A stretch of 64,000 bases of DNA, taken from assembly GCA_020851035.1 (NCBI GenBank), contig JADZDM010000028.1, positions 1 through 64,000 on the forward strand, written 5' to 3'. The DNA comes from Gemmatimonadaceae bacterium (GTDB lineage: Bacteria; Gemmatimonadota; Gemmatimonadetes; Gemmatimonadales; Gemmatimonadaceae). The notes under the pieces were generated by a model. The model saw only the letters and a list, made by a program, of their open reading frames with translations, did not search any database and was not told where the DNA came from. Both the position numbers and the translations under genes were made by a program. Of this stretch, positions 1 through 64,000 are shown piece by piece. Every line of letters starts with the position of its first letter. Positions within the stretch are counted from its first letter, which is position 1.

Positions 1-175
1 ACAGCAACAGCAACAGCAACAGCAACTGCCGCGCATTTGCCGTTGCTGTTGCTGTTCCCCTCAGTTCCTTCCGTACCCGAGCGAGCGACAGTGACCTGCG
101 GTGCAGACCTCTTTGCGTCCTTTGCGCCCTTCGCGCCTCTGCGTCAACGCTGTTTGCGGTCTGCGAGTCAGGAGA
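1..175. repeat. Dispersed intergenic repeat, copy A
   Basis: No gene is seen in 1-177. It opens with a CAA/CAG trinucleotide run at 1-26; bases 12-26 pair with 42-56 in a 15-bp perfect hairpin. Then come gttcccctcag (54-64) and a pyrimidine-rich block of ctttgcg/cctttgcg units (109-155). The same order of motifs (gttcccctcag, a ccttccgt element, ctctttgcgtcc, then a ttgcgtt-like end) recurs at 2073-2183, so both are read as copies of one mobile or REP-like element. Any left arm of copy A lies outside the window. Confidence 0.6.
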
Positions 176-177
176 GA

Positions 178-642
178 TCAGCGCCCCATGGCCCGGAGCT
201 CGACGAGCATGCAGCGGTCCTGCACGACATCGATGCCGGCCCGCGCCAGTGACTCGGCGACGGCGTCGTGGCGGATGCCGAGCTGCATCCAGACGAGCGC
301 CGGATGGAGGGCGAGGATGTCGTCGAGGTGGGGCGGGATGTCGGCTGGGCGCCGGAAGAGCTGGACGGTGTCGACCGGCGTCGGCACGTCGCGCAGGGCG
401 CGATGGACGGGTTCGCCGAGGACCGTCGTCATCTCCGGGTAGTAGACGGGGACCGGGATGATCCGGTAGCCGGCCCGCTGTGTGTACTCGGGCACATACC
501 AGGCGGGCGCGCCGGTCTCCTCGGGCTTGATGCCGACGACGGCGATGGTGTGCACGCGGGCGAGGGCGGCGTGGATGGCCTCGTCGGTGGAGAGCAGGTG
601 GCTGCGCCAGCCATCAGCGGCGGCGGGGGCGTGAGGGGGCAT
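178..642 (-). CDS. CoA-binding domain protein (YccU-like)
   Basis: A 154-residue protein with a single Rossmann-type CoA-binding domain (PF13380 family). Near residues 33-40 it has the VVGIKPEE turn that replaces the usual nucleotide-binding glycine loop, then strand and helix segments ending in a conserved-looking QDRCMLVE motif near the C-terminus. The family is found singly in many bacteria; it binds CoA or a related nucleotide, but its physiological role is not established. The reading frame stays open upstream to 1035, but that part lies antisense to the next gene. The ATG at 642 matches the usual family start. It is divergent from the saccharopine-dehydrogenase-like gene with 166 nt between. 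No strong Shine-Dalgarno sequence is visible. Confidence 0.85.
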   Translation of the reverse strand: MPPHAPAAADGWRSHLLSTDEAIHAALARVHTIAVVGIKPEETGAPAWYVPEYTQRAGYRIIPVPVYYPEMTTVLGEPVHRALRDVPTPVDTVQLFRRPADIPPHLDDILALHPALVWMQLGIRHDAVAESLARAGIDVVQDRCMLVELRAMGR

Positions 643-808
643 GGGTGCCGGTGCCAGAGGGAGCGGAGGCCCCGGAAGGGGCAGGACGCGTAACGGCGGG
701 CGCTCAGGTAAATTCCCGGTGCTCCCGCAGGTTCCTACCCTGCCATCACGATCTCGAGCCGGCCATGCTGCGCCGTCACTGCGCGCTGGCGGACCACCGA
801 CCTTTCCC

Positions 809-1945
809 ATGCGATTTCTCGTACTTGGCCGCGGCGCACAGGGCTCCGCCTGTGCCTTCGACCTGCTCCGCAGTCCCGGCGTCTCCGAGGTTCGGATTGC
901 CGACCTCGACGTCTCGTCGCTGCCGTCGTTCCTTCCCTCGGGCGATCCGAGACTGAAGGCAGTGTCGATCGACGTGCGCGATCGTGGCGCGATGCTGGCG
1001 CAGATGGGCGAGGTGGATGCCGTGCTCAGCGCCATTCCCTACTACTTCAACGGCGAGCTCGCGGCCCTCGCCGTCCAGGCCGGCGTGCACTTCGCCGACC
1101 TCGGCGGCAACACCGAGATCGTGTTCAAGCAGAAGGACCTGCATGAGGCGGCCAAGCTGAAGGGGGTTACGGTCGTCCCCGACACCGGCCTCGCGCCCGG
1201 CATGATCAACGTGCTGGCCGAGCACGGCATCCGCGCCATGGACAGCGTCGAGAGCGTCAAGCTGTTCGTCGGCGGCCTGCCGCAGCACCCGGTACCGCCG
1301 CTGAACTACCAGATCGTGTACTCGATCGAGGGTGTGCTCGACTACTACTCGACCCTGTCGTGGGTGGTTCGCGATGGCAAGCGTGTGCAGGTCACCGCGC
1401 TGTCGGAGCTCGAGCCGGTGGAGTTCGGCGGTTCGATCGGGACGCTCGAGGCATTCCACACGGCCGGCGGGCTCTCCACGATGGCGTGGCGGTATGAAGG
1501 CACGATCCCGGTGATGGAATACAAGACGCTGCGCTATCCCGGCCATGCGCAGATGATGGCCGCGATGCGGGACCTGGGGCTCTACGACACGGAGCCGGTG
1601 GATGTGAAGGGCACGAAGGTCGTGCCGCGCGACGTGTTCATCGCCACCGTCGGGCCGAAGCTCCGCAAGCCGGGCGGCACCGACCTGGTGGCGCTGCGCG
1701 TGGTGGTGACCGGCACGAAGGATGGTGCCCCTGCCACCCGCCAGTACGACCTGCTGGACTACTACGATGCCGAGCACGGGATCACGGCGATGATGCGCGT
1801 GACGGGCTACACCCTGTCGATCACCGGGCAGCTGATGGCCTCCCGGGCGCTGGCCTCGGGAGTCTACACGCCGGACGAGGTGTTCCCGGGTGATCGCTAC
1901 ATCGCCGAACTCGCGACGCGCGGGATCAACATCACTGTTTCGTAA
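809..1945 (+). CDS. Saccharopine dehydrogenase family protein
   Basis: A 378-residue NADP-binding oxidoreductase. The N-terminus MRFLVLGRGAQGSA gives the GxGxxG dinucleotide fold, and an AIPYY and an ADLGGNT segment follow, as in the saccharopine dehydrogenase NADP-binding domain. A DTGLAPGMINVL motif marks the start of the C-terminal catalytic half. Length and layout match single-domain bacterial saccharopine dehydrogenase or lysine 6-dehydrogenase-like enzymes, which act on the epsilon-nitrogen of lysine or lysine-glutamate adducts. The substrate cannot be told from sequence; carboxynorspermidine synthase is a related alternative but less similar in feel. The frame is open upstream to 641, but ATG 809 places the Rossmann fold at the N-terminus as expected. 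It stands alone; copy B of the dispersed repeat starts 16 nt after the stop. Confidence 0.8.
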   Translation: MRFLVLGRGAQGSACAFDLLRSPGVSEVRIADLDVSSLPSFLPSGDPRLKAVSIDVRDRGAMLAQMGEVDAVLSAIPYYFNGELAALAVQAGVHFADLGGNTEIVFKQKDLHEAAKLKGVTVVPDTGLAPGMINVLAEHGIRAMDSVESVKLFVGGLPQHPVPPLNYQIVYSIEGVLDYYSTLSWVVRDGKRVQVTALSELEPVEFGGSIGTLEAFHTAGGLSTMAWRYEGTIPVMEYKTLRYPGHAQMMAAMRDLGLYDTEPVDVKGTKVVPRDVFIATVGPKLRKPGGTDLVALRVVVTGTKDGAPATRQYDLLDYYDAEHGITAMMRVTGYTLSITGQLMASRALASGVYTPDEVFPGDRYIAELATRGINITVS

Positions 1946-1960
1946 GCGGCCGCCGGAACT

Positions 1961-2183
1961 GCAACAGCTTCAACGCAAAGACGCACAGGGTACAGAAGGA
2001 CGCAAAGAGGTCGGTTCGCGTTGCAAACGTCCGAGCAGCACGCAGCATCGAGAGGCTTTGGGAACCGCAACTGCGAGAGCAGTTCCCCTCAGCCTTCCGT
2101 TCCGGGCGACGCAGACGCCTGCCTCACGGTGGAACTCTTTGCGTCCTTCTGTACCCTTTGCGCCTTGCGTTGAAGCTGTTGCC
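1961..2183. repeat. Dispersed intergenic repeat, copy B, with 48-bp inverted arms
   Basis: The left arm (1961-2009) and right arm (2135-2182) are near-perfect reverse complements differing by about three positions, separated by 125 bp. Between them is a small perfect hairpin, aactgc-GAGA-gcagtt, near 2065-2080, with a GNRA-type loop. The right half shares gttcccctcag, ccttccgt and ctctttgcgtcc with copy A at the window start. It fills the gap between the saccharopine-dehydrogenase-like gene and the end of dacB. As RNA the arms would form a very long stem, so it could also stop transcription from both sides. No ORF or transposase is associated. Confidence 0.75.
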
Positions 2184-2200
2184 GTTCGAGCGCCGCAGAT

Positions 2201-4018
2201 TCAGCGCGAGAAGTTCGCGAGGGTGACCCCGATGGCGTCGATGGCCTCGCGGGCGCGGTAGCGGTCCGTGCCGTTGTACAGCATCGCGAACGCGAGCAGC
2301 TCGCCGTTGCGGGCGGTGACGTAGCCGGCCAGCGCGACGATGTCGTTGGTGGTGCCGGTCTTGGCGTGCAGGTTGGTCTGCGCGGTGGTGCCGTTCATGC
2401 GGCGGCGCAGGGTGCCGCTCTCACCGGCGAGCGGGAGCGACGCGTGGAAGAGGGGCCCCCAGGTGGTGCGGTCCGCCCAGCCGAGGAGCTGCACCATCGC
2501 GCGCGGTGACACCCGGTCGAGCTGCGACAGCCCGCTGCCGTCGCTGGTGCGGACGGCGTCGGCGCGAACGTTCGCCGTGCGCTGCAGCATCGCGCGCAGC
2601 ACCGTGTCGGCCGTGAATGCCGTGCCCGGCGTGTGGCGGTCCGATCCGCGCGCCGCCGCGCGGTACACATGCTCGGCGATCATGTTCACCGACTCGCGGT
2701 TCATCACCGTGAGCAGGGTCTCGAGCGGCGCCGACTGCCATGCGACGAGCGGTTCGGCGCCGTCGGGGGTCGCGTCGAGCGCCATGCCGTCGCGCACCGT
2801 CACCCCGTTGCGCCGGAGGGCCGCGAGGAATGCCCCGGTGGTGAACGCCGCCGGATCCTGCACGATGTAGGAGTACGAGCGCGGGCCGGCCAGCTCGCCG
2901 ATGCTGCCGGTGACCGTGATGCCGGCGTCGGTGCGCGCGAAGCGGAGCGGCGCCGCGGTGCCCCGGACGGTGCGCACGTTCGCCGAGAGCGGGATGGCCG
3001 TCGTCGCCGGCTCCAGCACCACCTCGGCGGCACTGCCGCGTTGCGTGGGGCGGATCGTCACCCAGACGATGTTCTCGTTGAGCGAGAGCGCGGAGACCCG
3101 GCCCGCATACGAGTCCTGCAGGATGCGCGGGTGCCAGCCGTCAGGAATGCTGCGCGCCTCGAAGGCGGTGGCGTCGCCGATGACGCGCCCCGTCACCTCG
3201 CGTACACCGGCCTTCACCACGCGAAGCGCGAGCGAGTCCATCGCCGCGTCCGGCGTCCGGCCGAAGAAGCGCGTGCTGAGCGACGGATCGCCGTCTCCCC
3301 GCAGCACGAGGTCCCCGTCCAGCACGCCGTCGCGGAGCGACCCGGTGCGGAGGATGTCGGTCTGGTAGCGGTACTGCGGGCCGAGCTGCTCGAGCGCGAG
3401 CGCCGTGGTGAGCATCTTCTGCGTCGATGCCGTGAGGTGCGGCACGTCGGCATTTCGCGCGAAGAGGGTGTCACCGTGCGACAGCGAGACGACCATCATG
3501 CCCCACGAGCCGCTGCGGATCGAGCTGTCGGCCAGCCAGCCGAGGTCGGAGCGCAGGCCGTCGAGTCCGAGTGGCATCCTGGCCTCGAGCAGCGGCAGGG
3601 GTGGCGGCAGCGGTCTGGCCGGACGCGCGACCCGGCGCGCGGCCCTGCCCTTCGCACCGCGCACCGGCTTCACCGCCGCGCCGCGCGGTGCCGGCCTGGC
3701 TCCGCTGCGCGCCGCGGCCGTCCCCTTCCGGGCCGACGCCGGTGTGCGGGCGGCGGTCGTCCGCGCGCGTGCGGCCGTCGTGCCACGCGCCGGTCGTGCC
3801 GCCGCAGCGCGCGAGGCAACAGCGCGAGAGGCCGCGGCGCTGGCCGGCGTGCGTCGCGGCGTTGCGACCGCCGCCTTGGCCCCACGGACGGCAGGTCGCC
3901 GTTGTGCCGCAGTGGCGGCCGCACGGGACGCACCCTTCCGTGGCGAAGACTGAGCCTCACTGGCGACAGCCGGGCCGGAGAGAGCGAGCAGCATCGCCAG
4001 CATTCGCAGCGCCGGCAT
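2201..4018 (-). CDS. dacB: D-alanyl-D-alanine carboxypeptidase/endopeptidase, PBP4 type (S13)
   Basis: A 605-residue exported penicillin-binding protein that trims peptidoglycan stem peptides. A signal peptide covers about residues 1-20. Residues 21-138 are an odd Ala/Arg/Lys/Pro linker resembling histone H1 tails. The S13 domain then shows all three active-site motifs: STQK (198-201, nucleophile Ser198), SVN (443-445) and KTG (553-555). The large insertion between the first two motifs is typical of PBP4/DacB. The start ATG 4018 gives a clean signal peptide; the longer open frame to 4915 is antisense to the neighbour. It is the last gene of the cta operon, 23 nt after the acyltransferase stop. 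The gene symbol is by family. Confidence 0.9.
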   Translation of the reverse strand: MPALRMLAMLLALSGPAVASEAQSSPRKGASRAAATAAQRRPAVRGAKAAVATPRRTPASAAASRAVASRAAAARPARGTTAARARTTAARTPASARKGTAAARSGARPAPRGAAVKPVRGAKGRAARRVARPARPLPPPLPLLEARMPLGLDGLRSDLGWLADSSIRSGSWGMMVVSLSHGDTLFARNADVPHLTASTQKMLTTALALEQLGPQYRYQTDILRTGSLRDGVLDGDLVLRGDGDPSLSTRFFGRTPDAAMDSLALRVVKAGVREVTGRVIGDATAFEARSIPDGWHPRILQDSYAGRVSALSLNENIVWVTIRPTQRGSAAEVVLEPATTAIPLSANVRTVRGTAAPLRFARTDAGITVTGSIGELAGPRSYSYIVQDPAAFTTGAFLAALRRNGVTVRDGMALDATPDGAEPLVAWQSAPLETLLTVMNRESVNMIAEHVYRAAARGSDRHTPGTAFTADTVLRAMLQRTANVRADAVRTSDGSGLSQLDRVSPRAMVQLLGWADRTTWGPLFHASLPLAGESGTLRRRMNGTTAQTNLHAKTGTTNDIVALAGYVTARNGELLAFAMLYNGTDRYRAREAIDAIGVTLANFSR

Positions 4019-4041
4019 CAGTCGAGCGGGACAGCCCACAA

Positions 4042-5313
4042 TCACACCTTGAGGAAGATGTTCCGGCGCCAGAGCGCCCAGAGGATCAGGAACCAGAACA
4101 GGACGAACGTGACGGCGTACCCCAGTGATGCCACCCGGGGTTCGAGTATCGGCTCGAACAACGTACGGTAGACCACCCACTGCACCGACACCGGGCCCTC
4201 GGCGGTGGGCACCTTCCAGAGCGTGACCGTGATGCGGGCCATCAGCCCCGACCCGACGAACGCGATCATCGGGTTGGTCCCGTAGATGACGAAGAACTTC
4301 GTCCAGCGCTTCCAGCCGCGCACGTCGATCAGCCACATGCAGGTGGCGAGCGTGACCGCCGCCATGCCCGCCGTGAAGACGACGTAGCTGCTGGTCCAGA
4401 GGCTCTTGTTGATCGGGAAGACCCAGTGCCACATGAGACCGACGACGAGCAGCAGCGCACCGGTCGCAAAGAGGCCGTTGAGGCGCTCGGCGAGGGGCCT
4501 GTTGGTCCCGATCCACCGTCCCGCGAGCTGTCCGAGCATCATCGTCCCGACTGCGGGGAGCGTGCTGAGCAGCCCCTCCGGATCCCAGGTCTTCGCCGAT
4601 GCCCAGAGGTGGTTCGTGGTCAGCACGGTGCGGTCGAACCAGGCCGAGAGCACGGCGTCGGGCGTGTCGAGAAGCTGCCACCCCGGCACTCCACGATCGG
4701 GGACCGTCACCAGCGTCATCAGCGCCCAGTAGCCGAGCAGGATCGCGGCGAGCACGGCGATGTGCTGCTTCCAGGTGCCACGGAGGGTGAGGAGCGCGCC
4801 GATGACGTAGGCGACGGCGATGCGCTGCAGCACCCCCATGATGCGCAGGTGCTCGAGGCGGTAGAGCACCCGGTCGCCGAAGGTCGCATCGGGAATGGAG
4901 GCGATGGTGCCCCACATGAATCCCGGGAACCAGGCGAGGAAGAGCCCGAAGAGAAAGATCAGCGCGCCGCGGCGCAGCACCTGGCGGATGATCGCCGCCT
5001 CGCCGTCACCTCGTGCGCGTCGCTGCGACAGCGAGAGGTGGGCCGTGACGCCGACGATGAAGAGGAAGTACGGGAAGATCAGGTCGGTGGGCGTCCAGCC
5101 GTGCCATGCGGCGTGCTCGAGCGGCGGGAAGATGTGGTCCCAGTCGCCTGGATTGTTCACCAGGAGCATCCCGGCGACGGTCATCCCGCGGAAGACGTCG
5201 AGGGCGAGGAGTCGTTCACGCGCGCCGGGGCCAGCGGTGGCCCGGGAAGGCGATGTCGGGGTCCGGTGGGGCTGCGGCGCGCGTCCGGCTTCGGGGCGCG
5301 TGAGCGTGGCCAC
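4042..5313 (-). CDS. NagX/HGSNAT-like membrane acyltransferase (DUF5009, COG4299)
   Basis: A 423-residue polytopic membrane protein. After a Pro/Ala-rich cytosolic N-terminus of about 30 residues comes the family signature LDVFRGMTVAGMLLVNNPG-type segment, followed by a conserved His in a DHIFPP loop and about ten hydrophobic segments. Animal homologues (HGSNAT) carry acetyl groups from cytosolic acetyl-CoA across the membrane to glucosamine; bacterial members (NagX-like) are linked to amino-sugar use, without a settled role. The gene starts 2 nt after the ctaG stop and is followed 23 nt later by dacB, so it is almost certainly cotranscribed. Its place beside a peptidoglycan carboxypeptidase suggests a role in wall-sugar modification or recycling, which is inference. 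Confidence 0.85.
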   Translation of the reverse strand: MATLTRPEAGRAPQPHRTPTSPSRATAGPGARERLLALDVFRGMTVAGMLLVNNPGDWDHIFPPLEHAAWHGWTPTDLIFPYFLFIVGVTAHLSLSQRRARGDGEAAIIRQVLRRGALIFLFGLFLAWFPGFMWGTIASIPDATFGDRVLYRLEHLRIMGVLQRIAVAYVIGALLTLRGTWKQHIAVLAAILLGYWALMTLVTVPDRGVPGWQLLDTPDAVLSAWFDRTVLTTNHLWASAKTWDPEGLLSTLPAVGTMMLGQLAGRWIGTNRPLAERLNGLFATGALLLVVGLMWHWVFPINKSLWTSSYVVFTAGMAAVTLATCMWLIDVRGWKRWTKFFVIYGTNPMIAFVGSGLMARITVTLWKVPTAEGPVSVQWVVYRTLFEPILEPRVASLGYAVTFVLFWFLILWALWRRNIFLKV

Positions 5314-5315
5314 GC

Positions 5316-6182
5316 TCAGTGCCCCTGGGCGGCTGGTGTCAGGGGCGCGGCCGCAGGTCGGAGCTGGGCATCGGCCACGCCGTCACCCCCCTTCCCCTCG
5401 CGCTGCCAGCGGAAGAAGACGACGGTCATGACCCCGTAGAAGAAGAGTCCCCCCGGCACCCACATGATCAGTCCCCCGATGAGCTGGTCCGCCTTCGGCC
5501 CGATGCCCCAGATGCGCGGGCTGGACGCATAGAGAGGATACAGCACCGTGTCCGCCATGGCGATATAGATCGCGACGACGCTCATGGGGAGGGTCATGAC
5601 GAAGCAGTACAACATCTGCGCCGGGTAGCTGAGGCGCGGCAGCTCGGGGAGTGGGCTGAGGAACGGCCACCACATCAGCACGCTCGCCACGAGGAAGGTG
5701 ACGTGCTGGAGGATGTGGACGTTGTGGTGCAGGAGGGCGGTGTTGTAGAGGGCCGGGATGTGCCAGGCGGCGAGCGTGACGTTGAAGATCGCGAACGCCA
5801 TGGCGCCGGTGGTGATGCGCCGTGCGAGCCAGCCGACGACGGGCCAGTCGAGTGCCGGCCGGAGCATCCAGCCGGGGGTGCCGGCGATGAGCAGGGGCGG
5901 CACGATGAGCTCCATGATCAGGTGCTGCACCATGTGCCCGCTGAACAGGTAGAAGTCGCTCAGGTCGTGGAGCGGTCCGTTCAGGATCAGGAAGAGCAGC
6001 ACCAGCCCGCTCACGAAGGCGACACGCTGGCCGGTGGAGGGGCCGGTGCCGCCGGCGTCGCGGGCACGCCGGAAATAGAGCCACCCGAGGACGGTCAGGC
6101 CGATGACCGTGCTCGGGTGGATCGTCCAGGCATCCCACGCCAGTGTCTGCGCGGGATGGAGGAGCAGCGCGAGGTGGATCAC
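5316..6182 (-). CDS. ctaG: Cytochrome c oxidase assembly protein CtaG (caa3 type)
   Basis: About 288 residues with seven predicted membrane helices (PF09678 family). His-rich membrane-edge segments such as FSGHMVQHLIMEL and HHNVHILQHV are typical of CtaG, required for assembly of the CuB centre in caa3-type oxidases. I chose the GTG at 6182 (Val-Ile-His-Leu) because it lies 19 nt after the ctaF stop and gives a hydrophobic N-terminus; the open frame extends to 6275 but overlaps ctaF. It is the fifth gene of the oxidase operon and is followed 2 nt later by the acyltransferase gene. Confidence 0.88.
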   Translation of the reverse strand: MIHLALLLHPAQTLAWDAWTIHPSTVIGLTVLGWLYFRRARDAGGTGPSTGQRVAFVSGLVLLFLILNGPLHDLSDFYLFSGHMVQHLIMELIVPPLLIAGTPGWMLRPALDWPVVGWLARRITTGAMAFAIFNVTLAAWHIPALYNTALLHHNVHILQHVTFLVASVLMWWPFLSPLPELPRLSYPAQMLYCFVMTLPMSVVAIYIAMADTVLYPLYASSPRIWGIGPKADQLIGGLIMWVPGGLFFYGVMTVVFFRWQREGKGGDGVADAQLRPAAAPLTPAAQGH

Positions 6183-6201
6183 CGCGCGCGCGCCGCCGTG
6201 C

Positions 6202-6540
6202 TCATGCGCCGCCGCTGAGGTTGACGGCGACCTTGCCGAACAGGAACAGCAGGCCGATGCAGGTGACGACGGCAATCGCGAGCGGCCCGACGAACAGGTT
6301 CCGGAACAGCTTGTTGTCGTACTTGAGGTGCATGTAGACCGCGCAGACCACCGCGAACTTGACGGCCGACATGAGGATCATGCTCGGCACGTAGATGGCG
6401 GACTGCTCCCACGGCTTGATGTAGTAGGCCGAGATCTCGACGATGGTGACGATCGTGAGGAAGAGCGCGGTCCAGAGGTAAGTCTTCGCCGTGGGGTGGT
6501 GGCCGTGCTCGTCGTGCGCGGCGTCGGGTCCGTGTGCCAT
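6202..6540 (-). CDS. ctaF: Cytochrome c oxidase subunit IV (CtaF-like)
   Basis: A 112-residue small membrane protein with a His/Asp-rich N-terminal tail of about 22 residues and three hydrophobic segments, fitting the prokaryotic oxidase subunit IV family (PF03626). It supports stability of the caa3 oxidase rather than catalysis. It starts at ATG 6540, 11 nt after the ctaE stop. The order I-III-IV-CtaG is the usual caa3 gene order. The gene symbol is by position and family. Confidence 0.88.
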   Translation of the reverse strand: MAHGPDAAHDEHGHHPTAKTYLWTALFLTIVTIVEISAYYIKPWEQSAIYVPSMILMSAVKFAVVCAVYMHLKYDNKLFRNLFVGPLAIAVVTCIGLLFLFGKVAVNLSGGA

Positions 6541-6551
6541 GGGCTCGTGGC

Positions 6552-7250
6552 TCACTTGATGAGGTAGAGGAGGACGAAGATCGCGATCCAGACCACGTCG
6601 ACGAAGTGCCAGTAGAGGGCACACAGGTCCACGTTCAGGGCCTCGTCGGTGCGGAGGCCGCGCTTCTTGTCGATCGAGGCGAGCGTGAAGAGCCAGAGCA
6701 CGCCGGCGGTGACGTGCGCACCGTGGAAGCCGGTCAGCACGAAGAAGCTGCTGCTGAACAGGTTCGTGGTGAGGCCGAGCCCCTCGTGCACGAAGCTGGT
6801 GAACTCGTACGCCTGGCACATGAGGAACACGATGCCGAGCAGCGCGGTGGCGACCAGCCAGAAGAACGAGTTGCCCTCGAGCCGGGAGAAGAACGTGGTG
6901 CGCTTCACGTGGCGGTTCACCACGGCGTTGTGCGCGAGCACCATCGCGAGCGACGACATCAGGAGCACGAAGGTGGAGAAGCTCGTGACCGGGATGTTGA
7001 GGATCGCGTTGAAGACCTTGCCCGTGGCAGGGTCGGTCCAGACCTCGTGCGGGTAGGGCCCGACGCGCGACTTGCCCTTGTAGATCAGGTAGGTCGAGAT
7101 GAGGCTGACGAAGAGCATGCACTCGGAGCCGATGAACGCCCAGATGGCGATCTTGCGGTTGTCGAGGCCGGTCGTGGTGTAGTGGTGGCCGTGGCCGGCG
7201 TCCGGCGTGGCGCCGTGGCCGCCGGTGGTCTCGACTGCGGTGGCGCTCAT
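6552..7250 (-). CDS. ctaE: Cytochrome c oxidase subunit III
   Basis: A 232-residue heme-copper oxidase subunit III with a Gly/His-rich N-terminus and five to six membrane helices, including a WAFIGSECMLF first helix and the GFHGAHVTAGVLWL segment with conserved His residues. The short five- to seven-helix form is typical of caa3 enzymes. Its ATG overlaps the ctaD stop by one base (TGATG), so translation is probably coupled to subunit I. Membrane location; no redox cofactor of its own. Confidence 0.93.
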   Translation of the reverse strand: MSATAVETTGGHGATPDAGHGHHYTTTGLDNRKIAIWAFIGSECMLFVSLISTYLIYKGKSRVGPYPHEVWTDPATGKVFNAILNIPVTSFSTFVLLMSSLAMVLAHNAVVNRHVKRTTFFSRLEGNSFFWLVATALLGIVFLMCQAYEFTSFVHEGLGLTTNLFSSSFFVLTGFHGAHVTAGVLWLFTLASIDKKRGLRTDEALNVDLCALYWHFVDVVWIAIFVLLYLIK

Positions 7251-9148
7251 CAGTGCGACTCCTCGAGCGGTGACGTGAGCCAGGCGTAGAGGCTGATCAC
7301 GAGGGTGGCCCCGCCGCCGGCGACGACGATGAAGAAGGCGGTGAAGTTCACGTGCTTGAGCGTCATGCCGCCGAGCATCGTGACGAGGCCGATCGCGGCC
7401 ATCACCGGCTTGAAGGTGTTCATCGGCATGGGGATGCCGAGTTCGCGCGCGGTCGGGACGCGCTCATCGCGGGTCTCGGGGTTCTCGTGGTGCTCGCGCG
7501 AGAGGTCGTGGCCGTCGGTCACGTCCCACAGCGGGTAGCGGCTGGTGACGTTCGGCAGCACGGCGAAGTTGTACTCCGGCGGCGGCGACGGGATGGACCA
7601 CTCGAGCGTCGAGGCGCCCCACGGGTCGCGGCCGGCCTTCGGGCCGCTCTTCAGGGACCAGAAGAAGTTGTAGAGGAAGATCAGCGTCGCAACGATGATG
7701 ACCACGGTGCCGACGGAGCTCATCATGTTGAAGAGGTCCCAGCCCTGGTTCGCATCGTACGTGTAGATGCGGCGCGGCATGCCCAGCAGGCCGGACAGGT
7801 GCATCGGCCCGAACGTGAGGTTCATGCCGATCATGTTGATCCAGAAGTGCCACTTGCCGAGCGGCTCGTTCATCAGCTTCCCGAACATCTTGGGGAAGTA
7901 GTGATAGATGCCCGAGAAGATGCCCATGATCGAGCCACCGAAGAGCACGTAGTGGAAGTGCGCGACGATGTAGTAGGTGTCGGTCTGCTGCAGGTCGGTC
8001 GGCGGGGAGGAGTGCGACACGCCCGAGAGGCCGCCGATGGTGAACATCGCGATCAGGCCGACGGCGAAGCACATGGCGGTGGTGAACTGCAGCTTGCCGC
8101 CCCACATCGTGCTCATCCAGTTGAAGATCTTCACGCCGGTCGGGATGGCGATCAGCATCGTGGTGAGGCTGAACACGGTGTCCGCGATCGGGCCCATGCC
8201 GACCGAGAACATGTGGTGGGCCCACACGCCGAAGCCGAGGAAGCCGATCAGGATGCCGGAGTACACCATGACCGCGTAGCCGAAGAGCGGCTTGCGGCTG
8301 AAGGTCGGCAGGACCTCGGAGACGAGGCCGAATGCCGGCAGGATCAGGATGTAGACCTCGGGGTGGCCGAAGATCCAGAACAGGTGCTGCCAGAGCAGCG
8401 GGTCGGCGCCGGCGGTGAGGGTGTAGAAGTTCGTGCCGAAGAAGCGGTCGAACTGCAGGAACACCAGCGCGACGGTGATGACCGGGAAGGCCAGCACGAC
8501 CAGGAACTGCACCACGAACGACATCCACGTGAACATCGGCATGCGCATCAGGTGCATGCCCGGTGCGCGCAGGTTGATGATCGTGGTGATGAAGTTGAAG
8601 CCGGCCGCGAGGGAGCTGATGCCGAGGATCTGGAGGCCGAGCACCCAGAAGTCGATGTTCAGGCCGGGCGAGTAGGCCTCGGTGGTGAGCGGCGCGTAGC
8701 CGAACCAGCCGCCGTTCGGGGCGATGCCGGCGAAGATCGGCAGCGTGATGAAGATGCCGCCGAGCAGGTAGACCCAGTAGCTGAAGGCATTGAGGCGCGG
8801 GAACGCGACGTCGCGGGCGCCGATCTGCAGCGGGATCAGGAAGTTGAAGAAGGCGGCCGAGAGCGGCATGATGGCGAGGAACACCATCGTGGTGCCGTGC
8901 ATGGTGAAGAGCTGGTTGTACAGCTCCGCGCTCACCAGCGTCTGGTTCGGCGCCGCGAGCTGGGCGCGGATGACCGCCGCCTCGAGCCCGCCGAAGATGA
9001 AGAAGAAGAGCGAGGTGAAGAGGTACAGCACGCCGATCCGCTTGTGATCGGTGGTGGTGATCCAGCTCCAGACGCCGGTCTTCTCACCGGCGTGGGAGGC
9101 GGAGGAAGCAGCCGGCGCGAAGGTCGGCGGCGCAACAGTCGTGGCCAT
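7250..9148 (-). CDS. ctaD: Cytochrome c oxidase subunit I, A1 type
   Basis: A 632-residue catalytic subunit that reduces O2 at the heme a3-CuB centre and pumps protons. Visible features: heme a ligand His in FTMHGTTM (about residue 84); D-channel entry Asp in GARDVAFPRLN (113); HPEVY (262-266), which holds the CuB His, the proton-gating Glu and the His-crosslinked Tyr; CuB pair HH (311-312); K-channel Lys in TGVKIFNW (340); heme ligands in VAHFHYV (396-401). The Glu and Tyr in HPEVY make it an A1-class oxidase. Length is normal with a short C-terminal extension. It starts 24 nt after the ctaC stop. Confidence 0.97.
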   Translation of the reverse strand: MATTVAPPTFAPAASSASHAGEKTGVWSWITTTDHKRIGVLYLFTSLFFFIFGGLEAAVIRAQLAAPNQTLVSAELYNQLFTMHGTTMVFLAIMPLSAAFFNFLIPLQIGARDVAFPRLNAFSYWVYLLGGIFITLPIFAGIAPNGGWFGYAPLTTEAYSPGLNIDFWVLGLQILGISSLAAGFNFITTIINLRAPGMHLMRMPMFTWMSFVVQFLVVLAFPVITVALVFLQFDRFFGTNFYTLTAGADPLLWQHLFWIFGHPEVYILILPAFGLVSEVLPTFSRKPLFGYAVMVYSGILIGFLGFGVWAHHMFSVGMGPIADTVFSLTTMLIAIPTGVKIFNWMSTMWGGKLQFTTAMCFAVGLIAMFTIGGLSGVSHSSPPTDLQQTDTYYIVAHFHYVLFGGSIMGIFSGIYHYFPKMFGKLMNEPLGKWHFWINMIGMNLTFGPMHLSGLLGMPRRIYTYDANQGWDLFNMMSSVGTVVIIVATLIFLYNFFWSLKSGPKAGRDPWGASTLEWSIPSPPPEYNFAVLPNVTSRYPLWDVTDGHDLSREHHENPETRDERVPTARELGIPMPMNTFKPVMAAIGLVTMLGGMTLKHVNFTAFFIVVAGGGATLVISLYAWLTSPLEESH

Positions 9149-9172
9149 GACGCGATGTGCTCCGGGCGCGGG

Positions 9173-10483
9173 TTACTTGAGGGCCTGCAGGTAGGCGGCG
9201 ACGTCGGCGATCTGCTGGTCGCTGAGCCCGCCCATCGTCACCTTCGCCTTGATGACCGGGTTGTACTCGCCGTTGCCGATCGCCGGCATCAGGCTGCCGG
9301 GCTTCATGGCGGGGGCGTTCTTGATCCAGCGCACCAGGTTGTCGGTGGTGTTGGTGTAGACCGCGCCGGCCAGCGTGTAGCGCGACCCGATGTGCGTGAG
9401 GTTCGGGCCGATGATGCCGGCGCTCATCGGGTTGCCGGTGATCTTGTGGCAGCCGATGCAGGAGGAACGGGAGTAGATCTGCTGGCCGCGGGTCGCGTCG
9501 CCGGTGAGACCGGCGGTGAAGGCGATCGAGGCCGGGGGCGTGGCGGTCGGCAGCGTCGAGGGGTCGAGCTTCTCGCGCGGGAAGACGAATCCGACCGGGG
9601 CCGGTGCGGCTGCGTTGGCCAGTGCCGGACCGACCTGGCCGGCCTTGCTGGTGGACTCGGCGGCCGGCGTGGCCGGCGTGGCGGCCGGCGCCACCGCCGG
9701 TGCGACGCCGAAGACCGCCGGACCCTTCTGGTGCGCCGCCCAGCTCGCAAACTGCTCCGGCGACACCGTGAAGACCCGGAACTTCATGTTCGCGTGGCTC
9801 TCACCGCAGTATTCGTTGCACGTGCCGTTGAGCGACTTCATCGCCATCGAGTCGCGTGGCGTCATCCAGAGGTAGTTCGTCCGGTTCGAGATCAGGTCGC
9901 GCTTGCCGCCGAGGCGCGGGATCCAGAACGAGTGCAGCACGTCGATGGTGTTGAGCTTGAAGTTCACCGGCCGGTTCACCGGCAGGTACAGCTCGTTGGC
10001 CGTCGTGATGCCGTACTCGGGGTATCGGAACTCCCACCACCACTGGTGCCCGATGACCTCGACCTGCAGCGCATTGGCCGGTGCCTTGGCCTGCGTCATG
10101 AAGATCGTCTTCACCGTGGGCACGGCGATGAACGCGAGGATGACGGCAGGAATCGCCGTCCACGCGATCTCGAGCGTCGTGTTGCCGTGGACGTGCTTCG
10201 GCTCGGGGGAGTCGGGGCGCGCCTTGAACTTGAAGATGATGTAGAGCACACCGACTTCGACGATCACGAAGACCACGGTGGCCCAGAACAGCAGCGAGTC
10301 CCAGAGATGGGTCGTCGCCTCATTCAGGTCGGTGGTGTAGTTGAAGGTCGTGTTCGGGTACTGCTGCGCCCCTGCGGCGGCGGCGAGTCCGAGCGTCAGC
10401 AACGCGATGAGCGCGACAGGAGCGGCTCCGCGGCGGGACAGTGCGCCGGCGATCAACCGGCGAATCCTTGAGGTGCTGGCCAT
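9173..10483 (-). CDS. ctaC: Cytochrome c oxidase subunit II fused to cytochrome c (caa3)
   Basis: 436 residues: signal/anchor (about 18-40), two membrane helices (about 57-86 and 104-130), a CuA cupredoxin domain and a C-terminal cytochrome c. CuA ligands are visible as His184 in HSFWIP and the CNEYCGESHANM cluster (222-233). An Ala/Pro-rich linker (about 255-300) leads to the heme c site CIGCH (342-346), with an axial Met in the PAMKPGSLMP segment (391-400). This fusion defines a caa3-type terminal oxidase that takes electrons from soluble or tethered cytochrome c. ATG 10483 is chosen because it gives the signal sequence; the frame is open further upstream. It is the first gene of the seven-gene operon. 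Confidence 0.96.
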   Translation of the reverse strand: MASTSRIRRLIAGALSRRGAAPVALIALLTLGLAAAAGAQQYPNTTFNYTTDLNEATTHLWDSLLFWATVVFVIVEVGVLYIIFKFKARPDSPEPKHVHGNTTLEIAWTAIPAVILAFIAVPTVKTIFMTQAKAPANALQVEVIGHQWWWEFRYPEYGITTANELYLPVNRPVNFKLNTIDVLHSFWIPRLGGKRDLISNRTNYLWMTPRDSMAMKSLNGTCNEYCGESHANMKFRVFTVSPEQFASWAAHQKGPAVFGVAPAVAPAATPATPAAESTSKAGQVGPALANAAAPAPVGFVFPREKLDPSTLPTATPPASIAFTAGLTGDATRGQQIYSRSSCIGCHKITGNPMSAGIIGPNLTHIGSRYTLAGAVYTNTTDNLVRWIKNAPAMKPGSLMPAIGNGEYNPVIKAKVTMGGLSDQQIADVAAYLQALK

Positions 10484-10508
10484 GCCCAGGTCTTGGGAAA
10501 GGTCGTGA

Positions 10509-10561
10509 GGAGCCAGGGTAGGCTCCCCGTGATGAGCCGGCATGCGGGAACCTTTGTTCCC
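10509..10561 (-). promoter_or_regulatory. ctaC: Possible promoter/operator of the cta operon
   Basis: Upstream of ctaC, reading the minus strand, a TACCCT -10-like hexamer (10515-10520) is bracketed exactly by the inverted repeat GGAGCC/GGCTCC (10509-10526). A second perfect inverted repeat, GGGAAC-aaag-GTTCCC, lies at 10546-10561. A regulator bound here could block the promoter. No convincing -35 is seen and the predicted leader would be about 25 nt. Otherwise the 255 nt between ctaC and the next gene hold no gene. Confidence 0.3.
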
Positions 10562-10738
10562 ACCCGCCGACACGGGAGATGCAATGCGCACAACCCGGGG
10601 ACGGACGTCGTCCCTTCGAACACGACCACCACGACCCCTACCGAGTCCGGCGACCGATGTGTGGTTACCCTCGTCCAGCAAAAGACGACATCGCTGTCAG
10701 GGCCTGCTCGACGATCCCGTAAAGCTAAGGAGCAGGGG

Positions 10739-11152
10739 TTACTCCACGCCACCGGTGGAAGAGCCCGGCGCACCAGCTTCCCCGTGCGCGCCGTCGTCCA
10801 CCTTGTGCTTCGCGAGCGTCGAAGTGACGGCGAGCTCGATGCCGGACTTGAGCACCCCGACCCGCTCCCGGAGCATCCGGACCTTCACCTGGTCGGCCCC
10901 GCCCCCCCGGGTGGCCACGAGGATCAGGTCGCTGGCCATGTCGGCCAGGAGCTGGAACTGGCTGCGAAGCAGCCCCACCAGCGGCGTGGCGGCCCGCTTG
11001 ATCTGCTGGGGGTAGGCGGCAGTCGCCTGTCCGGTGCGGACGGCGATGGCGTACTTCTCGACCAGGCCGTGCACGGTCTGGGCAAGGGAGGTCGCGGTCT
11101 CCAGGGACTGGAGCTTGGCCTGACCTGGGCCATCAACGGTGGGTTTCGCCAT
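10739..11152 (-). CDS. Hypothetical helical protein
   Basis: 137 residues, no family recognised. It is predicted almost wholly helical, without signal peptide or membrane segment, so it is probably cytosolic. The middle (about 30-75) alternates hydrophobic and Gln/Arg-rich stretches like a four-helix bundle, and the last 20 residues are Gly/Ser-rich and probably disordered. The start is ATG 11152, with a TAGATT box 8 nt upstream (11161-11166), so the leader would be at most a nucleotide or two. It lies upstream of ctaC in the same direction but 255 nt away, so it is probably a separate unit. Confidence 0.6.
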   Translation of the reverse strand: MAKPTVDGPGQAKLQSLETATSLAQTVHGLVEKYAIAVRTGQATAAYPQQIKRAATPLVGLLRSQFQLLADMASDLILVATRGGGADQVKVRMLRERVGVLKSGIELAVTSTLAKHKVDDGAHGEAGAPGSSTGGVE

Positions 11153-11254
11153 GGGCCGGGAATCTACCCGTCGGCGCGCCGGCCGGGGGCGGCGCGCGAC
11201 GGCCGAGCTGCCCGCTCCCGGCGCGCGACACGGTGCCATGCCCTCGGGTCCGAC

Positions 11255-11260
11255 TATTTT
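11255..11260 (+). promoter_or_regulatory. -10 box 5 nt before the zinc-ribbon ORF (leaderless)
   Basis: TATTTT ends 5 nt before ATG 11266. It is one of the repeated TAnnnT-to-start arrangements of this window and supports that ATG as a real start. Confidence 0.5.
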
Positions 11261-11265
11261 GCGGG

Positions 11266-11667
11266 ATGTCCGATCGCACCCCGGTCCGCCACCCGGCGGC
11301 CTTCGCCCCGACCACGCCGCCCACACCACGCTGCCCGGTCTGCTGGTCCGCGCCGTTCCTGGGTCCGGCGCGAAAGGTGCGCCGCGGCTGGCGGGTGCAG
11401 GCCGGTGAGGCAGAGTCCGCCGCCGGCAGCACGGTCCCGGTCGCCACGTCGGTCTACCCGTGAAGCAATCCAGCCTGCGACGCCGCGATCGTGGTGCGCA
11501 CCGCCCTCACGGGCGGGTACCTCCCCGCTGACGTCGACGGGCACGGGCTCGCCGCGCTGGATGCCGCCGCCTTCCTGCGTGGCCGCACCGCCCGTGACGG
11601 CATCTGGCGGGACCGTGCCGGCGACCCGAAGACCGCCCCTGTGCAACGGGACCTGTTCGCGGTCTAG
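11266..11667 (+). pseudogene. Small zinc-ribbon-like ORF interrupted by an in-frame TGA
   Basis: From ATG 11266 the frame runs 65 codons to a TGA at 11461-11463, then continues in the same frame, with the same strong GC third-position bias, for 67 more codons to TAG 11665-11667. That TAG sits in the loop of a terminator hairpin. The first part has a CPVC pair (Cys23, Cys26). The TGA is codon 66, directly before SNPAC (Cys71), so it occupies the position expected for the third Cys of a C-x2-C...C-x4-C zinc site. The simplest reading is a TGC-to-TGA nonsense mutation in a small zinc-ribbon protein. A sequencing error, readthrough or selenocysteine are alternatives; no SECIS-like hairpin was recognised. 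If the second half is not translated, the CDS is 11266-11463. Confidence 0.45.
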
Positions 11668-11685
11668 CTCGCGGACAGGTCCCGT
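11646..11685. terminator. Bidirectional hairpin between convergent genes
   Basis: A 16-bp stem with one mismatch (11646-11661 against 11670-11685) and an 8-nt loop. It lies at the end of the plus-strand zinc-ribbon ORF and 42 nt after the stop of the minus-strand barrel gene. There is no T-tract, as is common at this GC. Confidence 0.6.
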
Positions 11686-11727
11686 CCCGCCGGCGTGATG
11701 CCAGCGGGGTTCCGCACCGCCCTCACG

Positions 11728-12417
11728 TCACCGCACGCGCAGGCCGATGCCGATGTTGATGGAGCTGTTCTTCAGGTCCGTGCCATTGGCGTCGGTGATG
11801 TTCGTCATGCCGCGGATGTAGCGCACCGACGGCACCACCAGGTACCGCGCGCCCGCCTTGATCGGCAGCTCGACACCCACGGTCAGGCCGGCATCGAAGC
11901 GCTTCACGTCGAGGTCCTGGCCGACGAGGGCGTTGTCACAGTCGGTGGAGGAGCTGAACGAGCCGCTCTCCGCCACGGCGCTGCAGCTCACGCGCCAGTT
12001 GAAGCTGCCACCGGCGATGAGCGTCGGCGCGACACCGGCCACGCTGAGCGGGACGCCGACGCGCACCAGCAGCGGCACCTCGACGTAGCCGAGCTTCACG
12101 CCGCCGGTCACGGTCGGAAGCGCGCCGCCGCTGCTGAAGCTCGACTTCGCGCCCTTCATGACGTAGTTGACACCCGTCTGCATGCCGATCGCCGAGCCGG
12201 CCGGCTGCACGATGAACGACACGCCGCCGTACCCGCCGGTGCGGTTCTTCGCATCGTTGGCATCATCGCCGGTGAAGTTCGCGATGGAGACGCCACCCTC
12301 GAGGCCGACCTGTGCGACACCGACGGGCGTGCGGAGCGACTGCGCATATGAGGGAACCGCGATGAGGGCAGCAACACCGGCTGCGATCACGCGTGACATG
12401 GTGGTGGACGACTGCAT
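11728..12417 (-). CDS. Outer-membrane beta-barrel protein
   Basis: A 229-residue exported protein. A signal peptide at about residues 7-25 ends at a PSYAQ cleavage site. The mature part alternates short amphipathic strands with Gly/Ser/Asn turns and ends in aromatic/hydrophobic strands, GIGLRVR being the last, as in the small OMP_b-brl/porin-family barrels (PF13505/PF13568). Two Cys residues near the middle may form a disulfide in a loop. The function is unknown; such proteins are often surface adhesins or pores. ATG 12417 is chosen over ATG 12399 because a GGGA lies about 9 nt upstream. It is monocistronic. Confidence 0.75.
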   Translation of the reverse strand: MQSSTTMSRVIAAGVAALIAVPSYAQSLRTPVGVAQVGLEGGVSIANFTGDDANDAKNRTGGYGGVSFIVQPAGSAIGMQTGVNYVMKGAKSSFSSGGALPTVTGGVKLGYVEVPLLVRVGVPLSVAGVAPTLIAGGSFNWRVSCSAVAESGSFSSSTDCDNALVGQDLDVKRFDAGLTVGVELPIKAGARYLVVPSVRYIRGMTNITDANGTDLKNSSINIGIGLRVR

Positions 12418-12560
12418 AGGTATATCCCGCAAGGTTGCAAAGATGAAACTGCGTAGGCACGAACGTGCCATGCGACAGGATGCAGGAGCGCACATCGCGT
12501 GCCATGCACCGCATCGATGACACATCAGCGATTGCGCCTGCACGGCAACAGCAAGCGGAA

Positions 12561-12590
12561 CGGCGCGTGAACCGGTGGGTCCACGCGCCG
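12561..12590 (-). terminator. Hairpin downstream of the aspartase gene
   Basis: A 9-bp perfect stem (12561-12569 against 12582-12590) with a 12-nt loop, 29 nt after the stop of the cyclic-nucleotide/aspartase gene. It would end the cyanophycin gene set. The rest of the 201-nt gap to the barrel gene shows no gene. Confidence 0.5.
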
Positions 12591-12618
12591 TCCATTCACC
12601 TGCACTGCACCTGCGTGA

Positions 12619-14475
12619 TCAGCGACCGGCCATCGACTCCGGACGCAGCACGTCGTCGAGTTGCTCACGCGTGAGCCAGCCGCGCTCGAGCACGATCTCG
12701 GTCACGCCGCGCCCCGTCGCGAGTGCCTCCTTCGCGACGTCGGTGGCCTTCTCGTAGCCGATCACCGGCAGCAGCGCGGTCACCACGCCGATCGAGTGCT
12801 CCACGTAGTACCGCATCCGGTCTGCATTCGCCGTGATACCTGAGATGCACCTGGACTCGAGCACCTGGATCGCGTTCGTCAGCTCCTTGATGCCACCGAG
12901 CAGCCGGTAGGCGATGATCGGCTCGAACACGTTGAGCTGGAGCTGCCCCGCCTCGGCCGCCATCGTGATCGTGACGTCGCCACCGATGATGTCGAAGCAG
13001 ACCTGGTTGACCACCTCGGGGATCACCGGGTTCACCTTGCCCGGCATGATGCTGCTGCCCGGCTGCACCGGCGGCAGGTTGATCTCGCCGAAGCCGGCGC
13101 GTGGCCCCGACGAGAGCAGCCGCAGGTCGTTGCAGATCTTCGACAGCTTGGTGGCGGTGCGCTTGAGCACGCCGCTCAGCTGCACGAAGGCACCGGTGTC
13201 ACTGGTGGCCTCGATCAGGTCCGGCGCGGTGATCATCACCAGCCCCGTCACCTCCGAGAGGTGGCGCCGCACCGAGGTGGTGAACGACTCCGACGCCGTG
13301 ATGCCGGTCCCGATCGCGGTGGCGCCCATGTTCATCTCGCGCATCAGCGCCTGCGCCTCGGCGAGCCGGTCCACGTCCTCCATCAGCGTGTGGGCCCACG
13401 CCCGGAACTCGCGGCCGAGCGTCATCGGCACCGCGTCCTGCAGCTGCGTGCGGCCCATCTTGATGAGCGACGCGAACTCGACACCCTTCACGTCCATCGC
13501 CCCGCACAGCGACCGCAACGCGTCCCGCAGGCCGTCGAGCGCGGTGTGCAGCGCGATGCGGATGGACGTCGGATAGACGTCGTTGGTGCTCTGGCTGCGG
13601 TTCACGTGCTCGTTGGGGTGCACCACGTCATAGCTGCCGCGCGACCGCCCGAGGATCTCGAGCGCGCGATTCGCGATGACCTCGTTGGCGTTCATGTTGG
13701 TGCTCGTCCCGGCCCCGCCCTGGATCATGTCCACGATGAAGTGCTCGTGGTGCCGGCCCGCCCGCAGCTCCTCGCCGGCCCTGATGATCGCCTCGGCGAT
13801 GTGGTCGGGCAGCAGCCCGAGCTCGTGGTTGGCACGCGCGGCGGCGATCTTCACGCAGGCCAGTCCGGCGATCAGCTCGGGAACCTCGCGCAGCGGCACA
13901 CCGGTGATGGGAAAGTTCTCGGCGGCGCGCAGTGTCTGCACACCGTAGAGCGCCTCATCGGGCACCTCCCGATCGCCGAGCAGGTCGTGCTCGGTGCGCA
14001 TGCGCCGGCTGCCGAACCCCAGCGCGCGGCCGCGGCCCACCAGCGTCGCGTCGGCCACCCGCAGCCGCTGGGCGATCGCCCGCGCGGCGCGGGCCACCAG
14101 GCCGGCATAGAGGTGGGGATTGTCCTTCACCACCTCGGCCAGCTTCTCCTTGCGCAGGATCAGCAGCTCGCCGGCGATGACGGCACGGGCGGTGGTGCCA
14201 TGGCGGGTGTCATCGAGCAGCATGCCCTCGCCGATCGCCTCGCCGGGACCCATGGTCACCAGGCGCACCGTGCGCCCCTCGGCGGTCTTCTCGATGGTCA
14301 CGCCGCCGGTCACCACCAGCGCGAACATCGAGCGCTCCTCACCTTCGCGGAAGAACACGTCTTCGGTGGCGAAGGAGTGCGGCTCGACGGCGTGTGCCAG
14401 GCGCCAGAGCTGTGCGTCAGGAAGACCCTGCACGAACGGCAGCGCCTTCAGCTGTTTGAGAATCGCGTTTTTCAT
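12619..14475 (-). CDS. aspA: Aspartate ammonia-lyase with N-terminal cyclic-nucleotide-binding domain
   Basis: A 618-residue fusion. Residues about 14-125 form a CRP-type cyclic-nucleotide-binding domain, with a phosphate-binding cassette GEAIGEGMLLDD followed by the ligand-type Arg91. Residues about 155-618 are a complete aspartase of the fumarase/aspartase superfamily: TEHDLLGD entry, GAGTSTNMNANEV (255-267), NRSQSTNDVYPT (292-303) and the signature GSSIMPGKVNP (473-483). It should convert L-aspartate to fumarate and ammonia, with activity probably tuned by a bound nucleotide. Canonical aspartase is about 470 residues and lacks the first domain. It lies 52 nt after the Mur-ligase-like gene, with a -10 box (TAGCTT, 6 nt from ATG) of its own, so it may be transcribed both ways. 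Confidence 0.92.
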   Translation of the reverse strand: MKNAILKQLKALPFVQGLPDAQLWRLAHAVEPHSFATEDVFFREGEERSMFALVVTGGVTIEKTAEGRTVRLVTMGPGEAIGEGMLLDDTRHGTTARAVIAGELLILRKEKLAEVVKDNPHLYAGLVARAARAIAQRLRVADATLVGRGRALGFGSRRMRTEHDLLGDREVPDEALYGVQTLRAAENFPITGVPLREVPELIAGLACVKIAAARANHELGLLPDHIAEAIIRAGEELRAGRHHEHFIVDMIQGGAGTSTNMNANEVIANRALEILGRSRGSYDVVHPNEHVNRSQSTNDVYPTSIRIALHTALDGLRDALRSLCGAMDVKGVEFASLIKMGRTQLQDAVPMTLGREFRAWAHTLMEDVDRLAEAQALMREMNMGATAIGTGITASESFTTSVRRHLSEVTGLVMITAPDLIEATSDTGAFVQLSGVLKRTATKLSKICNDLRLLSSGPRAGFGEINLPPVQPGSSIMPGKVNPVIPEVVNQVCFDIIGGDVTITMAAEAGQLQLNVFEPIIAYRLLGGIKELTNAIQVLESRCISGITANADRMRYYVEHSIGVVTALLPVIGYEKATDVAKEALATGRGVTEIVLERGWLTREQLDDVLRPESMAGR

Positions 14476-14481
14476 GGGCCC

Positions 14482-14487
14482 AAGCTA
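14482..14487 (-). promoter_or_regulatory. aspA: -10 box 6 nt before the aspartase start (leaderless)
   Basis: TAGCTT, then GGGCCC, then ATG on the minus strand. It gives the aspartase gene its own predicted start site despite lying within the cph gene run. Confidence 0.5.
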
Positions 14488-14527
14488 TGCGCGTGCATGT
14501 GCGCCGGGCAGCAGCCGGAACCGCGAT

Positions 14528-16237
14528 TCAGCCGGCCCCGCCAGCGGTCCACGCAGGCACCGGGTCGCCGGCCTGCCAGCCGATCCGTGCCAGTTCTGCA
14601 AGGAAAGCGAGCACGGCGTCCCGGTCGGCGTGCACGGCGAGCAGGATGACATCACCCGCCTGCGCCCACTGCACGGCGAGGCGGGCAGCGGCAACGTCAT
14701 CCGCGGCCGCGGCACACTGCCCGTCGGGCACGCCCAGACCGTGCAACGCGGCGAGCAGCACGCCGCTGATCGACCCCGGCTCGCGCCCGCGCAGGAACCG
14801 CGGCATCTCCTTCGCGATGTAGAGGTCGATCACGCCGGCGCGCACGGCTGCCGCGGCGATGTCGTGCAGTGCCTCGTCGTCACGGTCGCCGCCGGTGGCG
14901 AGGGTGATGGCACGACGATGGCCCGCCAGGTGCCGCGTGGCGTCGATCAGGGCCGCCACGCCCTGCGGATTGTGGGCGTAGTCCACCACGACGGTCACGC
15001 CGCCGATGGTCTGGACCATGAGCCGCCCCATGTTGTCCGCCGGGTCGGCACCGAAGACCAGCAGCGCGCGCTGCGCGGCGGGAGGCAGTGCCAGTTCGCC
15101 GGCGACAGCGAGGGCGATGCGTGCGTTGAGCAGGTTGTGCGATGCGGCACCGCCGAGGGTGGCCGGGATGGCGCGCAACTCCTCCGCGGTGAGGGCCGCA
15201 GAGCCATCGGCGTGCACGAGATGCGTGCGGCCGGCGTACCCGGCGATCGCGTCCCGCAAGGCAGGCACGTCGCCGTTGACGACCAGCACCCCGGTCTCCT
15301 CCACCGCGCGCGTCACGACGAGCTTCGCCGCGGCCAGTGCGGCGAGGTCGGTGATGCCGTAGTCGCCGAAGTGGTCGGGCGAGAGCGTCACCACCGCCGC
15401 CACGGCAGCACGCTGCACGGCGAGCCCACGCCGCAGCATGCCCCCACGGGCAGACTCCAGCACGGCCAGTGTCACACGCGGGTCCTGCAGCACGCGCCGC
15501 GCACCGGCGGGACCGGACCAGTCGCCGCGCTCCACCCGCGCCCCGTCGATCCAGACACCGTCGGTGCAGGTGTGGCCGACCACATGCCCCGCGGCCCGTG
15601 CCATGGCCGCCACCATCCGCACGACGGTGGTCTTGCCGTTGGACCCGGTGACGAGGACGATCGGGATGTCGCGGATCGCGACCCAATCCACCTCGGAGAC
15701 CTTGGGCAGCAGCGTCAGTGGCCATCCGGTCGCGCCCGCACCGGTGCCGACGAAGAGCGCGGCATCGTCGAAGGTGACGTTCAGGCCCAGCCGCTGTCCC
15801 TCGTTCCAGAGCGCGCGGAGTCGAGGCGACGCCTCGCTGTCGCTGGCGGCACGCAGGGCCGGCAGCGCCGTGTCCGGGCCGGCGGCACTGGCACCGCGGA
15901 CGACCGCCTCGGCGGAGACCCACGCCGTCTCGCACACCTCGGTGGCGGTCATGAGCTGGTCGATCGGCGCGTGGACGAACAGGCTCGCGCCGCCGGGATA
16001 GCGCCGGACCGCCGTCTCTGCGTCAGGCCAGCCGAGTGCGGCGGCGAGTCCGGCCGCCTGCCGCTCCCACGCCTCCACCAGCGCCACCGCGTCCGTGTCG
16101 TGGTCGTCCAGCATCACGTCGAGCACGGCACCCAGGCCCGGGTGCATGAGGTTCGGACCCATCAGCCGGCGCGAGTCGACGATGGCCGGGGAGGGGTACC
16201 CCGACACGAGGTCCGGATCGCGCGGTGGGCGCGTCAT
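14528..16237 (-). CDS. Cyanophycin-synthetase-like Mur ligase lacking the ATP-grasp domain
   Basis: 569 residues. Residues about 19-165 look like a degenerate CphA N-domain: RRLMGPNLMHPGLGAVLDV resembles the CphA opening, but the HxxEH site of CphA is absent and the matching stretch reads TATEVCETAW. The ATP-grasp domain is missing. From about 190 a Mur-ligase module follows, with the ATP loop VTGSNGKTT (196-204), a LESARGG motif, an LSPDHFGDYG segment and DYAHNPQG. In CphA the ATP-grasp half adds Asp and the Mur half adds Arg to the Asp side chain, so this enzyme should catalyse only a Mur-type amide bond on an existing acceptor. It starts 30 nt after the cphA stop. The substrate is unknown; similar genes occur beside cphA elsewhere, to my recollection. 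Confidence 0.75.
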   Translation of the reverse strand: MTRPPRDPDLVSGYPSPAIVDSRRLMGPNLMHPGLGAVLDVMLDDHDTDAVALVEAWERQAAGLAAALGWPDAETAVRRYPGGASLFVHAPIDQLMTATEVCETAWVSAEAVVRGASAAGPDTALPALRAASDSEASPRLRALWNEGQRLGLNVTFDDAALFVGTGAGATGWPLTLLPKVSEVDWVAIRDIPIVLVTGSNGKTTVVRMVAAMARAAGHVVGHTCTDGVWIDGARVERGDWSGPAGARRVLQDPRVTLAVLESARGGMLRRGLAVQRAAVAAVVTLSPDHFGDYGITDLAALAAAKLVVTRAVEETGVLVVNGDVPALRDAIAGYAGRTHLVHADGSAALTAEELRAIPATLGGAASHNLLNARIALAVAGELALPPAAQRALLVFGADPADNMGRLMVQTIGGVTVVVDYAHNPQGVAALIDATRHLAGHRRAITLATGGDRDDEALHDIAAAAVRAGVIDLYIAKEMPRFLRGREPGSISGVLLAALHGLGVPDGQCAAAADDVAAARLAVQWAQAGDVILLAVHADRDAVLAFLAELARIGWQAGDPVPAWTAGGAG

Positions 16238-16267
16238 GCGTGCGCAGTCTGGTCGGTCGCGGTCGGC

Positions 16268-19177
16268 TCAGTCGTTGGCTTCGCGGGCAAGGTACACACC
16301 ACGATCATCGCGGATGATGGTGGTGCCGGCTTCCTCGGTGTCGCGATGCGTCGAGACCGGCAGCTTGTCGCGCAGCGAGCCGGGGATGGCATAGGTGTCC
16401 GTGATCTGGCGCACGGGCGCGTCGGCCGCAGGCGGCGCGGCGGGCAGGTCGTCATCGGCCAGTTCGACCACGTCCGGCGCGATCGTCTGCGGCACCTGGC
16501 GCTTCGGCGAGACGAGAGATGCCCGGTCGAAGTCCGGCTTGAACTGCGTGATCTGCTTCCAGCCGCGTGCGAGCGCATCGGCGAAGATGAGCACCAGGTC
16601 ACCCGGCTGCGCGTGCCGCAGCGCGGTATCGATCGCCGCCTGCTCGTCGACGATGACCTCCACCCGGTCCTGGCTGATGCCATGCGAGAGCAGGGTGGCC
16701 TCCAGCATGCGCGGCACCTCGTCGTCGCCACGGCCGCGGCGGCTGTCATCGCGGCGGCAGATGTAGTGGTCGAAGAGGCCGGCGGCGGCCACGTCACCGA
16801 TGGCGGCGATATCCTGGTCGCGACGGTCACCGGGGGCGGCGAGCACGCAGATGCGGCGCCCCTTCACGTCGAGCCGATTGGCGAGCTGGCAGAGCTGCTC
16901 GATGGCGTCGGCGTTGTGGCCGTAGTCGAAGAGCACGCGGAACGGATGCTGGTCGTACACGTTCAACCGGCCCGGCGCCTGGAAGAAGCTGGTGTCGAAG
17001 GTGCGCAGGCCGTGGCGGATGTCCTCGAGGCGCACGCCCATCGCGAACGCCATCGCCGCGGCGAACATCGCGTTCTGCACGTTGTGCAGCGCCTTGCCCT
17101 CGATGGTCGCCGGGATGAGGTGCGTCCAGAGCAGCGGGATGTGTGCGCCGTGGTCGTAGATGGTGATCATCGACCCGTTGATCCCGTTCTCGAGCGCAAT
17201 GGCGCGGCCGCCGGCGCGAATGTGCTCGCGCACCAGCTCGTGGTCCGGGTTCAGCGTCACATAGCAGACGTGCTTCGCGTCGGTGTAGGCCGCCATCCGC
17301 AGCGTGTGCGGATCGTCGGCATTCAGCACCGCCGTGTCGCGCGCGATCTCCACCACCGTGCGCTTGATCTCGGCCAGCTGCTCGAGGGTGTCGATGTTCT
17401 TCTGGCCGAGGTGGTCGGGGCGCACGTTGAGCACCGCGCCGACGTCCACGTAGCGGGTGGCCATGCCGGCACGCAGCAGGCCGCCGCGTGCGGTTTCGAG
17501 GACGGCCACGTCCACCATCGGGTCGCTGAGCACGATGCGCGCGGCGGTGGGGCCGGTCATGTCGCCGACGACGGTGCGCTGGCCATCGATGTAGACGCCG
17601 TCGGTGGTGGTGAGGCCCACCCGCTTGCCCGAGAGCTTGTGGATGTGCGCCAGCATGCGCGACGTGGTGGTCTTGCCGTTGGTGCCGGTGATGGCCGCGA
17701 TGGGGATCGTGACCGGGGCGCCCGCGGGGAAGAGCATGTCGATGGTCTTGCCAGCCACGTCACGCGGACGCCCGTCGCTGGGCGCCATGTGCATGCGGAA
17801 GCCCGGGGCGGCGTTGATCTCGCAGATCGCGCCGCCGATTTCCTTGTAGCTCTGCGTGATGTCGGGGGTGAGGAAGTCCACACCCCCGATGTCGAGCCCG
17901 ATCGCCTTGATCGCCCGCACCGCCATCTCGGCGTTGTCGGGGTGCACCAGGTCGGTCATGTCGCGCGCGGTGCCGCCGGTGCTGAGGTTGGCGGTGAGGC
18001 GCAGATAGACCACCTCGTCGACGGACGGGATCGTCAGCGGCGTGTAGCCAAGCTTGTCGAGCAGGCCCATCGCCTGCTCATCGAGCTCGATGCGGGTGAG
18101 CACCTTCTCGTGGCCGATACCGCGGCGCGGGTCGGCGTTCACGTTCGCGACCAGCTGCTCGATGGTGTGTACGCCATCTCCGATGACGTGACCGGGCTCG
18201 CGCTTCGATACCGCGACCAGCTCACCGTCGATCACCACCATGCGGTGATCGTGGCCGGTGATGAACGTCTCGACGATCACGCTGCGCGAGTGTTCCTGCG
18301 CCCGCGCGAAGGCCTCGTGGATCTCGGCGTTGGTGCTGAGGTTGATCGAGACACCGCGTCCATGGTTGCCGTTGTACGGCTTGAGCACCACCGGGCGCCC
18401 GATGCGATCTGCCGCACTGACCGCGCGCTCGGCCGTCTGTACCAGCCGCTGCTTCGGCACCGGCAAACCGAGGTTGGCGAGGATCTTGTTCGTCTCCTCC
18501 TTGTCGCCGGCCAGCTCGACGGCGATGTGCGACGTGCGCCCGGTGACGGTGGCCTGGATGCGCTGCTGGTGCACGCCGTAGCCGAGCTGGATCAGCGACT
18601 GCTCGTTGAGCCGGATCCACGGGATGCCGCGCTTCTCTGCGGCGTGCACGATGCTGGCGGTGCTGGGGCCGAGGGCGCGGCGCTGGGCGTAGCGGATGAA
18701 CGTGTCGCGGCGGGATTCCCAGTCGAAACTCGGGTCGAAGTCGTCGGGGCGCAGCTCGGGCGGCAGCATGGAGTGCAGCAGGTCGAGCGACAGGTCGGCG
18801 GCCTCGATGCCCACGTCCTCCTGCTCGTACTCGAACGCCACGTCGTAGACACCCTCGCGGCCGGCGCTGCGCGTCTTGCCGAACGTCACGGCGATGCCGG
18901 CGGTGTTCTGCATCTCCAGCACCACGTGCTCGAACACGTGACCGAGCCAGGTGCCTTCATCCTCGGTCATGCGGCGGATGAATCCACCCGGTTCGCCGTA
19001 GCTGCAGCCGTGCTCCCTCAGGCCGGGCAGGCGCTCGATGAGCGTGTCGATGAAACCGCGTCCCAGTCGCATCGTCGGCCAGGCTTCGAGTGCACCGAGG
19101 TCCACTTCCAGCCGGATGACCGGGAAGTGTGCGTAGTGACTGGGCCCGACGTAGACGTTGCGATCGAGGATCTTCAT
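16268..19177 (-). CDS. cphA: Cyanophycin synthetase
   Basis: A 969-residue enzyme that polymerises Asp and Arg, using ATP, into the nitrogen reserve cyanophycin. The N-domain (1 to about 160) carries HVFEH (80-84), the HxxEH metal site reported to cut cyanophycin into primers in cyanobacterial CphA. The ATP-grasp domain (about 161-485) includes KEETNKIL, VVLKPYNGNHGRGV (263-276) and GGVDF, and adds Asp. The Mur-ligase domain (about 490-880) has ITGTNGKTTTSRM (496-508), ETARGG and DYGHN, and adds Arg. About 80 Pro/Asp-rich residues at the C-terminus exceed the usual length of roughly 870-900. Its ATG overlaps the cphB stop by 4 nt (ATGA), so the two are translationally coupled. Confidence 0.97.
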   Translation of the reverse strand: MKILDRNVYVGPSHYAHFPVIRLEVDLGALEAWPTMRLGRGFIDTLIERLPGLREHGCSYGEPGGFIRRMTEDEGTWLGHVFEHVVLEMQNTAGIAVTFGKTRSAGREGVYDVAFEYEQEDVGIEAADLSLDLLHSMLPPELRPDDFDPSFDWESRRDTFIRYAQRRALGPSTASIVHAAEKRGIPWIRLNEQSLIQLGYGVHQQRIQATVTGRTSHIAVELAGDKEETNKILANLGLPVPKQRLVQTAERAVSAADRIGRPVVLKPYNGNHGRGVSINLSTNAEIHEAFARAQEHSRSVIVETFITGHDHRMVVIDGELVAVSKREPGHVIGDGVHTIEQLVANVNADPRRGIGHEKVLTRIELDEQAMGLLDKLGYTPLTIPSVDEVVYLRLTANLSTGGTARDMTDLVHPDNAEMAVRAIKAIGLDIGGVDFLTPDITQSYKEIGGAICEINAAPGFRMHMAPSDGRPRDVAGKTIDMLFPAGAPVTIPIAAITGTNGKTTTSRMLAHIHKLSGKRVGLTTTDGVYIDGQRTVVGDMTGPTAARIVLSDPMVDVAVLETARGGLLRAGMATRYVDVGAVLNVRPDHLGQKNIDTLEQLAEIKRTVVEIARDTAVLNADDPHTLRMAAYTDAKHVCYVTLNPDHELVREHIRAGGRAIALENGINGSMITIYDHGAHIPLLWTHLIPATIEGKALHNVQNAMFAAAMAFAMGVRLEDIRHGLRTFDTSFFQAPGRLNVYDQHPFRVLFDYGHNADAIEQLCQLANRLDVKGRRICVLAAPGDRRDQDIAAIGDVAAAGLFDHYICRRDDSRRGRGDDEVPRMLEATLLSHGISQDRVEVIVDEQAAIDTALRHAQPGDLVLIFADALARGWKQITQFKPDFDRASLVSPKRQVPQTIAPDVVELADDDLPAAPPAADAPVRQITDTYAIPGSLRDKLPVSTHRDTEEAGTTIIRDDRGVYLAREAND

Positions 19178-20004
19178 TCAGGCAGGCCAGAGTGCTGGAG
19201 GGTGACCACGTTGCTGCCGTGGGCCTTGCGGGTGCGCATGTCGTAGCCGGCGCCCTGCGTGAGCAGGTGCATGCGCAGGCCGATCATCGTGATGGGATCG
19301 TACTTCCCGGCCAGCCACATGGACGTGAACTCGGTTTTCGAGGTGTCGATGACGGTGACGGCGCTGGTGCCCATGACGTCGATCTCGTCGTCGGGGCTGA
19401 TGAAGGCCGCCGTGTCCTCGTCCACGCCGAGTCCGAGGAAGCCCGGGTGGGAGGAGAGGGCGGTGAGCAGGCGGCCGAGTCGGTCGCGCTGGCGGAAGTG
19501 CTGGTCGATGATGATGTCGTTGGTGAGGCCGAAGCCCGGTACCAGCGTGACGATGCCGGCGCGAGGTGTCGGCCCTTCCTCGCCGCCGCCGATCATGTGC
19601 TCCGACATCACCGCGGCACCGGCGCTGGTGCCGGCCACCGGCATGCCGGCGGCGAAGCGTGCGCGCAGCAGGCGGGAGGCGGGGGTGCCGCCCATGATGT
19701 TGGTGAGACGGAGCTGGTTGCCGCCGGTGATGAAGACGCCGTCGCAGTCTTCCAGCTCGCCGAGCCAGTCGCGATCGTCGCAGTCGCTGCGGCGCTGGAA
19801 GTTCAGGGCGCGGGCGTATTTCACGCCCATCTTCCGGAACTGCTTCTCGTACCATTCACCCATGTCCGCCTCTTCGGAGGCGGTGGGGATGATGGCGATG
19901 ACCGGGTTGCGGCCGCAGATGCCGATGAACCGGTCGAGGATGGCGGCGTCGGTGAGCTTGCCGCCGATGGGGATGAGCCAGCCTTTGCTGTGGGTGGTCG
20001 TCAT
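19174..20004 (-). CDS. cphB: Cyanophycinase (S51 family serine exopeptidase)
   Basis: A 276-residue cytosolic peptidase that releases beta-Asp-Arg dipeptides from cyanophycin. The nucleophile elbow is GTSAGA (125-130, Ser127), preceded by the oxyanion-type FITGGNQLRL segment (91-100) and followed by the LVPGFGLTNDIIIDQHF region with the likely His. Length and motif spacing match CphB rather than peptidase E. It is the first gene of the cphB-cphA run, and its stop overlaps the cphA start. A TACCTT box 5 nt before ATG predicts a leaderless message. It is divergent from iadA over 212 nt that hold no other gene. Confidence 0.96.
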   Translation of the reverse strand: MTTTHSKGWLIPIGGKLTDAAILDRFIGICGRNPVIAIIPTASEEADMGEWYEKQFRKMGVKYARALNFQRRSDCDDRDWLGELEDCDGVFITGGNQLRLTNIMGGTPASRLLRARFAAGMPVAGTSAGAAVMSEHMIGGGEEGPTPRAGIVTLVPGFGLTNDIIIDQHFRQRDRLGRLLTALSSHPGFLGLGVDEDTAAFISPDDEIDVMGTSAVTVIDTSKTEFTSMWLAGKYDPITMIGLRMHLLTQGAGYDMRTRKAHGSNVVTLQHSGLPE

Positions 20005-20009
20005 GCCGG

Positions 20010-20015
20010 AAGGTA
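20010..20015 (-). promoter_or_regulatory. cphB: -10 box 5 nt before cphB (leaderless)
   Basis: On the minus strand TACCTT is followed by CCGGC and then the cphB ATG. It would drive cphB-cphA and probably the Mur-ligase-like gene. No good -35 is visible. Confidence 0.5.
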
Positions 20016-20204
20016 CCGCCGGCCTTGGATCCGGGCAGGGTTCGCGCGGGGCGGCGGCCGGCTCCGGGGGGCGGGGTCGTCACCAGTCCTCACGCGGAGA
20101 GGCGGAGGAGCGGAGGGTTCCGTGAGCGGTGAAGGCAGGTGCGGGCGGCGGGGTGAGGGCGCTGAATCGGGGGGCGGGAGTTGGTTTGCTGGCGCGGGGG
20201 GCGG

Positions 20205-20210
20205 TAGCGT
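20205..20210 (+). promoter_or_regulatory. iadA: -10 box 6 nt before iadA (leaderless)
   Basis: TAGCGT, then tggcgg, then ATG 20217. A TTGGTT at 20181-20186 lies 18 nt upstream as a possible -35. Confidence 0.4.
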
Positions 20211-20216
20211 TGGCGG

Positions 20217-21350
20217 ATGACTATCGAACAGAGCGAGGCCGGGGGGATGCGGCTGGTGCTGAACGCGGATGTATATGCGCCAGAACACCTTGGGCATCGG
20301 CACATCCTGACGGGGGGTGGGCGGATCCTGTGGATGGGGACGGACCGGCCGTCGTTTCCGGGCTACCTCGGGGTGGAGGAGGTGGACCTGGCGGGGCGGC
20401 AGGTGATCCCGGGGTTGATCGACGGGCATTGCCACGTGACCGGAGGCGGCGGCGAGGCGGGGCCGGCCTCGAAGGTCCCCGCTCCCTTGGCTGAGTCGTA
20501 CCGGAAGGCGGGAGTGACGACGGTGGTGGGGGTGCTGGGGACCGATGATGTCACGCGGTCCACGGCGGAGCTGATCGCGGGGGTGCGTGCGCTGCGAGCG
20601 CAGGGGATCAACGCGTGGTGTCACACGGGCGGGTATCACCTGCCGCTGACGACGCTCACGGGGTCGGTGCGGTCGGACATCGTGAACATCGATTGTGTGA
20701 TCGGGGTGGGTGAGGTCGCGATTTCAGATCACCGGTCATCGCAGCCGACGCTGGATGAGCTGCTGCGGATCGCGGCGGACGCGCACGTGGCGGGGTTGAT
20801 GACAGGCAAGGCGGGGATCCTGCACCTGCACGTGGGTGATGGGCCGCGGGGCCTCGAGTTGATTCGTGAGGCGTTGCGGGTGTCGGAGATTCCGGCGCGG
20901 GTGTTCAATCCGACGCACGTGAACCGGCGGAAGGGGTTGCTGCACGAGGCGATTGCGCTCGTGAAAGAGCATGGGTGTTACATCGACATCACGGACTTTC
21001 CGGTGGCCGATGGTGAAGACGCCTATTCGGCTGCCGACGCGCTCGAGGTGTATTGGGAGTCGGGGGCGCCGCTCGACCGCGTCACTGTTTCGTCGGATGG
21101 TGGGGGGTGTTTGCCTGTCTTTGGGCCGGATGGGCAGGTGGTGTCGTACGACGTTGGGGATTGCTCGGCGTTGATGGGGACGGTGCGGACGTTGGTTGGG
21201 CGGGGGCATGCGCTGGAGCAGGTGCTGCCGGCGTTCACGCAGAATGCGGCGGTGCTGCTGCGGATGCGTGATGTTGGCGAACTCGCGCTGGGACATCGCG
21301 ACGACGCCGTGTTGTTCGGCGCCGGCCCGACTTCGATCACGCGTGACTGA
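20217..21350 (+). CDS. iadA: Isoaspartyl dipeptidase
   Basis: A 377-residue amidohydrolase that splits beta-Asp dipeptides, here most likely the beta-Asp-Arg made by cyanophycinase. Binuclear metal motifs are visible: GLIDGHCH (66-73), the bridging-ligand segment GVGEVAISDHRS (163-174), LHVGDG, NPTHVNR and SSDGGG. In E. coli IadA the bridge is a carboxylated Lys162; the aligned residue here appears to be Glu166. Two starts are possible: ATG 20217 with a -10 box 6 nt upstream, or ATG 20247, which has a GAGG 8 nt before it and gives the usual N-terminus. It is divergent from cphB and completes the degradation pathway. Confidence 0.92.
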   Translation: MTIEQSEAGGMRLVLNADVYAPEHLGHRHILTGGGRILWMGTDRPSFPGYLGVEEVDLAGRQVIPGLIDGHCHVTGGGGEAGPASKVPAPLAESYRKAGVTTVVGVLGTDDVTRSTAELIAGVRALRAQGINAWCHTGGYHLPLTTLTGSVRSDIVNIDCVIGVGEVAISDHRSSQPTLDELLRIAADAHVAGLMTGKAGILHLHVGDGPRGLELIREALRVSEIPARVFNPTHVNRRKGLLHEAIALVKEHGCYIDITDFPVADGEDAYSAADALEVYWESGAPLDRVTVSSDGGGCLPVFGPDGQVVSYDVGDCSALMGTVRTLVGRGHALEQVLPAFTQNAAVLLRMRDVGELALGHRDDAVLFGAGPTSITRD

Positions 21351-21371
21351 TAGCTTGCACGCGGAGCGCGC

Positions 21372-23024
21372 TCAGCCTGCTTGCAGCGTGGAATCCACGA
21401 TCGCGCGCGCCGCGGCCACGACATCGGCAGGATACCCTACCCTCTCGAGCAGCGCGATGGCATTGCGCGTGCTGCCGAGCCCCGGCCGGATACGGTAGTC
21501 GAACACCAAGCCGTCAACACCGACTTCCTCCCGGAAGTTGAACACTGAAAAGCGATCGCCGAGCAAGCCGATCAGCTCAGTGTCGTGGGTCGTGACGACG
21601 ACAAGATCGTCGCCACGATTCAAGGCGTGCAGCACAGCTGATGCGGCGGCCACACGTTCCACCGTGTTCGTGCCGCGGTAGATCTCGTCTAGCAGGAACA
21701 GGTGCGCGTGGCCGCTTTCCTTGGCCTGGAGGAGTTGCAGGATCGACTCGACTTCGGCCATGTAGTAGCTCCTCCCATCGAGCACGCTGTCCTCGCGGCC
21801 GATGGAGGTGCAGACGCGCAAGCTCGGCGACCGCCACGACTCCGCGCAGACGGTGGCGAGGGTCTGGCCGAGCAGGGCGTTCACGCCGAGCGCCCGGGCG
21901 AACGTCGTCTTGCCGGACATGTTGCTGCCGGTGATCAGGGCGCCACGCTGGTGCAGCGTGAAGGCGTTTGCGACAGGATCAGCGAGGAGCGGGTGAACGA
22001 TCGCCTGGACGTCGAGTGCCTTTGCGTCGCCCGTGAGGTCCGGCACGCACCACGACTGCCGAGTCGTACGCCAGTGCGCGATCGACTGCGCCATGTCGAT
22101 CGCGCCGATCGCCTCCCACAACGCACGCGTCAGTGTCCGGTGACGCTGCAATGCACCAACGGAGAACACGAACGCGTTGGCGTCGAACAGGAAGAGCAGG
22201 TTGAGGTACGCGTAGAGCATCGAGGCGAGTTCATTTGCTGGCCCTGGCTCGAACATCAGCCACCGGGTCGCGGTCCGCAGGCCGGACAACGTGCGAGCCC
22301 CCTCGCGCAGCGTCCGCGTGGCGGCCTCGCTCTCTGGGAGCTCGAGGTCGCCGAGTTCGGAAGCGACAGTCACGAAGGCCGGGAGTTCGTGGACGGCGGA
22401 GAGGAACGAAGCGACTCGTGCCTTCCAGAACGCCTGCACACACATGTTGGCGGCGCACACGGCGAGCCACAGCACCAGCGCCTGTGGCCAGACCGCAATG
22501 AGGGCCATGCTTGCGAGGGCGGATGCCGACAGGATCGGGAAGAGCCACCAGAAGGCAGGACGATCCGGGACATCGCCCATGAGGAGGGGCGCGAGGTATG
22601 CCGCCCGCGTGTCGTGCAGGCGACGGAGTGACGACCGAACCCGGTTCGTGAGCCGCGCGTCCTTGGCGAACTGCGCGGCCACGCGGTCGAGACTTTCGAC
22701 GTCCGGCGCGGTCTCGCAGGGCCGGTGGAGTGCGTCATACAGGTACTGGCGCCCGATCTCGCTTTCGGTGTGGTCGACGAGACCGAACACGCTGTCCATG
22801 TCGAGGTCCGCCCATGTCTTGTCACTCACGGACGGCCGCCTGGGCAGGGCATGCTCGCGGTGGTAGCTGCCGATCAGGTGCAGGTCGCCATGCCGGGAGG
22901 TACGATCGTGGTCGAGCGCGCGCTGGAGCGACAGGCCACTGCGGATTGACGCGAGCAATCGCGGGAGCAACAGGCCCGCGGCACCGACCGCGAGCGCCGT
23001 GAGGATCATCGAGACAGGTCGCAT
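21372..23024 (-). CDS. Membrane-anchored MutS-like ATPase
   Basis: 550 residues. The C-terminal third is a MutS-family ABC ATPase: Walker A GSNMSGKT (366-373), signature/D-loop region around SVLDGRSYYMAEV, Walker B LFLLDE (442-447) and a VVVTTHD switch His. The mismatch-recognition and connector domains of MutS are absent. Instead there is an N-terminal hydrophobic segment (about 4-25) and a double membrane segment (about 157-200), then a helical clamp-like region. Membrane-tethered MutS relatives are widespread but their role is unclear; mismatch repair is unlikely. ATG 23024 has a TATTGT box 5 nt upstream. It is convergent with iadA, 21 nt apart. Confidence 0.8.
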   Translation of the reverse strand: MRPVSMILTALAVGAAGLLLPRLLASIRSGLSLQRALDHDRTSRHGDLHLIGSYHREHALPRRPSVSDKTWADLDMDSVFGLVDHTESEIGRQYLYDALHRPCETAPDVESLDRVAAQFAKDARLTNRVRSSLRRLHDTRAAYLAPLLMGDVPDRPAFWWLFPILSASALASMALIAVWPQALVLWLAVCAANMCVQAFWKARVASFLSAVHELPAFVTVASELGDLELPESEAATRTLREGARTLSGLRTATRWLMFEPGPANELASMLYAYLNLLFLFDANAFVFSVGALQRHRTLTRALWEAIGAIDMAQSIAHWRTTRQSWCVPDLTGDAKALDVQAIVHPLLADPVANAFTLHQRGALITGSNMSGKTTFARALGVNALLGQTLATVCAESWRSPSLRVCTSIGREDSVLDGRSYYMAEVESILQLLQAKESGHAHLFLLDEIYRGTNTVERVAAASAVLHALNRGDDLVVVTTHDTELIGLLGDRFSVFNFREEVGVDGLVFDYRIRPGLGSTRNAIALLERVGYPADVVAAARAIVDSTLQAG

Positions 23025-23029
23025 TTCGC

Positions 23030-23035
23030 ACAATA
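23030..23035 (-). promoter_or_regulatory. -10 box 5 nt before the MutS-like gene (leaderless)
   Basis: TATTGT, GCGAA, ATG on the minus strand. It favours ATG 23024 over the TTG at 23033. Confidence 0.45.
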
Positions 23036-23091
23036 ACGGGGCTGCGCCTGGCGCGGTTTCGCGAGCACCGTCCGCTCACACCGGCAGGGGC

Positions 23092-23445
23092 TCAGCGCCC
23101 GTCCAACCCGAGTACCAGGCGCAGGCCGCGCGCCACGTGCTGCATCACCGCGCGCGGCAGCTGCCCGGCCTGCTCGGTGAGGACGATCCGGTCGATCGTG
23201 ACGAGCTGACTGACATTCGCGACCGAATCGCGCGGCAGGCCACTGGCCTTCGCCGGGATGAGCACATTCCCCGGTGCATCGAGCAGTCGCATCGACGTGG
23301 TGAGGGCAACCACGATCACCGTGGCGACCCGACTGCGATTGAACGCGTCCGCCTGCACGATCAACACCGGTCGCCGGAACCCGGGCTCGGCCCCATCAGG
23401 CTCCGGCAGTTCCGCCCACCATACTTCCCCGCGCATCACGTCCAT
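23092..23445 (-). CDS. MazF/PemK-type mRNA endonuclease toxin
   Basis: A 117-residue protein of the PemK/MazF fold. It opens with the family hallmark RGEVWWAEL, then the catalytic-type RRPVLIVQAD strand pair, a TVIVVALTT core and an LPRDSVANVSQLVTIDR segment carrying the conserved Ser/Thr and Gln. Members cleave mRNA at short sequences when not bound by antitoxin. Its ATG at 23445 overlaps the antitoxin stop by 10 nt, so the pair is translationally coupled. It is complete in length with no visible damage. Confidence 0.92.
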   Translation of the reverse strand: MDVMRGEVWWAELPEPDGAEPGFRRPVLIVQADAFNRSRVATVIVVALTTSMRLLDAPGNVLIPAKASGLPRDSVANVSQLVTIDRIVLTEQAGQLPRAVMQHVARGLRLVLGLDGR

Positions 23446-23672
23446 TCGGATCGTCGCAATGCGGTGCGTGCCGCCGCCTGCACACCCGCGTCGTGCGGCG
23501 GCGGATCGGCATAGACCCGATTGAGTGCGTCGGTCACGTCCGAGTCGCGGTGCTTGGCGAGATACTCCGCGAGCGCGGTCGCATACAGCTGCGATCGGGA
23601 CATGCCGATCGCAGTCGCGAGCCGGTCGGCCTCGTCGAACAAGGCATCCGGGAGTGAGATGGCAGTCTTCAT
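23436..23672 (-). CDS. Ribbon-helix-helix antitoxin (MazE-type partner)
   Basis: 78 residues. The N-terminal MKTAISLPDALFDEADR strand-helix and MSRSQLYATALAEYL helix form a ribbon-helix-helix DNA-binding fold (about 1-45); the acidic, Pro-rich tail should wrap the toxin. It starts at ATG 23672. The frame is open to 23747, but the palindromic operator and -10 box lie right at this ATG. It is expected to repress its own operon through the 23-bp palindrome at 23671-23693. Confidence 0.9.
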   Translation of the reverse strand: MKTAISLPDALFDEADRLATAIGMSRSQLYATALAEYLAKHRDSDVTDALNRVYADPPPHDAGVQAAARTALRRSEWT

Positions 23673-23693
23673 ACCGGAGTATAACCCCGGTAT
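23671..23693 (-). promoter_or_regulatory. Palindromic operator/promoter of the toxin-antitoxin pair
   Basis: The arms ATACCGG (23671-23677) and CCGGTAT (23687-23693) are perfect, and flanking inner bases also match, giving a nearly complete 23-bp palindrome. On the minus strand it contains TATACT (23678-23683), whose last base is 5 nt before ATG. Repressor, polymerase and start codon therefore share one site, and the mRNA should be leaderless. Confidence 0.65.
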
Positions 23694-23827
23694 GCCGAGA
23701 AGGGCCTGCGACAGACGGCGGCGGATAAGTCGGGCTGGTCGGGGCATACGGAAAGGTGTGCCGCTGCGGTGTCCCCTCGGTAACCGGAAACGCGCGCCGC
23801 GAAGCCTTCCACCGCCTCCGGAATCAC

Positions 23828-23833
23828 TACCTT
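23828..23833 (+). promoter_or_regulatory. -10 box 6 nt before the MFS exporter (leaderless)
   Basis: TACCTT, gcccgc, then GTG 23840. It supports this GTG as the start. Confidence 0.45.
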
Positions 23834-23839
23834 GCCCGC

Positions 23840-25078
23840 GTGACCAGCACCCCCGCCGCCCCCCGCCCCATCGCCTTCACCGAGTTCGTCGCCCTCATCG
23901 CCGCGCTGACCGCCCTCAACGCGCTCGCGATCGACTCGATGCTCCCCGCCCTGCCCCAGATCGGCGCCACCCTCCACGTCGCCACCGACAACCAGCGGCA
24001 GTGGGTCATCACCGCCTACCTCCTCGGCGTCAGCTCCACCCAGATGATCTACGGCGTGCTCTCCGACCGGTTCGGCCGGAAGCGGGTCCTGCTCACCGGC
24101 GTCGGCCTCTACGCCACCTTCGCCATCGTGGCCGCGTTCGCCGCCTCGTTCACGCAGCTGGTGTGGGCCCGCGCGCTGATGGGTGCCGGCGCCGCCGCCG
24201 TGCAGGTGCTGGCCGTTTCGCTGGTGCGCGACCGCTTCTCCGGCGCCCAGATGGCGCGCGTCATGTCGCTCACGTTCATGGTCTTCCTCACCGCGCCCGT
24301 GCTCGCACCGAGCATCGGCCAGGCGATCATGCTCGTCTCGTCGTGGCGATGGATCTTCGGGTTCCTGGCCACGTTCAGCCTGGTGCTGTTCACCTGGGCC
24401 GCGTTCCGCCTGCCCGAGACACTGCACGCCGAGGACAGGCTGCCGCTGGAGCTGGGGCGCGTGGGGCAGGCGTTCCGCACGGTGATCAGCTCACGCGTGA
24501 CGGTGGGCTACATGTTCGCCGCCGCCTGCGTGCTGGGGGCGCTGTTCGGCTTCATCAACTCGGTGCAGCAGGTGTTCACCGACATCTTCCACGCCCCCAC
24601 GATCTTCCCCGTCATCTTCGCCTGCGTGGCGATCGGGATGGCGGTCTCGTCGCTGCTCAACTCGCGCATCGTGGAGCGGCTGGGGGTGCGGTACGTGTCG
24701 CACCGGGCGCTGATCGGCTTCCTCACCTTCGGCGCGGCGCACCTGGTGGTGGCGCGGGCCGGCTACGAGAGCATCGCGACGTTCGCGGTGCTGCAGGCGG
24801 CGATGATGTTCTGCTTCGGGATGATCGCCGCCAACTTCGCCTCGATCGCGATGGAGCCGCTGGGGCACGTGGCGGGGACGGCGTCGTCGATCTACGGGTC
24901 GATCACGATGGCGGTGGGGTCGACGCTGGGGTTCCTGATCGGGCAGCAGTTCGACGGGACGGCGGTGCCGCTGACGACGGGGTACGTGCTGTGCGGGGTG
25001 CTGGCGCTGGGGATCGTGGCGGTGACGGAGCGGGGGGTGCTGTTCTGGCGGGTACGGTCGAGAGCCGCGGGCGCTTGA
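23840..25078 (+). CDS. MFS multidrug exporter, Bcr/CflA-like
   Basis: A 412-residue transporter with 12 predicted membrane helices. Features of the DHA1 drug:H+ antiporter group are visible: an IDSMLPALPQI end of helix 1, the motif-A-type loop GVLSDRFGRKRVLL between helices 2 and 3, and an RALMGAGAAAVQV helix 4. Substrates in this group include bicyclomycin and sulfonamides, but the substrate here cannot be read from sequence. The frame runs upstream to 23756 without an ATG; GTG 23840 is preferred because a -10 box sits 6 nt away. It stands alone. Confidence 0.85.
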   Translation: MTSTPAAPRPIAFTEFVALIAALTALNALAIDSMLPALPQIGATLHVATDNQRQWVITAYLLGVSSTQMIYGVLSDRFGRKRVLLTGVGLYATFAIVAAFAASFTQLVWARALMGAGAAAVQVLAVSLVRDRFSGAQMARVMSLTFMVFLTAPVLAPSIGQAIMLVSSWRWIFGFLATFSLVLFTWAAFRLPETLHAEDRLPLELGRVGQAFRTVISSRVTVGYMFAAACVLGALFGFINSVQQVFTDIFHAPTIFPVIFACVAIGMAVSSLLNSRIVERLGVRYVSHRALIGFLTFGAAHLVVARAGYESIATFAVLQAAMMFCFGMIAANFASIAMEPLGHVAGTASSIYGSITMAVGSTLGFLIGQQFDGTAVPLTTGYVLCGVLALGIVAVTERGVLFWRVRSRAAGA

Positions 25079-25153
25079 TCGACCTGTCCGTCCTGCGGAG
25101 TGCAGGCCTAAGTGCTTGCCTCACAAATCGTTAGCCGATCGAGCCCGCCGTAG

Positions 25154-25217
25154 ACTTATAATAAGTACACCCTCTGCCTATTGCAGGGCTCATAGCTGCT
25201 TATTATAATCAGCTATG
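25154..25217 (+). promoter_or_regulatory. Promoter and palindromic operators of the nucleotidyltransferase operon
   Basis: A -35-like TTGCAG (25181-25186), a 17-bp spacer and a perfect TATAAT (25204-25209) end 5 nt before ATG 25215. The -10 lies inside a palindrome, CATAGCTG (25191-25198) and CAGCTATG (25210-25217), that includes the start codon. A second AT-rich palindrome, ACTTATAATAAGT (25154-25166), has a core repeated with one change at 25199-25209. This is the clearest promoter of the window and suggests tight self-repression. The rest of 25079-25153 is empty. Confidence 0.7.
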
Positions 25218-25829
25218 CCCCCGTCCTCACGTTCATCCATTCCTACGGCATTCACTGCCCACGCCGCCCTGCGCGCAGCACTTCGCGCCGTGGGCGAACT
25301 GCTCGCAGCTGACGGGCACGCGGTCGGCATCATCGTGGTCGGAGGGGCCAGTCTCAACCTCCTCGGCTTGCTGGAGCGCGGCACCAGCGATGTCGACGTG
25401 CTCGCGGTCGCGCAGCGTGACTCGACCGGATCCACCGAGATGCGCAATCCAGCTCCACTGCCGGCAACGCTTGCGCGCGCGATGGCGACGGTCGCGCGCG
25501 ACCTGCGGTTGCCGGAGAACTGGATGAACACCGACGTCGCACTCCAGTGGAAGGTGGGGCTGCCGCCCACGCTCCCGGACGACCTGACGTGGGAGACGTT
25601 CGGAGGTCTGACGGTTGGACTGGCCGGTCGGCAGACACTCATCATGCTGAAGCTCTTCGCCGCGACTGACAGCGGACCGAACAGCGTGCACATGCAGGAC
25701 CTGATCGCCCTGGGACCGACCGACGCGGAACTCGCAGGCGCCGCCGACTGGGTGAAGACGCAAGACGCCTCGGACGCCTTCCCAACCCTCCTTGCCGGGG
25801 CAATCGAACATGTCCGTTGTCACACTTAG
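25215..25829 (+). CDS. Nucleotidyltransferase-fold protein (AbiEii/DUF6036-like)
   Basis: A 204-residue protein with a minimal nucleotidyltransferase core: VVGGASLNLL (41-50) carries the GG motif, followed by the TSDVDVLA segment whose Asp59 and Asp61 would bind metal. A Lys-containing helix near 160 (LIMLKLFAA) resembles AbiEii-type enzymes. Relatives act as toxins that modify tRNA or other RNAs in AbiE/MenAT-like systems, while others are harmless regulators. It overlaps the next gene by 20 nt, and its promoter/operator layout is that of a toxin-antitoxin operon. The exact family is uncertain. Confidence 0.7.
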   Translation: MPPSSRSSIPTAFTAHAALRAALRAVGELLAADGHAVGIIVVGGASLNLLGLLERGTSDVDVLAVAQRDSTGSTEMRNPAPLPATLARAMATVARDLRLPENWMNTDVALQWKVGLPPTLPDDLTWETFGGLTVGLAGRQTLIMLKLFAATDSGPNSVHMQDLIALGPTDAELAGAADWVKTQDASDAFPTLLAGAIEHVRCHT

Positions 25830-26766
25830 CGCGATCGGCGCGACGGCACGGCTCACGGCGCTGCAGGCGGCATGGACTCAGTGGAGCGCCGTCACGCACA
25901 CCGCGAGCCAGGCCGATGACCGGGAGGCAACCGCCGTGGTCGACCCCGAGGCGCTCCTGCTCCTGTCGCTGACGCTCTGGGAGGACGAGCGGCGGCTCCG
26001 CGACCTGTGTTTCGCATTCGCGGTGCAGGACGCGAAGCTGCTCAGCGTGCACCGTGCGCAGGAGCTCTGCTCGGCGTTCCCCGACTCCACGCACGCGCTC
26101 CTCACCGAGTTCGCATCGTGGGCGAAACACCCGAGCTGGTTCCGGTTGGCCAAGCTCGCCGTCTCGCGAGAGACTCCCGCACCGCGGCAGAAGCCGCTCG
26201 GTCCTCTCCGGTTACACAACCCGCCGGCACTGTATCTCCGATTCCGGACAGCGTTCGGCGTGGGGTTGAAGTCAGACCTGCTGACCTGCGCCGTGTGCCG
26301 TCAGGAACGCAGCTCCACCGTGTCGCAGCTGGCGACGTTCGTGGCGTACTCGGAGCGCAACACCCGCGCGGCAGCCGACGATCTGGTGGAGGCCGGCCTC
26401 CTCGTGCGCGATGACTACAGCCCACAACAGACCTATCGTGCGGCACCCGGTGACTGGGCCGCCTTCCTGTCATTCGGTGCAGACGAGAGCCTGAACGTCA
26501 CACGAGTGCCGCGCTGGCAACCGTGGTCCGTGCTGTTCGCCTTCCTGGCGCAGGTGGCAGACACCGCCCGACGGTCAGAGACGCATGCATGGAGCGACTA
26601 TGTGTGCTCCAGCCGGGCGCGCGACATCGTGGAGCTACACTACCCCACGCTCATCCGGGCCGAAGTCGCGGAGTGGTCGGGCGTGATGCCCGGAAAGGGC
26701 GAACCGCTGGCGGAGCTTGACCGGCTCGTCGCCGCAACCCGGAATATCGTCGTTCACGGACTGTAG
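25810..26766 (+). CDS. Winged-helix-like partner protein of the nucleotidyltransferase
   Basis: 318 residues, no family firmly recognised. The first 160 residues are helical. At about 178-205 a segment TVSQLATFVAYSERNTRAA followed by DDLVEAGLL reads as the recognition helix and wing entry of a winged helix-turn-helix. The C-terminal 100 residues are again helical. No membrane segment. ATG 25810 is the best start (an in-frame start six codons upstream is possible). It overlaps the nucleotidyltransferase by 20 nt and is surely cotranscribed. By analogy with AbiEi/MenA it may be the antitoxin and operator-binding protein, which is inference; it is far larger than usual antitoxins. Confidence 0.6.
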   Translation: MSVVTLSAIGATARLTALQAAWTQWSAVTHTASQADDREATAVVDPEALLLLSLTLWEDERRLRDLCFAFAVQDAKLLSVHRAQELCSAFPDSTHALLTEFASWAKHPSWFRLAKLAVSRETPAPRQKPLGPLRLHNPPALYLRFRTAFGVGLKSDLLTCAVCRQERSSTVSQLATFVAYSERNTRAAADDLVEAGLLVRDDYSPQQTYRAAPGDWAAFLSFGADESLNVTRVPRWQPWSVLFAFLAQVADTARRSETHAWSDYVCSSRARDIVELHYPTLIRAEVAEWSGVMPGKGEPLAELDRLVAATRNIVVHGL

Positions 26767-26799
26767 CATACAGTGCGTTCATGCTGCAATCGCGGTGCA

Positions 26800-27366
26800 T
26801 TACCGGCGGTCAAATACCCGCGTGAAGATCTCTCCCAGGTTGATCACGAGCGGCGCATGCCCCACCACTGGCTGCCACGTGAGCGTGTCCACGCGAACGT
26901 CCGGCGTCTCTGCACCCGCCTGCCACACGTCCACCGAGCGCCGTTTGGCATCGACGACCCAGTACTCGGCCACACCGTTCGCGAGGTAGGTGCGCCGCTT
27001 GAGCCCGCGGTCGCGGTGCCGCGTGGACGGCGAGAGAATCTCGACCGCGAGCACCAGCGACGACATCGGCAACCGGCGTTCCTCGTCCGGATCGACCCGC
27101 GCCGGATCGAAGATCAGCAGGTCGGGCTGCACCTCGGTGATCTCCGATGCCCGTACTGCGGTCGGCGCCACGAAGAGCATCAGCCCGATGGCCTGCACGT
27201 ACGCCGGCAACACCGCGATCAACCGCGCCTGCACCCACTGGTGCGACAACACCGGCGCGGGCGTCACGTACAACACCCCGTCGATGACCTCGTACCGGTT
27301 GCCGTCGTCCGGCATGTCGGCGAGATCGTCAGCCGTGTAGCGACGCTCGGCAGCACACATACCCAT
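26800..27366 (-). CDS. Uma2 family (DUF820) PD-(D/E)xK protein
   Basis: A 188-residue member of the Uma2 group of predicted restriction-like endonucleases. Core residues are visible: GNRYEVIDGVLYV near the N-terminus, EVQPDLLIFDP (active-site PD), LVLAVEILSPST (Glu of the ExK) and GLKRRTYLANGVAEYWVVD with Lys and the terminal strand. Such genes are abundant in cyanobacteria and other free-living bacteria, with unknown function. ATG 27366 is chosen because a GGAG lies 8 nt upstream; an ATG two codons downstream is also possible. A second member of the family is at 54780. Confidence 0.88.
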   Translation of the reverse strand: MGMCAAERRYTADDLADMPDDGNRYEVIDGVLYVTPAPVLSHQWVQARLIAVLPAYVQAIGLMLFVAPTAVRASEITEVQPDLLIFDPARVDPDEERRLPMSSLVLAVEILSPSTRHRDRGLKRRTYLANGVAEYWVVDAKRRSVDVWQAGAETPDVRVDTLTWQPVVGHAPLVINLGEIFTRVFDRR

Positions 27367-27493
27367 ACGGTACGCTCCGGGAGAGGCAGGTGACAGTCGG
27401 ACATGCGGCCAGCATGCCGCATTCACCGTCAACGTACCAACCGCCATTCCTGCATGCGTCATCGTTTTCGTGCGCCTGCGGAATCAGACGCGA

Positions 27494-27526
27494 AAGGCCC
27501 CGACCGCACATCGCAGTCGGGGCCTT
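27494..27526 (-). terminator. Rho-independent-like terminator of the symporter gene
   Basis: A 14-bp stem with one mismatch (27494-27507 against 27513-27526) and a 5-nt loop, followed on the minus strand by a short TTTC. It lies 26 nt after the symporter stop. The remainder of 27367-27552 shows no gene. Confidence 0.75.
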
Positions 27527-27552
27527 CACACGCCCGGCATCGCAACTCAGCG

Positions 27553-29472
27553 CTACCCCCGCGCCACCCGCGCATCCTCTCGCGCCTGGCTCTCCGTGCT
27601 GTCCGCCCACAGCTGCTTCGTCACCCGCAGCAGCACCAGCCCACTCACCACGAACACCCCCAGCAGGATCCACGCCGCCGGCCAGCGCGACGGATCACCC
27701 GGCGCATACAGGAAGCTCCCGATCGCGAACAGTGCCGACCAGATCACCACGCACCCGCTGATCCACCCCGCCAGCGCACCACCCACGCGGTTCTCCAGCG
27801 CGACTTCCGCATCCGAGATCCCGGCCGCCTTCCGGATCTCCGTCCAGCCCGGCCCTGCGGGCTTCACCTTCTGCACGAAGCTGATCAGTTTCGCGCGATC
27901 GGTGACCGGGCCCACGAACGCCGTCACCAGCCACGCGATCGTCGTGATGCCGACCTGCCAGATCGTCGTCGTCGCGAAGCTGGCGCCGGGCATGAAGTAC
28001 GGCACCGCCAGCGACGTCACCAGTGACACCACCATCGCCACGATCTCGCACCACGCCGACACGCGCCACCAGAACCAGCGCGCGATGTACAACAATCCCG
28101 TACCGGCACCGATCGAGAGCAGCACCTGGAACGCCTGCTGCGCGGAGCTGAGCGTGAGGCTGAGCAGCGCCGCGAACAGGTACAGCCCGAGGGTGCACAC
28201 CCGCCCCACGTTCACGTAGTGGCGCTCCGTGGCGTCGGTGCGGATGAAACGGCGGTAGAAGTCGTGCACCAGGTACGACGAGCCCCAGTTGAGGTGCGTC
28301 AGGATGGTGGAGCTGTTGGCCGCCAGCAGCCCGCCGATCATCAGCCCGACGAACCCCACCGGCAGGAACTTGAGCATCGCCGGGAAGGCCGAGTCGTGGC
28401 CGATGAGCGAGACGTTGGCCTCGGGGAACGCCGCCTTGATGCTGGCGAGGTCGGGATAGACGATGATGGAGCAGAGCGCGGTGATGATCCAGGGCCACGG
28501 GCGCAGCACGTAGTGCGCCACATTGAAGAACAGCGTGCCGCCCAGCGCGTCCTTCTCCGACTTCGACGCCAGCATCCGCTGCGCGATGTACGACCCGCCC
28601 CCCGGCTCGGCGCCGGGGTACCAGTTGGCCCACCAGCTGATGGCGATCGGCAGGATGAAGATCATCAGCGCCAGGTCCGACATGGCGAAGTTCGGCATCA
28701 TGTCGAGGATCGGCTGGCCGCTGCCGTCGGAGGCCGACATCACCGGCTGGGCGCCCGCCGCGGTGGACTGCACCACCTGCAGCGTCGACAGCTTGCCGAC
28801 CAGCAGCTTGAGGCCGACCCACGCACTCGCGTCACCCGCCAGGCGGCGCCCCACCTCCACCAGCGAGAAGAACGCCGCGGCGAAGACGGCGGTCATCTTG
28901 ATGAAGAACTGGATCATGTCGATCACCAGCACCCCCCAGAGCCCGGAGTGCGCGGCGAACACGACGTTCAGCAGGCCGGTGACGAGGATCGTCTGCCACG
29001 CCGGCATCCCGAACAGGATGTTGGCGATCTTGCAGGCGGCCAGCGTGACCGTGCCCATGATGAAGCAGTTGAAGAACAGCCCCAGGTACACGGCGCGGAA
29101 CCCGCGCACCACCGACGCCGACTGTCCCGAGTAGCGCAGCTCGTAGAACTCGAGATCCGTGAGCACCCCCGAGCGGCGCCAGAGCCGCGCGAAGAAGAAC
29201 ACCGTCGCGAGGCCGGTGAGCACGAACGCCCACCACTGCCAGTTGCCGGCCACGCCGTAGCGCCGCACCTGCTCGGTGACCCAGTTGGGGGTGTCGGACG
29301 AGAACGTGGTCGCGACCATCGACAGGCCCGCCAGCCACCACGGCACGCTGCGCCCCGAGGCGAAGAACTCGGCCGTGCTGTCACGCGACCGCTTGGCGAG
29401 GAACAGGGCCGGCACGAAGCACACGAGGATGCTCGCGGCGGCGATGACCCAGTCGATCCAGGAGATGTTCAC
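27553..29472 (-). CDS. Sodium:solute symporter family protein
   Basis: A 639-residue transporter of the SSF (SLC5) family with about 14 predicted membrane helices and an unusually long loop near residues 225-265. Typical segments are FFASGRSVPWWLAGLSMVAT and STILTHLNWGSSYLVHDFY, the latter matching the Na2-site helix region with adjacent Ser/Thr. Many SSF members carry sugars, amino acids or organic anions with Na+; this branch, with its WANWYPGAEPGGGSYIAQR loop, has no known substrate. It is monocistronic with a clear terminator. No strong ribosome-binding site is seen before ATG 29472. Confidence 0.88.
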   Translation of the reverse strand: MNISWIDWVIAAASILVCFVPALFLAKRSRDSTAEFFASGRSVPWWLAGLSMVATTFSSDTPNWVTEQVRRYGVAGNWQWWAFVLTGLATVFFFARLWRRSGVLTDLEFYELRYSGQSASVVRGFRAVYLGLFFNCFIMGTVTLAACKIANILFGMPAWQTILVTGLLNVVFAAHSGLWGVLVIDMIQFFIKMTAVFAAAFFSLVEVGRRLAGDASAWVGLKLLVGKLSTLQVVQSTAAGAQPVMSASDGSGQPILDMMPNFAMSDLALMIFILPIAISWWANWYPGAEPGGGSYIAQRMLASKSEKDALGGTLFFNVAHYVLRPWPWIITALCSIIVYPDLASIKAAFPEANVSLIGHDSAFPAMLKFLPVGFVGLMIGGLLAANSSTILTHLNWGSSYLVHDFYRRFIRTDATERHYVNVGRVCTLGLYLFAALLSLTLSSAQQAFQVLLSIGAGTGLLYIARWFWWRVSAWCEIVAMVVSLVTSLAVPYFMPGASFATTTIWQVGITTIAWLVTAFVGPVTDRAKLISFVQKVKPAGPGWTEIRKAAGISDAEVALENRVGGALAGWISGCVVIWSALFAIGSFLYAPGDPSRWPAAWILLGVFVVSGLVLLRVTKQLWADSTESQAREDARVARG

Positions 29473-29569
29473 GGCGTGGGGAGGGGCATGGGTGTGGCCG
29501 CGGCGCGCCCCGGGGAGCGCGTCGCGTGCGCTGCAGAGCTACCGGCAGTCGGGGGCCGGCGCAAGCGCG

Positions 29570-31291
29570 CTATCGGTTGATGAAGGGGCGCGGCGTGACG
29601 CCGTCACGCAGCTCGCGCACCATGCGGTCATCGCCGGTGAGCTCCCAGTACACGAGGGAGACGGGGATCATGCCGACCTCGTTCACCTCGTCGAAGAAGC
29701 GGCGCATGCTGAACTGGTCGCCCAGCTGCCGGGCGCGCTCGGCCATCGTCTCCTCCATCAGGCGGCCGCCGGTCACGTAGCTGGCGCCGTAGCCCGGCAG
29801 GCGCAGGTAGAGGTGCTGCTCGAAGCCGAGCAGCGGGTCGCGCCGCATCCAGCCGCGGGGCGTCCAGTTCACGTGCATGTCGGCGGCCTGCGCCATCGTC
29901 AGCTCGTTCGAGTGGGCGTAGAGGTTGCCCAGGCCGCGTGCCGCGCGCGCCGCCAGCATCGCCCACACGATCTCGCGCGAGCGCGGTGATTCGTCGTACA
30001 GGCCCGCCTGCATCATCCACTCCTCCATCGACGTCGCCATCCCCTCGGCGCGGCTCAGCCACACGTTGTAGAGGAGCGGGGTGCGGCGGATGAGGCGCGG
30101 GTTCGGGTGCTCGCGGAAGCGGCCATTGTCCCACCAGTGCCAGAGGTGCGTCCAGAGCGGGATGGGATCGCGGTGATACGTCTGCGCGAAGAAGTTGCGG
30201 GAGCCCGGATCGGCGAACGGGTGGATGCGCTCGCGCAGCGCGTTGTCCATCCAGGGCTCCCAGGTCACCATCCCCTGCTCGCGCACGAAGGTGGTGTAGC
30301 GCGTGATGGCGGCGTTCTGGAAGTCCAGGTACGCGTCGCGCGACTCCATCACCGGCATCGGCGGCAACGCCCTGTTGCGCTGCTCTTCGAGGCGCAGCGA
30401 GGCGTGCGAGCGGGCCAGCTCGCGGCGCGTGATGGTCACTTCCTCGTCCCAGGTCAGCGGCACCAGCAGCACGTTCTTCAGGAACCAGGTGTAGTTCGCC
30501 TTGCCGATGCCGGAGGGGCCGGTTTTCCTCGGCGCCTCGACCCGGAGCCAGTCGGTGAAGCCGGCGGTGGCCGTCGCGGCAGCATCGATGGCGGTGAGCA
30601 ACGCGGCGTCACTGCGGGCGACGGTGGCGAGCCTCTGCAGCTCGAGCAGCGCCTCGTGCTGCTCCTCGAACGCCTTCACGGCGCCGACCCACAGGTCCTT
30701 CGCGTTCCCCCGCGCGAGGTTCACACGGGCCTGCCGCAGCAGGGTGGGGATCGCGCCCAGCTGGGTCCCGAGTTCCGCCGACTGTGCCGCGCTGAGCGGC
30801 TGCGACACCTGCTGCCGTGTGCGCGGCCAGAGTGGGTACTGCCAGAGCCGGATGGCCCCGTGGATCGTCGGACCTTCCTCGGCCGGCGTGTCGCTCTGCT
30901 CGGTCCGGATCGAGGCGTAGTACGCCGGGTCCCGCGACCATGGCGTGAGCACCGTGAGGTTGTACAGCATGCCGTTCATCTCGGCGCGCACGATGTGCAG
31001 GTCCACCTGCTCGGGCACGCGCCAGCCGGTGGTGTCGATCGCCCGCAGCCGCTGCTGCAGCACCCGGAGCGCAGCCAGGCGCCGGACGTTGGTCGCGGGC
31101 GAGTAGTCGGGGATCCCGTTCGCGCGCGGCGGCTCCTCGAAGCGGCGCCACTCGCCGAACAGCGACTCGAGCTGAGCATGGGTGCGGCTGGTCGCCGGGG
31201 CCTGTGCAGTGAGCCGCGGCGCGAGGCCGGGCAGGGTACCGGCGGCGGTCAGCATGACGGCCGCAGCGTGGATCAGTCTCATGTGGCGCAT
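29570..31291 (-). CDS. Secreted DUF885-like protein without an HExxH motif
   Basis: 573 residues with a signal peptide (about 1-30, ending in LTAQA). The helical body resembles the DUF885 family of secreted metallopeptidase-like proteins: a NYTWFLKNVLLVPLTWDEEV segment, a C-terminal SRAEGMATSMEEWMMQAGL helix matching the family EGWA/E helix, and a closing YWELTGDD. In ordinary DUF885 proteins an HEAxPGHH zinc motif precedes that helix; here the stretch reads THLWHWWDNGRFREHPN, so the catalytic motif is lost or changed. It starts at ATG 31291 with a TACATT box 7 nt upstream, divergent from the NRAMP-like gene. Confidence 0.7.
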   Translation of the reverse strand: MRHMRLIHAAAVMLTAAGTLPGLAPRLTAQAPATSRTHAQLESLFGEWRRFEEPPRANGIPDYSPATNVRRLAALRVLQQRLRAIDTTGWRVPEQVDLHIVRAEMNGMLYNLTVLTPWSRDPAYYASIRTEQSDTPAEEGPTIHGAIRLWQYPLWPRTRQQVSQPLSAAQSAELGTQLGAIPTLLRQARVNLARGNAKDLWVGAVKAFEEQHEALLELQRLATVARSDAALLTAIDAAATATAGFTDWLRVEAPRKTGPSGIGKANYTWFLKNVLLVPLTWDEEVTITRRELARSHASLRLEEQRNRALPPMPVMESRDAYLDFQNAAITRYTTFVREQGMVTWEPWMDNALRERIHPFADPGSRNFFAQTYHRDPIPLWTHLWHWWDNGRFREHPNPRLIRRTPLLYNVWLSRAEGMATSMEEWMMQAGLYDESPRSREIVWAMLAARAARGLGNLYAHSNELTMAQAADMHVNWTPRGWMRRDPLLGFEQHLYLRLPGYGASYVTGGRLMEETMAERARQLGDQFSMRRFFDEVNEVGMIPVSLVYWELTGDDRMVRELRDGVTPRPFINR

Positions 31292-31331
31292 GGCCGAGAA
31301 TGTATCGGCGGCGACGGCGTGCGGGGGCCAC

Positions 31332-31337
31332 TATGAT
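31332..31337 (+). promoter_or_regulatory. -10 box 6 nt before the NRAMP-like gene (leaderless)
   Basis: TATGAT, ccgcgg, then GTG 31344. This settles a start that lacks any nearby ATG. Confidence 0.55.
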
Positions 31338-31343
31338 CCGCGG

Positions 31344-32690
31344 GTGAGCTTCCTGCCCCAGAAGGCCCGGCATGCCGCGAAACGCAGCCGTGAGCGCTCG
31401 GGTGCACCTCCGCACGCGGTTGCACACCACCGCCGTGGTGTCGCGCGGCGCTTCGCCCAGTCGCGCGGCGCCGGCGCCAGCGCCCTCGCGGCATTTCTCG
31501 CCGTCCTGGGCCCGGGGCTGCTGGCGGGGCTCTCCGACGACGATCCGGCCGGCATCACGACCTACTCGGTGCTCGGCGCCGACTTCGGCTATTCGCTGCT
31601 CTGGATCATCCCGCTCTCGACGGTGCTGCTGATCCAGTTCCACATGATGGCGGTGCGCCTGGGTGCGGCATCCGGGCGCGGCTTCGTGGGGCTGATCCGC
31701 GATCGCTGGGGCCGCAAGGCGGGCTATGCCGCGGCCCTTGGCCTGCTGTTCGCGAACTTCGGAACGATCTGCGCCGAGTATGCCGGCGTCTCGGCGGCGG
31801 GTGGGCTGATCGGCGTGCCCTCCCGGCTCAGTGCGCCGCTGGCCGGCGTGCTGATCAGCGTGGTGGTGGTCTACGGGTCTTTCCACCGGGTGGAGCGGGT
31901 GCTGCTGGTGATCTCGTCCACGCTGGCGCTCTATATCGTCGACGGACTGCTGGCGCAGCCCGACTGGGGCGCGGTGGCGCGCGGGGCGTTCGTGCCGCGG
32001 GCCCCGACCACGGCGCCGGGCTGGATCGCGATCGCCGCCACCCTCGGCACGACACTCGCGCCCTGGGGGCTGGCGTTCATCCAGTCGTACGCCGTGGACA
32101 AGAAGCTCGCGATGTCGTCGATGCGGTGGGAGCGCGTCGACGTGTTCATCGGCTCGCTGCTCACCGGCGTGATCGGCCTCGCGATCGCGGTGGCGTGCGC
32201 CGCCACGTTGCACCGGAACGGAGTGCACATCACGGATGCCGGGGACGCCGCCCTTGCCCTGCGCCCGCTGGCAGGATCGTTCGCCACGGTCCTCTTCGGG
32301 GCCGGCCTGCTGGGCGCCTCGCTGCTGGCGGCGGCCATCGTGCCGATCGCGACGGCGTACTCCATCGCCGAGGGGGTGGGCAAGCCGGCGTCGCTCGACC
32401 TGGATGCGCACCACTTCCAGTGGTTCTACGCCGCGTTCATCGGGCTCACGGTGGCGGCCGTGGCGGTGGTCTCCCTGCCAGGGCTGCCGCTGATTCCGCT
32501 GATCTACTCCAGCCAGGTGGTGAACGCCGTGATGCTGCCGCTGCACGTGATCGCCCTGCAGCTCCTCCACAACGACGCCGCGATCCTCGGTGCGGCCCGA
32601 CCGGGCCCATTGTGGCGCGGGCTCGGGTGGGTGAGTATCGCACTCATCCTCGCCTGCATCGTCGCGCTGGCATTCAGCTGGCTGCGCTGA
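31344..32690 (+). CDS. NRAMP-related divalent metal transporter (DDPAG variant)
   Basis: A 448-residue membrane protein of the SLC11/COG1914 family, with a basic 45-residue N-terminal tail and about 11 helices. In helix 1 the canonical DPGN reads DPAG (67-70, in LSDDDPAGITTY). In helix 6 the canonical MPH reads APW (TTLAPWGLAF). Loss of the Asn and the Met, which bind transition metals, is like the NRAMP-related group that prefers Mg2+ or other hard ions over Mn2+ and Fe2+. Metal choice is inference. GTG 31344 is supported by the TATGAT box. It is followed 26 nt later by trmL. Confidence 0.82.
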   Translation: MSFLPQKARHAAKRSRERSGAPPHAVAHHRRGVARRFAQSRGAGASALAAFLAVLGPGLLAGLSDDDPAGITTYSVLGADFGYSLLWIIPLSTVLLIQFHMMAVRLGAASGRGFVGLIRDRWGRKAGYAAALGLLFANFGTICAEYAGVSAAGGLIGVPSRLSAPLAGVLISVVVVYGSFHRVERVLLVISSTLALYIVDGLLAQPDWGAVARGAFVPRAPTTAPGWIAIAATLGTTLAPWGLAFIQSYAVDKKLAMSSMRWERVDVFIGSLLTGVIGLAIAVACAATLHRNGVHITDAGDAALALRPLAGSFATVLFGAGLLGASLLAAAIVPIATAYSIAEGVGKPASLDLDAHHFQWFYAAFIGLTVAAVAVVSLPGLPLIPLIYSSQVVNAVMLPLHVIALQLLHNDAAILGAARPGPLWRGLGWVSIALILACIVALAFSWLR

Positions 32691-32716
32691 GCCGCCGGCC
32701 CTCACCGACGCCGACC

Positions 32717-33184
32717 GTGTTCGACATCGTGCTGGTGCATCCCGAGATTCCGCCGAACACCGGCAACATCATCCGGCTCTGCGCCAATGCCGGGACGCGG
32801 CTGCACCTGGTGGAGCCGCTCGGCTTCAACTTCGAGGACCGCCAACTCGAGCGGGCCGGCCTGGACTACCGCGACCTCGCCGAGGTGACGATCCACCGCG
32901 ACTGGGCGGCGTGCCTGATGCACCTCGGTGCCGGTCGCCGCCTGTTCGCCTTCACGGCGCGCGGGACGCGGCGGCACACCGACGTGGCGTTCGCCGCGGG
33001 GGACGTGCTGGTGTTCGGTCCCGAGTCCACCGGCCTGACCGACGCGATGCTGGCCGCGCTGCCGGCCGACCGGCGCATCCGCCTCCCGATGCTGCCGGCG
33101 CGGCGCTCGCTCAACCTGTCGAACACGGTGGCGATCGTGGTCTACGAGGCGTGGCGGCAGCAGGGATTCGCCGGCGGAAGCTGA
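32717..33184 (+). CDS. trmL: tRNA (cytidine/uridine-2'-O-)-methyltransferase
   Basis: A 155-residue SPOUT methyltransferase that methylates the wobble ribose of certain leucine tRNAs. All TrmL motifs are visible: HPEIPPNTGNIIRLCANAG near the N-terminus, LVEPLGF, VFGPESTGL and the knotted SAM-binding end RRSLNLSNTVAIVVYEAWRQ. Length matches E. coli TrmL (157). The GTG 32717 start fits the family N-terminus; upstream frame extension is antisense-like. It follows the NRAMP-like gene closely and may be cotranscribed. Confidence 0.95.
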   Translation: MFDIVLVHPEIPPNTGNIIRLCANAGTRLHLVEPLGFNFEDRQLERAGLDYRDLAEVTIHRDWAACLMHLGAGRRLFAFTARGTRRHTDVAFAAGDVLVFGPESTGLTDAMLAALPADRRIRLPMLPARRSLNLSNTVAIVVYEAWRQQGFAGGS

Positions 33185-33292
33185 GGCGCGGTGGAGGTGC
33201 CGGGGTGCCGTCCCACCGCGCCCATTGAGCCCTCGTGGTACCTGCCGCATCGTTCGGCGCGATCCGATCCGGTTCCCCCGACCGCCTGACCC

Positions 33293-34861
33293 ATGTCCGT
33301 CATCCGTGTGCTGGCCCTGACCGCCCTGCTGGCGACTCCCGCCCAGGCGCAGAGTGCCTTCGTGCACACGCTGCGCGGCGACACGGTGCAGATCGAGGTC
33401 TTCACACGGCTGCCGCGGCGCCTGGACGGGGAGGTGTCGGCGAAGGGAGCACCGCGGCAGGTGTTCTCGAACCGGATCGAGGCCGACGGGCGCCTGGGGA
33501 CGCTGTCGATGGCGGTGTTCGCACCGGGTGCGAAGCCGGGTGCGACCCCGGTGGCGCAGGCCGACATCGCGATCACCGGTGACACGGCGGTGGCCGGCAT
33601 CGGTGCGCCGGGTCGCGCCACGAACACCCAGCGCATCCAGTCGCGCCAGCTCGCGCAGCCGATCGTGAACGCCTCCGTGGCCGCGTTCGAGGTGATCATC
33701 GCGGCGGCGCGGCGGGACCGCACGCGCGACGTGCCGCAGGTGTTCCTCGCCACCGGGGGCCAGACCTTCCCGGTGGAGTTCACGAACCTGCAGTCGGACT
33801 CCATCGCGGTGGCGCTGGGCACGCAGCGCATGTACTTCATCACCGACAGCAGCGGGCGGCTGGTGCGCGGCGGCATGCCGCAGCACGGGCTGCAGTTCAC
33901 GCGCGTCGATGGCATCGCGGTGAGCAAGCTCGGACTCTCCCGGCCCGACTACTCCGCGCCGGCGGATGCGCCGTACGTGGCACAGGGTGTGACGGTGCCG
34001 ACCGGGCGCGGCTTCACGCTCGGCGGCACGCTCACACTGCCGGCGGGCACCGCGTCGGCGCTGCCGGTGGTGGTGAGCATCACCGGCTCGGGCCCGCAGG
34101 ACCGGGATGAGCACATCGGCGCGGTGCCCGGCGGCTATCGCCTCTTCCGGCAGCTGGCCGACACGCTCGGCCGGCGCGGGGTGGCGATGCTGCGGCTGGA
34201 TGACCGTGGCGTGGGGGAGTCGGGCGGTGACTTCGCCGCAGCCACCAGCCGCGACTTCGCCGACGACGTGCGGTCTGCCCTGGCGTTCCTGCGCACGCAG
34301 CCGGGAATCGACCCGCAGCGTGTCTACCTGCTCGGGCACAGCGAAGGGGGCATGATCGCCCCGATGGTGGCGCTGGAGGAGCCGTCGCTCGCCGGCCTGG
34401 TGATCCTCGCGGGTCCAGCGCGAACCGGCCGCCAGATCCTCGACGTCCAGAACCGGTATGCCCTGGAGCGTGACACCACGCTCAGCGCCGCCGCGCGCGC
34501 CGCGGCGCTGGCGCGTGTGCCCACGCTCGTCGATTCGGCCCTGCGGACCACGCCCTGGCTCCGGTTCTTCGGATCGCACGATCCACTCGCCACGGCGCGA
34601 CGGGTGCGCCAGCCCGTGCTGATCCTGCACGGCGCCGACGACCAGCAGGTGCCCGCGAGCGACGGGGCGACGCTGGCGCAGGCCATGAAGGCCGGCGGCA
34701 ACACCGACGTCACGCTGCGCACCTTTCCCGACCTGAATCACCTCTTCATCCGCCAGCCGGGGGGCGATCCCGGCGGATACATGGCGCTGCCGACACACCT
34801 GGCGGCGGCGGAGGTGCTTGGCGCGGCGGTGGAGTGGATCGTGGCCCACGCGCGGCACTGA
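33293..34861 (+). CDS. Secreted alpha/beta hydrolase (prolyl-peptidase-like fold)
   Basis: 522 residues with a signal peptide (1 to about 20, cleavage after AQAQ). Residues about 20-225 form an N-terminal beta-rich domain. The hydrolase domain follows: oxyanion segment ITGSGPQDRD, DDRGVGESGG, the nucleophile elbow GHSEGG, an acid Asp in LHGADDQQVP and the His in DLNHLF. This order matches dienelactone hydrolase-like or acyl-peptidase-like esterases with a lid-less core. The substrate is unknown. It is expected in the periplasm. It starts at ATG 33293, 108 nt after trmL; no clear Shine-Dalgarno sequence. Confidence 0.85.
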   Translation: MSVIRVLALTALLATPAQAQSAFVHTLRGDTVQIEVFTRLPRRLDGEVSAKGAPRQVFSNRIEADGRLGTLSMAVFAPGAKPGATPVAQADIAITGDTAVAGIGAPGRATNTQRIQSRQLAQPIVNASVAAFEVIIAAARRDRTRDVPQVFLATGGQTFPVEFTNLQSDSIAVALGTQRMYFITDSSGRLVRGGMPQHGLQFTRVDGIAVSKLGLSRPDYSAPADAPYVAQGVTVPTGRGFTLGGTLTLPAGTASALPVVVSITGSGPQDRDEHIGAVPGGYRLFRQLADTLGRRGVAMLRLDDRGVGESGGDFAAATSRDFADDVRSALAFLRTQPGIDPQRVYLLGHSEGGMIAPMVALEEPSLAGLVILAGPARTGRQILDVQNRYALERDTTLSAAARAAALARVPTLVDSALRTTPWLRFFGSHDPLATARRVRQPVLILHGADDQQVPASDGATLAQAMKAGGNTDVTLRTFPDLNHLFIRQPGGDPGGYMALPTHLAAAEVLGAAVEWIVAHARH

Positions 34862-34895
34862 TCGCGGCGGCGCCGGCGCGGGCGGACGGTCCGAG

Positions 34896-34924
34896 TTCAC
34901 AACCCCTGGTTCGCGGGCTAACGT
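34896..34924 (+). promoter_or_regulatory. Promoter upstream of matB-like gene
   Basis: TTCACA (34896-34901), a 17-bp spacer and TAACGT (34919-34924), followed by a leader of about 18 nt to GTG 34949. Both hexamers match sigma-70 consensus at four or more positions. Confidence 0.5.
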
Positions 34925-34948
34925 GGGGCAACTCTCACCCCACCACCC

Positions 34949-36439
<1,491 letters not shown>

Positions 36440-36440
36440 C

Positions 36441-37685
36441 GTGAGCCCCGCCCTGCTCTCGCTCTGCGCGCTGCTGCTGGTGATTGCCGGGAGCCTCACC
36501 AGCCGCATCAATGTCGGGGTGCTGGCGGTGGCGCTGGCGTGGCCGATCGCGATCTTCGCGGCACACTGGAAGGTGGATGCGGTGATGGCCACCTTCCCGA
36601 GCACGCTCTTCCTGACGCTCGTCGGCGTGAGCGTGCTGTTCGGCGTGGCGCAGGCCAACGGCACGATGGACGCACTGGCGCAGTCCACGGTGGGCGTGCT
36701 GCACGGGCGCACGGCGGCGCTTCCGTTGCTCATCTTCCTCATGGCGTGTGCGATCAGCACCGCCGGCCCCGGCGCCATCTCGGCCAGCGCATTGCTGGCC
36801 CCGATCGCGATGGGCATCGCCGTGCAGGCCCGGGTGCCGGTGTTCCTCGCCGCGCTGATGATCGGGAATGGTGCGAACGCGGGCAACCTCTCACCGATCA
36901 GCGCCGTGGGGCTGATCGTGCACGACTCGATGGCGAGGATCGGGCTCGAGGGGCACACCTGGGCGGTGTGGAGCGCGAATTTCACGGCCCACGCGCTCGC
37001 CGCCGTGGCGGCGTGGGCGCTCTTCGGTGGTCCGGCGCTGCTGCGGCACGCCGGTGTCGCCGTCGTCGCGGCCCCGCCGCCGCTCACCACGCGGCGCCAC
37101 GCCACGATCGCCGTCATCGTCACCTGGGTCATCGCCGTCGTGGGCTTCCGGCTCAACCCGGGGCTCGCGGCATTCGCGGCGGCGAGCGTGCTGCTCCTGG
37201 CCGGCGCGGCGCCGGACACGGAGAGCGTGAAGCAGGTGCCGTGGGCCGTGATCCTGATGGTGTGCGGCGTGAGCGTGCTGATCGGCGTGCTGGAGAAGAC
37301 CGGCGGCATGGACCTGTTCACGACGCTGCTGGCCCGCATCGCCACGCCCGGCACGGTCAACGGCGCCATCGCCGGGATCACCGGCCTGATCTCGACCTAC
37401 AGCTCCACCTCGGGCGTGGTCTACCCCGCGTTCATTCCCGCGGTGCCGGGCCTGGTGCAGAAGCTGGGCGGCGGCGATCCGCTGCAGGTGGCGATGAGCA
37501 TCAACGTCGGCGCCGCACTGGTGGACGTCTCGCCGCTCTCCACCATCGGCGCGCTCTGCATCGCCGCGCTGCCGCAGGGTGGCGACGAGGCCCGGCGCCT
37601 GTTCCGCCAGCTGCTGCTCTGGGGCTTCTCGATGACGATCGCCGGCGCGCTCTTCTGCCAGCTCTTCATCCGGTTCTTCGCGTGA
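36441..37685 (+). CDS. MatC-like malonate/dicarboxylate carrier
   Basis: A 414-residue membrane protein with about 11-12 helices and the two-fold inverted layout of IT-superfamily carriers. The first half has a GNGANAGNLSPISAVG motif and the second an STYSSTSGVVYPAFIP motif, the paired hairpin regions that bind Na+ and the carboxylate. The N-terminal half resembles the dicarboxylate carrier MatC domain (PF07158). GTG 36441 starts 1 nt after the matB-like stop, so the pair forms a tight operon for malonate uptake and activation. It lies convergent with the serine hydrolase gene. Confidence 0.78.
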   Translation: MSPALLSLCALLLVIAGSLTSRINVGVLAVALAWPIAIFAAHWKVDAVMATFPSTLFLTLVGVSVLFGVAQANGTMDALAQSTVGVLHGRTAALPLLIFLMACAISTAGPGAISASALLAPIAMGIAVQARVPVFLAALMIGNGANAGNLSPISAVGLIVHDSMARIGLEGHTWAVWSANFTAHALAAVAAWALFGGPALLRHAGVAVVAAPPPLTTRRHATIAVIVTWVIAVVGFRLNPGLAAFAAASVLLLAGAAPDTESVKQVPWAVILMVCGVSVLIGVLEKTGGMDLFTTLLARIATPGTVNGAIAGITGLISTYSSTSGVVYPAFIPAVPGLVQKLGGGDPLQVAMSINVGAALVDVSPLSTIGALCIAALPQGGDEARRLFRQLLLWGFSMTIAGALFCQLFIRFFA

Positions 37686-37696
37686 CCGTGCCCCGC

Positions 37697-37722
37697 GCGC
37701 GCGTCAGCGCCTGACCGCGCGC
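37697..37722. terminator. Bidirectional terminator-like hairpin
   Basis: GCGCGCGTCAG pairs with CTGA-c-CGCGCGC with one bulge around a 3-nt loop. It sits between the convergent matC-like and serine-hydrolase genes and overlaps the last codons of the latter. Confidence 0.45.
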
Positions 37723-39218
37723 AGCAGCGTCGCCGTCCCCTTCGCACGCGCCGCCTCGCCAGCCTCCTCACCGCGATACTTGCCGATGCGCACGACCACC
37801 AGGTCATGCGACGGCACGATCCAGGTGCTCTGGCCACCGGCGCCGAGCATGGCGTAGGCGTCGCGCGGCAGCGGCTGTGCGCCGTCACCGTTGATCCAGA
37901 AGAAGCCACCGCCATACACCGGGCGGCCGTCGGCCAGCCACGCCGGCGCGATCGTGCGCACGTGGCGCACGTAGCCGGCGGGGAGCAGTCGCTCACCGTT
38001 CCAGACGCCATCCTGCAGGTAGAGGTTGCCGAGCCGCGCCCAGTCACGCGCGGCGATCACCTCGGCTCCCTGCCCGAGGTAGTTCCCGAACGGATCAGTG
38101 TAGATCACCACGTCACGCATCCCGATCCGCTCGAACAGCGCGCGTGTCGGAAACGCGTGGTAGTCCTCACCACGCCGCTCGGCACCGAGCCGCACGAGGT
38201 AGCTGGCCAGCACGGGGTCGGTGTTGCGGTACCGGCCCACCGTGCCCGGCGCCCATTGCAGCGGGCGCGTCGCCGCCCATTCGTAGGAGTTGCCGGCGCC
38301 GGTGTAGAGCCAGAGATGGTCGGGGTAGCCCACCGAGGCGTCGAACCCGGGATCGTAGGGCGCGCCAAGCCGCAGCCCACTCGACATCCGCATGAGGTCC
38401 ATGATGCGGATCTTCTGCCGTGGGTCGCCGGGCGCCTGCCACTGTGGAATCGGGGCCGGCTGGTCGAGACGGTACGTGCCCATCTGGATCAGTCGCGCGA
38501 CAAGCGTGCCGGTGACGCTCTTCCCCATCGACCAGCTCTCGAGCGGCGTGTGGATGCCGATGCCCGCGGCGTAACGCTCCCCGATGATGCGACCCTTGTG
38601 CGTAACGACGACCGCCAGGGTCATCGCCTCCGGCGGCCCGAACGCCTCGTCCAGGGCCTGCTGCAGCAGGGTCGTGTCGATCTCGCGCGGCAGCGGCGTG
38701 GCGGGCAGCACGTCGCCCATCGGCCATGGCGTGGTGGCCGCGGGCGGGAGGTTCGGTGTCACGACCGAAGGTGTGAAGTGCACACCCGTCTCACCCACCG
38801 GCAGCGGCACGCAGCCCTGGCTGCCATACCGTCGCGCCACGCGCGTCACGCCGCTCCGCAGCCGGAGCGTCACGGTCTGCGACACCGGATCGACCAGCGT
38901 GTCCACCACCTCGGCACGCGCGGCCAGCGGCCCGGTGAAGAAGCCGACGTTGGCGGCCGCGTCGGCCACCGTGAGCCCCGTGAGGAACACGGCACCACAC
39001 AGCGTGGTCGCGAACCCCGCCGTCTGGTGCGACAGCGCGTCACCGGGGGGCGGCGTCCACCGCCCCGGCAGTTGCAACGAGTCACCGCGCGCGATCACCT
39101 GCGCCAGGGTGGCGATGCGGGGATTCGCGCTGACGCGCTGAGCCAGCGCCGGATGCACCACGGCAGGGGCCAGCAGGATGGCGGCGGCGGCGCGACGCAG
39201 GCTGAGTCGGCTGGGCAT
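37704..39218 (-). CDS. Secreted beta-lactamase-family serine hydrolase
   Basis: 504 residues with a signal peptide (about 1-27, AHPALAQ-type end). Residues about 30-165 form an extra N-terminal domain. The class C/S12 domain then shows SMGK (230-233, nucleophile Ser230), YRN in GRYRNTDP as the YxN motif, and a GAGGQ segment near residue 475 in place of the usual HxG triad. S12 relatives include esterases, D-aminopeptidases and carboxypeptidases; a true beta-lactamase is unlikely. The frame is open ten codons upstream (ATG 39248), but the ATG at 39218 gives the better signal peptide. Confidence 0.82.
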   Translation of the reverse strand: MPSRLSLRRAAAAILLAPAVVHPALAQRVSANPRIATLAQVIARGDSLQLPGRWTPPPGDALSHQTAGFATTLCGAVFLTGLTVADAAANVGFFTGPLAARAEVVDTLVDPVSQTVTLRLRSGVTRVARRYGSQGCVPLPVGETGVHFTPSVVTPNLPPAATTPWPMGDVLPATPLPREIDTTLLQQALDEAFGPPEAMTLAVVVTHKGRIIGERYAAGIGIHTPLESWSMGKSVTGTLVARLIQMGTYRLDQPAPIPQWQAPGDPRQKIRIMDLMRMSSGLRLGAPYDPGFDASVGYPDHLWLYTGAGNSYEWAATRPLQWAPGTVGRYRNTDPVLASYLVRLGAERRGEDYHAFPTRALFERIGMRDVVIYTDPFGNYLGQGAEVIAARDWARLGNLYLQDGVWNGERLLPAGYVRHVRTIAPAWLADGRPVYGGGFFWINGDGAQPLPRDAYAMLGAGGQSTWIVPSHDLVVVRIGKYRGEEAGEAARAKGTATLLRAVRR

Positions 39219-39501
39219 TGGCGAAATGAGGGCCAGGGATTCACGCAACTGCCGGGATCGTGCGCAATGATCACCCGGGCGCCGCGTTCCGCCAGAGGCA
39301 GCGCCTGCCGTAGGGGGATCGCGTCAGGGCGGACCGTCGCGACCAGGCGGAGGCATGTTTCCCGGACAGCCACGGCCGCACGTCAGGCAAAGTGCGCCAT
39401 AGGCTTTACCATGTGCGCGGCCGCTGGCTCTTTCGGGACGCTGCGCACACCGGTATCCTCTGCCACCGCCGCATTCCAACCCGAACGATGGGAGTCGAGC
39501 C

Positions 39502-39771
39502 ATGGCCTCAGCACTGCCTGAACCGCTGCCCGCCGACGTGATCGCCGCCGCACAGCGTGGCGAGAAGATCGAAGCCATCAAGATCCTGCGTGAACGCACC
39601 GGTGTCGGCCTTGCCGAAGCCAAGGACGCCGTCGAGGCGTTCGCCAGCGGCGAATCCTCGCTCGGAAACATGGTGAGTGCGTCGGGGGGATCGACGCGTG
39701 CGCTGCAGTTCGTCGTGGTCGGGATCGTGCTGCTGCTGATGGGCTACTTCTTCCTGCCGCTGGTGCGCTGA
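39502..39771 (+). CDS. Membrane-tethered L7/L12 C-terminal-domain-like protein
   Basis: 89 residues. Residues about 10-52 match the C-terminal domain of ribosomal protein L7/L12: KIEAIKILRERTGVGLAEAK followed by DAVEAF, the region that recruits translation factors. A 20-residue membrane helix (about 67-86) ends the protein, so the domain should be held at the inner membrane. Such short proteins occur in many phyla without a known role. A GGGAG lies 9 nt before ATG. A TATCCT about 45 nt upstream is a possible -10. The 253-nt gap before it has no other gene. Confidence 0.8.
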   Translation: MASALPEPLPADVIAAAQRGEKIEAIKILRERTGVGLAEAKDAVEAFASGESSLGNMVSASGGSTRALQFVVVGIVLLLMGYFFLPLVR

Positions 39772-39793
39772 GTGGCCCGCCGTGGTCTGCGGC

Positions 39794-41083
39794 TCAGCGC
39801 GAGAACGACAACTCGACTGACGCCCAGCCGCCGCGGATCGCGTCGCTGAAGCTCAGCGTGCGCACACGTCGCGGGAACTGCGCCGTCACGGTCTGCCCCA
39901 CGTCGCCGATGACCACACCGGCCTCCGGCGTGATGGTGAGCAGGCGGCCGAGTGGCACCGACAGGCCGAGGCTGGCTGCCGTGGACTGGCCACTCGCCAC
40001 GAGGCGTGTGTCGCGGCCACTCACGATGGCCTGCGCGCGGCTCGACTCACGCAGGTAGCTGAGCGACGGCAGCACCGACAGGCGACCCCGCGGGATCGCC
40101 GCCGCGAGTGTCACGCCGGTGAAGTCCCCGATCGGAATGATCCGCGTCGCGACGTCGGGTCGTTGCATGTCGACAGGGCGCGAGTGGAAGCCGTTCAGCG
40201 AGACGAAGCCATCCCCGGCCTCACCGATGAAGCGCTGGACCCGCGCATCGATGGTCAGCGCGCCGCCGCCGGGGAAGAGGTTCCGGCCACCGAGGGAATC
40301 GGCGATGCTCCGTGTGAGCTCCACCGACGCACCGAGCGTCGTGAGGTCGGATTCCCGGCTGACGGCCACCCCGCCGCGCAGCGTGGTCCCGCGCCAGCTC
40401 ACCATCTCGCGGCCGGCGGGCTTCGGTTCGTACTCCAGCCCTCCACGCAGCGAGAGCAGCGCACCACCACCGATCTCGCGCGAGAGCACGTACCGCGCGC
40501 CGATCCGTGCCGTCACGCCCAGGGCGCCCGCGTCGAGGTCGAGCGTGCTGGTGCCGACGGCGCCAAGCGCCAGCGCATCGACCGGATCCAGCGCGCCAGG
40601 GAGCGATGTGGTCTGCGCGAACACGCGGACGGTGTCGGCCGCGCGTAACGGCACGTCCAACCGGAGGCTCACCGGTGTCGCACCTGCGAACGACACCGCG
40701 GGCCGGCTGGCCGTGGTGGAAGTGTCACCCGTGTATGCCACCGGCGTGACGTCCAGTCGCACAGTGCCACGACGGAACCGGCCGACCCAGTTCACCGATG
40801 ACGCCTCCTCGGCCGCGTGCACCACGCCCACGGTGTAGCGGCGCAACGTGGGGCGGAGGGTGAGTGTCTGGCGGAAGGCCGGCACCGGCGGCAGGAGCAC
40901 GGATGGCTCGAGGTCCAGGTCGAGCGTGTCGGCGAGGACGGCCGCCAGGATGCTGTCTCGGACGCGCGTGCTCAGCGTGTCGGCGCGCGCCGGGCGCTGC
41001 GCCGGCAACACCGACGCGAACGCCAGCGCGGCGGAAATCGCCGCGCTGGCGTACCTGGCCGGCAGTCGCCCGGGCCAGCTCAT
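39794..41083 (-). CDS. Putative outer-membrane protein, unknown family
   Basis: 429 residues with a signal peptide (about 1-35) and a mature part made of alternating Thr/Val/Arg-rich strands with Gly/Asp turns, finishing with an aromatic C-terminal strand (SVELSFSR), which suggests a beta-barrel. No domain was recognised. A hydrophilic stretch (about 45-75) with a PPVPAFRQT motif may be a plug or periplasmic tail. ATG 41083 gives the signal peptide; the upstream frame runs antisense-like to 41431. It lies 31 nt after the stop of the next minus-strand gene, so the two may form an operon. Confidence 0.6.
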   Translation of the reverse strand: MSWPGRLPARYASAAISAALAFASVLPAQRPARADTLSTRVRDSILAAVLADTLDLDLEPSVLLPPVPAFRQTLTLRPTLRRYTVGVVHAAEEASSVNWVGRFRRGTVRLDVTPVAYTGDTSTTASRPAVSFAGATPVSLRLDVPLRAADTVRVFAQTTSLPGALDPVDALALGAVGTSTLDLDAGALGVTARIGARYVLSREIGGGALLSLRGGLEYEPKPAGREMVSWRGTTLRGGVAVSRESDLTTLGASVELTRSIADSLGGRNLFPGGGALTIDARVQRFIGEAGDGFVSLNGFHSRPVDMQRPDVATRIIPIGDFTGVTLAAAIPRGRLSVLPSLSYLRESSRAQAIVSGRDTRLVASGQSTAASLGLSVPLGRLLTITPEAGVVIGDVGQTVTAQFPRRVRTLSFSDAIRGGWASVELSFSR

Positions 41084-41114
41084 CGCGGTTTCACGCGCAT
41101 GGTCGGTGCGTCGG

Positions 41115-41549
41115 TCAGCGTCCGCGCCGTGACGGCGGCATCCCGGCCGGACGCCGCGGCCGCTGGCTGTCGCGGAACGCTGCCAGCTGCCGCGCCATCG
41201 CGTCCGCGGTGAGCGTGCCGGCGGCGACCTGTGCCTGCAGGGTGTGCGCCTCGGCGCGCAGCGCCTGCCGGTAGGTCGACATCGACCGCAGGTATTCCTG
41301 CTGCTCCGGGGGCATGGCGGCACGCCGCGCCCGGCGGTCGGCCCGGGCGGCGTCCCGCTGTGCCGGTGGCATCGCGCGCCGGGCGGCGCGTTGCGCCTGC
41401 AGCAGCTCACGGCGCTGGGCCGCCGCCTCACGACGGGCGATCGCCTGTTCGCGACGCGTGGCGGCGTTGTCGGCGGCGCCGGTCACCTGGGCGCCGGCGG
41501 GACACGCCAGTGTCAGCGCGCCCGCGAGCAACAAGAGCTTGATGCGCAT
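41115..41549 (-). CDS. Secreted charged helical protein
   Basis: 144 residues with a clear signal peptide (1 to about 20, PAGAQ). The mature chain is almost all Arg/Ala/Gln/Glu and predicted helical, with two RRAMPP/RRAAMPP-like units near the middle. It has a Spy/CpxP-like feel (small periplasmic helical chaperones), but no LTxxQ motif is seen, so this is only a suggestion. ATG 41549 has an AGGGG 8 nt upstream and is preferred to GTG 41558. It follows the heptad-repeat gene after a strong terminator. Confidence 0.65.
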   Translation of the reverse strand: MRIKLLLLAGALTLACPAGAQVTGAADNAATRREQAIARREAAAQRRELLQAQRAARRAMPPAQRDAARADRRARRAAMPPEQQEYLRSMSTYRQALRAEAHTLQAQVAAGTLTADAMARQLAAFRDSQRPRRPAGMPPSRRGR

Positions 41550-41578
41550 GGGAACCACCCCTGAAAGCGGCTGGAGTC

Positions 41579-41615
41579 GCGTGGACCGGTGCCGATGCCC
41601 GGCACCGGTCCACGC
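41579..41615 (-). terminator. Strong hairpin between two small secreted-protein genes
   Basis: A 15-bp perfect stem (41579-41593 against 41601-41615) with a 7-nt loop, just after the heptad-repeat gene and 30 nt before the next start. No T-tract follows. Confidence 0.65.
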
Positions 41616-41626
41616 GATGGCGAAGA

Positions 41627-41989
41627 CTACGGACGGGCGGCTGCGCTGTCCCGCTTCACGTCGCGGTGCAGCTCGCGGCGGTCACGGCGGAGCTCACGTC
41701 GATCGCCGGCCAGCTCGCGCTTGTCGCCGCGGATCTCACGGGTGTCACGCCGGATCTCGGCGCGCTCCCGCCGGGTCACCTGCCCGTCGGCACGGGCATC
41801 CCGCACGTCGGCGCGCCGCTCCCGGCTGTCGCTGCGGATCTCCCGCCGGTCGCCGCGGATCTCGCGCCGGTCCTGGTGGATCTCGCGGACATCGCGGCGG
41901 ATTTCCCGGCGGGGCGAGGCCTGGGCACCCGCCAGCGACGGCGCGGCGAGGAGGGCAAGGCTGGCAAGCATCAGTGTCGCGATACGCAT
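41627..41989 (-). CDS. Secreted heptad-repeat protein
   Basis: 120 residues: a signal peptide (1 to about 23, LAGAQA) followed by twelve head-to-tail 7-residue units covering residues 27-110. The consensus is x-R-E-(I/L)-x-x-D (for example RREIRGD); units 5-7 are the most divergent. The pattern gives one hydrophobic residue per heptad and regular Arg/Glu/Asp salt bridges, so a long charged single helix or weak coiled coil is predicted in the periplasm. At DNA level it is a 21-bp repeat. I know no function. Similar Arg/Asp-rich small exported proteins occur in several phyla. Confidence 0.75.
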   Translation of the reverse strand: MRIATLMLASLALLAAPSLAGAQASPRREIRRDVREIHQDRREIRGDRREIRSDSRERRADVRDARADGQVTRRERAEIRRDTREIRGDKRELAGDRRELRRDRRELHRDVKRDSAAARP

Positions 41990-42138
41990 GGTTCGGCTCC
42001 TGCGGCACGGGCCGCGTGGTCGTGATCAGTCTGGCCATCCCGGCCTCACCCTGCAGACGAGCGAGCCGGATGGATGTTAAGGCGGCCCCGGCGCGGTATC
42101 GTTGGGTGGCCCCATTTCACCGATCCCGGACCCCCGCC

Positions 42139-43221
42139 ATGCCGCTCACCCGCCGCGACTTCATCACGCGCTCCGCCGCTGCCGCCGCCACCCTCTCGCT
42201 GACCGAGCAGCTGCACGCCATGCGCCTGGCCGAGCCGCTGCGGCCTGCCGCAGCCGGCGCCGCGCGCGTGGTCAGCTCCACCAACGGACTGCGCGGTGTG
42301 GCCCGCGCGTGGGAGCTGCTGCAGCGCGGCGACGACACCCTCGATGCGATCATCGCCGGCGTGAACATCCAGGAGCTGGACCCCGAGGACGATTCCGTCG
42401 GGCTGGGTGGGCTGCCGAACGAGGACGGCATCGTGCAGCTCGACGCCAGCTGCATGCACGGTCCCACCCGGCGCGCCGGGGCGGTGGGCTGCATCGAGGA
42501 CATCGCCACGCCGTCGCTGCTCGCGAAGGCGATCATGGACTACACCGACCACATCATGCTGGTGGGTGACGACGCGAGGAAGTTCGCGCTCGAGATGGGC
42601 TTCACGCCGCAGAACCTGCTCACGCCGAAGAGCCGGCAGAACTGGCTCCGCTGGCGCGCCCGGCTGAACCCCGGCGACTTCCGCCTCGACTATGACGACG
42701 ACGTCGCGATCCGCTTCACGCACGGCACGATCAACATGAACTGCGTCAACGCCGCCGGTGAGATGAGCAGCGTCACCACCACCAGCGGCATGGCGTACAA
42801 GGTGCCGGGCCGCGTCGGTGACAGCCCGATCATCGGCGCCGGACAGTACTGTGACCAGACGGTCGGTGCCGCCGGCTCCACCGGACGCGGCGAGGCCAAC
42901 ATCAAGGCCTGCGGCGGCTTCCTCACCGTGGAGTTCATGCGGCAGGGCATGTCACCGGAACAGGCCTGCCTAAAGACGCTCGAGCGCGTCGTTGCCATGA
43001 CGGAGGCGCGCCAGCTCGGCGAACGCGGACGTCCGCGCTTCGACCTCAACATCTATGCGCTGGCGAAGGACGGGCGCCACGGCAGCGCCAGCCTGTACGA
43101 GGGCGGCACGTACGCCGTCGCCGACGAGAAGGGCGCTCGCGTCGAGAAGGCCGCCTACCTGTTCCGGCGCTCGGAATTCCCGTCCGGTCCGGTGCCGGTG
43201 CAGCGCGCCCGTGCGCGCTGA
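42139..43221 (+). CDS. Exported N4-(beta-N-acetylglucosaminyl)-L-asparaginase (glycosylasparaginase)
   Basis: A 360-residue Ntn-hydrolase that removes the asparagine side-chain amide from glycosylated Asn or related substrates. A twin-arginine-type leader TRRDFITRSAAAAATLSL opens it. The self-cleavage site lies in FTHGTINM (about 193-200), with Thr197 as the new N-terminal nucleophile (HDTI in the human enzyme). The conserved GRVGDSPIIGAGQYCDQ and STGRGE segments form the substrate pocket. It should mature to alpha and beta chains. The gene overlaps the following GH30 gene by 11 nt, suggesting both act on glycans or glycoproteins outside the cytoplasm. Confidence 0.92.
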   Translation: MPLTRRDFITRSAAAAATLSLTEQLHAMRLAEPLRPAAAGAARVVSSTNGLRGVARAWELLQRGDDTLDAIIAGVNIQELDPEDDSVGLGGLPNEDGIVQLDASCMHGPTRRAGAVGCIEDIATPSLLAKAIMDYTDHIMLVGDDARKFALEMGFTPQNLLTPKSRQNWLRWRARLNPGDFRLDYDDDVAIRFTHGTINMNCVNAAGEMSSVTTTSGMAYKVPGRVGDSPIIGAGQYCDQTVGAAGSTGRGEANIKACGGFLTVEFMRQGMSPEQACLKTLERVVAMTEARQLGERGRPRFDLNIYALAKDGRHGSASLYEGGTYAVADEKGARVEKAAYLFRRSEFPSGPVPVQRARAR

Positions 43222-44656
43222 CCTGTGCGCGATCCTGCCGCTCGCGCTGCTCGCGGCGTGCGGCAGGACCATGCAGCCGGCCGCGGCGCGTCCCGAGCCG
43301 CTGCCGGCGGGCATCGCACACGCCTGGATCACCACCCCGGACCGGCAGCACCTGCTGGAACGGCAGGCCGGAATCCCGATCGCGCGCGCAGGCGATGCCG
43401 GTGGCATCCCCATCGACGTGGACACCGCACAGCAGTTCCAGTCGATGGTCGGATTCGGTGCCGCCCTGACCGACGCCAGCGCGGAACTGCTGCAGCAGCG
43501 GCTGCCGTCCGCACGGCGTGATTCCCTGCTGCGCGCGCTGTTCGGGCGCGACCCGGGCGGTGCCGGCTTCGACATGCTGCGCGTCACCGTCGGCGCGTCG
43601 GACTTCTCCCGCACCTTCTTCACGTACGACGACGTGCCTGCCGACACCCGCGATGACGCGATGGCGCACTTCACCATCGACTCGGCACGCGCCAGCGTGC
43701 TCCCGCTGCTGCGCCGCGCCATCGCGATCAACCCGCGGCTCACCCTCATCGCAGCGCCGTGGAGTGCACCGGCGTGGATGAAGTCGTCCGGGTCGCTGGT
43801 CACCGGCACGCTGCGCGACGACGCCAGGCCGGCCTATGCCACGTACCTGCGCCGCGTGGTCGAGGCGTTCGCGGCCGAGGGCGCCCCGATCGCGTACCTC
43901 ACGGTGCAGAACGAGCCGCACAACGAGCCGAAGGACTACCCCGGGATGCGCCTCGACGCCGCGCAGCGCGCCACGTTCATCGGCCAGCACCTCGGCCCGC
44001 TCTTCGCGCGGCACGGCCTGCGCACGCGGCTCCTGGACTGGGACCACAACTGGGATGAACCGGGCTCACCGCTGCAGGTGCTGGGTGACAGCGCCGCGCG
44101 ACGTCACCTGGCCGGCGTCGCCTGGCACTGCTACGCCGGCGACGTGTCGGCGCAGTCACGCGTGCACGACGCCCATCCCGACACGGAGGTCTTCTTCACC
44201 GAGTGTGCCGGCGGTGACTGGGCCCCGGACTTCGGCGACAACCTGCGCTGGAACGTGAAGACCCTCATCATCGGCGCCACCCGGCACTGGGCCCGCGGCG
44301 TCACGCTCTGGAACCTGGCGCTGGACGAGCAGCATGGCCCGCACCGCGGCGGCTGCAACGACTGTCGCGGCGTGCTGACCGTCGACGCGCAGCGCGGGAC
44401 CGTCTCCGCCAACGAGGAGTATTACGCCCTCGCCCACGCCAGCCGGTTCGTGCGACCCGGCGCCGTGCGCATCGCTTCGCCGGCCAGTGCGGGTGACCTG
44501 AGCACCGTGGCCTTCCGCAATGCCGATGACCACTCGCTGGTGCTGATCGCCGTGAACGATGGCACCACCGCCCGCCAGGCCCGGGTGCGCGCGGCGGGAC
44601 AGCAGTTCACGGTGAGCATTCCGGCCGGCGCCGTGGCCACGGTGGTCTGGCGCTGA
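43211..44656 (+). CDS. GH30 family lipoprotein glycosidase
   Basis: 481 residues. The N-terminus ends in a lipobox LAAC (14-17), so it should be a lipoprotein. The GH30 (beta/alpha)8 domain shows an FGAALTDASA opening, catalytic acid/base Glu235 in TVQNEPHNEP and nucleophile Glu331 in FFTECAGGDW, with the short side beta-domain at the C-terminus. GH30 members include glucosylceramidases, beta-1,6-glucanases and beta-xylosidases; the specificity is not readable. GTG 43211 overlaps the asparaginase stop. It is the second gene of a two-gene unit. Confidence 0.92.
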   Translation: MRADLCAILPLALLAACGRTMQPAAARPEPLPAGIAHAWITTPDRQHLLERQAGIPIARAGDAGGIPIDVDTAQQFQSMVGFGAALTDASAELLQQRLPSARRDSLLRALFGRDPGGAGFDMLRVTVGASDFSRTFFTYDDVPADTRDDAMAHFTIDSARASVLPLLRRAIAINPRLTLIAAPWSAPAWMKSSGSLVTGTLRDDARPAYATYLRRVVEAFAAEGAPIAYLTVQNEPHNEPKDYPGMRLDAAQRATFIGQHLGPLFARHGLRTRLLDWDHNWDEPGSPLQVLGDSAARRHLAGVAWHCYAGDVSAQSRVHDAHPDTEVFFTECAGGDWAPDFGDNLRWNVKTLIIGATRHWARGVTLWNLALDEQHGPHRGGCNDCRGVLTVDAQRGTVSANEEYYALAHASRFVRPGAVRIASPASAGDLSTVAFRNADDHSLVLIAVNDGTTARQARVRAAGQQFTVSIPAGAVATVVWR

Positions 44657-44677
44657 CGGGCCGCACCCTCGTGCACC

Positions 44678-45967
44678 TCAGCAGCTGAACGGATACCCCA
44701 GCCGCTCCGACACGCTGCCATCACTGCCTGGTGTGTACCACTTCCCGTCCCGCTTCACCCACACGAAGCCACAGCCGAGGAGGTTGATGTCCGTGAACTC
44801 GGCGCCGGGAAACGGCGTGCCGTCGACAGCCGTGACCAGGTAGCGCAGGCCGTCCGGCGTGGTGCGCCGGAGGATCATCGCCCCGTCGGGGAAGACGTAC
44901 ACCGCGTCACCTGCGACGCCGCGCCCGACCTTCACGATCGCCCGGCGGCTCACGCGATAGGTGTGCGTGACGCCCTGCGGATCGCTGAACGCCAGGAACT
45001 GCACCGGCGCGTCGTTGATGTGGCGGTTGAGCTGCTGGCAGCGCCAGCCCCACTCGCGCTTCGTCACGATCTCCTCGGGCACGATGGGCTGCAGCCGACC
45101 GTCGTAGAGCCGGCAGGTGCCCCGGATCGTGTCCGCCGTGGCGTAGACACGGATGAACTTCGCCGGCCACCGGAGCTGCGACCACCGACTCATCGTCTCC
45201 ACCGCGTGGAACGCGGGCAACACCACGCGCCGGCCATCGGTGCGGAACAGCTGCAGCTGCGCACCGTCGTCCGCGATCAGGAACTGGTCGGCGAGCTGGC
45301 CATCCACCACCTGGGCCAGGCCGCCCGCCCCGCGGAAGCCCGGCGCGAGCACCTCGCGCAGCGTGTGGCGCGAGACGAGTCCCATGCCTCCCTCCTCACG
45401 CGACGCCACCAGCATGAGGTGCGGTGGCAGCAGCGTCATCGCGTGCAGCGTCTGTGAGTACGAGCGGCGGTAGAGCCGCGGCGAGAGCGCGACGATCCGG
45501 CCACGGATCGCGAGCAGCAACCGGTACCCCTCACCCACCGAGTCCTCCTGGTAGGCCCGAAGCATGACGGTGTCGGCCGACCACCCCGATTCCTGCTCGA
45601 GACGACGGAAGGTTGCGCGGACCAGCGGGACGCCTCGCGCGCTCAGCACCGTGGCGCATCCCTGGCGCCACCCCACGTACCGCACCGCGCCACGGCCGAG
45701 GAAGAGCGGCGCCACGGACTGGTACGCCGTGCGATGTGCGCCACGCGCGCGGCGCATCACGAACACCATCGAGTCGGTGTCGGCGAACCGGGTCCGCACG
45801 TCGCGCACCCAGCGTGCCCCGGCGTCGTCCGTGTCGTTCCCCCGGGGATCGACGCCACCCCGATAGGGCTCGGCTACCGACGCCGCCGGGTCAGGGACGC
45901 ACCGCTGGGCCTGCGCGGGCGCAACCGCCAGCGCCAGCAGCACGCCTGCGCAGAGCCCACGCCGCAC
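44678..45967 (-). CDS. Secreted protein of unknown family
   Basis: 429 residues starting at GTG 45967 with a signal peptide (1 to about 20, AQAQ). The mature protein is predicted mostly beta, with repeating strand-turn units of about 40-50 residues (for example around DGQLADQFLIADDG and DGRRVVLPAF) that suggest a propeller or WG-like repeat fold, though no repeat motif is strict. Cys residues near the N- and C-termini may form disulfides. No catalytic motif was recognised. It starts 7 nt after the stop of the first plug-like lipoprotein and may belong to that cluster. Confidence 0.6.
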   Translation of the reverse strand: MRRGLCAGVLLALAVAPAQAQRCVPDPAASVAEPYRGGVDPRGNDTDDAGARWVRDVRTRFADTDSMVFVMRRARGAHRTAYQSVAPLFLGRGAVRYVGWRQGCATVLSARGVPLVRATFRRLEQESGWSADTVMLRAYQEDSVGEGYRLLLAIRGRIVALSPRLYRRSYSQTLHAMTLLPPHLMLVASREEGGMGLVSRHTLREVLAPGFRGAGGLAQVVDGQLADQFLIADDGAQLQLFRTDGRRVVLPAFHAVETMSRWSQLRWPAKFIRVYATADTIRGTCRLYDGRLQPIVPEEIVTKREWGWRCQQLNRHINDAPVQFLAFSDPQGVTHTYRVSRRAIVKVGRGVAGDAVYVFPDGAMILRRTTPDGLRYLVTAVDGTPFPGAEFTDINLLGCGFVWVKRDGKWYTPGSDGSVSERLGYPFSC

Positions 45968-45974
45968 AGCAGGA

Positions 45975-46403
45975 CTACTTCGCCGTCACGACGTAGATGG
46001 CACCCGCGCCATGGTCCATGCCCCAGCGCGCCGAGGCCGAGATCGGGTCGTAGAAACGCGCGGATTGCACGGTGGACGGGAGGATGCGCCGCAGCTCCTC
46101 GACCCCGCCGATCCGCTGGTTGTCGAGGTACACCTGCAGCACGGCCGTATTCGCCGCGCCGCCGGACGCGCTGCGCACCGTCAGCCAGTTGCTGCGCAGC
46201 GCCTGCACCACGTCGTAGAGGTTCGTGTACTGCGTGCCGATGATGACGTCGCGCGTGATGAGCTGCTGGTCCTGCCGCGGGCGCCGCGCCGCCGGCGCAG
46301 GCGCCGGTGCACCCGCGGCGGCCGGCGCACCACCACCGGACGAGCAGGCACCCAGCAGGGCGAGAGTGGCCAGGGGCACACAGAGTCGGCGTACGGATGT
46401 CAC
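45975..46403 (-). CDS. TonB-plug-like lipoprotein, paralogue 1
   Basis: 142 residues. The lipobox LLGAC closes a signal peptide of about 20 residues, followed by an Ala/Pro linker. The last 90 residues resemble the plug domain of TonB-dependent receptors without any barrel: an ITRDVI start, YTNLYDVVQALRSNWL helix, VYLDNQRIGGVEELRRI and the closing DPISASARWGMDHGAG. GTG 46403 is chosen because of a GGAG 6 nt upstream and the lipobox. Two more paralogues follow directly upstream in the same direction. Role unknown. Confidence 0.75.
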   Translation of the reverse strand: MTSVRRLCVPLATLALLGACSSGGGAPAAAGAPAPAPAARRPRQDQQLITRDVIIGTQYTNLYDVVQALRSNWLTVRSASGGAANTAVLQVYLDNQRIGGVEELRRILPSTVQSARFYDPISASARWGMDHGAGAIYVVTAK

Positions 46404-46516
46404 GGGATGCTCCAGGACGTGAATGGAACTGACGGGCGGGATGACGCGCGCACGATGCACGTCGTCCCGCCCGGCGTGGACCGGCCACGGTGGCCGGGGT
46501 GCGTCAGCTACGCAAG

Positions 46517-46915
46517 CTACGGCTTGGCGGTCACGACGTAGATCACGCCTGCGCCGTGATCCATGCCCCAGCGCGCCGACGCCGCGATAGGGTCGAAGTA
46601 ACGCACCGAGGCGACGTTGACCGGCGCGAGTGACCTGAGCTCGTCAGGGCCACCCACCCGCTGCATGTCGAGGTAGACCTGCACCACCGACGACTTCTGG
46701 AAGCTGTCCGATGGTCGCGTGCGGATCCACGTGCTGCGCAACGCAAGCACCACGTCGTACATGTTGGTGTAGTTGCTGCTGCGGATCACGTCCTTGGTGA
46801 TCAACTGCTGGTCGATCAGCGGCGTGGCACGCGGCCGCACCGGGCCCGCGCATCCGGCGCCGGCGAGCGCGAGGGCAACGACGACACGACCGAACGCGCG
46901 CGGGACAACAGGCAT
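46517..46915 (-). CDS. TonB-plug-like lipoprotein, paralogue 2
   Basis: 132 residues: signal peptide with lipobox LAGAGC, a very short linker, then the same plug-like domain (ITKDVI, YTNMYDVVLALRSTW, VYLDMQRVGG, DPIAASARWGMDHGAG). It is the shortest of the three, having almost no linker. GGAG lies 7 nt before ATG 46915. It is separated from paralogue 1 by 113 nt, which suggests each copy duplicated with its own regulatory region. Confidence 0.75.
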   Translation of the reverse strand: MPVVPRAFGRVVVALALAGAGCAGPVRPRATPLIDQQLITKDVIRSSNYTNMYDVVLALRSTWIRTRPSDSFQKSSVVQVYLDMQRVGGPDELRSLAPVNVASVRYFDPIAASARWGMDHGAGVIYVVTAKP

Positions 46916-47024
46916 GGGATGGCTCCGATGGCGGGGTGCCAGGACCGATCGGGTGCCGGCATGCACGGCCGGCCCCTCGACCAGAAACCTGCCGTGGCGG
47001 CGCGCGCCGCACCAGCCGTGCGCG

Positions 47025-47531
47025 CTACCGCTTGGCGGTCGTCACCAGGATCGCCCCGGCGCCGTGGTCCATGCCCCAGCGCGCGGACGCCTGGATCGGA
47101 TCCATGTAGCGGATCGACTCGACGTTGGCAGCCATCATCGTGCGCAACTCCTCCACCCCGCTCAGTCGCTGGCTGTCGAGGTAGACCTGCACCGTGGACG
47201 ACTTGCCATTGATGCTCTCCGCAGCCCTCGCGCGAAGCCAGTTTCCGCGAAGTGTCGCGATGACGTCGTAAAGATTGGTGTATTGTGTCGCGCGGATCTC
47301 CTCGCGACTCAGAGTCGAACGATCGCGATTGCGCGCCGGTGCCGGCGCCGTGCCGACCATCGTGCCCGTCGCGCCCGACCCGCCGGCCGGCGCCGACGGC
47401 GCACCGCTCACCTGCGGTGCCGGCGCGGGCGAACCCGGCATGGGCGACGGGGCTGGATCGGGCTTGGTTGAGCCGCACGCGGCGAGGGTGGCGAGCAGCA
47501 GCGGGCTGATGTGGCGCAGCACGGTCGGCAT
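47025..47531 (-). CDS. TonB-plug-like lipoprotein, paralogue 3
   Basis: 168 residues. Signal peptide with lipobox LAAC, then a 50-residue Pro/Ala/Gly linker, then the plug-like domain (LSREEI, YTNLYDVIATLRGNWL, VYLDSQRLSGVEEL, DPIQASARWGMDHGAG). The linker length is the main difference among the three copies. It is likely the longest-established member; the order of duplication is not readable. No clear ribosome-binding site. The 130 nt upstream, to the transglycosylase stop, hold no gene. Confidence 0.75.
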   Translation of the reverse strand: MPTVLRHISPLLLATLAACGSTKPDPAPSPMPGSPAPAPQVSGAPSAPAGGSGATGTMVGTAPAPARNRDRSTLSREEIRATQYTNLYDVIATLRGNWLRARAAESINGKSSTVQVYLDSQRLSGVEELRTMMAANVESIRYMDPIQASARWGMDHGAGAILVTTAKR

Positions 47532-47661
47532 GGGAGACTGGATCCGGATCGGGTCTGAGTGGAAAAGTGCCGGGAGGCCTGCAGGGTCGCGCCGGCGCCA
47601 CGAGGGCAGTGTCACCGCTGGATACACCACGTGTTACACACCCGTTGGGTTTCCCGGACGG

Positions 47662-48891
47662 TCATCGGCGTTCCATCCGCAGCGCCGCCAGCAGCCGCTG
47701 GCCGGGCCGACCGGAGACCGGCTGCCCCAGCCGCTGCTGCTCCCGCCGCACCGCCTCGCGCACCGCGGGCGTCAGCAGGCCACCCGGATTCTGCAGGTCG
47801 TGCCCGCGTGCGGTGAGCAACCCCTGGAGCTCCCGGCGATCGGCACGGGACAACCCGGGATCGTCCGTCGGCCACGGCGTCACGATCGCCCCGCCGCCCC
47901 GCAGCCGGTCCGCCAGGTGGACAATCGCCAGCGTGTAGCTCTCGGCCGCGTTGTAGCGGTAGACCGCCTCGAAGTTCGTCGTCACGAGGAACGCCGGGCC
48001 GCGCGCACCCGCCGGGAGGAACAGCCCGGCAGGCGGAGCGGGCACGGCGAAGGCGCCCTCGATCGGCGTGCCGTCCACGCGGCGGACGCCGCGCGCCGAC
48101 CAGCTCGCGAGCGTGCGACGCACGCGGCGCCCCTCGCCCGCCACCGGGAACGGGGTGCCATCGGCCTGCGCCGGCAGCGTCACCTCCACGCCCCACGGCA
48201 TTCCGGTCGACCAGCCGGCGCGTTGCAGGTAGTTCGCGGTCGAGGCCAGTGCATCGCCGGTGTTCGTCATCAGGTCGCGGCGTCCATCGCCGTCGAAGTC
48301 CACCGCACGGCCCCAGAAGATGCCCGGCATGAACTGCGTCTGGCCGAATGCCCCCGCCCACGAGCCGCGGAACGCCTCCGGCGCGATGTGTCCCGCCTGC
48401 ACGATGCGCAGCGCCGACAGCAGTTCGCCGCGGAAGTACGACTGCCGCCGCCCCATGCACCCCAGCGTGGCCAGGGACCGCAGCACACTGAAGGTGCCTG
48501 TGCCGCGGCCGAAGTTGCTCTCGATGCCCCACACGGCCGCCACCGTCGCCGCGTCCACGCCGTAGCGCCGCTCCACCGCCGCGAAGGTCTCGTGGTGCTC
48601 GCGCAGCAGGCGCAGGCCGTCGTCCACCCGCTCCTGGTCGGCCATCACCGCCACGTAGTCCCAGATCGGCAGCCGGAACTCCGGCTGCGCGTTCAGCTGC
48701 GTGAGCACCGCCGTATCCGGCCGCATGCCCGACAGCAGCGCCCAGGTGGCGGGTGTGATCGATCGGGCCGGCCGCGACGCCCGGAGCGTCGCGAGACAGC
48801 GCTGGAACGGGTCGGGCGGCTGGTCCGGCAGGGCAGGCGTCGGGCCGGATGCGAGTGCGATGGCGACCAGGAAACTCAGCGATGGCGGCAT
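47662..48891 (-). CDS. Lytic murein transglycosylase, MltB type
   Basis: 409 residues with a signal peptide (about 1-20). The SLT_2 domain (about 25-325) has the catalytic Glu124 in WGIESNFGRG and the family segments SYFRGELLSALRI, GSWAGAFGQTQFMP and DFDGDGRRDL. A C-terminal peptidoglycan-binding domain (about 345-405) follows. It cleaves glycan strands to 1,6-anhydroMurNAc ends in the periplasm. No lipobox is seen, so it is probably soluble. ATG 48891 has a TATTCT box 5 nt upstream and is preferred to the longer frame from 48954. Confidence 0.92.
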   Translation of the reverse strand: MPPSLSFLVAIALASGPTPALPDQPPDPFQRCLATLRASRPARSITPATWALLSGMRPDTAVLTQLNAQPEFRLPIWDYVAVMADQERVDDGLRLLREHHETFAAVERRYGVDAATVAAVWGIESNFGRGTGTFSVLRSLATLGCMGRRQSYFRGELLSALRIVQAGHIAPEAFRGSWAGAFGQTQFMPGIFWGRAVDFDGDGRRDLMTNTGDALASTANYLQRAGWSTGMPWGVEVTLPAQADGTPFPVAGEGRRVRRTLASWSARGVRRVDGTPIEGAFAVPAPPAGLFLPAGARGPAFLVTTNFEAVYRYNAAESYTLAIVHLADRLRGGGAIVTPWPTDDPGLSRADRRELQGLLTARGHDLQNPGGLLTPAVREAVRREQQRLGQPVSGRPGQRLLAALRMERR

Positions 48892-48896
48892 GGCCC

Positions 48897-48902
48897 AGAA
48901 TA
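48897..48902 (-). promoter_or_regulatory. -10 box 5 nt before the transglycosylase (leaderless)
   Basis: TATTCT, GGGCC, ATG on the minus strand; no convincing -35. Confidence 0.45.
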
Positions 48903-49022
48903 GCCGACCGGATCGCAGCACACCTCCCCGTCGACGCGTACTGGCACTGCACACGCGCAGCCACCACCGTTCGGCGCCGACGCTCCGGCACGCTGCCCAC
49001 CCACCCGACTCCCCACCCCGCC

Positions 49023-52000
49023 ATGACGCGTCACCCGTCGCGCTCCGCGGCCCATCAGCTCCTCGTCGCCGCCCTCGGCGCCGGTGTGCTCGTGGCCCAG
49101 CAGCCTGCCGCCCGGGGCCCCGCCGCCCCGCCCGCGGGCCCCAGCCCCGCCGACCTCCTCAAGCGCATCGACTGGCGCTCGGTGGGTCCGGCGAACAATG
49201 CCGGACGCATCTCGGTCGTCACCGGTGTGCCTGGCGACCCGCTCACCTATTACGTGGCCGGCGCCAACGGCGCGATCATCAAGACCACCAACGGCGGCAC
49301 CACCTTCCGCCCGGTCTTCGACGAGCAGGCCGCCGGCAGCATCGGCGCCATCGCCGTCGCGCCGAGCAACCCGAACATCGTCTACGTCGGCACCGGCGAG
49401 GGCAACCCGCGCAACAATGCCTCGGTCGGTGACGGGATGTACAAGTCGATCGACGGCGGCGAGCACTGGGTGAAGATCGGGCTCGAGAAGTCCGACAAGA
49501 TCGCGCGCCTCCTCATCGATTCCCGCAACCCCGACATCGTCTACGCCTGCGTGCTCGGCCGCGAGTGGGGGCCAAGCGAGGAGCGTGGCGTCTACCGCAC
49601 CGGTGACGGCGGCACCACCTGGAAGCGGGTGCTCTACCTCGACCCGCAGACGTCGTGCTCGGACATCAGCGCTGATTCCGACAACAGCAACGTGATCTAC
49701 GCCGGCATGTACACCTACCGGCGCTGGGCCTGGCACCTCGAGTCGGGCAGCGGCAACACGTCGGTCTGGAAGTCGGTGAACGGCGGCACGACCTGGGAGC
49801 GCCTTTCGGGCCCGGACATCCTCCGCGGCCTGCCACGCAAGGCGATGGACCGCATCGGCGTGGCGGTGGCGCCGAGTGACCCCAGCATCGTCTACGTGAT
49901 CAGCGAGACGAAGGACGAGGGGGAGCTCTGGCGCAGTGACGACGCCGGCCGCTCGTGGCGCACGGTGAACCGCGACCCGAACATCAACTTCCGCCCGTTC
50001 TACTACGCCGACATCCGCGTCGACCCGAAGAACCCGAACCGGGTCTTCGCCCTCGCCGGCGGCCTGTACTTCAGCGACGACGGCGGCCGCAACTTCACCA
50101 CCATCGCCCGCGACGTGCACGGCGACCACCAGGCGATGTGGATCGACCCGGTGGACCCGCGCTACATCCTCGAGGGCAGCGATGGTGGCTGGCAGGTGAG
50201 CCGCGACGGCGGGAAGACCTGGGACGTGGTGAACACCTTCGCCTTCACCCAGTTCTACCACATCAACTACGACATGCAGGTGCCCTACCAGGTCTGCGGC
50301 GGCCTGCAGGACAACGGCAACTGGTGCGGCGCCAGCAACTCTCTCAGCGGCCAGGGCATCCGCCAGGCCGACTGGCGCAACGTCTCGGGCGGTGACGGCT
50401 TCTTCACCGTGCCCGTGCTCGACAAGCCGTGGCTGGTGTACAGCAACTCGCAGGGCGGCATGCTGAACATCACCGACACCCGCAGCGGCGTGCAGAAGAC
50501 GATCTACCCGTACCCCAACCGCGTCGGCTCGGTGGGTGACGCGATGATCGGGCACAAGTACCGCTTCAACTGGAACGCCCCGATCGCGCTCTCGCCGCAG
50601 GACCCGGGCACGGTGTACTTCGGCGGCAACGTGGTCTTCCGCTCGCGGGACAACGGCCTGAGCTGGGACGTCATCTCGCCCGACCTCACCACCAACGACC
50701 CGAAGAAGCAGCAGTCCTCGGGCGGTGAGATCGTGGTGGACAACACCGCGGCCGAGTTCCACTCGTCGCTGCTGAGCATCGCCCCGTCCACGCTGGATGC
50801 GAACGTGATCTGGACGGCGTCGGACGACGGGCTCGTGCACGTCACGCGTGACGGTGGCCGGACCTGGACGAAGACGTTCGAGAACGTGCCCGGCCTCAAG
50901 CCGAACGCCTGGCTCGCCACCATCGAGGCCTCGCACTTCGATGCCGGCACGGCCTACGTCACCGCCGACCACCACCAGGACGACGACTACGCGCCGTACG
51001 TCTACATGACCACCGATTTCGGGAAGACGTGGCGCAGCATCCGCGGCGACCTCCCCGATCGGGCCTGGTGGACGCACGTGATCCGCGAGGACCCGAAGAA
51101 CCGGAACCTGCTGTACGTCGGCACCGAGGCCGGCGTCTGGTTCTCGTGGAACCGCGGCGTGAACTGGGTCTCGATGCGCGGCGAGCTCCCGGTGACCCCG
51201 GTGCGCGACATGCAGGTGCACCCGCGCGACAACGACCTGCTGCTCGCCACGCACGGCCGCGGCCTCTACATCCTCGACGACCTCGCACCGGTCCAGAAGC
51301 TGGCCGAGGTGATGCAGAACGAGGCGGAGCTGTTCGAGATCCGTCCGTCGATCCGCTGGACGATGTGGAACCGGGACGGGAACCTGGGGCAGCGCTCGTA
51401 CGCGGGGCGCAACCCGCCGAACGGCGCGATGATCTCGTACTACCTGAAGTCGCAGCCGGCGGGCGAGGTGAACATCGAGGTGGCGAATGCCGCCGGCACG
51501 GTGGTCCGCCGCTTCCGCCGCGTCCCCGATGACGCCGGCGTGAGCCGCGTGACCTGGGACCTGCGCTACGATGCGCCCCCCGGAGGCGGGCTCGGTGGCC
51601 GTGGCAACCGCGGTGCCGCGGCGCCCGCCACACCGCCGGACACCTCCCTCGCCGGATTGCGCGAGCGCCGGCGTGCTGCCGAAGCCGAGCGCGGCGGCGT
51701 GGGCGAGGAGGAGAACTTCTTCGGTCCCTCGTCAGCCATGGTGCTGCCCGGCACGTACCAGGTGACGCTCATCGTCGGCGGCAGGCGCTACACCCGGCCG
51801 GTCACGGTGAAGGCCGACCCGCGCATCGAGATGACGCCCGCGCAGCTCGCGCAGCAGCACGACGCGGCGAAGGCGATCGAGGCCACGCAGGCGCGCGTGA
51901 CCCGCGTGATCGGCGGCGTCGACGACCTGCTCCGGCAGCTCACTGCCGTCCAGGGCACGCTGCGTGGCGCTCGCAGCGACGCCACGGCGCCGGCGCTCAC

Positions 52001-52313
52001 GGAGATCGACGGCACCATCCGTGACCTGCGACACTTCCGCGACTCGGTGCTGGCGCGCCCGCTGGCCGGCCTCGGCTACCGCCAGTACCCGCGCCTCCGC
52101 GAGGAGGTGCAGAGCATCAGCGGCATGATCTCACGCCCGCAGTGGCCCGTCACGGCGGGTGAGCAGCTGCGCTCGGGTGAGCTGGTGGTGGAGACGGATG
52201 ACGTCCAGCGACGCCTCGATGCGATCGTCCGCGACCGCGTCGGGAAGATCAACGACATGTTGAAGGGCACCCAGCACGTGATCACACCGAACGCACCACG
52301 GGTGCTGCAGTAG
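49023..52313 (+). CDS. Secreted sortilin/VPS10-like beta-propeller protein
   Basis: 1096 residues with a signal peptide (1 to about 26). A large propeller built from Asp-box (BNR) repeats follows, each with an S-x-D-G-G-x-x-W-like turn: KSIDGGEHW, RTGDGGTTW, KSVNGGTTW, RSDDAGRSW, FSDDGGRNF, RDGGRTW. About 20 residues near 840-870 are Gly/Ala-rich, and the last 180 form a helical tail with a RYTRPVTVKADP strand. These proteins are common in Gemmatimonadota, Acidobacteriota and Bacteroidota, annotated as glycosyl hydrolases, but catalytic activity is unproven. They may bind proteins or glycans. ATG 49023 gives the signal peptide. A strong terminator follows. Confidence 0.88.
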   Translation: MTRHPSRSAAHQLLVAALGAGVLVAQQPAARGPAAPPAGPSPADLLKRIDWRSVGPANNAGRISVVTGVPGDPLTYYVAGANGAIIKTTNGGTTFRPVFDEQAAGSIGAIAVAPSNPNIVYVGTGEGNPRNNASVGDGMYKSIDGGEHWVKIGLEKSDKIARLLIDSRNPDIVYACVLGREWGPSEERGVYRTGDGGTTWKRVLYLDPQTSCSDISADSDNSNVIYAGMYTYRRWAWHLESGSGNTSVWKSVNGGTTWERLSGPDILRGLPRKAMDRIGVAVAPSDPSIVYVISETKDEGELWRSDDAGRSWRTVNRDPNINFRPFYYADIRVDPKNPNRVFALAGGLYFSDDGGRNFTTIARDVHGDHQAMWIDPVDPRYILEGSDGGWQVSRDGGKTWDVVNTFAFTQFYHINYDMQVPYQVCGGLQDNGNWCGASNSLSGQGIRQADWRNVSGGDGFFTVPVLDKPWLVYSNSQGGMLNITDTRSGVQKTIYPYPNRVGSVGDAMIGHKYRFNWNAPIALSPQDPGTVYFGGNVVFRSRDNGLSWDVISPDLTTNDPKKQQSSGGEIVVDNTAAEFHSSLLSIAPSTLDANVIWTASDDGLVHVTRDGGRTWTKTFENVPGLKPNAWLATIEASHFDAGTAYVTADHHQDDDYAPYVYMTTDFGKTWRSIRGDLPDRAWWTHVIREDPKNRNLLYVGTEAGVWFSWNRGVNWVSMRGELPVTPVRDMQVHPRDNDLLLATHGRGLYILDDLAPVQKLAEVMQNEAELFEIRPSIRWTMWNRDGNLGQRSYAGRNPPNGAMISYYLKSQPAGEVNIEVANAAGTVVRRFRRVPDDAGVSRVTWDLRYDAPPGGGLGGRGNRGAAAPATPPDTSLAGLRERRRAAEAERGGVGEEENFFGPSSAMVLPGTYQVTLIVGGRRYTRPVTVKADPRIEMTPAQLAQQHDAAKAIEATQARVTRVIGGVDDLLRQLTAVQGTLRGARSDATAPALTEIDGTIRDLRHFRDSVLARPLAGLGYRQYPRLREEVQSISGMISRPQWPVTAGEQLRSGELVVETDDVQRRLDAIVRDRVGKINDMLKGTQHVITPNAPRVLQ

Positions 52314-52330
52314 CAGCACCCGTGGCACGA

Positions 52331-52371
52331 CACAGCGCCCCCCGGAGCCATCGGTTTCGGGGGGCGCTGTG
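52331..52371 (+). terminator. Strong terminator after the propeller gene
   Basis: A 13-bp perfect GC-rich stem (52331-52343 against 52359-52371), extendable by three inner pairs, 18 nt after the stop. It separates the propeller gene from the DUF5916 gene. Confidence 0.75.
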
Positions 52372-52487
52372 GTGTCAGGCCCCGCAGGCACGCAGCCGAT
52401 AGCTTTCGCGTGCCGGAGAGGCCCGCACACCGCCAGGCCGGGGTGGCCGCGACTCAACCCTCCGGGACCACGACACGTTGACTCGCC

Positions 52488-54737
52488 ATGCCTCACGTCC
52501 TGATCCGGATCCTTGCCGCCGCCTTGCTGGCCGCCCCGGCCGCCACCGCCGCAGCGCAGGGGCCGGCGGGCACCGGCACACGCCCCCCCGACTCCCCGCC
52601 TGAACTCCGGGCCGCGCGGGCCGGTGAACGCATGCGGATCGACGGCCTGCTCGACGAGGCCGCGTGGGCCGGCGCCCCCGTCGCGGCTGGATTCATCCAG
52701 TCGGAGCCGCTCAGCGGCCGGCCGGCGAGCCAGGCCACCGAGGTGCGCGTGCTCTACGACCGCGACTACCTCTACATCGGCGCCTTCATGCACGACAGCC
52801 AGCCCTCCATGGCCGTCGTCAACGACATCCGGAAGGACTTCACCGAGGAGGACCAGGACGACTTCGAGGTGATGCTCGACACCTTCGGCGACCGCCGCAA
52901 CGGCTACGTCTTCTCCACCAACATCGAAGGCGCCCGGCACGACCGGCAGGTCGCGCTCGAGGGCCGCGAGGTGAACAAGAGCTGGGACGCGGTCTGGCTG
53001 GTGAAGACGCAGCGGCGTGCTGACGGCTGGACTGTCGAGATGCGCATCCCGTTCCGCGCCTTGCGCTTCAGCCGCAGCGCCGGCTCGGCCTGGGGCATCA
53101 ACTTCTCACGCCACATCCGACGGGTGAACGAGGTGTCGTTCTGGGCACCGGTGCCACGGGCGTTCGGGCTGAACCGCGTGTCACTCGCCGGCAGCCTGGT
53201 GGGCCTCGAGACCGGCAGCGCCGGTCGCGACCTGCGCGTGAAGCCCTACATCTCCGAGAACGCCGTCCGCGCGCTTGGCACCACCGCGGCGCCCGCACCG
53301 TCGATGAGCAACTCGATCGAGGTCGGCGCCGATGTGAAAGCCGCGCTCACGCCGGGCCTCACGATGGACCTGACGGTGAACCCCGACTTCGGGCAGGTCG
53401 AGGCCGACGAGCAGCAGGTGAACCTGACGCAGTTCTCGCAGTTCTTCCCTGAGAAGCGCGACTTCTTCCTCGAGAACTCCGGCGTCTTCTACGTCGGCGA
53501 TGCCGCGCGCAAGAGTGGCGGCACCACCATCGTCACCCCCGATGAGGACAACCTCCTCTTCTTCTCGCGCCGAATCGGCCTCACCGCCGGCGGCGCGCCG
53601 ATCCCGATCCTCGGCGGCATGCGCGTGACCGGAAAGCTTGCCGAGCGGACACGTATCGGCATCCTGAGCGTCCAGGACCGCGCCATGGGCACCGATCCTG
53701 CCTCGAACGCCAGCGTGATCCGCCTCCGCCAGAACCTCGGTCGCGCCGGCAACGACCTCGGCGTCTTCGTGCTCCAGAACGTGCACACGTCGGGACCGTC
53801 GTACACCAACCGCGTGATCGGCGTGGACAAGAACCTGCGCCTCTTCGGGAACCTCGACTGGAACTCGTACGCCGCCCGCACCTCCACGCCCGGCAAGACC
53901 AGCGGCGACTATGCGTGGCGCTCGACGGTGAACTGGGAGGGCGTGTTCTTCCATTTCAAGAGCGGACTGATGGAGCTCGGCCCGGGCTTCCAGAACGACC
54001 TCGGGTACTACCGTCGCGTCGGCATGCGGAAGTACATCCTCGAGACCGGACTCCGCCCACGCAGCGCCGGGCTGCGCGCCCACGGCATCCGTGAGCTGCA
54101 CCCGCACATCGGCTGGGCGTACCAGGAGGACATGGGGGGCTTCGAGCTGGCCAAGTCGCTCCACAGCGGCATGTCGGTCTTCTTCAACAACGGCGCGATC
54201 TTCGAGTACTCCGCCAACCCCATCTACAACCGCCTCACCGCGCCGTTCCGGCCCAATGCGAAGATGGCCTCGCCGATTCCCGTCGGCGGCTACGACTGGA
54301 ACGAGCACTGGCTGCTCTACACCAGTGACCTGAGCCGCCGTTTCTCGCTCGACACCAAGTACGTGTGGGGCGGGTTGTACGACGGTACACAGCAGACCGT
54401 GTCGGCGGCGGTGCAGTACCGCCCCAGCTATCGCTTCAAGGCCAAGGTCGGCGTGCAGCGCACCGCCGCGACCCTGAACACGCCGAACCTGCGCTTCGTG
54501 AACACACTCGGCACGTTCCGCACGAGCTACAGCTTCAACACCAACATGTTCGTGGACGCGCTGTCGCAGTACGACGCGGTGAGCAAGCAGTTCAACGCGA
54601 ACATCCGCTTCAACCTGATCCACCACCCGCTGAGCGACCTGTTCATCGTCTACAACGACCAGCGGATCCTCACGCCCGACGCGCCGGTGGCGGGGCGCGG
54701 GATCATCGTGAAGTTCACGCAGATGATGTCGTTCTGA
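52488..54737 (+). CDS. DUF5916 outer-membrane protein with N-terminal CBM9-like domain
   Basis: 749 residues with a signal peptide (1 to about 23, AAAQG). Residues about 45-235 form a CBM9-like (DOMON-fold) carbohydrate-binding domain opening with RIDGLLDEAAWA. The DUF5916 part follows, rich in amphipathic strands (for example FSQFFPEKRDFFLENSGVF) and ending in FTQMMSF, an aromatic-terminated strand typical of outer-membrane barrels. Such proteins are frequent in Bacteroidota and Gemmatimonadota, perhaps in glycan sensing or uptake; no enzyme activity is known. It follows the sortilin-like gene after a terminator, so it is probably a separate unit. Confidence 0.85.
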   Translation: MPHVLIRILAAALLAAPAATAAAQGPAGTGTRPPDSPPELRAARAGERMRIDGLLDEAAWAGAPVAAGFIQSEPLSGRPASQATEVRVLYDRDYLYIGAFMHDSQPSMAVVNDIRKDFTEEDQDDFEVMLDTFGDRRNGYVFSTNIEGARHDRQVALEGREVNKSWDAVWLVKTQRRADGWTVEMRIPFRALRFSRSAGSAWGINFSRHIRRVNEVSFWAPVPRAFGLNRVSLAGSLVGLETGSAGRDLRVKPYISENAVRALGTTAAPAPSMSNSIEVGADVKAALTPGLTMDLTVNPDFGQVEADEQQVNLTQFSQFFPEKRDFFLENSGVFYVGDAARKSGGTTIVTPDEDNLLFFSRRIGLTAGGAPIPILGGMRVTGKLAERTRIGILSVQDRAMGTDPASNASVIRLRQNLGRAGNDLGVFVLQNVHTSGPSYTNRVIGVDKNLRLFGNLDWNSYAARTSTPGKTSGDYAWRSTVNWEGVFFHFKSGLMELGPGFQNDLGYYRRVGMRKYILETGLRPRSAGLRAHGIRELHPHIGWAYQEDMGGFELAKSLHSGMSVFFNNGAIFEYSANPIYNRLTAPFRPNAKMASPIPVGGYDWNEHWLLYTSDLSRRFSLDTKYVWGGLYDGTQQTVSAAVQYRPSYRFKAKVGVQRTAATLNTPNLRFVNTLGTFRTSYSFNTNMFVDALSQYDAVSKQFNANIRFNLIHHPLSDLFIVYNDQRILTPDAPVAGRGIIVKFTQMMSF

Positions 54738-54742
54738 CGGTC

Positions 54743-54777
54743 GTGCGGCTCCGCGTCTGCCGGCGCCGGAGCCGCAC
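54743..54777. terminator. Bidirectional terminator between convergent genes
   Basis: An 11-bp perfect stem (54743-54753 against 54767-54777) fills the 42-nt gap between the DUF5916 gene and the convergent Uma2 gene. Confidence 0.65.
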
Positions 54778-54779
54778 GC

Positions 54780-55331
54780 TCACTCCAGTGCGAGCACGCG
54801 CCGCAACGCACAGCGGAAGCACGGCAGCACGTCGTCCCCGGTGAGGTCGCCGTCCTCCGGCACGTGGACGATGTCACCGTCCGGCCGAAACAGGTGCGCC
54901 GAGCGTTGCCGGGGGTCGATCACCCACACGACCCGGACACCTGCACCGAGCCAGCGGCTCACCTTCCGCAGCAGGTCCGCCCACCGGTCCCCTGGCGATC
55001 GGACCTCCACGGCGAGGTCCGGCGCCATCCGCGCGAATCCCGTCTCAGGAATTCCCAACACCCGATCCCGCACGATGAACGCGACGTCAGGAGCGAGCAC
55101 CGTGTCAGGGTTCGACTCGATGTGAAAACCACCGTCCGCGAGCACCGCTCCTGCCCGCGTCTCGATGACGTGCTGCATCAGGAGGAATGCAATCCGCGCG
55201 GCATAACGCCCGTGCATCGCACTCGGTGGCTCGCGCACCACCATCCGCCCCTTGATCAGCTCAGCCTCCGCATCGGGTGGCTGGTACAACAACAACTCCT
55301 CGGCCGTCATCAACGGCACCGGCGACATCAC
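54780..55331 (-). CDS. Uma2 family (DUF820) PD-(D/E)xK protein, second copy
   Basis: A 183-residue predicted endonuclease-fold protein. The active-site pattern is visible: AELIKGRMVV early, VLAPDVAFIV (PD), DLAVEVRSPGDR (Glu), LLRKVSRWLGAGVRVVWVID (Lys and terminal strand). It is only distantly similar to the one at 26800, so it is not a recent duplicate. A GGAGG lies 6 nt before ATG 55331, so unlike many genes here it has a normal leadered start. The 98 nt to the ilvE stop hold no gene. Confidence 0.88.
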   Translation of the reverse strand: MMSPVPLMTAEELLLYQPPDAEAELIKGRMVVREPPSAMHGRYAARIAFLLMQHVIETRAGAVLADGGFHIESNPDTVLAPDVAFIVRDRVLGIPETGFARMAPDLAVEVRSPGDRWADLLRKVSRWLGAGVRVVWVIDPRQRSAHLFRPDGDIVHVPEDGDLTGDDVLPCFRCALRRVLALE

Positions 55332-55429
55332 GCACCTCCGCAGCCTCTCGGTGGCTCACACATGCTTCCGCACACGCTACCACCGACGCCACGTCAGTGC
55401 GTCACCATTTTCACGCACACCGCATCACA

Positions 55430-56365
55430 TCACGCCGGCGGCGTCACCCGCGTCAGCCACCCGAACGTGTCCGGCGCACGCCCGTTGGCGATATCCAGGA
55501 ACGCGGCCTGCATCCGCTTCGTCACCGGACCCACCGTGCCCGACCCGACCTTGATGCGATCCACGCTCCGCACCGGCGTCAGTTCCGCCGCCGTACCCGT
55601 GAAGAACACCTCGTCGGCCGTGTACAGCATCTCGCGTGGGATGATCTGCTCGCGAACCTCCAGCCCGTCCCGCTTCGCGATCCGGATGATGCTGTCGCGC
55701 GTGATCCCACCCAGCAGCGAGCCGTCCAGCGGCGTCGTCACCAGCGCGCCGTCCTGCACCAGGAACACGTTCTGCCCCGACCCCTCGCTCACCGTCCCCG
55801 ACGGACTGAGCGCGATCGCCTCGGCAAACCCGTTCGCCAGCGCCTCCATCTTGATCAGCTGGCCGCCCAGGTAGTTGCCGGCCACCTTCGCCAGCGACGG
55901 GATCGTGTTCGGTGCGAAGCGGTGCCAGCTCGACACACAGGCATCCACGCCATGCTCCAGCGCCTCGTCACCCAGGTAGGCCCCCCACGGCCAGCACGGC
56001 AGGTACACATGGATCGGGCTCGCGAACGGCACCATCCCTGCCGCGCCATAGCCACGCACCACCATCGGGCGCAGGTAGCACGCCTCCATCCCGTTCTTCG
56101 CCACCAGCGCGCAGCACGCCGCCACCAGCTCGTCGAGCGTGTAGTCCAGCTCCATGCGGTAGATCTTCACCGAGTTGATCAGCCGCGTGAGGTGCTCGCG
56201 CAGGCGGAAGATCGCCGGCCCGGTCGGCGTGGCGTAGCAGCGGATCCCCTCGAACGCGGACGACCCGAACTGCATCGAGTGGCTCAGCACGTGCACGTTG
56301 GCGTCGGCCCACGGGATGAAGTCCCCGTCGCGCCAGATCCACTCGGTTGCGGCAATCTGACTCAT
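55430..56365 (-). CDS. ilvE: Branched-chain amino acid aminotransferase
   Basis: A 311-residue class IV PLP aminotransferase that makes Leu, Ile and Val from their keto acids using glutamate. The PLP Lys lies in SLAKVAGNYLGGQLIKMEA, and the class signature EGSGQNVFLV and FFTGTAAELTPVRSVD segments fit IlvE; YGAAGMVPF and MQFGSSAFEGIRCY carry substrate-loop residues. The length is normal. It follows the SDR gene by 43 nt on the same strand, so it may be cotranscribed with cupin and SDR. ATG 56365 is the start. Confidence 0.93.
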   Translation of the reverse strand: MSQIAATEWIWRDGDFIPWADANVHVLSHSMQFGSSAFEGIRCYATPTGPAIFRLREHLTRLINSVKIYRMELDYTLDELVAACCALVAKNGMEACYLRPMVVRGYGAAGMVPFASPIHVYLPCWPWGAYLGDEALEHGVDACVSSWHRFAPNTIPSLAKVAGNYLGGQLIKMEALANGFAEAIALSPSGTVSEGSGQNVFLVQDGALVTTPLDGSLLGGITRDSIIRIAKRDGLEVREQIIPREMLYTADEVFFTGTAAELTPVRSVDRIKVGSGTVGPVTKRMQAAFLDIANGRAPDTFGWLTRVTPPA

Positions 56366-56408
56366 GTCGTGCGTGTCCCAGGTTGTGTGAAGGGGTGCAT
56401 CCGCTGCA

Positions 56409-57197
56409 CTAGAGCAGGGTGTTGACGGCGCCGCCGTCCACCAGGATCGCCTGCCCGGTGATGAAGCCCGCACGATCCGAGGCCAGGAACGCGATCGTGG
56501 CCGCCAGTTCCTCGGGCCGGCCCAGCCGCCCCACCGGCGTCTGCGCCACCCAGCCGGCATACACAGCGTCGCGGGTCGCGCCGGTCCGCGCCGTGGTCGC
56601 GGCGGCCAGCGACTCCAGCCGCTCGGTGGCGGTGAAGCCCGGCAGCACGGTGTTCACCGTCACACCGTCGGCCGCCACCTCGGTGGCGAGCGTGCGCAGG
56701 TAACCCGTGACCGCCGCCCGCAGGCTGTTGCTCAGCACCAGTGACGGCACCGGCTCCTTCACCGCCTTCGAGGTGATGCTGATCACGCGACCCCACTGCC
56801 GCTCGCGCATCCCCGGCACGAAGGCGCGCGTGAGCTCCACGCAACTGCGCAGCAGCAACTCGCTCGCCTTCGTCCACGCCGCCCAGTCGTGCCCCATCGA
56901 GGGTCCCGTCGGCGGCCCCCCGGTGTTGGCGACGAGGATGTCCACGCGACCGTACCGCGCCATCACACCCGTCACCACCGCCGAGATCCCCTCCGCCGTG
57001 GAGAGGTCCGCGGCGAGCGCCAGCACCGGCGCACCCAGCGTCTCCAGCCGGCCGGCGGCCGCACCGATCGCGGCGGCGTCACGCGAGCAGATCGCCAGTG
57101 CACACCCGGCCCGCGCAAGCTCCTCGGCCGTCGCGTACGCGATGCCCTTCGACGCCCCGCAGACGAGGGCGACCCTTCCGCCGATGCCCAGGTCCAT
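56409..57197 (-). CDS. SDR-family oxidoreductase with replaced catalytic Tyr/Lys
   Basis: A 262-residue classical short-chain dehydrogenase fold: the NAD(P) turn GASKGIA (14-20), the VANTGGP segment and the ISITS strand are present. The YxxxK active-site motif is missing; the helix reads VLSNSLRAAVTGYL, with SNxxR in its place, as in a common SDR subgroup annotated as 3-oxoacyl-ACP reductases. Whether it is catalytic is unclear. It starts 2 nt after the cupin stop, so the two are coupled, and ilvE follows. The substrate is unknown. Confidence 0.85.
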   Translation of the reverse strand: MDLGIGGRVALVCGASKGIAYATAEELARAGCALAICSRDAAAIGAAAGRLETLGAPVLALAADLSTAEGISAVVTGVMARYGRVDILVANTGGPPTGPSMGHDWAAWTKASELLLRSCVELTRAFVPGMRERQWGRVISITSKAVKEPVPSLVLSNSLRAAVTGYLRTLATEVAADGVTVNTVLPGFTATERLESLAAATTARTGATRDAVYAGWVAQTPVGRLGRPEELAATIAFLASDRAGFITGQAILVDGGAVNTLL

Positions 57198-57199
57198 CG

Positions 57200-57586
57200 C
57201 TACTTCGCCCCGCCGCGGATGTAGGCATCGCTCCCGTCCAGCCAGTCCTGCCGGGGCGGGTTGAAGATGTCCACGTCCAGCGTGTCCTCCAGTGCCTCCG
57301 CGCGGTGCCGCACCATGCCCGGGATCACCAGCACCTCACCCGCCTTGACGTCGGTGTAGATGTCGCCCGGTGCATCGGCGTGCGCCCCGATCCAGAAGCG
57401 CAGCGCGCCCGACCGGATGTACGTGAACTGCTCGTTGACGTGGTCGTGCGCCGGCACGATGGCGCCCTTCGACAGGAAGACCTGCGCGAGCATCATCTTC
57501 TCGGACGTGATGAGCTTGCGGCTGATCAGCGGGTTCAGCGGCTCGAGACGGACCTCGTCCCAGGCAAGGTGGCGGACGTCGGACAT
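57200..57586 (-). CDS. Cupin-domain protein
   Basis: A 128-residue single-domain cupin. The first metal motif reads VPAHDHVNEQFTYIRSG, with its His-x-His and Glu, and the second PGMVRHRAEA, giving a likely His/Glu metal site. Small cupins are dioxygenases, isomerases or binding proteins; no specific family was recognised. It is the first gene of a cupin-SDR-ilvE run, the SDR starting 2 nt after the stop. A TAGATT about 45 nt upstream may be the -10 of the set. Confidence 0.85.
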   Translation of the reverse strand: MSDVRHLAWDEVRLEPLNPLISRKLITSEKMMLAQVFLSKGAIVPAHDHVNEQFTYIRSGALRFWIGAHADAPGDIYTDVKAGEVLVIPGMVRHRAEALEDTLDVDIFNPPRQDWLDGSDAYIRGGAK

Positions 57587-57717
57587 GGTTCGCAGGGTGA
57601 GGGACGCGGGGCAACGACAGCCGGCTCCGCCAATCTACGGCTCCCCGGACCCGCCTGCTGGCGCGGTGCAGAGCGGCGCCATCCGTGAGCCGTCGCTCTG
57701 GCGCCAGCGGCGGCCAT

Positions 57718-57723
57718 TAGAAT
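57718..57723 (+). promoter_or_regulatory. -10 box 6 nt before the membrane EEP gene (leaderless)
   Basis: TAGAAT, tgccgc, then ATG 57730; no strong -35. Confidence 0.5.
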
Positions 57724-57729
57724 TGCCGC

Positions 57730-58920
57730 ATGTCGCCCGACACCCATTCCCGCTACACCATCAGCTGCGACTCCCGGCGTCACCGGGTCGCGCTCCGGGA
57801 ATCCCGGTACTGGACGCGGACGAAGTGCCCGGTCTGCATGCAGGTCGTGGACACCACGCGCCTCAGGCGGGTGATGAAGTGGCTCGGTGGCCACGCGCCC
57901 CGCTCGGTGCTGCACCTGGGGAGCCGCCTGCGGCTGGTGCCGATCGATGCCATCGCGCTGGGCTGGGCCGCGCTGATCGTGCTGCTGGCCATCACCCTCC
58001 ATACAGTGGCGGATGCGTGGTGGCCGGCCACGATCCTGCTCTTCCTCGGCCGCTGGCCGTGGCTGCTCCCCGCACTGCCGCTGTTCGTGCTCACACTCGC
58101 ACTCCGGCACCGGCGCAGCGCGCTGGTCACGCTCGGCGCCACCGTGGTCGGGCTCTTCGGCGTCATGCAGCTCTCGCTCGGCTCCGGACGGCTCAGCGCA
58201 CCGACGTACGCCGAGTCGCGCGTGCGCGTGATCTCGTTCAACATCGCCGGCGACGCCCCCGCGCCACTGCAACTCGTCGAGCTGATCAACGAGTGGGAGC
58301 CAGACGTGCTGGCCGTGCAGGAGTGCGGCGTCAACTCACGCGAGCAACTCGGCAACATCCCGGGCTACCACAGCGACCTCGGGGTCACCTGCCTCCTCAC
58401 GAAGTTCGAGATCATCGCGGTCGATTCGCTGCGCCGCGAGGCGTTCGCGAATGCCAGCGGTGCCGCGTGGGTGAAGCGCTATCGGCTGAAGGGCCGCGTG
58501 GGCGAGTTCGACTTCACCAACGTGCACCTCGACACGCCGCGCAAGGCATTCGACGTGCTCATCGAGGGCGATTCGAACGCCACCGGGGCAATCGGCGACA
58601 AGACCGCCGTGCGCGAGGTGGAATCACGGCTGGCACGGCGCTGGGTGGACCTCGGCCGCGGGCCGCGCCTCGTGGCCGGCGACTTCAACATGCCCGTCGA
58701 GAGCGCGATCTTCCGCCAGCACTGGGGGTCGCTCCAGGACGGCTGGGAGGAGGCCGGCCTCGGCTTCGGCTACACGCGCCTGGCCGGCTGGATCAGGCTG
58801 CGTATCGATCACATCCTCGCCGACGAGCACTGGAGCGTGCAGACCGCGCGGATGCTGCCTGACTACGGCTCCGATCACCTGCCGGTCATGGTCGAGGTGG
58901 ATCTCAAGCCGAAGGAGTGA
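57730..58920 (+). CDS. Membrane-anchored endonuclease/exonuclease/phosphatase-family protein
   Basis: 396 residues. The first 50 are basic with a Cys13...CPVC (33-36) set that may bind zinc. Three or four membrane helices span about 72-150. The EEP domain (about 165-393) follows: VISFNIAG, the metal Glu in LAVQECGV, a TNVHLDTP strand, AGDFNMPVES (catalytic Asp/Asn) and GSDHLPVMVEV (catalytic His). Such membrane EEP proteins (YafD-like) hydrolyse phosphodiesters of unknown type at the periplasmic face. Start ATG 57730 is supported by the TAGAAT box. Confidence 0.87.
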   Translation: MSPDTHSRYTISCDSRRHRVALRESRYWTRTKCPVCMQVVDTTRLRRVMKWLGGHAPRSVLHLGSRLRLVPIDAIALGWAALIVLLAITLHTVADAWWPATILLFLGRWPWLLPALPLFVLTLALRHRRSALVTLGATVVGLFGVMQLSLGSGRLSAPTYAESRVRVISFNIAGDAPAPLQLVELINEWEPDVLAVQECGVNSREQLGNIPGYHSDLGVTCLLTKFEIIAVDSLRREAFANASGAAWVKRYRLKGRVGEFDFTNVHLDTPRKAFDVLIEGDSNATGAIGDKTAVREVESRLARRWVDLGRGPRLVAGDFNMPVESAIFRQHWGSLQDGWEEAGLGFGYTRLAGWIRLRIDHILADEHWSVQTARMLPDYGSDHLPVMVEVDLKPKE

Positions 58921-58927
58921 GCGCGGC

Positions 58928-60682
58928 TTACCGCAGGGGCCAGCGACTGCCGTCGATCCGATGCTTCACGCCACCGCGCCGGAGCTCGATCTGCGGGTAC
59001 AGCACATCTCCCTCCAATGCCAGCGCAGCCACGCCAGCCGTGCGCGACGCCACGCTGCCAGGTGCGCCGCGCGCGACCTGCGGGGTGACCAGCTCCGGCA
59101 GGCCGTACTCCTCGTACGCCTCGAGCTCCACGTTCCATCCCAGGTCGCGCAACGCCGCCACGGTGACGGCGGAGGTGGGCTGCACGGCCGACGGGGTCAG
59201 TGAGGGCGCCATCAGCTCACCGCCGAACGCGTCACCGCGCCAGTGTCCGAGCACGCGTACCTCGAGCGGCACGCGGCGTCCGCTGAAGAATCCGCTGCGG
59301 CCCAGCCGGCCGAAGGCCGAAAGTGCCGCGGGGCCCACGAAGATCGGATCGGGTGAGGTGTTGTCGCCGGACACCAGCCCGGCGAGCGTCCCACGCCCCC
59401 ACAGTGACCCGATGCCCAGCACATGACCCACCTCGTGCTGGAGCAGGTCGTCCAGCTTGCGGTCGCTGAGCTGCGAGACGGTGAAGATGTTGAGCGTGAG
59501 CGTACCCAGCAGCGGCAGGCCGCCCGCGCGCATCACGCACGGGCCGCCCAGCCCGGCGATGCGGGAGGGCAGCGTATCCACCCGCACCAGCACGCGCAGG
59601 CCGGAGACGAACTGGCTCACCGGGACGACGTTGCGGCACTCCCCGGTCGCCAGGCTGACGAACTCGCCGGGAGGGGACGACCGGATCACGCGCCGCCACC
59701 GCTGGGCCACCCGCTCCATGCTGAGCAGCACGCGCAACGGCACCGGGTTCTGCCCGTCACCATCCACGATCTCGAGCGGAAACTCCGACGGGCCCTGCAC
59801 CGTGACGGTGTCACTGGCGGAGAGCGTGTCGTACCGCGCGTGCACCACCACGCGCCCCAGCGCCGCACCGATCAGGTGGCCGTTGCGGACCAGCATCGCG
59901 CCGGCCGGCTCGACGCGCACGAGCGAGCCAAGTGACGACACCGCCCGACCGGCGGTGTCGAGCGCCGCGATCACCAGCGGCAGGCTGTCACCGAGGCCCA
60001 CCACCCGCGACTCGATCCCGACCTGCAGCGACCGCAATACGGAGAGCCGCACGGTGATGGTCCGGCGCGTGGTGTCCCGCCCGATCACGGCCAGCAGCTC
60101 CGCCGTGCCCGGCGTGTGCAGCATCACCCGCGCACGGCCCACGGCCACGGGCTGAATCGTCACGACGGAGGGATTCGTCACCTGGAAGTTGGGTGCGACT
60201 TCCGGCAACGGCTGGCCGGAAGCAGTCTCCACCATCGAGACCAGCTCCACCGCATCGACGATGTGTGCGGTGTCCGGCGCGACCAGGCGGACCCGCATCG
60301 GGCGCGGCACGACGCGCATCACCTTCGTGCCGATCGCACCGCCCGCCAGCACGTCCAGCCTCACGATTCCGACATTGCGCGCCCGCAGGACGCCGCGCGC
60401 CCCCACCGATCCGATGCTCGAGTCGGACGAGGACCAGAGGATCGTCGGGGCGGTGATCACCGTTCCCATGGCGTTGACCGCACGCAGCGACGCCACCAGG
60501 GAGTCGCCGACCAGGATCGAATCGGTCGGGACCTCGACTTCGACGCGCGCCACCGTCGTCAGGTCGGGCTGCGGCGGCGCGTCGGTGGACCCCGGGCCGC
60601 AGGCGAATGCGCCAAGCGCCAGCGCCGCGGGCAGCAGGTGCCGGCGCCACACTCGGTACGCGCTTTCAGAGGGAGACGGCAC
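58928..60682 (-). CDS. Lipoprotein with Ig-like domains and M8-type metallopeptidase motif
   Basis: 584 residues, starting at GTG 60682. A lipobox-like FAC (about 26-28) ends the signal peptide. Two to three bacterial Ig-like domains (BIG2 type, about 45-310) follow, then a metallopeptidase-like domain: HEVGHVLGIGSLW (416-428), a later GHWRGDAFGGELMAP with the third His and Met-turn as in leishmanolysin (M8). All active-site residues appear present, so it is probably an active surface protease. The TAACTT box 6 nt upstream predicts leaderless translation. It is divergent from leuS. Confidence 0.82.
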   Translation of the reverse strand: MPSPSESAYRVWRRHLLPAALALGAFACGPGSTDAPPQPDLTTVARVEVEVPTDSILVGDSLVASLRAVNAMGTVITAPTILWSSSDSSIGSVGARGVLRARNVGIVRLDVLAGGAIGTKVMRVVPRPMRVRLVAPDTAHIVDAVELVSMVETASGQPLPEVAPNFQVTNPSVVTIQPVAVGRARVMLHTPGTAELLAVIGRDTTRRTITVRLSVLRSLQVGIESRVVGLGDSLPLVIAALDTAGRAVSSLGSLVRVEPAGAMLVRNGHLIGAALGRVVVHARYDTLSASDTVTVQGPSEFPLEIVDGDGQNPVPLRVLLSMERVAQRWRRVIRSSPPGEFVSLATGECRNVVPVSQFVSGLRVLVRVDTLPSRIAGLGGPCVMRAGGLPLLGTLTLNIFTVSQLSDRKLDDLLQHEVGHVLGIGSLWGRGTLAGLVSGDNTSPDPIFVGPAALSAFGRLGRSGFFSGRRVPLEVRVLGHWRGDAFGGELMAPSLTPSAVQPTSAVTVAALRDLGWNVELEAYEEYGLPELVTPQVARGAPGSVASRTAGVAALALEGDVLYPQIELRRGGVKHRIDGSRWPLR

Positions 60683-60688
60683 GCGGGT

Positions 60689-60694
60689 AAGTTA
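60689..60694 (-). promoter_or_regulatory. -10 box 6 nt before the M8-like lipoprotein (leaderless)
   Basis: TAACTT, ACCCGC, then GTG on the minus strand. A TTAGTG lies 18 nt upstream as a weak -35. Confidence 0.5.
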
Positions 60695-60736
60695 GAGGGA
60701 TACGCACACTTGCACTAACCGAGCTGAACCGAGCCG

Positions 60737-63175
60737 ATGTCCGAGACGCCGCACCTGCCAGAGACCCCGTCGTACGATCCCGCCGCCGTCGAGTCTGCCT
60801 GGCAGCAGCGCTGGGCCGACCGGGGAACGAACTCCCCCGACCTCGTCACCGGCCAGGATCCGTACTACCAGCTGATGATGTTCCCCTACCCGTCGGCGGA
60901 GGGGCTCCACATCGGCAACCTCTTCGCCTTCACAGGCGCGGACATCCACGGACGGTTCCAGCGCCTGCAGGGACGGACCGTCTTCGAACCCATCGGCTTC
61001 GACAGCTTCGGGATCCACTCCGAGAACTTCGCGATCAAGGTCGGAGCACACCCTGCTCGGCTGACGCCCCGAAACGTCGAAAACTTCCGCCGCCAGCTCC
61101 ATCGCGCCGGCCTGATGGTTGACTGGAGCAAGGAAGTCGTCACCAGCGACCCGTCGTACTACAAGTGGACGCAGTGGCTCTTCCTCCAGCTCTACAAGCA
61201 GGGGCTGGCCTACAAGAAGGCCGCCGCCGTGAACTGGTGCCCGAGCTGCAAGACGGTGCTCGCCAATGAGCAGGTGAAAGACGGCCACTGCGAGCGCTGC
61301 GACTCGCTGGTCGAGCAGCGGCTGCTCGAGCAGTGGTTCTTCCGCACCTCGCAGTACGCCCCCCGGCTGCTGTACAACATCGCGACGCTCGACTGGAGTG
61401 AGACCACCCGGCAGGCCCAGCGGAACTGGATCGGCCGCAGCGAGGGTGCGCACGTCACCTTCCGCGTGGCGAACGCCCACGACGTCACCGTCTTCACCAC
61501 CCGCCCCGACACCATCTTCGGTGCGACCTGGGTGGTGCTCGCCCCCGAGCACCCGCTCGTCCACCAGATCACGACGCCCGGCCAGCGCGCCACCGTCGAC
61601 GCCTACCTGGAGCGCACCAAGACCCAGGACGTCGTCTCGCGGAAGGTCAGCAAGGAGAAGACCGGCGTCGACACCGGTGCCGTCGCCATCAACCCGGCCA
61701 CCGGCCAGCCGATCCCGGTCTGGATCGCCGACTACGTGCTGATGGAGTACGGCACCGGCGCCGTCATGGGAGTGCCCGGTCACGACGAGCGCGACTTCGA
61801 GTTCGCGCAGATGTTCGCGCTGCCGATCATCCGCGTCGTCGCCGGCGCCGATGACGATGCGAATGCCCCGCTGGCCGAGGCGTACCTGTCGAAGTCCGAC
61901 GCCGACCTGCTCGTGAACTCGGGCCACTTCTCCGGCATGCCGGTGCCGCAGGCCAAGAAGGCCGTCGTCGCCTGGCTGCAGGAGCGCGGCAGTGCACAGC
62001 CGGTGGTGAACTACCGGCTGAACGACTGGTGCATCTCGCGGCAGCGCTACTGGGGCCCGCCGATCCCGATCATCTACTGCGACGGCTGCGGCCCGGTGCC
62101 GGTCCCCGAGGACCAGCTCCCCGTCGAGCTCCCGCTGATCGAGGACTTCCGCCCCGACGACAGCGGCATCTCCCCGCTGGCCCGCCACGACGAGTGGTAT
62201 CGCGTGCCCTGCCCGCAGTGCGGTGCCATGTCGCGCCGCGAGACCGACGTCAGCGACACCTTCCTCGACAGCGCCTGGTACTTCCTGCGCTACCCGAGTG
62301 CCGACCGCGCCGACGTGCCGTTCGACGCCGCACTCACGAAGCGCTGGTTGCCCGTCACCACCTACATCGGCGGCAACGAGCACGCCGTGCTGCACCTGCT
62401 GTACTCGCGCTTCATCACGATGGTGCTGCACGACGCGGGGCTGGTCGACTTCGAGGAGCCGTTCACGCGCTTCCGCGCCCACGGCATGATCATCCGCGAA
62501 GGCGCCAAGATGTCGAAGTCGAAGGGCAACGTGGTGAACCCCGACGAACTGATCGAGCGCTGGGGCGCGGACAGCTTCCGCACCTACCTCATGTTCCTCG
62601 GTCCCTACGAGGAGGGCGGCGACTATCGCGACGCCGGCATCACCGGCGTGCGACGCTTCCTCGACCGCATCTGGGGCTCGGTGCACGAGAGCACCACCAG
62701 CGGCACGCCCGACTCCACCGTGCTGCGCAAGCTGCATGCGACCATCAGGAAGGTCGGCGAGGACCTCCCCGCGCTCGGCTACAACACCGCCATCGCGGCG
62801 ATGATGGAGTACCTCAACGTGCTGCGCGCCGGCGAGCGCCGGGTGCACCGCGACGAGGTGCTGCCACTGGTGCAGCTCGTTGCCCCCTTCGCACCACACA
62901 TGGCCGAGGAATGCTGGCAGTTCCTCGGGTTCACTGCGTCGGTGTTCGACAGCGGCTGGCCGGCCTACGACCCGGCGATGCTGGTGTCGGACACGATCAC
63001 GGTTGCGGTGCAGATCAGCGGCAAGACCCGCGGCACCGTGGTCGTGGCCAGGGTAGCTGCGCAGGCGGACGTCTACGCCGCCGCCCTGCGCGAGCCGAAC
63101 ATCGCCAAGTTCGTCGAGGGCGAGCCGAAGAAGGTCATCTTCGTGCCCGGGCGCCTGCTGAACATCGTGGTGTGA
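60737..63175 (+). CDS. leuS: Leucyl-tRNA synthetase
   Basis: An 812-residue class I aminoacyl-tRNA synthetase. The HIGH motif reads HIGN (58-61, in YPSAEGLHIGNLFAF) and KMSKS is at 591-595. A CPSCKTVL...CERCDS zinc finger, the CP1 editing domain with TTRPDTIFGATWVV, and a C-terminal anticodon-binding domain ending in FVPGRLLNIVV are present. It is slightly shorter than E. coli LeuS (860), within the normal range. Essential enzyme; divergent from the M8-like lipoprotein and followed by a strong terminator. Confidence 0.98.
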   Translation: MSETPHLPETPSYDPAAVESAWQQRWADRGTNSPDLVTGQDPYYQLMMFPYPSAEGLHIGNLFAFTGADIHGRFQRLQGRTVFEPIGFDSFGIHSENFAIKVGAHPARLTPRNVENFRRQLHRAGLMVDWSKEVVTSDPSYYKWTQWLFLQLYKQGLAYKKAAAVNWCPSCKTVLANEQVKDGHCERCDSLVEQRLLEQWFFRTSQYAPRLLYNIATLDWSETTRQAQRNWIGRSEGAHVTFRVANAHDVTVFTTRPDTIFGATWVVLAPEHPLVHQITTPGQRATVDAYLERTKTQDVVSRKVSKEKTGVDTGAVAINPATGQPIPVWIADYVLMEYGTGAVMGVPGHDERDFEFAQMFALPIIRVVAGADDDANAPLAEAYLSKSDADLLVNSGHFSGMPVPQAKKAVVAWLQERGSAQPVVNYRLNDWCISRQRYWGPPIPIIYCDGCGPVPVPEDQLPVELPLIEDFRPDDSGISPLARHDEWYRVPCPQCGAMSRRETDVSDTFLDSAWYFLRYPSADRADVPFDAALTKRWLPVTTYIGGNEHAVLHLLYSRFITMVLHDAGLVDFEEPFTRFRAHGMIIREGAKMSKSKGNVVNPDELIERWGADSFRTYLMFLGPYEEGGDYRDAGITGVRRFLDRIWGSVHESTTSGTPDSTVLRKLHATIRKVGEDLPALGYNTAIAAMMEYLNVLRAGERRVHRDEVLPLVQLVAPFAPHMAEECWQFLGFTASVFDSGWPAYDPAMLVSDTITVAVQISGKTRGTVVVARVAAQADVYAAALREPNIAKFVEGEPKKVIFVPGRLLNIVV

Positions 63176-63180
63176 ACCGG

Positions 63181-63216
63181 CCACGCGCCGCCGGCAACCC
63201 TGCCGGCGGCGCGTGG
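63181..63216 (+). terminator. Strong terminator after leuS
   Basis: A 15-bp perfect GC stem (63181-63195 against 63202-63216) with a 6-nt loop, 5 nt after the leuS stop. Confidence 0.75.
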
Positions 63217-63281
63217 TGTCAGACCGGCGAACCGAAGGCCGGCGCACGTCGCACCGGCAGCCTGAACGCCGGAGACCCATC

Positions 63282-64000
63282 ATGACCATGCTCCCGGACG
63301 CCGCACGCATTGCGGCCCGCGTCGGAATCCTCGCCACCCTCGTCGCGCCGGCGGGGCTGGCCCAGCGCACGCCGCCGGCCCCGCCACCACCACCACCGGC
63401 CACCGCGCCCGATGCGCCGGACTGGCCGCAGCCCCCGCGCTTCGCCTTCGCCCCGGGAGCCACCCGCGGCTACCTGGGTGTCACGCCGCGCACCTCCTCC
63501 GGCCCCGCCGACACCCTCGGGCTGCTCATCGAGGACGTGGACGAGAGCCTCCCCGCGGCGAAGGCTGGCATCACGTCGGGGTCCCGCCTCGTCTCCATCG
63601 ACGGCATCGACCTGCGACTCGACCCCGCCGACCTCGGCGACAGCGCCGCCGAGGCGCTCCCCGAGGCGCGCCTGCGCCGCGCGCTTGGCAACCACAAGCC
63701 GGGCGAGGAGGTCTCGATCGTGATCCGCCGCGACGGCCGCACCGAGACGAAGCGGGTCGCCCTCGCCGAGTCACCAATGGCGCGCTCGTTCCGCACCATC
63801 GCGCAGGGCCGGCGCGTGCTCGGCATCGGCTTCTCCGACCGCGGCTCCATGCGCGACACCGCCGGCCTGCTGATCACCAGCCTCACGCGCGGCGGCGCCG
63901 CGGAGAAGGCGGGGTTGCTGGAGGGTGACCGCGTGATTGCCATCGATGGCGTGGACCTCCGCGTCCCCCCGGCCGACGCCGGCAGCGCGGATGGTGTCCA
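63282..64000 (+). CDS. Exported tandem PDZ protein (truncated by window end)
   Basis: At least 239 residues, running off the end without a stop. A signal peptide (about 1-28) is followed by a Pro-rich linker and two PDZ domains: GYLGVTPRT with DESLPAAKAGITSGSRLVSIDGIDL, and a second copy around GIGFSDRG to AAEKAGLLEGDRVIAIDG. The visible part contains no protease domain; it could be a PDZ-only adaptor or the N-terminus of a larger protein. A GGAG lies 8 nt before ATG 63282, so it has a normal leader. Confidence 0.8.
   Translation, partial: MTMLPDAARIAARVGILATLVAPAGLAQRTPPAPPPPPPATAPDAPDWPQPPRFAFAPGATRGYLGVTPRTSSGPADTLGLLIEDVDESLPAAKAGITSGSRLVSIDGIDLRLDPADLGDSAAEALPEARLRRALGNHKPGEEVSIVIRRDGRTETKRVALAESPMARSFRTIAQGRRVLGIGFSDRGSMRDTAGLLITSLTRGGAAEKAGLLEGDRVIAIDGVDLRVPPADAGSADGV

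Follow-up and report, generated by a model that had tools for sequence, protein, structure and literature searches.

Two types of cyanophycin synthetase, CphA1 and CphA2, have already been described (PMC10206079). The cphA1 gene clusters with cyanophycinase in 81% of the genomes having both, and with iadA in 16% (PMC10206079). CphA2 is a CphA relative in which one synthetic active site is left (PMC10206079). It repolymerises dipeptides and has been described from cyanobacteria. The site that CphA2 retains is the backbone site, in the ATP-grasp (G) domain. In Betaproteobacteria, a shortened second CphA gene lies directly beside cphA; we take this truncated tandem protein to be the one that is often called CphA'. 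Tandem CphA-like genes of this kind were seen just upstream of cphA in betaproteobacterial loci L100, L104–L107, L110–L112 and others.

The window, which is the whole 64,000-nucleotide stretch of Gemmatimonadaceae DNA that was analysed, contains a cyanophycin locus in which a gene encoding a further CphA relative, here called Mur2, follows cphA. A sequence-only reading had proposed that five genes at this locus could together run nitrogen storage and release, with synthesis and breakdown at one place. All five are present as open reading frames, and their families were assigned by Pfam and NCBIfam:

12619–14475, minus strand: fusion of a CRP-like domain (residues ~33–118) with an aspartate ammonia-lyase (P0001), 618 aa
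14528–16237, minus strand: Mur2 (P0002), derived from a CphA, with N and M parts and no ATP-grasp core, 569 aa
15671–16237, minus strand: Mur2 residues 1–189, a degenerate CphA N domain and the start of the G domain, from collinear HMM and structure matches
14528–15670, minus strand: Mur2 residues 190–569, a Mur-ligase M domain whose catalytic residues are conserved
16268–19177, minus strand: CphA1-type cyanophycin synthetase (P0003), N-G-M, retaining the active-site residues of each of its three sites, 969 aa
19174–20004, minus strand: CphB cyanophycinase (S51; P0004), 276 aa
20217–21350, plus strand: IadA-like isoaspartyl dipeptidase (P0005), divergent, 377 aa

The cphB, cphA, Mur2 and aspartase genes form a tight cluster on the minus strand, with iadA on the opposite strand. 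Measured on the open reading frames, the overlap of cphB with cphA is 4 bases, the gaps from cphA to Mur2 and from Mur2 to the aspartase are 30 and 52 bases, and the divergent iadA is 212 bases off. A scan for promoters and terminators gave nothing beyond chance level. P0003 matches the NCBIfam cyanophycin synthetase at 1127.9 bits (cut-off 850) and P0004 the cyanophycinase family at 233.5 (cut-off 126.6); the IadA-like match of P0005 is slightly below its cut-off (327.8, cut-off 331.25). These family matches and the recurrence of the gene order in other genomes bear out the proposed set for synthesis and breakdown at one place. With the residues of all of its active sites kept, CphA P0003 should be able to make cyanophycin on its own.

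Pfam identifies only Mur_ligase_M and Mur_ligase_C in Mur2, and ATP-grasp is absent. These are generic domains, the middle and C-terminal domains shared with MurE and the other Mur ligases, and would be compatible with a peptidoglycan-type Mur ligase that lies beside cphA by chance. The best NCBIfam match of Mur2 is, however, cyanophycin synthetase, at 266.6 bits versus 74.6 for MurE, and its closest solved structures by sequence are those of CphA1. The N region has no Pfam match, and the Pfam Cyanophycin_syn family is matched by none of 19 Mur2 proteins, therefore the origin of this region rests on HMM and structure matches. The N region, G-domain start and M domain of Mur2 have collinear HMM matches in several independent CphAs, with a best E of 1.8e-4. 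Profile-profile comparison gives a weak agreement of the N region with CphA, in the same register.

An AlphaFold2 model of Mur2 built with CphA sequences has a mean pLDDT of 91.6, and a model from Mur2 sequences only, at 83.9, has nearly the same secondary structure. Against CphA1 the first of these gives Z 37.3 over 378 residues (rmsd 2.8) and the second Z 34.4 over 380 residues (rmsd 3.2), while the values against MurE are lower, at 24.7 and 21.6. Both models match CphA1 from the first residue through the M core, and CphA1 entries with a resolved lid are matched over ~520 residues. The structure match spans Mur2 residues 17–552. Both the N fold and the collinear arrangement of N region, G start and M domain that mark descent within the CphA superfamily are therefore found in Mur2, which appears to be a CphA that lost the ATP-grasp core, approximately residues 210–485 of P0003. 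Judged by its sequence, Mur2 is a CphA descendant in which the M ligase has been retained and the functions of G (backbone extension) and N (primer-making) have been lost. The NCBIfam scores, the N region and structure, the M-domain tree and the genomic context, with Mur2 paired with CphA in 42 of 42 genomes, all place Mur2 with the CphAs; the peptidoglycan ligase was rejected on this basis and is extremely improbable.

Mur2 resembles CphA1 (PDB 7lg5, 7lgn, 7wae) in its N and M domains, its M-domain catalytic residues and its fold (Z up to 37). It differs in having neither the ATP-grasp core nor the N-domain Zn site, in its changed lid residues and in its length of 569 rather than ~900 aa. The active ATP-grasp that polymerises beta-Asp-Arg in CphA2 (PDB 7ta5, 8fxh) has no counterpart in Mur2, where the ATP-grasp core is absent and only the side-chain (M) site is kept. 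Mur2 is the mirror image of CphA2. The truncated CphA of the Betaproteobacteria is likewise encoded beside cphA, but there the match runs through N and G into part of M (P0003 ~10–730), so that the protein is cut short at the opposite end. The suggestion that the ATP-grasp-less paralogue stands outside the known set is upheld, as it is syntenic with cphA and is neither of the two known synthetase types. No account of an ATP-grasp-less CphA partner was found in the open-access papers searched.

Nine M-domain catalytic positions are identical in 38 of 38 aligned Mur2 proteins (in P0003 numbering, the P-loop K502 and T503, E561, D588, H589, K605, R737, H754 and N755). Structural papers assign catalytic roles to the P-loop Lys and Thr, the Mg-binding Glu and the DH pair (PMC9427784, PMC9262961). 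Together these residues characterise a CphA1-type M domain. The roles of K605, R737, H754 and N755 are taken from conservation among Mur ligases. The other two sites have gone. No Cys and no HxxEH is aligned in any of the 38 Mur2 with the N-domain Zn site Cx19HxxEH, a site that is not universal among CphA1, and the alignment columns of the backbone-extending ATP-grasp core are empty in nearly all of them. In the partner CphAs the residues of all three sites are kept in 38 of 38, including the Cys and HxxEH of the N domain.

A pseudo-enzyme would not be expected to keep nine catalytic positions unchanged in all 38 proteins. A mainly structural or regulatory role for Mur2, as a subunit that joins CphA tetramers and in which ligation is secondary or absent, is therefore unlikely, although the retained N-M body plan of CphA, the co-variation with the partner and the pairing with CphA in every full-length case seen would agree with such a subunit. 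The paralogue that accompanies the other CphA type in the phylum, by comparison, did lose its P-loop lysine. Lid residues R786, D789, D810 and D867, which are conserved in most CphAs, are replaced in Mur2, and H536 is invariant in it. Given the replaced lid residues, and others that only Mur2 holds invariant, Mur2 probably recognises another amino acid or acceptor than the M domain of CphA does.

The distribution of Mur2 was determined in 298 genomes of the phylum, probably Gemmatimonadota to judge by named hits such as L101 and L154. It is present in 42 of the 42 genomes with a partner-type CphA (63–100% identity, with fragments at contig ends excluded from the count) and in 0 of the 24 that have only the other CphA type (40–46% identity), an association with a Fisher p of 1.6e-18 when shared ancestry is left uncorrected. 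The order cphB-cphA-Mur2 is found in more than 30 genomes, and the cluster is therefore not a chance arrangement. Wherever the examined stretch has both genes, Mur2 lies directly after cphA. Nearly all Mur2 loci examined have cphB upstream of cphA, and many have iadA nearby; any further gene family recurs in at most 8 of 38 loci. The same cphB-cphA-Mur2 order is also found in an Acidobacteriota MAG (OFTM223), Defluviimonas sp. WL0050, Lysobacter sp. Root916 and Plesiocystis pacifica. Acidobacteria MAG LB_ACB_1 has cphA-Mur2 and iadA, with no cphB match in the examined stretch. For the CphAs that branch just beyond the partner clade (L141, G210), the examined stretch lacks Mur2, so the cphA-Mur2 pairing probably arose after that split.

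The other CphA type in the phylum has its own short paralogue of ~350 aa, located between cphA and cphB (L065 7430–8572, minus strand; L070 10255–11322, plus strand; L072 10360–11469, plus strand; and others in L065–L072). This has a CphA N domain with the Cys and HxxEH intact in 7 of 7, and an M-core-like part without the P-loop lysine. From these residues, a role as a free-standing endo-cyanophycinase that makes primers is conceivable.

In a quick M-domain tree with a Mur-ligase outgroup, Mur2 forms one clade within the CphA radiation (support 100), and the seven outgroup rows split from Mur2 and CphA together with the same support. The deeper forks that nest Mur2 inside the CphA tree have SH-aLRT values of only 87–94. 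A recent copying of the neighbouring CphA was considered and rejected, as the Mur2 clade is apart from the partner CphA clade and is not its sister. Across 37 loci, the distances of Mur2 follow those of CphA (Mantel r 0.62, p 0.0001). Mur2 is under purifying selection, with a dN/dS of 0.15–0.40 versus 0.08–0.18 for CphA, and it evolves faster than CphA.

This faster rate could indicate a decaying duplicate that is carried by linkage, as could a single frame-broken copy in genome G185 (L174 6392–7811, minus strand), where Mur2 is split over two frames, iadA is ~3 kb away and cphA was undetected. However, the dN/dS of Mur2 is far under 1, its catalytic residues do not vary and it is conserved over several phyla, so decay is very improbable. 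The one broken copy occurs where cphA is missing; this fits a dependence of Mur2 on cphA, with a sequencing error in the MAG being possible. Mur2 is a real, conserved CphA-derived partner protein, apparently undescribed. The evidence for its presence and anatomy is good, and its reaction we infer.

The favoured reading, with a probability of about one half, is that of a locus for the synthesis, breakdown and recycling of cyanophycin, with Mur2 as an in-trans ligase beside CphA. Mur2 most likely joins an amino acid to Asp side chains of cyanophycin. As an ATP-dependent ligase acting in trans with CphA, it would phosphorylate the beta-carboxylate of an Asp that terminates a cyanophycin chain or short intermediate, and would then couple the amino acid to the phosphorylated Asp. 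CphB would free dipeptides and IadA would cleave them, and in the genus of the window the aspartase would convert aspartate to fumarate and ammonia. Against the in-trans ligase stand the faster evolution of Mur2, the SH-aLRT of only 87–94 at the deeper forks and the consideration that a CphA with an intact M domain has no obvious need of a second ligase. It is conceivable, if doubtful, that Mur2 adds an amino acid other than arginine, or uses another acceptor, in which case a two-protein synthetase would make a hitherto unknown form of cyanophycin with mixed side chains.

The first steps of CphA1 have been proposed to be very slow, with starters rate-limiting (PMC9262961). Mur2 retains only the type of ligase that couples arginine to aspartate, and might on these grounds be a starter enzyme that supplies beta-Asp-Arg or (beta-Asp-Arg)-Asp type starters for extension by CphA. 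However, the partner CphA keeps the N-domain residues for making starters by cleavage in 38 of 38, and it is the lid of the arginine-adding domain that is altered in Mur2, which makes such an enzyme quite improbable. As an in-trans ligase, Mur2 would complete the set beside CphA1, with both synthetic sites, and CphA2, with the backbone site alone, being widespread, strictly coupled to cphA and equipped with the side-chain site only. It would be a natural tool for separating the side-chain from the backbone reaction. If its choice of amino acid differs, natural polymer diversity is greater than assumed, with a use in designed biopolymers.

The aspartase P0001 has an N-terminal CRP/cNMP domain (PF00027, residues 33–118). 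Its lyase half matches aspartate ammonia-lyase at 726 bits against a cut-off of 510, with the TIGR00839 score slightly below its cut-off, and the lyase signature GSSxMPxKxN is present as GSSIMPGKVN. This fusion is widespread in the family and adjoins the cph genes in 3 of 3 genomes of the window's genus. Outside the genus it lies away from them (~140 kb off in G004; on other contigs in G102 and G202), and it also occurs in four genomes without a cphA match (G019, G024, G025, G031). An aspartase dedicated to cyanophycin was therefore rejected as a general claim. Of the synteny that the sequence-only reading had named as a check, the cphB-cphA-Mur2 part is conserved and the aspartase part is confined to the genus, so that the cNMP-aspartase does not stand as a general part of a cyanophycin variant.

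The phosphate-binding Arg of the GE...RS/TA motif is absent from the fused aspartases, with HG there in 9 of the 9 aligned; the CRP register is presumed to place this arginine at the HG position of P0001. Cyclic-nucleotide control of the aspartase should therefore not be assumed, because His-Gly replaces the CRP phosphate-binding arginine. No description of an aspartase with a cyclic-nucleotide-binding domain was found in the open-access papers searched. Residues 5–133 of P0001 also match the CRP-like domain of family 2B encapsulin shells, at 41.7 bits, which is below the cut-off.

Beyond the locus, at 23092–23747 of the window, lies a PemK/MazF-like toxin gene with, upstream of it, a ribbon-helix-helix antitoxin-like gene whose match is below the cut-off. 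Adjoining iadA is a 553 aa MutS-domain-V protein (21372–23033).

Follow-up and report, generated by a model that had tools for sequence, protein, structure and literature searches.

A CNB–aspartase fusion closes a cyanophycin gene cluster

The window, the whole stretch of 64,000 nucleotides of Gemmatimonadaceae DNA analysed here, carries on its reverse strand a gene cluster that runs from CphB through CphA and a Mur-ligase-type CphA homologue to a fusion gene, which stands last and joins a domain of the cyclic-nucleotide-binding (CNB) fold to an aspartase (Table 1). The frame of the fusion gene is uninterrupted over its 618 codons. Going by the families for which the genes are named, the cluster and a divergent IadA-like gene beside it would together degrade cyanophycin to arginine, aspartate, fumarate and ammonia. 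The tandem of CphA and a shorter, Mur-ligase-only homologue (14528–19177, −) recurs in many Gemmatimonadota. Antisense to the CphA genes lies an open frame of 1708 codons (14120–19246, +), which appears to be a shadow frame of high-GC DNA and no true gene.

Table 1 Features of the fusion gene and its neighbours in the window
Feature	Coordinates	Strand	Remarks
CNB–aspartase fusion gene, 618 aa	12619–14475	−	Start codon 14473–14475, stop 12619–12621
CNB domain and long C-helix, residues 1–141	14053–14475	−	Pfam cNMP_binding; model of the CNB alone
Arg48 codon, β2–β3 loop	14332–14334	−	Invariant (74/74); Gly in canonical CNBs
Phosphate-binding-cassette region, residues 82–97 (GEGMLLDDTRHGTTAR)	14185–14232	−	Glu83 and His92 invariant (74/74)
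Arg91 codon, residue picked by the original prediction	14203–14205	−	Arg in 8/74
His92 codon, equivalent to PKA RIα Arg209	14200–14202	−	HMMER alignments and conservation
Linker, residues 142–157	14005–14052	−	Low predicted confidence; conserved G147, R148, G149, F/Y154
Aspartase domain, residues 158–618	12622–14004	−	Pfam, NCBIfam and PDB matches
SS-loop GSSIMPGKVNP (aspartase/fumarase signature), residues 473–483	13027–13059	−	
Mur-ligase-type cyanophycin synthetase homologue, 569 aa	14528–16237	−	Followed by the fusion gene after 52 bp
CphA cyanophycin synthetase, 969 aa	16268–19177	−	TIGR02068, 1128 bits
CphB cyanophycinase	19174–20004	−	TIGR02069, 233 bits
Isoaspartyl dipeptidase (IadA)-like, divergent	20217–21350	+	TIGR01975, 327.8 bits, slightly under cut-off of 331
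Small uncharacterised protein, start codon uncertain	10742–11152	−	Conserved downstream of fused aspartases

Both halves of the protein are recognised by domain profiles. Pfam places cNMP_binding at residues 33–118 (E = 3.2e-13, above the gathering score), followed by Lyase_1 (168–498) and FumaraseC_C (565–616). With the NCBIfam aspartate ammonia-lyase model PRK12273 the protein reaches 726 bits (cut-off 510), and the equivalog TIGR00839 falls slightly under its own (670.5 versus 681.2); the fumarase models stay well below theirs, fumC reaching 458 bits against 665. The SS-loop and the motif QSTNDVYPT are both intact and near-invariant across 74 fused homologues, so the aspartase signature is complete, as the original prediction had read it. 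That prediction also held that the CNB domain stands apart from any DNA-binding helix, and a Pfam scan agrees: only lyase domains follow the CNB, with no helix-turn-helix in the protein and no HK97 capsid domain around the CNB. The same genome encodes a second, unfused aspartase/fumarase-type lyase (L040, contig C12, 1261–2916, +) that is 47% identical and scores 600 bits with PRK12273.

The AlphaFold model of the whole protein has a mean pLDDT of 80, with low confidence in the linker. A structure search with the whole protein returned lyases only, and the CNB domain was therefore folded and searched separately. On its own it is modelled with a pLDDT of 91 and matches solved CNBs, among them 3mdp, PKA, PKG, GlxR and a mycobacterial CRP, with Z of about 16–18; for the lyase half the best PDB matches, with Z of about 40–41, are aspartases and a fumarate lyase from Brucella (about 54% identity). 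The protein thus shares with L-aspartate ammonia-lyase (AspA) the complete lyase domain, the SS-loop, a PRK12273 score above cut-off and the PDB matches, and differs from it by the extra 157 residues of N-terminal CNB and linker.

The fusion is neither chance nor an assembly artefact, since full-length relatives occur at 89–90% identity in two other metagenome-assembled genomes (MAGs), and more remote ones are known too, the lowest, in one MAG each of Acidobacteria and Phycisphaerae, at about 51%. A search for the domain pair across genomes, the check that the original prediction had proposed, found 74 distinct homologues, and these, together with the Pfam and NCBIfam matches, bear out the joining of a CNB fold to a full aspartase.

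A conserved but remodelled CNB pocket

Residue conservation in the CNB domain was counted over the 74 distinct fused homologues. When the domain is aligned by HMMER to PKG domains that bind cGMP, the arginine that grips the phosphate in canonical CNB domains pairs with His92, not with Arg91. The spacing within the cassette agrees: PKA, PKG and CRPs from related Gemmatimonadota have the canonical arginine nine residues after the cassette glutamate, and the ninth residue after Glu83 is His92, which is histidine in every fused homologue. Column 91 varies, with arginine in 8 of the 74 and proline in 28, as would be expected of a residue that precedes the canonical arginine. Alignment and conservation together rule out Arg91 as a phosphate ligand, and with it the phosphate-binding cassette with Arg91 that had been proposed; that residue, taken at the outset as one that homologues ought to keep, is lost in most of them.

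Other parts of the pocket are kept or exchanged just as strictly. Glu83, at the position that contacts the ribose 2′-OH, is present in 74 of 74. The β2–β3 loop, usually Pro-Gly-Asp, reads Pro-Arg-x, with Arg48 invariant and followed by Gln, Arg, Glu or others, and the Gly-Asp of this loop (RIα 169–170) is absent from the fused CNBs. In PKA RIα, the loop aspartate pairs with the cassette arginine. On the C-helix, Arg137 is again present in all 74; by sequence, its counterpart in CRP could be either Thr127 or Arg123. The CRPs of related genomes retain arginine at the ninth position after the glutamate, mostly with a Gly-Asp loop. Beyond the window's genus, the CNB domain is only 25–53% identical to that of the window, against some 60–75% for the aspartase domain, and within so fast-changing a domain Arg48, Glu83, His92 and Arg137 stand out as kept.

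Judged by these residues, the pocket is conserved but remodelled, neither a canonical cAMP/cGMP site nor a decayed one, and it would be functional, rebuilt for another ligand. A degenerate CNB is unlikely given the four invariant charged residues. Compared with other PF00027 domains (PKA, PKG, CRP/GlxR), the fusion has the fold and the ribose-contacting glutamate in common, and differs in having histidine for the phosphate arginine, Arg-x for Gly-Asp and neither a DNA-binding domain nor a kinase partner; it likewise lacks the C-terminal helix-turn-helix of CRP/FNR regulators.

Distribution and history of the fusion

Among 395 Gemmatimonadota genomes drawn, the full-length fusion is common in Gemmatimonadaceae and present in several other families. 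A CNB profile search found the aspartase-type CNB in 31 of 39 drawn Gemmatimonadaceae genomes. Thirty of these fused domains score 170–231 bits and one, a fragment at a contig end, 110, whereas every other CNB in the 39 genomes scores at most 77; this gap indicates that the CNB subclass belongs to the aspartase, and within those genomes it is seen only there. We found no paper that joins aspartase and CNB in the open-access literature searched. The architecture is thus widespread, undescribed in that literature and marked by an altered CNB site.

The CNB is missing from a set of 12 otherwise similar Gemmatimonadaceae aspartases that occupy the same genomic slot, which indicates that the domain is dispensable for catalysis. 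In the aspartase tree these unfused proteins form one clade (SH-aLRT 96) nested among the fused ones, and the fused families f4 and f6 lie outside. A topology that unites the fused members of the family in one clade nevertheless survives the AU test (p = 0.33). The simplest reading, favoured but not proved, would be one fusion followed by loss of the CNB; loss is preferred over gain because all fused members, the fused outgroups included, share the His92/Arg48 signature. One Myxococcaceae locus (L014) takes a place within the Gemmatimonadaceae part of this tree, which a binning error may explain.

Aspartate release is the theme of the neighbourhood

A link between the fusion and the nitrogen reserve, part of the original prediction, holds in the window's genus, where the fusion gene closes the cyanophycin cluster; elsewhere it does not, as the adjacency was seen only in that genus and the fusion otherwise lies apart from cyanophycin genes. 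Cyanophycin linkage as a general property was accordingly rejected. By hand tally, about 43 of 95 fused Gemmatimonadaceae genomes carry a cyanophycin synthetase above cut-off.

At loci of other genera, fused and unfused alike, the aspartase often has a divergent β-aspartyl-peptidase-like gene (PRK10226, 106–121 bits, under the equivalog cut-off) upstream and the cox operon downstream. With CphB and the IadA-like protein as the aspartate-freeing neighbours in the window's genus and the β-aspartyl-peptidase-like gene elsewhere, what the neighbourhoods have in common is the release of aspartate and not cyanophycin itself.

The small protein whose gene follows the fusion gene recurs at no fewer than 24 fused loci, often with about 40 bp between the two genes, and was not found at complete unfused loci. 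The window's copy has no Pfam or NCBIfam match and is probably helical. It is a possible candidate partner of the fused aspartase.

A proposed ligand-gated aspartase and its alternatives

We propose that the protein is a ligand-gated aspartase whose CNB domain senses a non-canonical ligand, a reading to which we give even chances. The enzyme would convert L-aspartate to fumarate and ammonia and be regulated by its N-terminal CNB-fold domain. A small ligand would enter the remodelled pocket, marked by Glu83, by His92 in place of arginine, by Arg48 in place of the loop glycine and by Arg137 on the C-helix; its binding would shift the C-helix and the conserved linker residues, and this change would alter the activity of the aspartase tetramer. 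In all likelihood the ligand is neither cAMP nor cGMP in the customary binding mode but a different metabolite, nucleotide-like or related to amino acids, because every homologue examined lacks both the phosphate-gripping arginine and the aspartate that partners it. We infer that a ligand binds, that it gates the enzyme and in which direction, and that the aspartase is a tetramer. Supporting the proposal are the fusion itself, the predicted folds, the four invariant charged residues and the aspartate-releasing hydrolases nearby; against it stand the CNB-less clade of 12 in the same slot, the low-confidence linker and the existence of divergent CNBs that have no ligand.

The original prediction suggested that a nucleotide second messenger directly gates the conversion of aspartate to fumarate and ammonia. 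In that case cAMP, cGMP or a similar molecule would bind the CNB and switch the aspartase, with His92, Arg48 or Arg137 supplying the charge. The intact fold and Glu83 are compatible with this, and precedent exists in Bd1971, a bacterial c-di-GMP phosphodiesterase whose CNB senses cAMP (PMC6717892); the likeness is that of a CNB carried by a bacterial enzyme, the enzymes differ, and the cAMP sensing belongs to Bd1971. The pocket residues do not support it, given a histidine at the arginine position in 74 of 74 and an Arg-x loop in place of Gly-Asp. Nor is the fold enough: the CNB domains of Family 2B encapsulins, which have divergent sites, are reported to bind no cyclic nucleotide (PMC12407261). 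Like the fusion, these place a CNB fold with a divergent site on a non-regulatory protein, and a Family 2B encapsulin is among the best NCBIfam matches to the CNB part (41.7 bits, residues 5–133); theirs sits inside the capsid protein, and the likeness is one of fold and profile. A CNB on an enzyme therefore has precedents, but the fold alone is not proof of cyclic-nucleotide binding.

The rest of the genome points both ways. The aspartase CNB is the sole CNB domain found in it, and a single class III nucleotide cyclase was found (L112, contig C10, 1399–3228, −), which makes the two a candidate pair if the cyclase signals through a CNB. By eye, the cyclase carries aspartate at the lysine with which adenylyl cyclases select their substrate (adenine), which leaves its product unsure; the remaining catalytic motifs seem preserved. 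Several CNBs occur in related genomes, some of them CRPs that carry the canonical arginine. Overall, we regard gating by a cyclic nucleotide as unlikely.

We think it distinctly improbable that the CNB is instead a ligand-free structural module, serving C-helix dimerisation, stabilisation of the tetramer or docking of a partner. A structural role for the conserved charged residues is conceivable because divergent CNBs without a ligand are known, such as the homology domains of KCNH channels. Arg48, Glu83, His92 and Arg137 could form an internal salt-bridge network, the long C-helix resembles the dimer helix of CRP, and the small protein whose gene comes next at many fused loci could be what docks. 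Yet Glu83, kept without exception where the ribose is contacted, is easier to explain by a pocket than by a scaffold alone, and aspartases normally form stable tetramers without any CNB-like domain.

A further comparison is with the trypanosomatid PKA regulatory subunit, in which, as in the fusion, the canonical Arg209 is replaced and the ribose glutamate retained, and in which an Ala202-to-Glu change allows nucleosides to bind (PMC10959531). A nucleoside pocket of that type was rejected for the fusion, as column 85 holds Leu, Ile, Ser and others, with no Glu among the residues listed.

Implications for CNB domains and nitrogen metabolism

CNB domains are usually read as sensors of cAMP or cGMP. 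Here the residue that grips the phosphate has been replaced, and the replacement then fixed, on an enzyme of central nitrogen and carbon metabolism, which warns against labelling such domains as cyclic-nucleotide binding. With its concrete residue signature and an enzyme activity that is simple to assay, the fused family offers a way to seek a new CNB ligand. We advance, as a tentative extension that we hold somewhat less probable than its opposite, that the subclass defined by Arg48, Glu83, His92 and Arg137 binds a ligand new to CNB domains, for example a non-cyclic nucleotide or a metabolite of nitrogen status, and that aspartate deamination would be allosterically responsive across the phylum. 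With an invariant histidine at the phosphate-gripping position, the sensor domain of the aspartase in many Gemmatimonadota probably reads a signal other than a canonical cyclic nucleotide, and in genomes that place the fusion next to cyanophycin genes, the fused enzyme may govern the release of stored nitrogen.

Follow-up and report, generated by a model that had tools for sequence, protein, structure and literature searches.

Cyanophycin is a bacterial nitrogen-storage polymer. Its synthesis is usually credited to one enzyme, and the start of the chain is a long-standing question. In the synthetase CphA1 (TIGR02068), the M domain binds chains only when the C-terminal Asp is unmodified and carries no Arg (PMC9427784). 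The N domain can hold a primer-cutting site, Cx19HxxEH, which is present in 83% of CphA1 and is therefore not strictly defining (PMC9262961). CphA2 is a relative without this N-domain motif (PMC9262961). It has retained its G domain and in cyanobacteria polymerises beta-Asp-Arg.

No companion gene was found described in the published literature on cyanophycin and Mur ligases, a body in which subscription journals were little covered and may hold an earlier description. The accessible parts of a survey of cyanophycin gene clusters do not mention such a gene (PMC10206079). The genome paper of Lysobacter capsici presents cphA-cphB as a two-gene cluster (PMC4742617).

The cphM gene and its neighbours

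The window is the whole stretch of DNA that was analysed, 64,000 nt in length. It contains a minus-strand ORF with an ATG at 16237 and a stop at 14528, whose product we provisionally call CphM. The ORF starts 30 nt after the stop of cphA, the distance given in the earlier note. The minus-strand operon is cphB-cphA-cphM, with aspA behind it and a divergent iadA in front (Table 1). In most relatives iadA is co-directional.

The aspA gene lies 52 nt behind cphM. Its fusion to a cyclic-nucleotide-binding domain is unusual and might link Asp breakdown to a nucleotide signal. It is the next gene after cphM in only 3/101 loci.

Table 1. Features of the cphM locus, in window positions
Feature	Position	Strand	Basis or remark
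aspA, aspartate ammonia-lyase with N-terminal cyclic-nucleotide-binding domain	12619..14475	-	Pfam, NCBIfam
cphM (provisional), G-less CphA paralog, 569 aa	14528..16237	-	Pfam, NCBIfam, AlphaFold2 model
Mur lid domain, CphM residues ~404-555	14573..15028	-	
CphM H536, aligned to CphA D867	14630..14632	-	All CphA1 in the set acidic here, no CphM
KEMPRFLRGR, CphM residues 476-485	14783..14812	-	Aligned to CphA 808-816 (RRDDSRRGR) and MurE DNPR
Mur core, CphM residues ~191-403	15029..15667	-	P-loop, E261, D288, H289, K305
P-loop GSNGKTT, CphM residues 198-204	15626..15646	-	G198, N200, G201, K202, T204 invariant in 97
CphA G core stub, CphM residues ~121-190	15668..15877	-	ATP-grasp itself absent
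Predicted CphA-type N fold without HxxEH helix, CphM residues ~17-117	15887..16189	-	Conserved SRR(L) and GPN motifs
cphA, cyanophycin synthetase 1, 969 aa	16268..19177	-	NCBIfam, 1133 bits, over cut-off
CphA1 conserved C-terminal peptide TTIIRDDRGVYLAREAND	16271..16324	-	Last residue Asp at 16271-16273
cphB, cyanophycinase	19174..20004	-	TIGR02069, 233.5 bits, over cut-off
iadA, isoaspartyl dipeptidase	20217..21350	+	TIGR01975, 327.8 bits, slightly below cut-off 331.25

Domain make-up, fold and active site of CphM

CphM is a paralog of CphA1 with an N fold, a G core stub and a complete Mur module, and it has lost the ATP-grasp. Pfam finds only Mur_ligase_M and Mur_ligase_C. ATP-grasp is absent by Pfam, and the G domain is skipped in the structural alignment to CphA1. 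Among NCBIfam models, cyanophycin synthetase (TIGR02068) scores best, but its 266.6 bits are far below the cut-off of 850. CphM also falls below the cut-offs of murE (TIGR01085; 62.9 bits vs 257.3) and folylpolyglutamate synthase (TIGR01499; 36.9 bits vs 162.65). The solved structures closest to it by sequence are those of CphA1. The earlier note had described a CphA-like Mur ligase without ATP-grasp next to cphA, and both parts of this description hold. Neither MurT nor a folyl ligase, the families it had named as alternatives, is the best match.

The AlphaFold2 model of CphM has a pLDDT of 91.2 and superposes on CphA1, leaving out the G domain. Residues 17-403 align to CphA1 1-724 with a Z of 36.6 over 378 residues, and more complete CphA1 chains align over 519-526 residues. 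The Mur core alone could carry this Z, so residues 1-190 were folded separately (pLDDT 94.1). The 13 best Foldseek chains for this part were CphA1 and CphA2. VIA-align placed 11 CphA entries on top (Z 8.6-12.3 over 167-177 residues), and the next-best non-CphA entry reached Z 7.7 over 85 residues. The overlay on the CphA N domain, which the earlier note had proposed as its check, thus found the claimed similarity. When only the N part was compared by profile-profile methods, the signal was weak (probability 7-16%) but correctly ordered; the claim therefore relies on predicted folds, by which CphM has an N domain of the CphA fold.

In the alignments of residues 1-190, the matched part of the CphA1 entries begins at residue 1 or 2 and ends at 471-487. 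Residue 487 is the end of the G domain, so a G core stub is kept. This stub lies between the two parts that the note had taken to be joined directly, and that detail did not stand. HxxEH was present at its N-domain position in 0/97 CphM vs 91/91 CphA1. These counts, like the other conservation counts here, come from an alignment of 97 CphM sequences and a CphA1 comparison set of 91. The Cx19HxxEH primer-cutting site is thus gone, as had been claimed, but it was deleted together with its helix and not replaced by other residues.

The catalytic residues of the Mur module are intact. Invariant in the 97 CphM are G198, N200, G201, K202, T204, E261, D288, H289, K305, N371, R405, D419, H422, N423 and R452. 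D288 and H289 align with D585 and H586 of SuCphA1, a pair whose mutation abolishes its M-site activity (PMC9262961). This invariance suggests that CphM is likely a working ATP-dependent ligase.

Two positions near the pocket differ. At the position of CphA D867, nearly all CphM have H, L or Q, and none of the 97 is acidic. The position of D810 is acidic in 44/97. Both residues are fully conserved in the partner CphA1. By alignment they map beside the MurE motifs DNPR and GKGHE, which we take to line the amino-acid pocket. Such changes suggest that the amino acid added may not be Arg, and the earlier proposal of a different amino acid as substrate is plausible from the sequence.

CphM and CphA1 are alike in N fold, G core stub, Mur core and lid, Mur catalytic residues and pathway. 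CphM differs in its missing ATP-grasp and HxxEH helix, its changed pocket residues and its separate clade. Like CphA2, it belongs to the CphA-type proteins and has only one active site left, and its N part matches CphA2 structures. CphA2 keeps the G domain whereas CphM keeps the Mur site, so CphM is the reverse reduction. The mark of CphA2, a working G site as the sole active site, is not found in CphM, where G is absent and the Mur residues are intact. MurE and other Mur ligases share the core and lid folds and the catalytic residues, but CphM scores far under the murE cut-off and the genome has a separate murE.

Two G-less CphA relatives are encoded on plasmids of Legionella adelaidensis and Deinococcus deserti. 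They contain an N domain and a Mur module without ATP-grasp, as CphM does. Unlike CphM, they have a clearly recognisable N domain (PF18921). Both are nearer CphA1 than CphM by BLAST, and these are therefore apparently separate G-domain losses. The L. adelaidensis protein (WP_058462805.1; L169:4608-6476) has 622 aa and an intact HxxEH N domain. Its gene is followed by cyanophycinase and isoaspartyl peptidase genes, with no cphA alongside. The D. deserti protein (WP_012695043.1; plasmid 3, L170:5023-7197) has 724 aa and no HxxEH.

Distribution of cphM and the tail of its partner CphA1

Among 298 Gemmatimonadota genomes, CphM was present in 43/45 with the CphA clade of the window (clade A) and in 0/25 with other cphA (Fisher 5e-17, kinship not corrected for). 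In the two clade-A genomes without CphM, cphA was matched only in part. The conserved co-occurrence with one CphA1 clade agrees with the shared cyanophycin pathway suggested in the earlier note.

A scan of species genomes retrieved at least 523 stretches encoding a relative of the CphM query, some of which are possibly CphA1. From these, 80 loci were kept, which represent Gemmatimonadota, Acidobacteriota, Planctomycetota, Pseudomonadota, Rhodothermales, Chloroflexota, Eisenbacteria and Neomarinimicrobiota. The 97 aligned CphM span eight phyla. Confinement of cphM to Gemmatimonadota was thus rejected. No relative was found in a scan of viral contigs with the CphM protein of the window. RefSeq names the relatives only 'Mur ligase family protein'.

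The usual gene order across phyla is (iadA-)cphB-cphA-cphM. The cphA and cphM genes were co-stranded in 78/78 measured pairs, and in 72 of the 78 the conserved SRR codon of cphM lay no more than 120 nt from the stop of cphA. When further conserved neighbours were sought, only iadA, cphB and cphA proved to belong to the operon generally. At two loci with cphM and no nearby cphA (L080 and L147) the neighbours were uninformative, and cphA was elsewhere in both genomes.

CphM forms a single clade (support 98/92). Its distances track those of CphA (Spearman 0.77; 0/999 permutations as high), and it diverges faster (median distance 0.58 vs 0.35). The dN/dS of cphM against its nearest relative is ~0.29, which indicates purifying selection. 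Genome G185 encodes a CphM homolog in two frames with a gap at about residues 238-275 (L068:6395-7775, minus strand), and no cphA was detected there. The gene may have decayed once its partner was lost, or the split may be an error of assembly.

The CphA1 of CphM operons has an extended C terminus. Past the M domain it contains a variable linker, a conserved peptide close to LVRDERGVRLARE, a few residues and Asp. Of 91 tails in the set, one is masked sequence and one belongs to the CphA of genome G210, which has no CphM. The RDERGVRLAR-like motif and the terminal Asp were found in all 89 readable clade tails with CphM, counts that are not independent, since the sequences are related and the CphM-tail association may be one old event. 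The number of residues following RGV varies from 7 to 13 in these 89, yet the last is always Asp. The background frequency of Asp in the tails is 7.6%. Four more plasmid-borne CphA1 with CphM have the motif and terminal Asp. The motif was present in 0/25 CphA without CphM (14 type-B, 10 plasmid and the G210 CphA). Two of these 10 plasmid CphA end in Asp without it.

The tail is also kept in genomes where cphM is far from cphA, and its codons vary. It is therefore a feature of the protein, and the idea that it serves cphM as an RNA signal or for ribosome binding was rejected on the same grounds. A query of solved structures with the tail peptide retrieved no CphA1; such short queries are weak, and the constructs were possibly cut. 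This tail with its terminal Asp, which the earlier note did not mention, points to CphA1 itself as the substrate or dock of CphM.

Possible roles of CphM

We tentatively propose that CphM is a stand-alone M ligase that acts with the neighbouring CphA1 and ligates an amino acid to its C-terminal Asp (probability about 0.38). Ligation is placed there since the CphA1 tail always ends in Asp and a C-terminal Asp is the residue on which M sites act. A CphA-type ancestor would have lost its ATP-grasp (backbone-extending) site and its primer-cutting site, giving CphM as a partner of the CphA1 encoded alongside. CphM would recognise the RDERGVRLAR-like peptide with the invariant Asp a few residues on. 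It would spend ATP to activate a carboxylate of this Asp and join an amino acid, not necessarily Arg, as the M domain of CphA1 does on the C-terminal Asp of the growing chain. The product might be a protein-linked primer or cap.

Some findings count against ligation to the tail. The partner CphA1 has a complete primer-cutting site in 91/91, so an extra primer is perhaps unneeded. A primer must be at least (beta-Asp-Arg)-Asp (PMC9262961), and one modified Asp may therefore be too short. The M site of CphA1 itself could act on the tail. An extended form of the proposal is rather doubtful: CphM would aminoacylate the C-terminal Asp, the tail of CphA1 would then serve as the starting point for a chain made by the same CphA1, and finished chains would be released by the N-domain site of CphA1.

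The main rival takes the tail as a dock only and is possible, if somewhat unlikely. Tethered there, CphM would modify cyanophycin at its Asp side chains or its ends with a non-Arg amino acid, and so alter the composition of the polymer or cap the chain. The two pocket-near residues, conserved in the CphA1 partners and changed in CphM, favour this, as does the IadA of cyanophycin clusters, which accepts many beta-Asp-X according to the accessible parts of PMC10206079. The part of D810 and D867 in Arg binding is putative, however, and a dock leaves the constant terminal Asp at a varying distance from the motif unexplained. It is unlikely that CphM serves repair or a higher rate by adding Arg, like the M site of CphA1, to chain ends or to Asp residues that lack it. 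This role would fit the origin of CphM in a CphA M domain and the fully conserved catalytic residues, but CphA1 already has this activity with all its M-site residues kept, and the pocket residues of CphM differ.

We consider it very unlikely that CphM uses beta-Asp-Arg or other small cyanophycinase products for salvage or primer-making. The cphB and iadA genes lie in the same operon, and CphA2 is a precedent as a single-site relative that re-uses the dipeptide (accessible parts of PMC10206079). CphA2 re-polymerises through a G-type site, though, which CphM lacks, and the CphA1 tail would be left unexplained. It is just as improbable that CphM serves CphA1 as a structural or regulatory subunit, with catalysis unimportant: the conserved pairing, the likely dock on the tail and the faster divergence agree with it, whereas the invariant catalytic residues do not. 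That CphM is a functionless, decaying duplicate is hardly credible. The frameshifted copy in G185 would fit, but the reading is contradicted by the low dN/dS, the single old clade across many phyla and the invariant active site.

Glycogenin provides protein-linked priming, and RimK is an ATP-dependent ligase that adds glutamate to the C terminus of S6. Both are unrelated to Mur ligases, and their likeness to the role proposed for CphM is hypothetical. Protein-primed synthesis, if true, would give many phyla a counterpart of glycogenin for a nitrogen polymer. The conserved second ligase and a synthetase ending in Asp make chain initiation, capping and composition directly testable. Cultured hosts for such tests are Rhodanobacter, Pseudoxanthomonas, Lysobacter and Ruegeria. 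The findings may be relevant to the production of cyanophycin and of variants with other side chains.

On a plasmid of Ruegeria sp. AD91A (L167:1-2575), genes for a saccharopine dehydrogenase-type protein and an aldehyde dehydrogenase lie directly upstream of cphB-cphA-cphM. This pair is of the kind found in lysine metabolism.

The type-B cphA loci of Gemmatimonadota (L055:5528-6592, minus strand, and 11 similar) have a different companion gene after cphA. Its product contains a CphA N domain with Cx19HxxEH (12/12), fused to a Mur-core-like part with a P-loop in 0/12. It appears to be a primer-cutting protein that stands alone, the mirror image of CphM.
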